The notes below the pieces were generated by a model. It made no database searches and had not been told where the DNA came from. It saw only the letters and a program-made list of their open reading frames with translations. From positions 1 to 23,302 of the IMG/VR virus record IMGVR_UViG_3300044641_006060: a DNA stretch of 23,302 nt, one strand, 5' to 3'. Source of the DNA: a virus. Below, piece after piece: positions 1-23,302 of this stretch. Position numbers and translations under genes: made by a program. Each line of letters begins with the position of its first letter. Position 1 is the stretch's first letter.

Positions 1-77
1 TTTATTTCATTTTCAATTGGATAGTCACGGTACTCAATACCGAAATTCTGACAAATATATACAACAGTATCCTTCAT
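1..77 (-). CDS. Unknown protein, N-terminal part only
   Basis: A minus-strand reading frame starts with ATG at 77-75 and runs open off the left edge. The 25 visible residues begin MKDTVVYICQNFGIEYRDYP. No domain can be recognised from this fragment. The gene is divergent from the gene at 114, with only 36 nt between the two starts. Its upstream side does not carry its own correctly oriented ATATTTAT octamer, so how it is transcribed is unclear. The call rests on the clean start and the absence of a plus-strand alternative here. Confidence 0.5.
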   Translation of the reverse strand, partial: MKDTVVYICQNFGIEYRDYPIENEI

Positions 78-100
78 TATTAAGTTAAATGAATTGTCTA

Positions 101-108
101 ATATTTAT
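101..108 (+). promoter_or_regulatory. ATATTTAT start-proximal promoter-like octamer
   Basis: Exact ATATTTAT ending 5 nt before the ATG at 114. The same octamer recurs before nine other start codons. It resembles the Bacteroidetes -7 box TAnnTTTG with the final G changed to A. At this distance transcription would begin at or close to the start codon. The promoter role is inferred. Confidence 0.6.
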
Positions 109-113
109 CTTAT

Positions 114-488
114 ATGAAAATAATCATAACAGAAGAACAACTTGATCTAATCAACGAAACCTATAGAAGAGATCGTTTTGATGCTGAGTATGCGGATGAA
201 TACCCAAAGTATAAGAAGTTATTTTTAAAGACAATATCTAAAGATGTTAAAGGTTGGGGTGAATGGCCAGGATCAATTTATCTAATGAATGAAAAAGGAG
301 AACCTTTATTTGTGTATAGAAGACCATCTAAAACCGTATATTACGATTATTCAATAGATAAAGAAATGGAAGAATACATTCCTTATCACATCGTCTCAAG
401 ACACTTGAAAAACGCAGTTTACGATTATTTTAAAGGGTTGTTTCCTGATCTTGAAATAAAAGAGGTAAATGGGGCTAATATTGTATAG
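114..488 (+). CDS. Tagged hypothetical protein (MKIII family), 124 aa
   Basis: First of three tandem genes whose products share an N-terminus. This one begins MKIIITEEQLDLINE and is then followed by TYRRD. The tag contains a hydrophobic strand, an acidic/Gln turn and an amphipathic segment ending in LINE. That resembles a T4-type capsid-targeting sequence with an [LI]xxE cleavage site (inference). The body, residues 16-124, is charged and rich in aromatic residues (WGEWPG, VYYDY), soluble, with no transmembrane segment or domain I can name. The next gene starts 2 nt after the stop, so the three genes are probably one operon driven by the octamer at 101. A virion-internal protein is my best guess; enzymatic function is unknown. 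Confidence 0.8.
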   Translation: MKIIITEEQLDLINETYRRDRFDAEYADEYPKYKKLFLKTISKDVKGWGEWPGSIYLMNEKGEPLFVYRRPSKTVYYDYSIDKEMEEYIPYHIVSRHLKNAVYDYFKGLFPDLEIKEVNGANIV

Positions 489-490
489 TT

Positions 491-1045
491 ATGAAAATAA
501 TAATATCTGATAACCAATATAGTCTTTTAAAAGAATCGGTTGCCATTAAAAACATTGAGGGAATTAAAAAGTATTGGAGAAACCAACAAAAAAAAGGCGA
601 ACAAATTAGATTTAATAAGGAAGACTTAGATTTTTGGGGTATTACTACTAGACAGGAAAAATATTATGCTCAAGCCGCATTTCGAGAATTAGTTGGGGAT
701 GACGCATTTACTAAAAAATTTATTAAAACATTAATTGGTAAACCACTTTCAACAAAAGACTTTAGTGAAAAAATTGTTGGTGGATATGATTTCGAGTGGG
801 TAATCACCGATATGGAATATAGAGATTATGATTTTTATTTATATGGAAAAACATTACCGGGAGGAACTGTTACTCTTATGGATGGTAGACACTTATCTTT
901 AAATGAAGCAATAAAAGATGAAGATTTAGGTTGGGAAATAGAACAGGAAATTAAAGAACTTGTTTTAGATTGTATGGATGAAATAGTTTTACCGGTAACA
1001 GGAAATGAAATAATATCAATAGGTTTAAAAATATCTCAAGAATGA
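491..1045 (+). CDS. Tagged hypothetical protein (MKIII family), 184 aa
   Basis: Second gene of the tagged triplet. The product starts MKIIISDNQYSLLKE, matching the pattern of its neighbours at protein level although the codons differ. That argues for selection on the peptide. After the tag comes IKKYWRNQQKKGEQIRF. The WxNQQKK(R)GE segment recurs in the next protein and suggests these two share a small domain. The rest is acidic with alternating hydrophobic residues and no recognisable catalytic motif. It overlaps the next gene by 4 nt (ATGA), indicating translational coupling. The family is unknown to me; an internal virion protein is inferred only from the tag. Confidence 0.8.
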   Translation: MKIIISDNQYSLLKESVAIKNIEGIKKYWRNQQKKGEQIRFNKEDLDFWGITTRQEKYYAQAAFRELVGDDAFTKKFIKTLIGKPLSTKDFSEKIVGGYDFEWVITDMEYRDYDFYLYGKTLPGGTVTLMDGRHLSLNEAIKDEDLGWEIEQEIKELVLDCMDEIVLPVTGNEIISIGLKISQE

Positions 1046-1629
1046 AAATAATAATTACAGAAAAACAATATAACAAACTAACTGAAGACAAACTTCAGAA
1101 ACTTTGTTATACAGTTTGGAACCAACAAAAAAAGAGAGGTGAAGAACCTCATATTGATGATATAATATACGACATTACAGATATTAGAAAAAACTCAAAC
1201 GAAGACTTTCAAATCATCAGACCCATTTGGTATAGATACAACGGTGGATTCAATAACTTATTTGAAAAACTTAAAAATGAAATTGACGAAAAAATATTTG
1301 ATCTAACAAGTGATTGGGGTAATCTTGATACAAGAGTCCAAGTTATTGATGTAAGTCAGTTTGGTAGATTAGGTGAAGATTATGGTGTGGACATATTTGT
1401 GAATATTGACGAACAAGGAACCATGGATTTCCAAATGTTTGAAGAAGGGACTGATAACGAAATTCAAGTTAACGATACAATTGAGGCCGCTTACTTTGAA
1501 GCTCAATCCAATTATGAAAGTAGTGATCTTCTTGGGTACTTAAGAGGAGAAGTTTATAGTCTTTTTTATGAAAAATTAGAAAAATACGGAATCCCAATTG
1601 ATGTGGATGTTGATCTAAAAGAATTTTAA
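1042..1629 (+). CDS. Tagged hypothetical protein (MKIII family), 195 aa
   Basis: Third gene of the triplet, with start ATG overlapping the previous stop. The product begins MKIIITEKQYNKLTE, again a [LI]xE-ending tag, followed by a helix containing WNQQKKRGEEPH, shared with the upstream protein. The remainder is acidic (RLGEDYGVDIFVNIDEQG) and ends in DVDVDLKEF. No transmembrane segment, signal peptide or known catalytic motif is visible. The gene ends just before an ATATTTAT site that precedes the next gene, so this is the end of a three-gene unit. Function unknown. Confidence 0.8.
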   Translation: MKIIITEKQYNKLTEDKLQKLCYTVWNQQKKRGEEPHIDDIIYDITDIRKNSNEDFQIIRPIWYRYNGGFNNLFEKLKNEIDEKIFDLTSDWGNLDTRVQVIDVSQFGRLGEDYGVDIFVNIDEQGTMDFQMFEEGTDNEIQVNDTIEAAYFEAQSNYESSDLLGYLRGEVYSLFYEKLEKYGIPIDVDVDLKEF

Positions 1630-1633
1630 CTAT

Positions 1634-1641
1634 ATATTTAT
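1634..1641 (+). promoter_or_regulatory. ATATTTAT promoter-like octamer
   Basis: Exact octamer in the 19-nt gap between the stop at 1629 and the ATG at 1649, leaving 7 nt to the start codon. It is the same element as at 101 and 2201. Confidence 0.55.
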
Positions 1642-1648
1642 TATCACT

Positions 1649-1885
1649 ATGGGACCAATCGAAAAAAAAATCTTAGAATTATCAAAAACAGAAGGACTTT
1701 CTGAAGAAACTTTAATGGTTTTAACTATTTTGAAAAATCAAGTTAAAGAAAATGAAAAAAGAATAGTTAATGAAGCTTATCAGAAAGGTTACCATGATAA
1801 AGAGATGAGTCGCAGACCAACATTTAACTACTTTGAAACTAAGTATAAAACTTTCTTGACAAATTTCAGGGTTGGTCAATTGTAA
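1649..1885 (+). CDS. Hypothetical protein, 78 aa
   Basis: A small, charged, probably helical protein starting MGPIEKKILELSKTEGLSEE. The N-terminal half reads as an amphipathic helix (LMVLTILKNQVKENEKRI). It is followed by AYQKGYHDKEM and a segment ending in FRVGQL. No domain is recognised. It has its own ATATTTAT element 7 nt upstream and overlaps the promoter region of the SAP gene at its 3' end. The start is supported by the octamer spacing. Confidence 0.7.
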   Translation: MGPIEKKILELSKTEGLSEETLMVLTILKNQVKENEKRIVNEAYQKGYHDKEMSRRPTFNYFETKYKTFLTNFRVGQL

Positions 1886-1902
1886 AATTTTTCGTATCTT
1901 TG
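1872..1902 (+). promoter_or_regulatory. Bacteroidetes-type promoter (TTG, 20 nt, TATCTTTG)
   Basis: TTG at 1872-1874 and TATCTTTG at 1895-1902 are 20 nt apart, fitting the Bacteroidetes -33/-7 layout. The box ends 4 nt before the ATG at 1907, so the transcript would be leaderless or nearly so. The -33 element lies inside the upstream coding region. Confidence 0.65.
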
Positions 1903-1906
1903 TGAT

Positions 1907-2191
1907 ATGGAAGACTTAAACAAACTTGAATTACCCGAAATTAAATCACTATGTAAACAATATGGTATTGGTGTTGTTGGTGATAAAAAATCTTTAATTA
2001 AAAAACTAAAATACTTTTTGGATCCTGTTGAAGATGTGTTGAATACACACCCTGGTAGAAAACTACCTAAGGATAAGAAAATTGTCGGTGTAAAAGTTAC
2101 TAAACAAGAAGATATCAATTCAATCCTCAAGAAAAAAGGACAGTTTTTGTATTATTCTTTGGGTTATCATTACTATATGGTGACAGAATAA
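1907..2191 (+). CDS. SAP-domain protein, 94 aa
   Basis: Residues about 4-38 (LNKLELPEIKSLCKQYGIGV followed by GDKKSLIKKLKYFL) fit the SAP fold. This is two helices separated by a turn with the G-xK-x2LI-x2L pattern, a small motif usually binding DNA or RNA. The remaining residues hold a basic stretch (HPGRKLPKDKKIVGVKV) and a short tail without a known domain. The gene has its own host-type promoter with TATCTTTG 4 nt before the ATG, unlike the octamer-driven neighbours. It may therefore be expressed earlier. A role in DNA handling or transcription is plausible but inferred. Confidence 0.75.
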   Translation: MEDLNKLELPEIKSLCKQYGIGVVGDKKSLIKKLKYFLDPVEDVLNTHPGRKLPKDKKIVGVKVTKQEDINSILKKKGQFLYYSLGYHYYMVTE

Positions 2192-2200
2192 AAAACTTAG

Positions 2201-2208
2201 ATATTTAT
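2201..2208 (+). promoter_or_regulatory. ATATTTAT promoter-like octamer
   Basis: Exact octamer 14 nt before the ATG at 2223, in the 31-nt gap after the SAP gene. It probably drives the two-gene unit 2223-3894. Confidence 0.55.
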
Positions 2209-2222
2209 TAAATAAAATTGAT

Positions 2223-2657
2223 ATGAAAAAACAAATACTCGAAGAACTTAATGATATTAAGTATCTTTTTAATTACAATAGAGGAAAAGTAATTTCTGAA
2301 CAAGAACAGTTCGAAGCTGAAGAGATTGATTTTGAAGAAATTGATATTAATGATGAAGATGATGACGAAGACATTAATTATTTGAAAGGTGAATTTAATG
2401 AGGAATATTCTGAATCATACGAAGAAATGGATGTGGATTATTATGATGATGATATGGAAGTTGATGAAGAAATAATTGAAGATAAAGGAGTAGAGGTTCC
2501 TGTTAAACCTGGTATTAAAACACCTACTAAACCAAAAAAACCGGGTACACCATATAGTCCAAAACCAGGACCAAAACCTGATCCTAAGGCTAAAAAAAGA
2601 AAAGGTGATATGCCGAATTGGTTAACTTTTGATGAACTTGGAATTGATTTTGAATAA
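2223..2657 (+). CDS. Acidic protein with Pro/Lys-rich C-terminus, 144 aa
   Basis: The protein has three parts. Residues 1-27 (MKKQILEELNDIKYLFNYNR, then GKVISEQ) form a helical N-terminus with a possible ISE cleavage site. Residues 28-88 are extremely acidic (DINDEDDDED, DVDYYDDDMEVDEEIIED). Residues 94-127 are a basic Pro/Lys linker (KPGIKTPTKPKKPGTPYSPK). A short hydrophobic end (NWLTFDELGIDF) follows. Such charge-segregated low-complexity proteins occur among phage scaffold or internal head proteins, but the assignment is not proven. The next gene starts one base after the stop, so the two are co-transcribed and probably work together. Confidence 0.75.
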   Translation: MKKQILEELNDIKYLFNYNRGKVISEQEQFEAEEIDFEEIDINDEDDDEDINYLKGEFNEEYSESYEEMDVDYYDDDMEVDEEIIEDKGVEVPVKPGIKTPTKPKKPGTPYSPKPGPKPDPKAKKRKGDMPNWLTFDELGIDFE

Positions 2658-2658
2658 T

Positions 2659-3894
2659 ATGAAAAACATTAGAAAAAAATTATACACGGAAGGTATTTCC
2701 AAAAAAGACTTATTAAGGATTATGGAAGCCCCAATCGACTACGAAGGACCTGAAAGAATGGCCGGAGATGTTGAGAGAAAGATTACAGGAAAACAAACCC
2801 CTTATCACAATTTTCCTGCTATGCCGGAAATGGATAGAGACTTCGTTGAGTTAATCTCATCAAAAAGATTTAAAGACTCGGTTGAAAAGGTTAGAATGGC
2901 AATGGGAGATACAAGAACCATTCAAGGAGGAAACGCTCTTATGCAATTGATGATGACTGTTGGACAAGCAATGCAAAGACTTGTTATGATTCAGTCTCAA
3001 AATAAAGAAGAACTTGAAGCTCTTGCAGTAAAACTTGTTAAAGATGAGATGGGTATTCCTGAAGGGGCGATGCAATTTGATGCTCAACTTGTTATGCAAC
3101 CTATGGGTGCTGCGGAAGGTATGAAAACTGAAGCTGAAATGCCAAGTGAAGAGGAAGTTGAGGAACTAATGGGTGACATGGAGAATTTCAACTTAGAAAG
3201 AGCAAAAAGAAGAATGATCAATTCACTTATCCAAGGAGCCGCGTTCAAGGGAGGACATATGTATAACCTTGTAAGAAGAGAGATTAATGATATGAATCCA
3301 CAATTAATGAACCTTTATGCGGTTACTCAAGCTTTGATGGAACATGCTTATTGGATCTTCCCTGATATGGAAGGAATGGCCGGTGGTGGCGGTGGTCAAA
3401 TGGGTCAGTCTGAATTTGATCCTGAAACAGATCCACCAACAGTGAAGGCAAGAGCGGTTACATTTCCATTACTTGTTCACGAATTAGTTAAAGGAGTTTA
3501 CGAAGTCTTTGGAACACACGGACTTCCTGACGACCCAAGACAAGCTGAAATGGTATTAAATGCTGAAGATTCATTACCCTCTGAGATTTGGGACTCTCGT
3601 TTAGGACCAATATTCTGGGAGAAGTTTGTGGCAACATACCCTATGGAATTGTTTGATGATGATATGAAACACATCCAACACTACTTATTTATGAGATTCT
3701 CATCGTTAAGTGCCGAAGAGTTCATGAGAGTTGCTAAAATGATTCTAAGTGGAGATCCTAAAGGACAACAGTTCATTCAAAGAATGGTTGACGATATTGT
3801 TAGGGAACTAAAAGAACAAGAATATAAAGACGCCATGGGCGACGAAGATGATGATAACTACGATGATGTAGATCTAAGTGATTTGGGACTTTAA
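2659..3894 (+). CDS. Putative structural/virion protein, 411 aa
   Basis: I chose the ATG at 2659, one base after the previous stop. The frame is open ten codons further upstream, but that part overlaps the preceding gene. The product begins MKNIRKKLYTEGISKKDLLR and contains two early [LI]xE-like sites (LYTE, RIME) similar to those of the tagged proteins. Residues 60-150 and 180-220 are helical and rich in Met, Gln and Glu. A Gly-rich loop (GMAGGGGGQMGQ) sits near residue 245, and the C-terminus is acidic (DEDDDNYDDVDLSDL). It has no catalytic motif or transmembrane segment. A prohead core or other capsid-associated protein fits composition and context; a head-completion or unrelated function cannot be excluded. 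Confidence 0.75.
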   Translation: MKNIRKKLYTEGISKKDLLRIMEAPIDYEGPERMAGDVERKITGKQTPYHNFPAMPEMDRDFVELISSKRFKDSVEKVRMAMGDTRTIQGGNALMQLMMTVGQAMQRLVMIQSQNKEELEALAVKLVKDEMGIPEGAMQFDAQLVMQPMGAAEGMKTEAEMPSEEEVEELMGDMENFNLERAKRRMINSLIQGAAFKGGHMYNLVRREINDMNPQLMNLYAVTQALMEHAYWIFPDMEGMAGGGGGQMGQSEFDPETDPPTVKARAVTFPLLVHELVKGVYEVFGTHGLPDDPRQAEMVLNAEDSLPSEIWDSRLGPIFWEKFVATYPMELFDDDMKHIQHYLFMRFSSLSAEEFMRVAKMILSGDPKGQQFIQRMVDDIVRELKEQEYKDAMGDEDDDNYDDVDLSDLGL

Positions 3895-3913
3895 TAAGTC
3901 CCATTTCTTTTTT
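3885..3913 (+). terminator. Rho-independent terminator
   Basis: A 7-bp perfect stem, GGGACTT (3885-3891) with AAGTCCC (3896-3902), has loop TAAT and is followed by a T-rich tract to 3913. The loop contains the stop codon TAA (3892-3894) of the upstream gene, so the 5' arm is coding. Confidence 0.8.
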
Positions 3914-3944
3914 ATAAGGAATATTTTTCCTATAATTATTAAAA

Positions 3945-4250
3945 ATGTTAGATATGAAAAATATTGATTGTGAAATATACATTAAACAACTAATTTCTTT
4001 TTTTGAAAGTAATCCAGGTGATTTAATGGAACTAATTGGTGATGTGCAAAAAGAAGAGTTCTATTCTAAATTAAGAGAAAAATCAGAAAAAAATGTTGAT
4101 GATGGTTTAGATCATATCTTAACTAGACAACAAATGATTGACATTGTTATAGAATTAAAACTACCTGAACTATTTGATAAAGAAAATCCTAAGTCAGTTG
4201 TTGAAGGATATGTTCAAAAAACAAAGTGGGGAAAAATTATTTTAAATTAA
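3945..4250 (+). CDS. Hypothetical protein, 101 aa
   Basis: Starts MLDMKNIDCEIYIKQLISFF; the Met at codon 4 (3954) is an alternative start. It is a small, mostly helical, mixed-charge protein (DLMELIGDVQKEEFYSKLRE, LTRQQMIDIVIELKLPELF) without a recognised domain, signal peptide or membrane segment. It stands alone between a terminator and a host-type promoter. Its own upstream region has a small inverted repeat (AGGAA/TTCCT near 3917-3931) and an AT-rich stretch but no clear promoter match. Confidence 0.65.
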   Translation: MLDMKNIDCEIYIKQLISFFESNPGDLMELIGDVQKEEFYSKLREKSEKNVDDGLDHILTRQQMIDIVIELKLPELFDKENPKSVVEGYVQKTKWGKIILN

Positions 4251-4252
4251 AG

Positions 4253-4282
4253 TTGGTATTTATTGAAATATTATTATCTTTG
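4253..4282 (+). promoter_or_regulatory. Bacteroidetes-type promoter (TTG, 19 nt, TATCTTTG)
   Basis: TTG at 4253-4255 and TATCTTTG at 4275-4282 are separated by 19 nt. It is one of the best full matches in the window to the Bacteroidetes -33/-7 consensus. A 23-nt leader precedes the ATG at 4306. A near-octamer (GTATTTAT) lies in the spacer. Confidence 0.75.
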
Positions 4283-4305
4283 TAAGGTGATAAACGAGAA
4301 ACAAA

Positions 4306-4419
4306 ATGAAAACTATTGAAATAACGATACAAGAGATCTGGCAAGCAACCAGACCTATCGTGCAAAAAAGTAAGAAATCATATACTCGTAAAGTCAAACA
4401 CAAAAACAAAGAAAAATAA
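4306..4419 (+). CDS. Small basic peptide, 37 aa
   Basis: A short frame downstream of the strong host-type promoter encodes MKTIEITIQEIWQATRPIVQ followed by a very basic tail (KKSKKSYTRKVKHKNKEK region). It ends 6 nt before the DUF932 start, so the two are one transcript. The strongly basic C-terminus suggests nucleic-acid or acidic-protein binding, or a small early host-takeover peptide. This is inference. The frame is short, but its promoter, spacing and composition favour a real gene. Confidence 0.55.
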   Translation: MKTIEITIQEIWQATRPIVQKSKKSYTRKVKHKNKEK

Positions 4420-4425
4420 TAAACT

Positions 4426-5184
4426 ATGATATACACACCAGAACTAATCAAATCAATTGCACCGGCAGTATTCGCTACATCACCATCTTCTAAAATGACG
4501 AACAAGTATGAGTTCGTACCAACCAACGAAGTAATGGAGATCTTCGACCGTGAAGGATGGAAACTGTCATCAGTAAAACAAACAGGTAGAGGAATTCATT
4601 CAATGCACGAATTGAAATACCGAAACAGCGAACTACCAAAAGTTGGAGACACAGTTGTTGAGGCAATCGTTAGAAACTCTCACGACGGATCGGCAACATT
4701 CTCAATGGGAGCAGGGTTATTCCGATTGGTATGTTCAAACGGACTTACAGTTCCTACATCAGTTGCAGAGAAATTCTCAATTCGACACAATCACTTTTCA
4801 TTCGACGATGTTCGAGGTTTAGCTGAGGACTTTTCTAAGAAACTTCCAAGAATTGAAGAATCTGTTACTCGAATGATGGAAAAGGAGTTGACTGAGAAAG
4901 AAAAACTTCGTTTGATCAAAGAAGCGGTTAAGATTCGTTGGTCAGTTGGAAATGGACCTGAGTCTATTGACATCACAGACCTTCTAACACCGTTTCGACC
5001 TGAGGATGAGGGAAGTGATCTTTGGACTGTCTTTAATGTAATCCAAGAGAAAATGACTCGAGGTGGATTCACTTACAAAAGCCCAAGAGGACGACAAACA
5101 ACACTTCGTGGGATTAAGAGTATCCAAGCTACGAATCGTTTAAACACTAAACTTTGGGAAGCAGCAGAATTGATGTTGGTTTAA
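4426..5184 (+). CDS. DUF932 family phage protein, 252 aa
   Basis: Matches the DUF932 family (phage/plasmid-type protein) by the segments YEFVPTNEVMEIFDREGW, an HDGSATFSMGAGLFRLVCSN block near residues 90-108, and the following basic RHNH segment. The family is common in large phages and plasmids; its biochemical role is not established. The length is typical. The 37-aa gene upstream shares its host-type promoter, and a GC-stem terminator follows directly, so this is a compact two-gene unit. Codons end in C or use CGA more often than in neighbouring genes, compatible with high expression or a different origin. Confidence 0.75.
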   Translation: MIYTPELIKSIAPAVFATSPSSKMTNKYEFVPTNEVMEIFDREGWKLSSVKQTGRGIHSMHELKYRNSELPKVGDTVVEAIVRNSHDGSATFSMGAGLFRLVCSNGLTVPTSVAEKFSIRHNHFSFDDVRGLAEDFSKKLPRIEESVTRMMEKELTEKEKLRLIKEAVKIRWSVGNGPESIDITDLLTPFRPEDEGSDLWTVFNVIQEKMTRGGFTYKSPRGRQTTLRGIKSIQATNRLNTKLWEAAELMLV

Positions 5185-5190
5185 AACTAC

Positions 5191-5212
5191 GGGGGTGAAA
5201 TGCCCCCTTTTT
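5191..5212 (+). terminator. Rho-independent terminator after DUF932
   Basis: GGGGG (5191-5195) pairs with CCCCC (5203-5207) around a 7-nt loop and is followed by TTTTT. It lies 6 nt after the DUF932 stop. It also shows that the in-frame ATG at 5200 inside the hairpin is not the start of the next gene. Confidence 0.8.
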
Positions 5213-5217
5213 GTATT

Positions 5218-5562
5218 ATGGAAATATTTAGACACGAAGAAAAATTTTTAGAGAACCTATCCAAGATCAGTGATCAGTTCTTTTCTATGGTTTTGATTAC
5301 AGACGGACACGGGTTATCACCATCAGAATTAAAAACTAAACCAAAGTTTACTGAGTTTTTTTCTGATTCGGTACAGTATTCTGATGGAACAAGTCATTTA
5401 GATTCTATATATGTCTTCGATGATGACATTTACATATATTTATCAAAGAGTGATCCTACAATCTCTTCTTTTTCTTGTAAAATTTATTATCCTATAAGAA
5501 AGAAAAAAGATGTAGAGTTCTTTATATTAAACTTAAAAAAAATGAAAAAAAATGGAAATTAG
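5218..5562 (+). CDS. Hypothetical protein, 114 aa
   Basis: The frame is open from 5200, but that ATG lies inside the terminator hairpin, so I choose ATG 5218. The product starts MEIFRHEEKFLENLSKISDQ. It is a small soluble protein with a hydrophobic core (FFSMVLITDGHG), Ser/Asp-rich middle and lysine-rich C-terminus (KMKKNGN). No family is recognised. It overlaps the thioredoxin gene by 11 nt, so translation is likely coupled to it. It could be a partner of the redox pair, but nothing in the sequence proves it. Confidence 0.65.
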   Translation: MEIFRHEEKFLENLSKISDQFFSMVLITDGHGLSPSELKTKPKFTEFFSDSVQYSDGTSHLDSIYVFDDDIYIYLSKSDPTISSFSCKIYYPIRKKKDVEFFILNLKKMKKNGN

Positions 5563-5866
5563 TAGTGTTGAATTACAACAAAAAATTAACGGAGGAGAAA
5601 AGTTGATGGTTGAATTTTGGGCTGAATGGTGTGGTCCATGTAAAATGATGAAACCAATCTTTGAAAAAGTTGCATCTACAAACCAATCAGATGTTAAGAT
5701 GTATACATTGAATATTGATAATAATCGTGAGGTTGCAATGTCTTTAGGTATCAGAAGTATTCCTACAGTAAAAATGTTTAATGCTGGACAAGTGGTTGAA
5801 ACTAAAATTGGTTTATTGAGTGAGAATCAAATAAACGAACTAGTAACAGAATTGATCAATGGATAA
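5552..5866 (+). CDS. trxA: Thioredoxin
   Basis: Full-length thioredoxin (104 aa; the family is about 105). The active site WCGPCK is at residues 26-31 and the cis-proline motif SIPT at 69-72, followed by a final beta strand and helix. All core features needed for dithiol-disulfide exchange are present. Known phage thioredoxins supply electrons to ribonucleotide reductase or act as polymerase processivity factors; neither partner lies in this window. It overlaps the upstream gene by 11 nt and the glutaredoxin-like gene by 8 nt. The three genes thus form one coupled unit ending at the palindromic terminator at 6152. Confidence 0.92.
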   Translation: MEISSVELQQKINGGEKLMVEFWAEWCGPCKMMKPIFEKVASTNQSDVKMYTLNIDNNREVAMSLGIRSIPTVKMFNAGQVVETKIGLLSENQINELVTELING

Positions 5867-6146
5867 GTTGGCAGTGCTTTTCACAATGAAGAGTTGTCCT
5901 CATTGTCAAGATTTTAAAAAAATGTTAGATGAGGCAGAATTAGATTATCTCGAAAGAGACATCTATGAATATGAAGAAGAATATGAAATGTTTATCGAAG
6001 CAACAGGAAACGAGTTTGTACCGGCATTCATGTTAATTGAGAATCCTGAAAGTGAAGAACCCATTACAGGTTTGTATGCTCCTGATCGAGACTTTGAAGA
6101 TATGGATCAAGGATTGAATATAATTAAAGAGTTCTACGAAAGATAA
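5859..6146 (+). CDS. Glutaredoxin-like protein
   Basis: A 95-aa thioredoxin-fold protein with CPHC at residues 13-16 after the first beta strand (LAVLFTMKS) and a VP pair at 54-55 in the position of the glutaredoxin TVP cis-proline. CPHC replaces the usual CPYC of glutaredoxin. A very acidic helix (YEYEEEYEMF) follows the second strand. It is probably a dithiol reductase working with the adjacent thioredoxin, for example for ribonucleotide reductase. The start overlaps the thioredoxin end by 8 nt. Assignment to glutaredoxin rather than a generic thioredoxin-fold oxidoreductase rests on length and motif. Confidence 0.85.
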   Translation: MDKLAVLFTMKSCPHCQDFKKMLDEAELDYLERDIYEYEEEYEMFIEATGNEFVPAFMLIENPESEEPITGLYAPDRDFEDMDQGLNIIKEFYER

Positions 6147-6151
6147 ATAAA

Positions 6152-6177
6152 AAAACCCCTCGATATCGAGGGGTTTT
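6152..6177. terminator. Bidirectional terminator, 26-bp perfect palindrome
   Basis: AAAACCCCTCGAT followed by its exact reverse complement, with A and T tracts on both sides. It lies between convergent genes (glutaredoxin on + and the minus-strand gene ending at 6181) and can act in both directions. Confidence 0.9.
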
Positions 6178-6180
6178 CTT

Positions 6181-6876
6181 TTATAGTAATATTATGTCTT
6201 TTAGTCTATCTTGAACCAAGTATGGTTTGTTTAATGTCTGATCGGTTATATCTTTTGTAAAATCGTAGTTAGATAGTCTTTCTTTAAACTCAGTAAGGTC
6301 CATATCAAAACAATCTAAAACAAGACTCTCAATGGTTTTCTTAGGAACTTGAGAATCGCACAGTACTTTAATTCTATAATCCTCATCTTCATTAAGTTCA
6401 TTTGAGTAATGAAAGTATATTTTATCAACACCTAACAAAGAGTACATTTGATTAAAGATATAGTGGGAGTAATATATAATTCCTCTTCCACACCCTAAAC
6501 TGTGACCATAAGGAAACTCTGATGAAATGTTTATTTCTGAAATGGGATCAAACTCATTAACATATAAAGATTTATTAACTTTGATCCATGCTCTTGGAAA
6601 ATCTGTAATTTCTTGATCATACTTAATAATGTCAATAATGTTTAGATCTTCTTTTTTGAGTGAACTGAATAATTCTTTGTTTGATTCTATAAACTCTGTT
6701 TTCAGATCGTTCAAAGTTAAAACATCTTTACTTGTTGTTTGACCGTTAACAACTACAAAGGTTTCAAAATCTGTAACTTGGATAATTGTATTTTCTTTTT
6801 TGTTGAATTTTGACAGGATGTAGTCTGCGAATAGATTCACAAAATACCGTCTTGTGTTTTTTTCTAATTTTCTCAT
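6181..6876 (-). CDS. Possible shortened S-adenosylmethionine synthetase-like protein, 231 aa
   Basis: Two parts resemble MetK by layout. Residues 34-60 (VTDFETFVVVNGQTTSKDVL) match the ET-V-VVxGxxTTS pattern of the MetK N-terminal domain. Residues around 128-190 (RGIIYYSHYIFNQMYSLLGV onwards, through KTIESLVLDCFDMDLTEF) match the MetK C-terminal order RSAAY-ARYIA, a strand, an IxV strand, and a helix ending in FD(L). Real MetK is about 380-400 aa. The central domain and the GHPDK and GxFxxGGPxGD motifs are not visible, so catalytic activity is doubtful. It may be a regulatory or divergent homologue. The gene is the last of the minus-strand island; a weak octamer variant CTATTTAT lies about 40 nt upstream. 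The gene is certain, the relation moderate. Confidence 0.45.
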   Translation of the reverse strand: MRKLEKNTRRYFVNLFADYILSKFNKKENTIIQVTDFETFVVVNGQTTSKDVLTLNDLKTEFIESNKELFSSLKKEDLNIIDIIKYDQEITDFPRAWIKVNKSLYVNEFDPISEINISSEFPYGHSLGCGRGIIYYSHYIFNQMYSLLGVDKIYFHYSNELNEDEDYRIKVLCDSQVPKKTIESLVLDCFDMDLTEFKERLSNYDFTKDITDQTLNKPYLVQDRLKDIILL

Positions 6877-6925
6877 ATTATTGGTTTTTATAATGTATAT
6901 GAGAAATAAAAGAAACTATAAATAG

Positions 6926-8035
6926 TTAGATGTATTCAGGAAACATTTCGTTGATGTTTTTCTGTGTTAGAGAGTAATCTGGATAATCTGGAAGTCTTAC
7001 ATCAATACACTCAAGTACTCCATCGTTTATTAAACCTATCAAAAACTCATTATAAGTGCCGTAATATTCTAAAAATGAATCACTATAAGTACTACCTTTA
7101 TTATTCTCTAAAAAATTTTTAATTTCTTTTACAAAATCTCTAATTTTTATGTAATGGAAATAACGAGTTTTTCCATCTCTTTCTATTGGAACCTCATCTA
7201 TCTTACCTTCAAAAAATTCATCTAAACCACCGTAAATGGCTTCATAAATTTCTTGTTCATATGCTTGGTTTTCAGCATTATAATAAATACTTCTTAGTTC
7301 TCTACCAATCTCTTCTAAATCATTACTAAATAATTCATTAGTTGCGTCAACATCTTTTAATAAATCATTTAGATCTTCAGGTCTTATTCTAAAATAACCT
7401 GGTGTATTTTGTTCTTCCGATAAATCTTCAAAAAAGTCAGAATTATAGTCATCTAAAGATAACTCAGCGTTACCAATTTCTTTGTAAACAACATCTTTAA
7501 GTTTGATATAGTTTGCGTCATCCAATTCAGTTACTGTCTCATATGGTTTAGCGTCACTATCATAATAACCATAATCTAAACCTTCCTCACTGAATATTTG
7601 TTCGGCAATATGTCTTACACCTTCCCTTCTTCCACTACTCCCACAATAAAAGTTCGCTAACTCTTCTCTACCCCTTAGATATAAATAAAAACCACCATTT
7701 CTAATTTCAACATCGGTTAATAAATTATTTATAATAAAAAGAATTGTACCTTCATAGTCTTCATCTAATTTACGAAGTAGAAGAACATTTTTTAATTCAT
7801 CAGGTGCGGCATCATAACTAAGGTTATTTAAGACACCATTTTCATCTAAGAAGTCTAAGATTTCTTCATCCCAATTACGATAACCTACTTGACCTAAATC
7901 TAATTCATCTAAAAGACCGTATTTTTTAACAAACTTAAAGAATGTAATTAAGTTATTAAAATACGGTTCAATGTCGTCATCAAAATCACCATAATTAAAT
8001 GAATTAACTAATTGTCTTGCTCTATCTAAACTCAT
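6926..8035 (-). CDS. Acidic hypothetical protein, 369 aa
   Basis: The frame is open eight codons further, to 8059, but the ATG at 8035 has an exact ATATTTAT 5 nt upstream that would lie inside the longer version. I therefore start at MSLDRARQLVNSFNYGDFDD. The protein is acidic and rich in Tyr, Asn and Asp, mostly helical, with no transmembrane segment. Notable segments are FYLYLRGREELANFYCGSSG near the middle and a C-terminal PDYPDYSLTQKNINEMFPEY. Its composition resembles the plus-strand protein at 8369, but I see no clear alignment. Family unknown. It lies upstream of the MetK-like gene on the same strand, separated by 49 nt. Confidence 0.8.
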   Translation of the reverse strand: MSLDRARQLVNSFNYGDFDDDIEPYFNNLITFFKFVKKYGLLDELDLGQVGYRNWDEEILDFLDENGVLNNLSYDAAPDELKNVLLLRKLDEDYEGTILFIINNLLTDVEIRNGGFYLYLRGREELANFYCGSSGRREGVRHIAEQIFSEEGLDYGYYDSDAKPYETVTELDDANYIKLKDVVYKEIGNAELSLDDYNSDFFEDLSEEQNTPGYFRIRPEDLNDLLKDVDATNELFSNDLEEIGRELRSIYYNAENQAYEQEIYEAIYGGLDEFFEGKIDEVPIERDGKTRYFHYIKIRDFVKEIKNFLENNKGSTYSDSFLEYYGTYNEFLIGLINDGVLECIDVRLPDYPDYSLTQKNINEMFPEYI

Positions 8036-8040
8036 ATGGT

Positions 8041-8048
8041 ATAAATAT
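8041..8048 (-). promoter_or_regulatory. ATATTTAT promoter-like octamer (minus strand)
   Basis: Reads ATATTTAT on the minus strand, 5 nt before the ATG at 8035. This spacing matches the plus-strand copies and decides the start of the 369-aa gene. Confidence 0.6.
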
Positions 8049-8057
8049 CTTATAAAC

Positions 8058-8085
8058 AAAAAAGGTGTCCCAATCGGAACACCTT
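8058..8085 (-). terminator. Terminator of the MGCGC gene (minus strand)
   Basis: On the minus strand a stem AAGGTGT/ACACCTT (8079-8085 with 8062-8068), with one C-A mismatch and two further GC pairs, is followed by six T residues (8063-8058). It ends the small minus-strand gene just before the octamer of the next one. Confidence 0.75.
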
Positions 8086-8105
8086 ATCTTGATGATACGA
8101 AAATA

Positions 8106-8261
8106 TTATCTTCTGTAATATTTGTTAATTACTTTTTTTACATTCTCTTGAACATTGGACTTAACCTGAGTGGCGTTACCACCAGCTTGAGTTTGTGCTT
8201 GTTGAGCCTGTTGAGCTTGTTGTATCTGTTGATTAGTTTTGTTTTTACATCCGCAACCCAT
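8106..8261 (-). CDS. Small MGCGC Gln/Ala-repeat protein, 51 aa
   Basis: A clean 51-codon frame lies between an upstream octamer (8293) and a downstream terminator (8085). The product begins MGCGCKNKTNQQIQQAQQAQ. It then has a QQA-repeat stretch (residues 11-25), a GGNATQV linker and an amphipathic basic helix ending KKVINKYYRR. The two N-terminal cysteines could bind metal or be modified; there is no lipoprotein signal. I do not recognise a family with a known function. Own promoter and terminator make it an independent transcription unit, which supports a real gene despite its size. Confidence 0.7.
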   Translation of the reverse strand: MGCGCKNKTNQQIQQAQQAQQAQTQAGGNATQVKSNVQENVKKVINKYYRR

Positions 8262-8292
8262 GATAGTTATTTTTAAGTGGTTTATTTTATCT

Positions 8293-8300
8293 ATAAATAT
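8293..8300 (-). promoter_or_regulatory. ATATTTAT promoter-like octamer (minus strand)
   Basis: Minus-strand ATATTTAT, 31 nt before the ATG at 8261: the longest spacing of the set, giving a short AU-rich leader. It lies in the divergent region shared with the 8369 gene. Confidence 0.5.
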
Positions 8301-8325
8301 TATCTAAAACAACTTTAATTCAAAA

Positions 8326-8352
8326 AAAATAAAAATCAATTATTTTTATTTT
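8326..8352. repeat. 11-bp AT-only inverted repeat
   Basis: AAAATAAAAAT (8326-8336) and its exact reverse complement (8342-8352) are separated by CAATT, ending 3 nt before the octamer at 8356. It could be an operator, a bend or a weak hairpin; no function is shown. Confidence 0.5.
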
Positions 8353-8355
8353 GTT

Positions 8356-8363
8356 ATATTTAT
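8356..8363 (+). promoter_or_regulatory. ATATTTAT promoter-like octamer
   Basis: Exact octamer 5 nt before the ATG at 8369. The spacing argues against the in-frame TTG at 8351 as start. Confidence 0.6.
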
Positions 8364-8368
8364 CAATT

Positions 8369-9574
8369 ATGAGAGACTTCTTTAAAAATTTCTTATTAGA
8401 ACAAGATGAGAATATTGTTACACTAACTCCTGATCAATATACAGAAACATTAGAAGATGTTGGAGGTATTGCGGCAAGAGTTGCAAATTTAAAACCATAC
8501 AGAGGTAAGGGTATTGTTATTAATGGTAGTTTAGATCTTAGAAAATTTAAAAATGTTGGACCATTAACTGGTGTTGTTAGAGTAATGGGACGATTAGACA
8601 TATCTAATACAAATGTCTCAAATATTGATGGAATTACAGTAGATGGGTATGTTAGTAGTTGGGGATCAACAATGCATACAAATCAATTAAAACGAGAAAG
8701 AAATAAAAAACTTTCAGAATTAGCCGATTATAGAGAAAATGATGAGTGGAATACAGAAAACAAAGACGATGATTCTGAAAGAACTGAAGCATTATATGAT
8801 TTTTTGGTCCAAGAAGGTATACCCACTTTATATGAAGACGACAATGGTGAAGAAGTAGAAGAAGACAAATATTTTATTTACCCTAGTGGTACTGGAACTC
8901 ACGGTATTGGAAAACAATACGAATGGTTAGGTGCTGATACTCTACAACCTGACACATATGATGTTTACACTGAAGATGAGTTAGAGATTGCAGCTAAAAG
9001 ATATGTTGAAAATGCAGTTGACGATATGGGTTATGATGCGTTTAGTGAATGGGTTTGGGATCAGGCGATTGATAAAGGACAGTGGGAAAGTTGGTTAGAA
9101 GATTTTTATGAAGATATAATTAGAGATGATCCTGAAAACTATGATATAGGACTTGAATTATCTACAAATCAACAACATCAAGTTAATCAATTAAAAAAAA
9201 CTATAGAAAATCTAAATAATAAATTAAAAAGTGAGGAATTGTCTGACGAAGAATACGAAAACATCGAAAGAAAAATTGAAGGTTTAGAAGAGACGATAGA
9301 AGAAATTATAGAAGATCCACAAGGTGGTTATGATGAAAGTTACATACAGAATGAAATCAATGATAGAGTTAGTGAATATGTTGATGATATTGATGATTTC
9401 ATTAAACACTACGGATATGAAAAAAGTTTTATAATGGATTTTGTTGATTTAGATGAGGTTAAGGATATTATCGTAAATAGTGATGGATATGGTAATCTAT
9501 TAAACTCTTATGATGGAGAAATGTTTGAAACACAGGTAAACGGTGACTGGTATTTTGTGATGAGGGCTAGTTAG
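8369..9574 (+). CDS. Tagged coiled-coil acidic protein, 401 aa
   Basis: Begins MRDFFKNFLLEQDEN, strikingly like the T4 capsid-targeting sequence pattern (M+xFxxF[IL]xE, cleavage after E). Residues 45-95 contain a beta repeat (GSLDLRKFKNVGPLTGVVRV, then MGRLDISNTNV) of the type seen in short leucine-rich or solenoid segments. Residues about 268-320 form a coiled coil (VNQLKKTIENLNNKLKSEEL then SDEEYENIERKIEGLEETIE). The remainder is strongly acidic with a predicted soluble C-terminal domain ending GDWYFVMRAS. It has its own octamer and is monocistronic by spacing. An internal virion or head-associated protein is inferred; no enzyme motif is visible. Confidence 0.75.
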   Translation: MRDFFKNFLLEQDENIVTLTPDQYTETLEDVGGIAARVANLKPYRGKGIVINGSLDLRKFKNVGPLTGVVRVMGRLDISNTNVSNIDGITVDGYVSSWGSTMHTNQLKRERNKKLSELADYRENDEWNTENKDDDSERTEALYDFLVQEGIPTLYEDDNGEEVEEDKYFIYPSGTGTHGIGKQYEWLGADTLQPDTYDVYTEDELEIAAKRYVENAVDDMGYDAFSEWVWDQAIDKGQWESWLEDFYEDIIRDDPENYDIGLELSTNQQHQVNQLKKTIENLNNKLKSEELSDEEYENIERKIEGLEETIEEIIEDPQGGYDESYIQNEINDRVSEYVDDIDDFIKHYGYEKSFIMDFVDLDEVKDIIVNSDGYGNLLNSYDGEMFETQVNGDWYFVMRAS

Positions 9575-9614
9575 GTCTTTATTTGTTGAACAATATATCA
9601 TATTTTTATTATGA

Positions 9615-10382
9615 ATGGCACGAAGAAAAAAAATAGAATTTTTAATGAACACCGATTGGATGTTCGAAAAACCTATTGATAGAGAATACAAAGAATACAA
9701 ACTACTTTCTTATTTTCAAAAAATGGGTGATAAACTTGATAAATTAGAGTTATATCCTGGTTTTATTGAATTATCATTACATCTAATGAATGTACAAGCA
9801 CTTATGAGAGATCATAAGATTGTATACACCGATAAAAAACTCACAAACATTGATGACGAAATTATGGTGAAAGACCTCAAAGTGAGAGAACTTCCTGAAA
9901 TGTCAGACGATGAATCCAAAGAATTTAGACAGATACTGATCTATTCAGCACCAAGAATGATGGAGTACTTCAATATTGCCAAATCAGTATGGACAATAGT
10001 TTTTGATTCTTTGGATATGAAAATTAAAAGGAACAAAAAAAACATTCTAAACCCAAAAGGATACTTTTATTTTATTGATCATGAAAAAACTCACTATGTT
10101 TGGGAGTATGTAATTAAAAAAGAAACCAAATCAAATCCTCAACAAATGACTAATGTAAAATTAATTTATGATAGTCCTCTTAATGATTTGACAATATCGA
10201 AAATTATAAATAACTTTTCTTCATTCGACCCAATAGACAAAAAGGTTGGACCAATTTTTCATATGACATCGAGTGGAGTTTTCCCAATTGAAGAAACATT
10301 ACTACCGATGTTCAAAAGAAGAATTGCAGGACATATTTCACAAACCAAAAAATTTGAAAAATTAAATCAAAACAATGAGTGA
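9615..10382 (+). CDS. Hypothetical protein, 255 aa
   Basis: Starts MARRKKIEFLMNTDWMFEKP. The ATG at 9611 is in another frame and ends quickly. The upstream gap of 40 nt has an imperfect octamer (ATATTTTTAT) about 6 nt before. The protein is soluble, with basic ends and many Met, Ile and Asp residues. Segments such as YPGFIELSLHLMNVQALMRD and KGYFYFIDHEKTHYVWEYVI suggest an alpha/beta fold, but I cannot name the family. It overlaps the 44-aa gene by 8 nt, beginning a tight chain of genes that runs to glutamine synthetase. Confidence 0.75.
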   Translation: MARRKKIEFLMNTDWMFEKPIDREYKEYKLLSYFQKMGDKLDKLELYPGFIELSLHLMNVQALMRDHKIVYTDKKLTNIDDEIMVKDLKVRELPEMSDDESKEFRQILIYSAPRMMEYFNIAKSVWTIVFDSLDMKIKRNKKNILNPKGYFYFIDHEKTHYVWEYVIKKETKSNPQQMTNVKLIYDSPLNDLTISKIINNFSSFDPIDKKVGPIFHMTSSGVFPIEETLLPMFKRRIAGHISQTKKFEKLNQNNE

Positions 10383-10509
10383 TAAAGAAAAAATAGAATT
10401 GTTAGATTTCTTAAAAGAAATGATATTAAAATACCCAAACGATCAAGAGTTGGGAAAAGAAATACGAAAGTATTACTTAAAAAAGGACTCAAAAATCAAA
10501 TCTAAATAA
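10375..10509 (+). CDS. Small charged protein, 44 aa
   Basis: The frame MSDKEKIELLDFLKEMILKY continues to a lysine-rich end (KKDSKIKSK). It overlaps the previous stop by 8 nt, and the next ATG is one base after its own stop, so it fits the coupled chain. Predicted as one or two amphipathic helices; no domain known. Composition matches the neighbours, supporting a real gene. Confidence 0.6.
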   Translation: MSDKEKIELLDFLKEMILKYPNDQELGKEIRKYYLKKDSKIKSK

Positions 10510-10510
10510 A

Positions 10511-10693
10511 ATGGGATTCAACAAGAGAATTTTAAAGAAAGAAAACATTCTAAATAATCTTCCAAAACTTATGACCTATTTAAACGCCGATGCAATTATT
10601 TGTACCGACGATTTTTCACGCAAAGTTTATAGGTTATTTACCGAAGGTTTTAGTGAAGAAGAAATAATAAATATAATAAATAAAATTAAATGA
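10511..10693 (+). CDS. Hypothetical protein, 60 aa
   Basis: Starts MGFNKRILKKENILNNLPKL, with a basic N-terminus, a short central part (DAIICTDDFSRKVYRLF) and a C-terminal helix (SEEEIINIINKIK). No family recognised. It overlaps the glutamine synthetase start by 4 nt (ATGA), so the two are translationally coupled. It could be a small regulator or partner of the synthetase, but that is speculation from position only. Confidence 0.65.
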   Translation: MGFNKRILKKENILNNLPKLMTYLNADAIICTDDFSRKVYRLFTEGFSEEEIINIINKIK

Positions 10694-11823
10694 AAATTAA
10701 GTTGGAATATGTTTGGTTAGACGGATATAAACCTGAACCAAACCTAAGAAGTAAAGTTAAGATTGTAACATATGAATCCATTAAGAATGCGTTTCTTGAT
10801 GGTAAATTCCCAATGTGGAACTTTGATGGATCATCAACTTCACAGGCAGAAACAGGAAACTCAGATCGTCTTTTAAAACCTGTAAGACATTACATGCCTT
10901 CGACATTCCCATTAGAAAATAATACCGTGTATGTTTTGTGTGAGGTATTAAACCCTGACGGAACTCCACACGAATCAAATAAAAGAGCTGGTATTGGTGA
11001 AAATTTTGAAGATCTTTGGTTTGGATTTGAACAAGAGTATTTCATTCGTGAAGAAGTTAATGGAAACATTTTGGGACACAAGAGAAACATCCTTAAAGGT
11101 CAGGGTGAATATTACTGTGGTGTTGGACACAATGTTGTTGGTCGTGAGTTTGTTGACGAACATTTAAATATGTGTTTGAACTATGGGATTGATATCACTG
11201 GTATTAATGCTGAGGTTGCTTTGGGTCAATGGGAATATCAAGTGTTCTCTCAAGGTAAATTAAAAGGTGGAGACGATCTTTGGATAACGAGATATTTCTT
11301 ATTAAAGATTGCTGAAAAGTATGGTTACCATATTGAACTTCACCCAAAACCAATCACACACGGAGAGTGGAATGGTTCAGGTCTTCACACAAACTTCTCA
11401 ACAGATATAATGAGACTTGAAGGGAATGAACAATATTTCATGGCATTATTTAATGCATTTGAATCAAGACATGAAGATCATATCAAAGCTTACGGATCAA
11501 ACAATCACTTACGATTGACAGGTGAATATGAAACTCAAGCAATTGATAAGTTTAGTTGGGGTGTATCTGATCGTGGAGCGTCAATTAGAGTTCCTCAGGA
11601 CACGGCAAAAGAATGGAAAGGATATGTTGAAGATCGTAGACCAGGTTCAAATGCCGATCCATACAAAATCATTCGTGAGATTGTTAATTCCCTTTATGTT
11701 GCTCAACTTCTTTATGATACAAAAAATATGATGACCTCATTTGTAGATATGGATGGTCTTACTGGAAAATACGGTACAATGTCTAACGATGAGTTATTAA
11801 AAGAATATAGAGAAGAAGAATAA
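10690..11823 (+). CDS. glnII: Glutamine synthetase type II (eukaryote-like)
   Basis: Makes glutamine from glutamate, ammonia and ATP. The 377-aa length fits GSII rather than the roughly 470-aa GSI. The beta-Grasp motif WNFDGSST is at residues 43-50. The metal-binding pair in FEQEYF is at 113-118 (E114, E116), YYCGVG at 141-146, ALGQWEYQ at 177-184 and NGSGLHTN at 228-235. The nucleotide/Arg region SDRGASIRVP and the final EDRRPGSNADPY follow. No key residue appears missing, so it is probably active. It overlaps the 60-aa gene by 4 nt and DUF3310 by 1 nt. No promoter lies directly upstream; transcription probably comes from about 9600. GSII in a phage is unusual and suggests acquisition from a bacterium. 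Confidence 0.92.
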   Translation: MKIKLEYVWLDGYKPEPNLRSKVKIVTYESIKNAFLDGKFPMWNFDGSSTSQAETGNSDRLLKPVRHYMPSTFPLENNTVYVLCEVLNPDGTPHESNKRAGIGENFEDLWFGFEQEYFIREEVNGNILGHKRNILKGQGEYYCGVGHNVVGREFVDEHLNMCLNYGIDITGINAEVALGQWEYQVFSQGKLKGGDDLWITRYFLLKIAEKYGYHIELHPKPITHGEWNGSGLHTNFSTDIMRLEGNEQYFMALFNAFESRHEDHIKAYGSNNHLRLTGEYETQAIDKFSWGVSDRGASIRVPQDTAKEWKGYVEDRRPGSNADPYKIIREIVNSLYVAQLLYDTKNMMTSFVDMDGLTGKYGTMSNDELLKEYREEE

Positions 11824-12092
11824 TGGGAAAAGAATGTGTATGTGGTGGAACAGGACCTTGTCATTGTCCACCAATTAAAGTAGAGCAAGTAAATCATCCA
11901 CAACATTATGGTGGAGAAAATAATCCTTACGAGGCGATCAAAGTTATTGACGCTTGGGATTTAGGATTTAGTTTAGGAAATACAGTAAAATATATAAGCC
12001 GTGCAGGAAAGAAAGGAAAAGACAAAGAACTTGAGGACCTCAGAAAAGCCCTGTGGTACCTCCAACACCACATCGAAACACTCGAAAAATAA
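11823..12092 (+). CDS. DUF3310 phage protein, 89 aa
   Basis: The core VNHPQHYGG (residues 23-31), then YEAIKVIDAW, GNTVKYISRAGKK and EDLRKALWYLQHHIE, is diagnostic of DUF3310. This family is frequent in phages and sometimes annotated as nucleotide-kinase-related. Its function is not established. The first 17 residues are Cys-rich (ECVCGGTGPCHC), an extra possible metal-binding knuckle not part of the core domain. The ATG overlaps the synthetase stop (TAATG). The genes downstream encode small membrane proteins. Confidence 0.88.
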   Translation: MGKECVCGGTGPCHCPPIKVEQVNHPQHYGGENNPYEAIKVIDAWDLGFSLGNTVKYISRAGKKGKDKELEDLRKALWYLQHHIETLEK

Positions 12093-12174
12093 AACGGGGT
12101 TAGATAAAGAGATTAATGTTTGGGATGCTCTCACAACACCAAACGAATTATTAAGAGAGACCCTTATTAACTTT

Positions 12175-12396
12175 ATGTGGGGGTTTTTGGGGAACTCTAT
12201 TGTAGTGTTCGCAGCAAAAGAACTGGACTTTTTAGTCCTGATTAATTATATTGTTTATTACATAATGATTTCTTATATTGTGAATAGAAAAAAATATGAA
12301 ACGATGTTAGGTAAGTTCATTGTTCTTCCTGGGTCCGCAGCGGCAGGGGCATTCACAGGATATAAATTAGCTCAAATGATCTCAAATTTTATTTAA
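12175..12396 (+). CDS. Small membrane protein (start uncertain)
   Basis: From ATG 12175 the 73-aa product has two to three hydrophobic segments: MWGFLGNSIVVFAA, FLVLINYIVYYIMISYIV, and a Gly/Ala-rich LPGSAAAGAFTGYKLA. It would sit in the inner membrane. The frame is open from GTG 12001, but the part to 12092 overprints DUF3310 and looks like a shadow. The codons just upstream of 12175 (INVWDALTTPNELLRETLIN) do look protein-like, so the true product may be longer. It could then start at a non-standard codon or come from frameshifting at the DUF3310 end. Holin-like or unrelated roles are both possible. Confidence 0.5.
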   Translation: MWGFLGNSIVVFAAKELDFLVLINYIVYYIMISYIVNRKKYETMLGKFIVLPGSAAAGAFTGYKLAQMISNFI

Positions 12397-12398
12397 AA

Positions 12399-12548
12399 AT
12401 GGAAAAAGATTGGGACCCAAATGACTTTCAAGGAAGGTCAAAAGATCAAGTAGAAAGAAACTATAGGGTTTTTGCGATTTTTTTAGTTTTAAGTTGGTTA
12501 GTGGGTACAGGTCTTGTTTTATACGGTTTAATTAATTATATTTTCTAA
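12399..12548 (+). CDS. Small single-span membrane protein, 49 aa
   Basis: The ATG at 12399 lies 2 nt after the previous stop. The product begins MEKDWDPNDFQGRSKDQVER, a charged cytoplasmic N-terminus. It continues with one clear transmembrane segment (FAIFLVLSWLVGTGLVLYGL) to the end. Together with the preceding membrane protein it could form a small membrane complex such as a holin/antiholin pair; this is inference from size and topology only. Confidence 0.65.
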   Translation: MEKDWDPNDFQGRSKDQVERNYRVFAIFLVLSWLVGTGLVLYGLINYIF

Positions 12549-12551
12549 TCT

Positions 12552-13082
12552 ATGAAATACTACAAAATAACAATCGGTGGTAAAGGTGCTGAGGTTTACC
12601 CTTTCCAATTGAACACAGAACAATATGAAGCTCTACGAGATGGTGGTGTTGAGCAGGATGAATTGGATCACGATCAGATCTGTAAAATTTTAGGAGTTGA
12701 TACTTTTTTTGATTCACCAAACGAATCTATTATGGGACCTTACCCTAACGCATTCTTTGTAAGAGTTGAAGATGAAGAGGGTAATACGGTTTATCAGAAT
12801 GAACAGTTTGACAACGAAAAAAGTGATTACGAAGAAAAATATTGTGGTGAGGTTGCATATCTTATCATAGAAGACTATTGTAAAGGAGAACATCTTGTTT
12901 ACGATATTCCTTTGGATGAGGATTTCGACATAGATAAATTAAGATTCAAAACCGACGACATTGGGTGTCGTGTAGAAGTAGTAAGTGGTATTCTATATGA
13001 AGATAAAGAGTATGAAATATATAAATCATTTGGTGATACATCCAGTAAGGGATACTACTACCATTTAACAGCGGGAATTTAA
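12552..13082 (+). CDS. Hypothetical acidic protein, 176 aa
   Basis: Starts 3 nt after the previous stop with MKYYKITIGGKGAEVYPFQL. It is soluble, acidic and beta-rich in appearance (FFVRVEDEEGNTVYQNEQF, YLIIEDYCKGEHLVYDIPLD) and ends with SKGYYYHLTAGI. Three or four cysteines are scattered without a clear metal-binding pattern. The family is not recognised. It is co-transcribed with the methyltransferase 3 nt downstream. Confidence 0.75.
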   Translation: MKYYKITIGGKGAEVYPFQLNTEQYEALRDGGVEQDELDHDQICKILGVDTFFDSPNESIMGPYPNAFFVRVEDEEGNTVYQNEQFDNEKSDYEEKYCGEVAYLIIEDYCKGEHLVYDIPLDEDFDIDKLRFKTDDIGCRVEVVSGILYEDKEYEIYKSFGDTSSKGYYYHLTAGI

Positions 13083-13085
13083 AAA

Positions 13086-13937
13086 ATGATAGAAACAGGA
13101 AAAATTATTAACGGAGACTGTATTGAGGTAATGAAAACTTTACCTGAGGGATCTGTGGATTTAGTGGTCACATCACCACCATACGGAGTAGGAATTGATT
13201 ACGATGTTCATGAGGACGATGTTGAGTTTACCGAATACCTTGAATTTGCAAAGTCTTGGTTATCTGAGGTATACCGATTATTAAAAGATGATGGTCGTAT
13301 TGCTTTGAATATCCCTTACGAAATTAACAGACAAAAAAAAGGTGGTCGTATTTTCTTTGTATCAGAGATGTGGCAGATCATGAAACAAATAGGATTTGGG
13401 TTCTTCGGTATTGTGGATTTAGAAGAACAATCACCACATAGAAGTAAGACAACAGCTTGGGGATCTTGGATGAGTCCGTCAAGTCCTTATATCTATAACC
13501 CTAAGGAGTGTGTAATTTTGGCATACAAAAAACAACACATCAAAAAAATCAAAGGTCAACCACAATGGACTGGAGAATCAACTGAAATTGAAAAAGAAGA
13601 TGGATCAAAAAGAAATAAAATGGTCTATGACGAGAATGATAAGAAAGAATTTATGGAACTTGTGTTTGGTCAGTGGAATTACTTTGCAGATACTAAATCA
13701 CTCACCAAGGCAACTTTCTCGATGGACATACCAACCAAAGCGATCAAGATATTGTCCTACAAGAACGATGTAGTCTTAGATCCGTTCTGTGGTAGTGGTA
13801 CATCCGTAGTGGCAGCCGAAATATTAGATCGTAGATGGTTAGGTATTGAATTAAGCCCAAACTATTGTGATGTTGCAAGAGGACGAGTTCAAACCTTTGT
13901 CGATGAAAAGAAACAAGTTAAAATAGAGTTAATTTAA
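13086..13937 (+). CDS. DNA methyltransferase (N4-cytosine or N6-adenine)
   Basis: A 283-aa SAM-dependent amino-methyltransferase of the class with motif IV before motif I. TSPPYGVG starts at residue 29 (catalytic SPPY) and DPFCGSGT is at 232-239 near the C-terminus (SAM binding), followed by GIELSPNYCDVARGRV. TSPPY is common in m4C enzymes but also found in m6A enzymes of this order, so the base is undecided. No restriction endonuclease gene is adjacent, so it is an orphan enzyme. A likely role is protection from host restriction or marking phage DNA. The stop overlaps the convergent DUF192 gene by 4 nt. Confidence 0.9.
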   Translation: MIETGKIINGDCIEVMKTLPEGSVDLVVTSPPYGVGIDYDVHEDDVEFTEYLEFAKSWLSEVYRLLKDDGRIALNIPYEINRQKKGGRIFFVSEMWQIMKQIGFGFFGIVDLEEQSPHRSKTTAWGSWMSPSSPYIYNPKECVILAYKKQHIKKIKGQPQWTGESTEIEKEDGSKRNKMVYDENDKKEFMELVFGQWNYFADTKSLTKATFSMDIPTKAIKILSYKNDVVLDPFCGSGTSVVAAEILDRRWLGIELSPNYCDVARGRVQTFVDEKKQVKIELI

Positions 13938-14275
13938 AGTAGATTTACTTCATCACCTTCTTTAATCTTGTATTTTTTACAAGACCCACCAGGAAGTTCA
14001 AGTACTAAATCGCCATCACCACGGTAGTTTTCGCATTCTTCCTCAAAACAAGGTTTGCAGTTGTGATGAATTTTTACGATCTTATTATCATCTATAAATA
14101 TTATATCTAAATGAACTACACAATTTTTCATCCAAAATGAGTGTGGTTCATTTTTCATGAAAAACAACATACCATCGAATCCGTCAAACTTTTTACCCAT
14201 CATACCTTGTTGGGCATCTTTAGAGGTTAATACAGTTTTAACATCGAAAAGATTATTATTTATTTTTACTTTCAT
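13934..14275 (-). CDS. DUF192 family protein, 113 aa
   Basis: Contains the DUF192 signature: QQGMMGKKFDGFDGMLFFM (residues 22-40), HSFWMKNC (45-52), HLDIIFID (55-62) and LELPGGSC near 92-99. The family is a small beta-barrel of unsettled function found in bacteria and phages, often exported; here no signal peptide is visible. Extra cysteines occur in CKPCFEEEC. The start lies only 14 nt from the divergent NUDIX start, and both use one palindromic element. The end overlaps the methyltransferase by 4 nt in convergent orientation. Confidence 0.85.
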   Translation of the reverse strand: MKVKINNNLFDVKTVLTSKDAQQGMMGKKFDGFDGMLFFMKNEPHSFWMKNCVVHLDIIFIDDNKIVKIHHNCKPCFEEECENYRGDGDLVLELPGGSCKKYKIKEGDEVNLL

Positions 14276-14287
14276 ATTTATAAATAT
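14274..14287. promoter_or_regulatory. Palindromic divergent octamer pair
   Basis: ATATTTATAAATAT is a perfect 14-bp palindrome made of two overlapping octamers (plus 14274-14281, minus 14280-14287). The plus copy is 8 nt before ATG 14290 and the minus copy 4 nt before ATG 14275. The whole intergenic space is 14 bp. Confidence 0.65.
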
Positions 14288-14289
14288 CT

Positions 14290-14706
14290 ATGAAGAAGTT
14301 TAGAAAAAGTGCTGGTGTTATTCTTAAACATAATGATGAGGTTTTACTTTGTAAAAGAGGACCAAAAGAAACATTACCTAACATTTGGTCAATACCGGGT
14401 GGTGGTATAGAAAATGGTGAATCACCAGGACAAGCGGCAATAAGGGAATTCCATGAAGAAACCAATGTTGAGATTACTACCGATTTAGATCTTGTTGGGA
14501 TCATTGACAATTTCAACGACGACGGAACAAAAAGAGGGATGATGTTTGTTTTTCTTCAAAACATTGATGAAAAAAAAGAACCTGATTTGGAAAGTGCAAC
14601 TCACGGTCACGAACACACAAAATGTAAGTACTTTAAAAAAGAAGAAATTCCTAATCAGAAACAAAACGAACAACTTTTAGGAATTTTAAAAAAAGTTTTG
14701 AAGTAA
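14290..14706 (+). CDS. NUDIX hydrolase
   Basis: A 138-aa MutT-like protein. The Nudix box spans residues 38-60 (G-x5-E-x7-REFHEETNV), with the usual Gly near the end replaced by Asn59; all metal-binding glutamates (E53, E56, E57) are present. The N-terminal strand SAGVILKHNDEVLLCKRG is typical. It probably hydrolyses a nucleoside diphosphate derivative; the substrate (oxidised dNTP, NDP-sugar or other) cannot be told. It is divergent from DUF192 with an overlapping promoter and separate from the next gene, which has its own promoter. Confidence 0.9.
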   Translation: MKKFRKSAGVILKHNDEVLLCKRGPKETLPNIWSIPGGGIENGESPGQAAIREFHEETNVEITTDLDLVGIIDNFNDDGTKRGMMFVFLQNIDEKKEPDLESATHGHEHTKCKYFKKEEIPNQKQNEQLLGILKKVLK

Positions 14707-14710
14707 GTTT

Positions 14711-14738
14711 TTTTGAATCAAAAGTTTTAGTATATTTG
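14711..14738 (+). promoter_or_regulatory. Host-like promoter candidate (TATATTTG)
   Basis: TATATTTG at 14731-14738 fits TAnnTTTG and is also intermediate between the host box and the ATATTTAT octamer. The TTTTG at 14711-14715 is only 15 nt away, shorter than usual. Leader of 16 nt to ATG 14755. Confidence 0.45.
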
Positions 14739-14754
14739 TAGAAATAATTAAGAC

Positions 14755-15030
14755 ATGATAAAAAACACCGTAAACCATAACATTAATATTCTCAACGAAA
14801 AATTCGGTACAATCCTTTCTGAATCTTTTGTTGATCCTATTCAATTCAAAATCTTTTTGAAGATGGTTGACGGAGCTTTGAACCTTAAAGAAGATCTTTC
14901 ATTTTATGATGGTAATATGTTTTTGGTACACATTCCTCATAAAATATTGAAAGAGTCAATCATACTTACTAGTATGACTCCTATAAATATTGGAGAACAA
15001 GTTAGAAATAAATTAGAAACATTAGTGTAA
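14755..15030 (+). CDS. Hypothetical protein, 91 aa
   Basis: Starts MIKNTVNHNINILNEKFGTI, and a hydrophobic/charged pattern suggests a compact alpha/beta domain. A possible LNE site is present near residue 15, but the N-terminus does not follow the MKIII pattern. No family recognised. One base separates its stop from the lipoprotein start, so the two are co-transcribed from the promoter at 14731. Confidence 0.65.
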   Translation: MIKNTVNHNINILNEKFGTILSESFVDPIQFKIFLKMVDGALNLKEDLSFYDGNMFLVHIPHKILKESIILTSMTPINIGEQVRNKLETLV

Positions 15031-15031
15031 T

Positions 15032-15463
15032 ATGAGATATTTTATTTTATCAATTTTAGGTTTGGTTTTGTTATCCTGTAAGAAAGTTGAAATAAAACCT
15101 CAAGAACCTTTAGCACCACAACCAATAATAACTGACACGACTTTTGTTGACTCAACGGTTAGTTTAAAAAATACAACTTGGGTGATTACAAAAGTATTAA
15201 ACACTGACATGAATGAAGATTTTAGATCGGACACACTTGTCTTTATATCAAATAATGTTTATTCTTTTAACGGAGTTCAATCAACATACAATCTTTACCC
15301 TAACAACACAGGATTTACTTTAACTTTGAACAATACTGTTTGGGGACATATAAGTGGTAATGTTTTTGAATTTAATTTGACACAAGGCGTGATTGAAAAT
15401 AGTCAATTCAAGAACTACTTTACAGGTCAGAATGTTGTGAAGGTTTGGATGTATAAAGTGTAG
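15032..15463 (+). CDS. Predicted lipoprotein, 143 aa
   Basis: The N-terminus MRYFILSILGLVLLSCKK is a short type II signal peptide with lipobox LLSC, so Cys16 would be lipidated. After a Pro-rich linker (KPQEPLAPQPIITD) residues 45-143 look like a small beta-barrel (NTTWVITKVLNTD, DTLVFISNNVYSFNG, TLTLNNTVWGHISGNVFEF), similar in style to lipocalin-like domains of Bacteroidetes lipoproteins. It would sit at the host cell envelope. Known phage lipoproteins can block superinfection, an attractive but unproven role here. It is the second gene of a two-gene unit ending at the terminator at 15527. Confidence 0.75.
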   Translation: MRYFILSILGLVLLSCKKVEIKPQEPLAPQPIITDTTFVDSTVSLKNTTWVITKVLNTDMNEDFRSDTLVFISNNVYSFNGVQSTYNLYPNNTGFTLTLNNTVWGHISGNVFEFNLTQGVIENSQFKNYFTGQNVVKVWMYKV

Positions 15464-15466
15464 TTT

Positions 15467-15517
15467 CTTTGTTCTAATAAAAAACAAAGTGGTGGAGTTA
15501 AAAGACATTCCGATGTC
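15467..15517 (+). other. Two hairpins in the 3' untranslated region
   Basis: CTTTGTT (15467-15473) pairs with AACAAAG (15483-15489). GACAT/ATGTC (15504-15508, 15513-15517) closes a TCCG tetraloop. Together with the terminator hairpin downstream this makes three stems in about 90 nt of non-coding RNA. It may be only a 3' end structure. Confidence 0.4.
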
Positions 15518-15526
15518 GACCTCTTG

Positions 15527-15555
15527 AAAGGTGAGATTTATTCTCACCTTTTTTT
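15527..15555 (+). terminator. Rho-independent terminator
   Basis: AAAGGTGAG (15527-15535) pairs perfectly with CTCACCTTT (15543-15551) around ATTTATT, followed by further T residues to 15555. It ends the 14755-15463 unit. Confidence 0.88.
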
Positions 15556-15564
15556 GTTTTCGGT

Positions 15565-15572
15565 ATATTTAT
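15565..15572 (+). promoter_or_regulatory. ATATTTAT promoter-like octamer
   Basis: Exact octamer 16 nt before ATG 15589 and 9 nt after the terminator tract. It probably drives the three-gene unit 15589-17560. Confidence 0.6.
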
Positions 15573-15588
15573 AAAGAAAAAATAAGAT

Positions 15589-15855
15589 ATGAAAAAATTA
15601 ATCTTAAGTGAGAAACAATATAAAAAACTCCAAAATATTATTATTGAAAGAGAAATTTTAAATGAGCAATCAAAAAGTGAAGTTATGCAAATTCAACAAA
15701 GGTTAAAGGATTGTTTTAATGCGCAACTTGGTAAATCAGGGCCTAATAAGGATGGTGTTGATGGTGTTGCTGGAGACAGAACAAAAAATGCTATTGAAAC
15801 ATATACCGCATACCGTTTTGATACAATTAAATCTGATGAAGGATCACAATTGTAA
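15589..15855 (+). CDS. Tagged peptidoglycan-binding-like protein, 88 aa
   Basis: Begins MKKLILSEKQYKKLQNIIIE and reaches EILNEQ at residue 22-27. The first part matches the MKIIITEKQYNKL tag and ILNE is a possible cleavage site. The rest (MQIQQRLKDCFNAQ, then GPNKDGVDGVAGDRTKNAIE) resembles the PG_binding_1 fold, where the DGxxGxxTxxAI signature precedes the last helix. That domain binds peptidoglycan in many lysins and tail proteins. There is no catalytic domain in this short product. It may be a virion protein that contacts the cell wall. It is first of three co-transcribed genes. Confidence 0.65.
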   Translation: MKKLILSEKQYKKLQNIIIEREILNEQSKSEVMQIQQRLKDCFNAQLGKSGPNKDGVDGVAGDRTKNAIETYTAYRFDTIKSDEGSQL

Positions 15856-15866
15856 AAAATATAAAA

Positions 15867-16715
15867 ATGAGAAATAAATTAAATTTAAAAGAAGGAGAAG
15901 TCCAAAGAATCTTATCATTACATAAAAATGCTATATTAAAAGAGAGTGGTAAAAACATTTTGAATGAGGAAAGTACTTTTACTTTAAAATCAGATGTAAA
16001 ATTCAAACCTAGCGAAACGAATCCGTCTTCTAACAAAATAAGGTTATACCAAGGAACTAAGTTCAAAGTATCCACAAAAATTAAAAATTCATTAGTATCC
16101 ACAAGAAAAGTTCTTGCAAATTTTCCTTCTTATGCTTCTGGATACCTTTCTACAAGTTATGAAGATAATAGGGCTTTTGTTGTATATAACTGTAAAACAA
16201 AAAATATTTATTTAATTGGATCTACAAATGAAGGAGCTAAAGAAGACTATGACATTAACTCTAATAAAAAGGCTACTTGGAAAACTGGAGGAAGTATGCA
16301 ATCTTTAGATAAATTGTGTGAAGAATCGGTTGTTAAAAATCAAGAGGTTATCAAACCAGAACAGAAGAAACTAACAGATGATGAAAAAATTAAAAAGGCT
16401 AAAGCATGTGGACATAAAACTTGGGAAGATTATCAAGCATCAGGATGGAAATGTAAAAAAGAAAACCAAGGAGGAGAAACTGGAGATTTAAGAAATGGGA
16501 CTAGTAGTAACAGATACACATTCGATTTCGAAACAATTATGAAAGCCATTGACGATACAGGTAAATGCCCAAGAAGTGGAACAAGCGATCAAGCAGGTAC
16601 TTCAGGAACGAGTGGAGTACAAGGAACTCAAGGTACAAGTAATGTTGGGGCTCCTGTTGTAATACAAAAACCAACTGTAACAAAAGATGACTTCTATCAA
16701 TGGACAATGGATTAA
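15867..16715 (+). CDS. Tagged tandem-duplicate protein, copy A, 282 aa
   Basis: Starts MRNKLNLKEGEVQRILSLHK, followed by AILKESGKNILNEE with two [LI]xE-type sites, after which the mature part begins. Residues 37-160 form a beta-rich domain (FKPSETNPSSNKIRLYQGTK, AFVVYNCKTKNIYLIG). Residues 177-202 are a Cys-containing block (KACGHKTWEDYQASGWKCKK) also present in copy B. The C-terminus has TGKCPRSGTS, a GTSGTSG-type low-complexity repeat, and the end KDDFYQWTMD. No enzyme motif is seen. With the peptidoglycan-binding-like gene just upstream, a virion or cell-surface role is plausible. It is paralogous to the gene 12 nt downstream. Confidence 0.75.
   Translation: MRNKLNLKEGEVQRILSLHKNAILKESGKNILNEESTFTLKSDVKFKPSETNPSSNKIRLYQGTKFKVSTKIKNSLVSTRKVLANFPSYASGYLSTSYEDNRAFVVYNCKTKNIYLIGSTNEGAKEDYDINSNKKATWKTGGSMQSLDKLCEESVVKNQEVIKPEQKKLTDDEKIKKAKACGHKTWEDYQASGWKCKKENQGGETGDLRNGTSSNRYTFDFETIMKAIDDTGKCPRSGTSDQAGTSGTSGVQGTQGTSNVGAPVVIQKPTVTKDDFYQWTMD
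16395..16466 (+). repeat. 72-nt direct repeat, copy A (second copy 17237-17308)
   Basis: The segment encoding the ACGHKTW..DYQASGWKCKKEN block is nearly identical in the two neighbouring genes, differing at two positions by my count. Flanking coding regions differ strongly, which points to recombination or selective retention. Confidence 0.8.
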
Positions 16716-16725
16716 ATTTTAAAAA
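16548..16725 (+). repeat. 178-nt direct repeat, copy A (second copy 17384-17570)
   Basis: The 3' ends of both paralogous genes, from the TGKCPRSGTS region through the stop and into the noncoding ATTTTAAAAA, are almost identical. I count five substitutions and one 9-nt indel in the GTSGT repeat. Identity continues past the stop codon, indicating duplication or conversion at DNA level. Confidence 0.85.
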
Positions 16726-16726
16726 A

Positions 16727-17560
16727 ATGAGAAATAAATTAAATTTAAAAGAAGGGGAAGTCCAAAGAATATTGGGCTTACACAAACAAGCTATTTTAAA
16801 AGAAAATAATTATCAAGTATTGAATGAAGAACAAACATTTTCTCTAAAAGTTAATACAGATTTTAAACCATCAAGTAGTAATAGCGAGGATTACACTCTT
16901 AGACTTTATAGAGGTACAACATTTAAACCATCACCAAATATAAAAAATTCTTTAGTCACAGATAGACAAGTAAGAATTGATTATGTGTATGGTATGTTTA
17001 ATTCTACTGCTGGTGCTTCCGGACTTAATAATAAGGCTTTTGTGGTTTATAATTGTAAGACAAAAAGAATGTATACCGTCCAAAATACAAAAATAGATGA
17101 GTTTGATTATAAAAAAACAAATTGGACATATGATGCTAAGAATATGAGGTCCTTAGATAACTTGTGTTTAAATGCTGTTGAGACGGTAAAACCTGAGGTT
17201 GTGGTAAAACCTAAAACGGATGATGAAAAAAAAGAAAAGGCTAAAGCATGTGGACATAAAACTTGGAAAGATTATCAAGCATCTGGATGGAAATGTAAAA
17301 AAGAAAACAAAAAAAATACATTTCTTGCTGCCGGAACAAGTGGAACTAGATACTCATTTGATTTTGAGACAATAATGAAGGCAATTGACGATACAGGTAA
17401 ATGTCCAAGAAGTGGAACAAGCGATCAAGCAGGTACTTCAGTAACGAGTGGAGTACAAGGAACTAGTGGAACTCAAGGTACAAGTGGTGTTGGTGCTCCT
17501 GTTGTAATACAAAAACCAACTGTAACAAAAGATGACTTCTATCAATGGACAATGGATTAA
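16727..17560 (+). CDS. Tagged tandem-duplicate protein, copy B, 277 aa
   Basis: The frame is open from 16700, but ATG 16727 aligns exactly with the start of copy A. The product begins MRNKLNLKEGEVQRILGLHK and contains AILKE and VLNEE sites. The first 44 nt differ from copy A at one position. The central beta domain has diverged (DFKPSSSNSEDYTLRLYRGT; AFVVYNCKTKRMYTV). The Cys block and the GTSGT-rich C-terminus are nearly identical. A strong terminator follows. Function is unknown; divergent centres with conserved ends suggest exchangeable specificity modules. Confidence 0.75.
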   Translation: MRNKLNLKEGEVQRILGLHKQAILKENNYQVLNEEQTFSLKVNTDFKPSSSNSEDYTLRLYRGTTFKPSPNIKNSLVTDRQVRIDYVYGMFNSTAGASGLNNKAFVVYNCKTKRMYTVQNTKIDEFDYKKTNWTYDAKNMRSLDNLCLNAVETVKPEVVVKPKTDDEKKEKAKACGHKTWKDYQASGWKCKKENKKNTFLAAGTSGTRYSFDFETIMKAIDDTGKCPRSGTSDQAGTSVTSGVQGTSGTQGTSGVGAPVVIQKPTVTKDDFYQWTMD

Positions 17561-17565
17561 ATTTT

Positions 17566-17592
17566 AAAAAGGGAGTTTGACTCCCTTTTTTT
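17566..17592 (+). terminator. Rho-independent terminator
   Basis: GGGAGT (17571-17576) with ACTCCC (17580-17585), loop TTG, preceded by five A and followed by seven T. It closes the 15589-17560 unit. Confidence 0.88.
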
Positions 17593-17608
17593 ATGTTAAT
17601 TATTTTCT

Positions 17609-17616
17609 TATCTTTG
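17609..17616 (+). promoter_or_regulatory. Bacteroidetes -7 box TATCTTTG
   Basis: TATCTTTG ends 4 nt before ATG 17621, the same spacing as at 1895 and 22377. The expected -33 region is T-rich without a clear TTG. The transcript would be leaderless. Confidence 0.6.
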
Positions 17617-17620
17617 TGGT

Positions 17621-18040
17621 ATGGAAAAAGTATTATATATCGTCAGAGGAATACCAGGTAGTGGTAAATCAACAATGGCTAAAATGTTAGTGGGTGAAGA
17701 CTTTCTAGTTTGTGAGGCGGACAAATACTTTATAGATAAGGAAACAGGAGAATATAATTTTGATTTTACTAAAATCAAGGAAGCCCACAAATTCTGTCAA
17801 GATACAGTTGAGACATATATGAAGGACTCATTAGTCAATGACCAATTCTATAGAGAGATTGCAGTATCAAACACATTCACTCAAGAATGGGAGATGGAAC
17901 CTTACCTTGAATTAGCAAAGACATATGGGTACAAGACATTTTCAATCATCGTTGAAAACAGACACGGAGGAGTAAACCAACATTCAGTTCCTGATGAAGT
18001 ATTAACTAAAATGCGTGAGCGTTTTGAAATAAAATTATGA
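17621..18040 (+). CDS. AAA_33-type polynucleotide/nucleoside kinase-like ATPase
   Basis: A 139-aa P-loop protein. The Walker A motif GIPGSGKST is at residues 10-18, directly after the first beta strand (KVLYIVR). It continues with an acidic segment (DKYFIDKETGEYNF) and VSNTFTQEWEMEPYLELAKT. This is the pattern of the T4 Pnk/N4BP2-like kinase family that uses ATP to phosphorylate 5'-OH ends or small substrates. It overlaps the metallophosphoesterase gene by 4 nt (ATGA), so the kinase and phosphatase are made together. Nucleic-acid end repair is the likeliest theme. Substrate not determinable. Confidence 0.8.
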   Translation: MEKVLYIVRGIPGSGKSTMAKMLVGEDFLVCEADKYFIDKETGEYNFDFTKIKEAHKFCQDTVETYMKDSLVNDQFYREIAVSNTFTQEWEMEPYLELAKTYGYKTFSIIVENRHGGVNQHSVPDEVLTKMRERFEIKL

Positions 18041-18693
18041 TGAAATTTGATAAATTATTAACGAGTGGTACGGTTTGGATTACATCCGATACTCACTACC
18101 ATCACAAAAACATATGTCGAGGAGTTACTAATTGGAGAACTCAAGACGGTAAAATACCAACACACTCAACAAGGAATTTTCAAGACCTTGATGAAATGGA
18201 TTCTGTGATCGTAAATAATATAAACCAAAAAGTTGGACCAAATGATACTTTAATACATTTGGGTGATGCTGCTTTTGGTGGATTCGAAATGATTGGTCAG
18301 TTCTTAGATCGACTTGTTTGTAAAAACATTCATTTAGTTTTAGGTAACCATGATCAACACATTTTAAAAAATAGAGAGGATATCCAAGATAAGTTCTTAT
18401 CTGTACAACATTACCTTGAGACTAGAATCGATGATGTTGATTTTGTTTTATGTCACTACCCACTCCAAAGTTGGAACGGATTAAACAAAGGTGTGATCCA
18501 TCTTCACGGACATGTCCATTTATCTGCTCAAAATAAATGGGGTAACGGAAAACGATTGGATGTTGGTATGGATGGTAACAGTATGTATCCATACAAAATA
18601 ACTGAGATAGTTCACATGATGGATCGTCGTGAGATTGGGTCTGATTTGAGTAACGATCACCACCTTGATGATTTAGTTGGAGTTGTAGGATAA
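18037..18693 (+). CDS. Calcineurin-like metallophosphoesterase
   Basis: A 218-aa phosphoesterase with the complete metal-binding set: DTH at 18-20 (D18, H20), GD at 76-77, GNHD at 103-106, H140 in LCHYPL, and GHVH at 158-161. This is the short phage/bacterial form with SDTHYHHKNI at the start. The hydrolysed substrate may be a 3'-phosphate, a 2',3'-cyclic phosphate or a nucleotide. Its start overlaps the kinase stop, and a strong hairpin spans its own stop codon. Confidence 0.9.
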   Translation: MMKFDKLLTSGTVWITSDTHYHHKNICRGVTNWRTQDGKIPTHSTRNFQDLDEMDSVIVNNINQKVGPNDTLIHLGDAAFGGFEMIGQFLDRLVCKNIHLVLGNHDQHILKNREDIQDKFLSVQHYLETRIDDVDFVLCHYPLQSWNGLNKGVIHLHGHVHLSAQNKWGNGKRLDVGMDGNSMYPYKITEIVHMMDRREIGSDLSNDHHLDDLVGVVG

Positions 18694-18707
18694 ACTATAA
18701 CTCCAAC
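18676..18707 (+). terminator. Hairpin spanning the stop codon (terminator-like)
   Basis: A 13-bp stem (18676-18688 with 18695-18707) has one G-U wobble and loop GATAAA, which contains the TAA stop (18691-18693). There is no long T tract; the promoter octamer at 18708 follows at once. It could be a terminator or an RNA-end stabiliser. Confidence 0.6.
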
Positions 18708-18715
18708 ATATTTAT
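18708..18715 (+). promoter_or_regulatory. ATATTTAT promoter-like octamer
   Basis: Exact octamer 4 nt before ATG 18720, immediately after the hairpin of the upstream gene. Confidence 0.6.
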
Positions 18716-18719
18716 TGTT

Positions 18720-19970
18720 ATGAGAAATATTGTTATCACCGAAAATCAATTAAAATTAATTACAGAAGCTTTAGGGGTTCCTGAAAATATTTTGGACGCC
18801 GCCGACATGTTATACGATATTGTTGAAAAAGACATAAAATCAATAGATAGTGTCGAAGATGAATATGAATTTGATGGTGATATTGAATTTGAGTTAGGTG
18901 ATAAGAAAAAAGTCAAAATTGATTCATATGAACTTAAAGTTAATATTGAAGAAATTGAAGACCAAGAAGGTGTCTTAGATATTATTTCTATGGGAATGGG
19001 AGGTGGTTTTGGATTTAATAGAGATGTTTATATGAAAGAAACAGAACCTTCAACAACTTTGGAGCTCAGTATAACTTTTGCTGTTGGTGAAAATTGGAGA
19101 CCTGAACAACTGATTCAAAAAATGGAGGAGGAAAGAGATGAACATGTTTCATCTTTGGCTCATGAGATCAAACACAAATACGATAAGCAGTCAAAACAAT
19201 TTGGTTTAATAGGACCTGATGCTGACTATCAGGCGACACAAAGAAGAGGTAATCTTGGAATACCGGTAATTGATAGAGTGTTCTACAGATACATGTATTA
19301 CATTCATGCGATTGAAAATCTTGTTAGACCAACAGAGGTTGCTTACTCAATGAAAAGAAAAAATATTACAAAATCACAATTTAAAGAATTTTTAGAAAAT
19401 AATAGAGTTTATACAGAGTTGTTAGAAATTAAAAACTTTTCATTTGATGATTTTATTACACAGTTAAAAGAACAAGAAGAAAGATTAGACAAACTTATTG
19501 AACATGTTAATGAGGATCCATCAAACATGACTATTGATGAAAAAATAAACAGAGTGTTGGAAATTACTTATATTGATTTAGTAAACAACAGAATGGAATT
19601 GTTTACAATTATGACGGAGCATGCTATGGATGACTTTTTAAGATTTGGTTCGCAACTAGGGTTGTTGCCTAGTAATGCGGAAGAAAAAGTCAAACAACTT
19701 GAAAAGACAGACAAGATTAGAAATAAGTTTTTATCTCAAACAATTAAATATCAAAAAAACCCAACCAAGTTTTTTGAAAATGAATTTGAGAGATTTCAAT
19801 ATGTTGCAAACAAAATGTTAAAGAAAATATCTAAACTATATGCTATGGCTAAAGATGACGAACAAGTTAGTGAATCAATTCTAAATTGGGATCTACACCA
19901 ACAAATCATGGAAAAAAAATACGGTAAAAGAAAAATTGAAACAAAATACAAAAATTGGAATCTTAAATAA
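18720..19970 (+). CDS. Tagged putative zinc metalloprotease (HExxH), 416 aa
   Basis: Begins MRNIVITENQLKLITE|ALGVPE. The tag matches MKIIITEKQ and ends in a clean ITE site followed by Ala, as in T4 internal proteins. Residues 35-80 are acidic. At residues 146-153 is LAHEIKHKYD, an HExxH zinc-binding motif (H148, E149, H152) after a hydrophobic helix, as in gluzincin/metzincin-type proteases. The third ligand is not obvious. The C-terminal half is helical (NMTIDEKINRVLEITYIDLV, KIRNKFLSQTIKYQKN). It has no signal peptide. Together this suggests a protease packaged in the head and delivered with DNA, but proteolysis is unproven; a structural HExxH match by chance is possible. Confidence 0.7.
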   Translation: MRNIVITENQLKLITEALGVPENILDAADMLYDIVEKDIKSIDSVEDEYEFDGDIEFELGDKKKVKIDSYELKVNIEEIEDQEGVLDIISMGMGGGFGFNRDVYMKETEPSTTLELSITFAVGENWRPEQLIQKMEEERDEHVSSLAHEIKHKYDKQSKQFGLIGPDADYQATQRRGNLGIPVIDRVFYRYMYYIHAIENLVRPTEVAYSMKRKNITKSQFKEFLENNRVYTELLEIKNFSFDDFITQLKEQEERLDKLIEHVNEDPSNMTIDEKINRVLEITYIDLVNNRMELFTIMTEHAMDDFLRFGSQLGLLPSNAEEKVKQLEKTDKIRNKFLSQTIKYQKNPTKFFENEFERFQYVANKMLKKISKLYAMAKDDEQVSESILNWDLHQQIMEKKYGKRKIETKYKNWNLK

Positions 19971-20328
19971 ACTATTGGTTTTTATACCTTTAATATTATT
20001 ATCGTTTATTTTAACAACCCCCGAATACAGAGGAACCGCATCTTATTATGGCCAACATTTGACAGGAAGATTAACATCCTCAGGAGAAAGATTTTATGCC
20101 GATAGTTTAACCGCAGCCCACAAGTATCTCAAGTTCGGAACAATTTTAAAAGTTACTAACACAATTAATGACTCAGTTTGTTATGTTAAGGTGAATGATA
20201 GATTACCAAAAAGTTCTAAGTTTATTATTGATCTAAGTTACGGAACGGCAAAAAAATTAAATTTTCTTAAAAGAGGAGTGATACCTGTAATTTTAATTCC
20301 TGTTGATACCGTAAAAATTGTTAAATAA
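19936..20328 (+). CDS. RlpA-like secreted double-psi beta-barrel protein
   Basis: The start is TTG at 19936, overlapping the previous gene by 35 nt. No in-frame ATG lies closer, and this start gives a proper signal: basic N-region (MKQNTKIGILNK), hydrophobic LLVFIPLILLSFIL, cleavage near TTPEYRG. The mature part matches RlpA: GTASYYGQHLTGRLTSSGE, TAAHKYLKFGTILKVTN, VKVNDRLP, FIIDLSYGTAKKL. The usual NDRGP has Leu for Gly. RlpA proteins cut naked glycan strands or bind septal peptidoglycan. In a phage it may act as a lytic or wall-remodelling enzyme. A later TTG (19975) is the alternative start. Confidence 0.75.
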   Translation: MKQNTKIGILNKLLVFIPLILLSFILTTPEYRGTASYYGQHLTGRLTSSGERFYADSLTAAHKYLKFGTILKVTNTINDSVCYVKVNDRLPKSSKFIIDLSYGTAKKLNFLKRGVIPVILIPVDTVKIVK

Positions 20329-20487
20329 TAATCTAAAGTTATAGTTTGCTCAATATATGGGGTCTATTAACAACTAATCTCAATTATATTAGTATTTATT
20401 TGTGAACTCAACCTGCCCGTGGAATATGGGGGTTTCCTAAAAAGATTCTTCAAGAGAGTAAATAATTTTATTTTATTTATTTTTACT

Positions 20488-22353
20488 ATGAAGAATATAT
20501 TGATTGTATTTTTTGTCCTATTTTCATCTTTTTTATTTTCTCAATCATGTCTTCACACTATTCAACGAACTGACACATGGGGTGATGGTTGGAATGGAGG
20601 AGCGGTATCCGTTTCTGTTAATGGTGTAACCGTTTTATCTAATTTAAGTTGTGTGGGGTACGGACCTACTAGTTCTACATTTATGGCGGCAGTAGGGTCA
20701 ACAATTAGAGTATTCCGAACCACTGCAGGACTTTATCCTACAGAAATGCGCATACGAGTTCTCAATGGTGCGGGAACCACCATAATCAATACTATTCAAC
20801 CGGTTGCTGGAACCGCAACTACGGGAGGACAAACCGTATTAGCAAGTTGTGCGGGAGCTGTTGCAGGTCCATGCACTAATACAACTTTATATGGGTCTGC
20901 AATCGCACCATCAACACCAACAACTGTAATCATTAGTACTTGTCAATTTCAAGGAGAATATAGTCCAATTTATTCTTGTATTGCAGGACAAACATATCAA
21001 TCAGCTTACAATTTAGGTGGATTCATAACGGTTAGATCAGGAACATTTAATGGTACTGTAGTCGCCAGCGGAAACGCCCCATTAAATTGGGTTTGTCCGT
21101 CCTCAGGAACATATTTCGTTCATTACAACACAAATAATACTTGTGGTACCGCTATGAACTGCGGAACATCATCTATTTCTTGTATAACTTGTTTACCACC
21201 ACCACCACCATCAAATGATTTAGTTTGTAATGCAACAACAATATCTTGTGGTCAGACGATTGCAGGGACTACGGTTAATGCAACAACATCAGGTTATGGA
21301 GAATTGGGGTCTTGTGGTATTGTTCAGTCATATCCCGGTGTTTGGTATAAGATAATAGGAAATGGACAGATTATGACGGCATCACTTTGTGTTACCGCAT
21401 GGGATAGTAAGATTTCTGTTTTTTCAGGAACCTGTTATTCACTTACATGTGTTGGTGGTAATGATGATAACGGACCTGGTTGTGGGGGAACTTCAGCATC
21501 ATACTCTTGGAACTCGGTTAATGGGACAACATATTGGATTTTAGTTCATGGTTATTCATCAAACTCTGCGTTTTCCGTGTCTTTAAATTGTGTTAATCCA
21601 CCAACACCAGGACCATGTACAAACACAATAAATTATGGAGCTCAATTTATGCCTGTGTTAGGTGGAGCACCATATGAATCTATTTATTGTCAATACGCTG
21701 GAGAATACTCAACATGGTATAATGCAATTTCAAATACACCTTATGTTGCAACTTCTTCAGTTGGAACAGATTGGATTACGGTTAGACAAGGGACTTACAA
21801 TGGTACGGTTCTTGCAACAGGAACGGCAGTTGTTAATTTCACACCAAACGCCACAGGAACAATATTTATTCATGTTAACACAAATGCTTATTGTGACATC
21901 CAATCAAGTTGTAGGGATGTTGCAATGTCAAGAATATCTGCATTACCTATTGAGTTATTATATCTTGAAGGTAATAAAGAAAGTAATTATAATTTAATAA
22001 GATGGGCAACTGCGACTGAACATAATACCAGTCATTTTATTGTTGAAAAAAGTGAAGATGGACATGAATGGAATTCAATAGGTGAAGTTCAGGCTTCACA
22101 AAACTCCACTCAAGAAATTAAATACAATTTAATTGATCAAAATGTAAAACAATTATACAATTATTATCGTCTTAAACAATATGATATAGACGGGATGAAT
22201 CAAACTTACGGGCCAATTCAGATCAATAATACTGATAAAGTAATTACCGTAATAAAAAGAATTAACTTAGCAGGACAAGAAGTTAATGAAAACACCACAG
22301 GAGTTGTTATTGAAATTTATAGTGACGGATCTATAAAAAGAACAATAAAATAA
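20488..22353 (+). CDS. Large secreted multidomain protein with T9SS-like C-terminus, 621 aa
   Basis: ATG 20488 gives a typical signal peptide (MKNILIVFFVLFSSFLFS|QS). The open frame continues upstream from GTG 20419, but that part has no function in export. Domain order: WGDGWNGG beta domain (about 20-125), CTNT-type domain (128-235), a PPPP linker, a PPC-like domain (242-371; WDSKISVFSGTC, CVGGNDDN), a second CTNT-type domain (376-484), then LPIELLYLEGNK...YYRLKQYDIDG (486-580) and a tail INLAGQEVNENTTGVVIEIY. The last two are characteristic of flavobacterial type IX secretion cargo. It has many paired cysteines. It is probably of host origin and may be exported through the host T9SS or serve as an adhesin; in a phage this is unusual. 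160 nt of AT-rich sequence precede it. Confidence 0.8.
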   Translation: MKNILIVFFVLFSSFLFSQSCLHTIQRTDTWGDGWNGGAVSVSVNGVTVLSNLSCVGYGPTSSTFMAAVGSTIRVFRTTAGLYPTEMRIRVLNGAGTTIINTIQPVAGTATTGGQTVLASCAGAVAGPCTNTTLYGSAIAPSTPTTVIISTCQFQGEYSPIYSCIAGQTYQSAYNLGGFITVRSGTFNGTVVASGNAPLNWVCPSSGTYFVHYNTNNTCGTAMNCGTSSISCITCLPPPPPSNDLVCNATTISCGQTIAGTTVNATTSGYGELGSCGIVQSYPGVWYKIIGNGQIMTASLCVTAWDSKISVFSGTCYSLTCVGGNDDNGPGCGGTSASYSWNSVNGTTYWILVHGYSSNSAFSVSLNCVNPPTPGPCTNTINYGAQFMPVLGGAPYESIYCQYAGEYSTWYNAISNTPYVATSSVGTDWITVRQGTYNGTVLATGTAVVNFTPNATGTIFIHVNTNAYCDIQSSCRDVAMSRISALPIELLYLEGNKESNYNLIRWATATEHNTSHFIVEKSEDGHEWNSIGEVQASQNSTQEIKYNLIDQNVKQLYNYYRLKQYDIDGMNQTYGPIQINNTDKVITVIKRINLAGQEVNENTTGVVIEIYSDGSIKRTIK

Positions 22354-22376
22354 TTTCTATATCCAAATTAATTTCT

Positions 22377-22384
22377 TATCTTTG
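22377..22384 (+). promoter_or_regulatory. Bacteroidetes -7 box TATCTTTG
   Basis: TATCTTTG ends 4 nt before ATG 22389. No clear -33 element is seen. It probably serves the five-gene run 22389-23302. Confidence 0.6.
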
Positions 22385-22388
22385 TTCC

Positions 22389-22616
22389 ATGTGGACAACT
22401 AAAGAAACTAAAAGAGAATATTGTGGCGTTGAGATCGTCAAGTATGAAGGTTCCAAGATGAAGGACTCTTTTAGAAAAAAAGACCCAAGAACATTTCAAA
22501 GTGGAGATAGTAAGTTCACCAAGTGGCATTCCTACGAAGTAACATTTGATGGTATTAAATATGATTTCGACAAGTTGAAGGATGCAAAAGAATTTATTGA
22601 CTCAAAATTAAAATGA
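22389..22616 (+). CDS. Hypothetical basic protein, 75 aa
   Basis: Starts MWTTKETKREYCGVEIVKYE and has a basic middle (KMKDSFRKKDPRTFQ) and a C-terminal strand-helix (YEVTFDGIKYDFDKLKDAKE). It looks like a small alpha/beta protein. Family unknown. It is first in a tightly coupled run, overlapping the next gene by 4 nt. Confidence 0.7.
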   Translation: MWTTKETKREYCGVEIVKYEGSKMKDSFRKKDPRTFQSGDSKFTKWHSYEVTFDGIKYDFDKLKDAKEFIDSKLK

Positions 22617-22804
22617 AAAAACCTTGTAAAGAGTGTCCACACTCTATTCGTAATCGTCATAATGATATGATTGTTGAGTTTGGTCGTAGGACTGGTAAAC
22701 AACATAATTGTCATATGACCGAAGGGGTGAAAGATTTGTGGAATGTTAAAGACAAAAAATTAGAATGTTATGGCTCAAAGAGAGATAATTTACGGAGTGT
22801 GTGA
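22613..22804 (+). CDS. Small Cys-rich, putative zinc-binding protein, 63 aa
   Basis: Begins MKKPCKECPHSIRNRHNDMI; the KPCKxCPx start with further Cys and His (HNCH, ECYG) resembles small phage proteins of the DUF6283 type. Four cysteines and several histidines could bind one zinc. No enzymatic role known. It overlaps its neighbours: 4 nt upstream and 35 nt downstream. Confidence 0.7.
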   Translation: MKKPCKECPHSIRNRHNDMIVEFGRRTGKQHNCHMTEGVKDLWNVKDKKLECYGSKRDNLRSV

Positions 22805-22991
22805 TAAGACAGGAAGTTGTGATTCTTACTTCGGTTTCTTCAAAACAAAAGAAGATGCTGAACACGAAGTTGAAATTCAGGCAAATAGACTCAAAGAAGA
22901 CTTGGGTTGGTTAGATATACAAATACAATCTGACAGGGCTTTGATGGGCGGTAAATTAGTAGTAGTAATTCATTCATATGTTCTTAGATGA
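22770..22991 (+). CDS. Hypothetical protein, 73 aa
   Basis: Starts MAQREIIYGVCDKTGSCDSY inside the end of the previous gene (35-nt overlap, different frame). It is an alpha/beta-like small protein (FFKTKEDAEHEVEIQANRLK, LVVVIHSYVLR). Family unknown. It ends with a 4-nt overlap to the membrane protein. Confidence 0.6.
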   Translation: MAQREIIYGVCDKTGSCDSYFGFFKTKEDAEHEVEIQANRLKEDLGWLDIQIQSDRALMGGKLVVVIHSYVLR

Positions 22992-23251
22992 TTAAAAAAT
23001 ATTTGATTGTTTTTTTCTCGGCACTTATATTAGAGATTGGAAGTACATTTTACATTACTGTAGTGGCCGACAAAAACTATACTGGAATGTTATTTTTTGC
23101 ATTCATCGGACCATTCTTATCATTACCTTTCGTGGGGTTTATGGTTGAGTCAAAAACTTGGGAGGAAAGAATAATATTGGCATTATGTTCGGGACTTGGA
23201 TATTTGTTTGGGTCCGTTGTTGTAATAATATTTTTAGAGTTAATGAAATGA
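22988..23251 (+). CDS. Small membrane protein, 87 aa, three hydrophobic segments
   Basis: MIKKYLIVFFSALILEIGST is a basic start with a first transmembrane segment. Further segments are GMLFFAFIGPFLSLPFVGFM and a glycine-containing third helix (LALCSGLGYLFGSVVVIIF). It would be an inner-membrane protein; holin-like size, but no family match can be claimed. It overlaps neighbours by 4 nt on both sides. Confidence 0.7.
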   Translation: MIKKYLIVFFSALILEIGSTFYITVVADKNYTGMLFFAFIGPFLSLPFVGFMVESKTWEERIILALCSGLGYLFGSVVVIIFLELMK

Positions 23252-23302
23252 AAATAATAGAAACTAAATTTGGAACCTATATGGAAAGAGAAGATGACTC
23301 TA
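23248..23302 (+). CDS. Unknown protein, N-terminal part only
   Basis: The frame opens at ATG 23248, overlapping the previous stop by 4 nt, and runs off the right edge (MKIIETKFGTYMEREDDS visible). MKII resembles the tag, but the following residues do not fit it. No function can be given. Confidence 0.55.
   Translation, partial: MKIIETKFGTYMEREDDS

Follow-up and report, generated by a model that had tools for sequence, protein, structure and literature searches.

What is the 231-residue protein encoded at positions 6181 to 6876 (minus strand) of a 23,302-nucleotide stretch of phage DNA, here called the window (positions 1 to 23,302 of IMG/VR record IMGVR_UViG_3300044641_006060)? The original prediction, made from the letters alone, described it as a reduced relative of the S-adenosylmethionine (SAM) synthetase MetK, without the central domain and key loops of that enzyme. 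MetK is essential, and its fold is hardly known outside SAM synthesis. If many large phages keep MetK in a two-repeat form, this would show how a fold can be stripped and reused, and it could uncover a previously unseen way for phages to act on SAM or nucleotide metabolism.

A conserved phage gene

The open reading frame has exactly the coordinates and strand first assigned to it and begins with ATG; its assignment as the gene of a MetK-fold protein draws on this frame, on its relatives, and on the predicted fold described below. Searches of IMG/VR phage contigs returned 35, 83, 175, 238, and then 286 stretches with relatives as the query alignment was broadened, counts in which one contig may recur among stretches. 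Among the gathered matches listed, 89 distinct relatives have at least 220 residues, 81 of them exactly 231, and the lowest identity to the window protein among the gathered relatives is 44%. The gene is under purifying selection (median dN/dS of 0.11 for 55 pairs of 11 sequences) and is present as a single copy in each of 12 large records (up to 304 kb). This widespread, unnamed phage protein is thus the product of a conserved gene, not a chance reading frame.

Searches of Pfam, NCBIfam, PHROGs, PADLOC, and the PDB sequences gave no significant match to the protein, the MetK profiles of Pfam and NCBIfam do not match it even at an E value of 10, and PF02773 is absent from the window's record. 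Among 50,697 phage records, tblastn found nothing for the window protein at an E value of 0.01 and nothing for a second family member (L101). For a divergent member (L346), a tblastn search of phages with E values up to 10 gave only partial matches, in 132 records; the lowest E value among the matches listed is 0.05, and several are tail-fibre subunits. In GTDB genome contigs, 44 stretches fit the search pattern and none of the 44 encodes a relative. An HMM search over 150,000 of the 160,410 bases of Flavobacterium phage immuto yielded no homologue (best E value of 0.32), and a literature search of titles and abstract openings, with bioRxiv and most subscription papers outside its scope, yielded no reduced MetK in phages.

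Several candidates were set aside in the course of these searches. Weak Pfam matches (EF-G-binding_N, MmeI_N, RhoGAP-FF1, and others; E values of 0.02 or worse) and a capsid protein match in the PDB sequences (E value of 1.6) were dismissed as chance, and two pattern matches (L328 and L331) were dropped from the family as unrelated short reading frames.

Predicted fold and sequence comparison with MetK

An AlphaFold2 model calculated with 78 family members has a mean pLDDT of 83 and a pTM of 0.81, with 204 of the 231 residues at a pLDDT of 70 or above; an earlier model from 21 close sequences was poor (pLDDT of 44). The structure prediction did not return a fold unrelated to MetK, the outcome named beforehand as counting against the original prediction: all matches listed are MetK/MAT chains. 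In a Foldseek comparison with the PDB, the best 50 entries are all MetK/MAT, with E values from 9.5e-05, and 27 PDB chains have E values of 0.001 or lower, but the TM-scores are low (0.27-0.34, rmsd of 13-17 Å). VIA-align, applied to Foldseek's 1000 best chains, likewise lists 50 of 50 entries as MetK/MAT, with Z-scores of 12.5-14.8 (7-8 being the tool's typical value for models without a clear match), rmsd values of 3.1-3.7 Å, and 193-218 aligned residues. The best match has a Z-score of 14.8 and superimposes 210 of the 231 residues at 3.2 Å. The aligned span runs from residue 1 or 2 of the model to residues 224-231 and, in the E. coli entries, from residue 8 to 381 of MetK, which is nearly the full chain; within this MetK range of approximately 374 residues, 210-214 are matched and approximately 160 are skipped. 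Because both ends match MetK while these approximately 160 residues are left out, one domain appears to be absent. The low Foldseek TM-scores can be reconciled with the good VIA-align fit, in which a gap is allowed, if that gap is large. A MetK-like fold is, from the model, highly likely.

In the model, a helix of residues 131-148 (RGIIYYSHYIFNQMYSLL; positions 6433 to 6486, minus strand), which the model and the profile alignment place as the counterpart of the MetK loop helix, precedes two strands (152-158 and 170-173) and the FD pair at 190-191. This is the helix/strand/FD order that had first suggested MetK, and it is real; F190 is present in 78 of 78 sequences and D191 in 56. The best structural match in BFVD (E value of 1.5e-10) is A0A6J5L9B3, an uncharacterised protein of 208 residues from an uncultured Caudovirales phage, with 26% identity over 186 columns. 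Judged by its model, this protein is probably a more distant family member that sequence searches missed.

Sequence profiles support the MetK-like fold weakly. Against a MetK profile built from the E. coli sequence and 86 others, the whole-profile match of the family is not significant (P of 0.1; 4 of 60 column-shuffled MetK profiles attain the real score), and a global hhalign comparison of the family with MetK gave nothing. Removal of the middle of the MetK profile raises the score only from 19.2 to approximately 21, with a reversed control at 17.1 or lower. The separate parts behave differently. Residues 14-62 of the family align to MetK 21-72 when MetK 1-100 is used (P of 0.02), and residues 130/131-213 align to MetK 272/273-354 when MetK 240-384 is used (P of 0.023), whereas MetK 101-239 has no counterpart in the family (P of 0.32). 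The N- and C-terminal alignments are collinear, in the order required by the structure. The proposed profile-profile comparison gave weak support for the two terminal parts and a non-significant match for the whole profile, and the suggestion of a reduced MetK relative without the central domain and key loops is supported by the predicted fold and the unmatched middle.

Ungapped comparisons sharpen this picture at one site. When residues 119-140 of the family (SEFPYGHSLGCGRGIIYYSHYI) are slid along MetK, the best of 362 offsets sets them opposite the MetK catalytic loop and helix, residues 261-282, with a score of 9.4; the next offset scores 1.5. Two other stretches fit less neatly: for residues 14-33, the expected place in MetK ranked 4th of 364, and for residues 176-195, the preset start of 317 ranked 45th of 364, the best start being 320, which fits a short gap. 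Because the slide of residues 119-140 peaks at the MetK loop and the predicted fold matches MetK, the resemblance is more than chance. We infer common descent with MetK rather than convergence on its fold.

Residue replacement and a candidate active site

Conservation was read from the 78-sequence family alignment (identity down to 44%), with 87 collected MetK sequences as the reference, in which 15 of 16 listed positions are constant in all 87 sequences and the other, F231, is present in 86. In MetK, they serve to hold methionine, ATP, the phosphates, and metal. In the HPDK motif, whose positions in the family come from continuing the local alignment outward with no gaps, H15 is replaced by Ser or Thr, D17 by an invariant arginine, R10, and K18 by Gly, Tyr, or Phe. 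In the catalytic loop, K266 corresponds to the invariant G124, K270 to residue 128 (Asn, Gly, Asp, or Ser), and D272 to the invariant G130; R273 is kept as R131, such that only Phe and Arg are retained from the MetK loop. By the collinear alignment, Q99, D119, K166, F231, and D239 fall in the stretch that is missing from the family. MetK E43 and E56 lie opposite E38, found in 52 of 78 sequences, and the variable Q46, a placement that depends on the alignment, and R245 and K246 would map near the model strand of residues 95-101, where the alignment is unreliable. With the HPDK motif, the two lysines of the loop, and its aspartate all replaced, it is very unlikely that the protein makes SAM as MetK does, and we regard the loss of this activity as highly probable.

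What is conserved instead is distinct. At the site of the MetK catalytic loop, residues 119-131 (SEFPYGHSLGCGR; positions 6484 to 6522, minus strand; placed by the best of the 362 ungapped offsets) form a SEFPYGxSxxCGR loop in which S119, E120, F121, P122, Y123, G124, S126, C129, G130, and R131 are present in 78 of 78 sequences. The ET-V-VVxGxxTTS segment of the original prediction is present as residues 37-49 (FETFVVVNGQTTS; positions 6730 to 6768, minus strand), which the profiles set against MetK 42-60, the hairpin being shorter (P of 0.02 for the N-terminal half); F40 and G45 are invariant, S49 is found in 76 sequences and T47 and T48 in 74 each, and E38 is the exception, found in only 52 of 78. 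Residues 185-197 (LVLDCFDMDLTEF; positions 6286 to 6324, minus strand), the counterpart of MetK LVREFFDLRP in the profile alignment, contain L187, D188, F190, and F197 in 78 of 78 sequences. In total, 36 columns are invariant in the 78 sequences, many of them polar, including K6, R10, N14, D36, N79, D82, Y86, W97, Y135, Y136, N142, D188, D209, K217, Q222, D223, and the cysteine C129. Decay of the protein is rejected because of these 36 invariant columns, many polar, together with the median dN/dS of 0.11. That so many polar residues are kept points to a functional site, for which the SEFPYGxSxxCGR loop with its invariant cysteine, R10, D36, D82, D188, K217, and D223 are the candidate residues.

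The best explanation, to which we give a probability of roughly one half, is that the protein would be a repurposed MetK-fold protein that has lost one domain and carries a pocket rebuilt for another ligand. It would be a remote relative of MetK with two of the three alpha/beta repeats, approximately 140 central residues having gone, together with the ATP-, phosphate-, and Mg-binding residues. The strictly conserved polar set around the SEFPYGxSxxCGR loop would take the place of the MetK site, and subunits might, as a guess, pair with each other through sheet faces, as in MetK. The rebuilt pocket may accommodate or convert another ligand, with nucleotides and derivatives of methionine or SAM as possible candidates, again a guess, and the protein would serve within the metabolic take-over cluster of the phage. 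That the rebuilt site works in the proposed manner is a tentative proposal, and that large environmental phages carry an enzyme family with a two-repeat MetK, a rebuilt active site, and a new reaction or ligand is rather speculative. Overall, the protein probably represents a new function on an old fold. The fold is so far hardly known apart from SAM synthesis, and a rebuilt-site enzyme, if true, would be a rare departure. For a family left blank by sequence searches, the model also supplies a fold that can be tested.

Genomic neighbourhood, rival explanations, and known systems

The gene lies in a conserved neighbourhood. The counts given here refer to a non-redundant set of 82 loci, each 10 kb or longer, which are cut at their ends, so that absences are partly edge effects. 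Two genes converge on the MetK-fold gene, a thioredoxin (positions 5552 to 5866, plus strand), present in 74 of the 82 loci, and a glutaredoxin (5859 to 6146, plus strand), present in 76, and further genes besides these neighbours are shared among the loci. A terminator-like hairpin with T runs on either side, detected on both strands, occupies positions 6149 to 6180, between the glutaredoxin and MetK-fold genes. Terminator-like sites number 3 observed versus 0.8 expected, and promoter-like sites near the gene are about as many as chance predicts (15 observed versus 15.5 expected); scans of the window for Rfam families and tRNAs found none. A short, glutamine-rich reading frame that starts with MGCGCKN lies at approximately 8062 to 8262 (minus strand), directly upstream of the unit that the MetK-fold gene forms with the gene at 6926 to 8035, and is followed by a terminator-like hairpin at 8085 to 8062.

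Elsewhere in the window, a glutamine synthetase (Gln-synt_N and Gln-synt_C; 10690 to 11823, plus strand), an unusual nitrogen-metabolism gene for a phage, is present in 41 of the 82 loci. Frames that start at 114, 491, 1042, 15589, and 18720 (plus strand) carry a similar N-terminal motif (for example MKIIITEEQL, MKIIISDNQY, and MRNIVITENQL) on otherwise different proteins, as if it were a common leader or targeting segment. Two clearly related proteins in tandem (15867 to 16715 and 16700 to 17560, plus strand) both have MRNKLNLKEGEVQRIL close to the N-terminus and a tail rich in GTSGTSG, and are probably a duplication. A cysteine-rich protein of 644 residues is encoded at 20419 to 22353 (plus strand), and its end, which we take to resemble Bacteroidota surface or secreted proteins, offers a hint of the host. 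The hosts are probably Bacteroidota because the nearest isolated relatives of the neighbouring DUF932 (34.9% identity) and DUF3310 (67.6% identity) proteins of the window are those of 160-kb Flavobacterium phages (immuto).

The main rival explanation, which takes up the modulation of host SAM suggested in the original prediction and which we consider unlikely, casts the protein as a MetK pseudo-enzyme: it would join the MetK subunits of the host and reduce or divert SAM production in infected cells. A MetK-like fold without one domain and the catalytic residues is what an inactive partner would look like, and T3 SAMase provides a precedent for phage attack on MetK (PMC8406200). The MetK domains PF02773 and PF00438 are absent from all 12 large records with the gene, and a DNA methyltransferase gene often lies nearby. 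In the window, a methyltransferase of the type II/orphan N6/N4 kind (13086 to 13937, plus strand) is 6.2 kb away and serves as context only; a PF01555 methyltransferase is encoded in 9 of the 12 large gene-bearing records and in none of the other 3, and lies approximately 6-8 kb from the MetK-fold gene in 7 of the 12, all figures for records that are possibly fragments. The tie between the two proteins is circumstantial, and the nearby methyltransferase fits a SAM-related role without proving one. It also argues against the inactive partner: low SAM would harm the phage's own methyltransferase, and a DNA-methylating phage would gain nothing from the removal of SAM. Moreover, the rebuilt pocket loop is the most conserved part of the protein, an invariance that an interface with a host enzyme would not need, and there is no measurable sequence resemblance to any MetK surface.

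It is improbable that the likeness to MetK is convergent or an artefact of the model and that the gene encodes an alpha/beta phage protein with no kinship to MetK, such as a structural protein or one that binds nucleic acids. The fold comes from prediction, the Foldseek TM-scores are low, no sequence match is significant, and the whole-profile P is 0.1, but all structural matches listed are MetK, with Z-scores reaching 14.8 across almost the entire chain, well above the level typical without a clear match, and the weak sequence matches keep the same order and places.

A two-gene module with a function unrelated to SAM is more improbable still. The upstream gene (6926 to 8035, minus strand; ATG start, with a TTG start possible at 8059) is adjacent, runs in the same direction, and accompanies the MetK-fold gene in 79 of the 82 loci, but its product is far more variable, with identities down to 26%, belongs to no known family, has no known relative, and found no credible match in a PDB profile search. 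Finally, the idea of a pared-down MetK that still makes SAM or one of its analogues, to which the predicted fold and the frequency of full-length MetK genes in phages (E. coli MetK has matches in 136 of 50,697 phage records) lend some appeal, is very improbable given the replacement of H15, D17, K18, K266, K270, and D272, the missing stretch with Q99, D119, K166, F231, and D239, and the lack of any MetK profile match.

The repurposed MetK-fold protein can be compared with three known systems. T3 SAMase is described in PMC8406200 as a SAM lyase that also inhibits E. coli MAT, binding to the enzyme and building filaments, and its fold as barrel-like, with nine antiparallel strands and two outer helices. 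The likeness is at most one of the proposed target pathway, and the model of the 231-residue protein is MetK-like instead; no SAMase chain is among the structural matches listed (best 50 in Foldseek and 50 in VIA-align), which does not by itself exclude that family. Full-length MetK of phages, as in Streptococcus prophages and Microcystis phage Mel-JY01, shares with it the presence of a MetK fold in a phage genome. In tblastn, 120 of the 136 records cover at least 80% of E. coli MetK, whereas the 231-residue protein matches no MetK profile and has no hit in those 136 records. The protein is not classed as a member of MetK (PF00438, PF02772, and PF02773) because size, profile match, the HPDK motif, and the loop lysines, when tested, all spoke against membership. 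It resembles MetK in the predicted fold over 193-218 residues, in the order of secondary structure elements, in the conserved arginine that opens the loop helix, and in the FD of a later helix. It differs from MetK in having 231 rather than approximately 384 residues, in lacking one domain and any profile match, and in the replacement of the catalytic residues alongside an invariant SEFPYGxSxxCGR loop.
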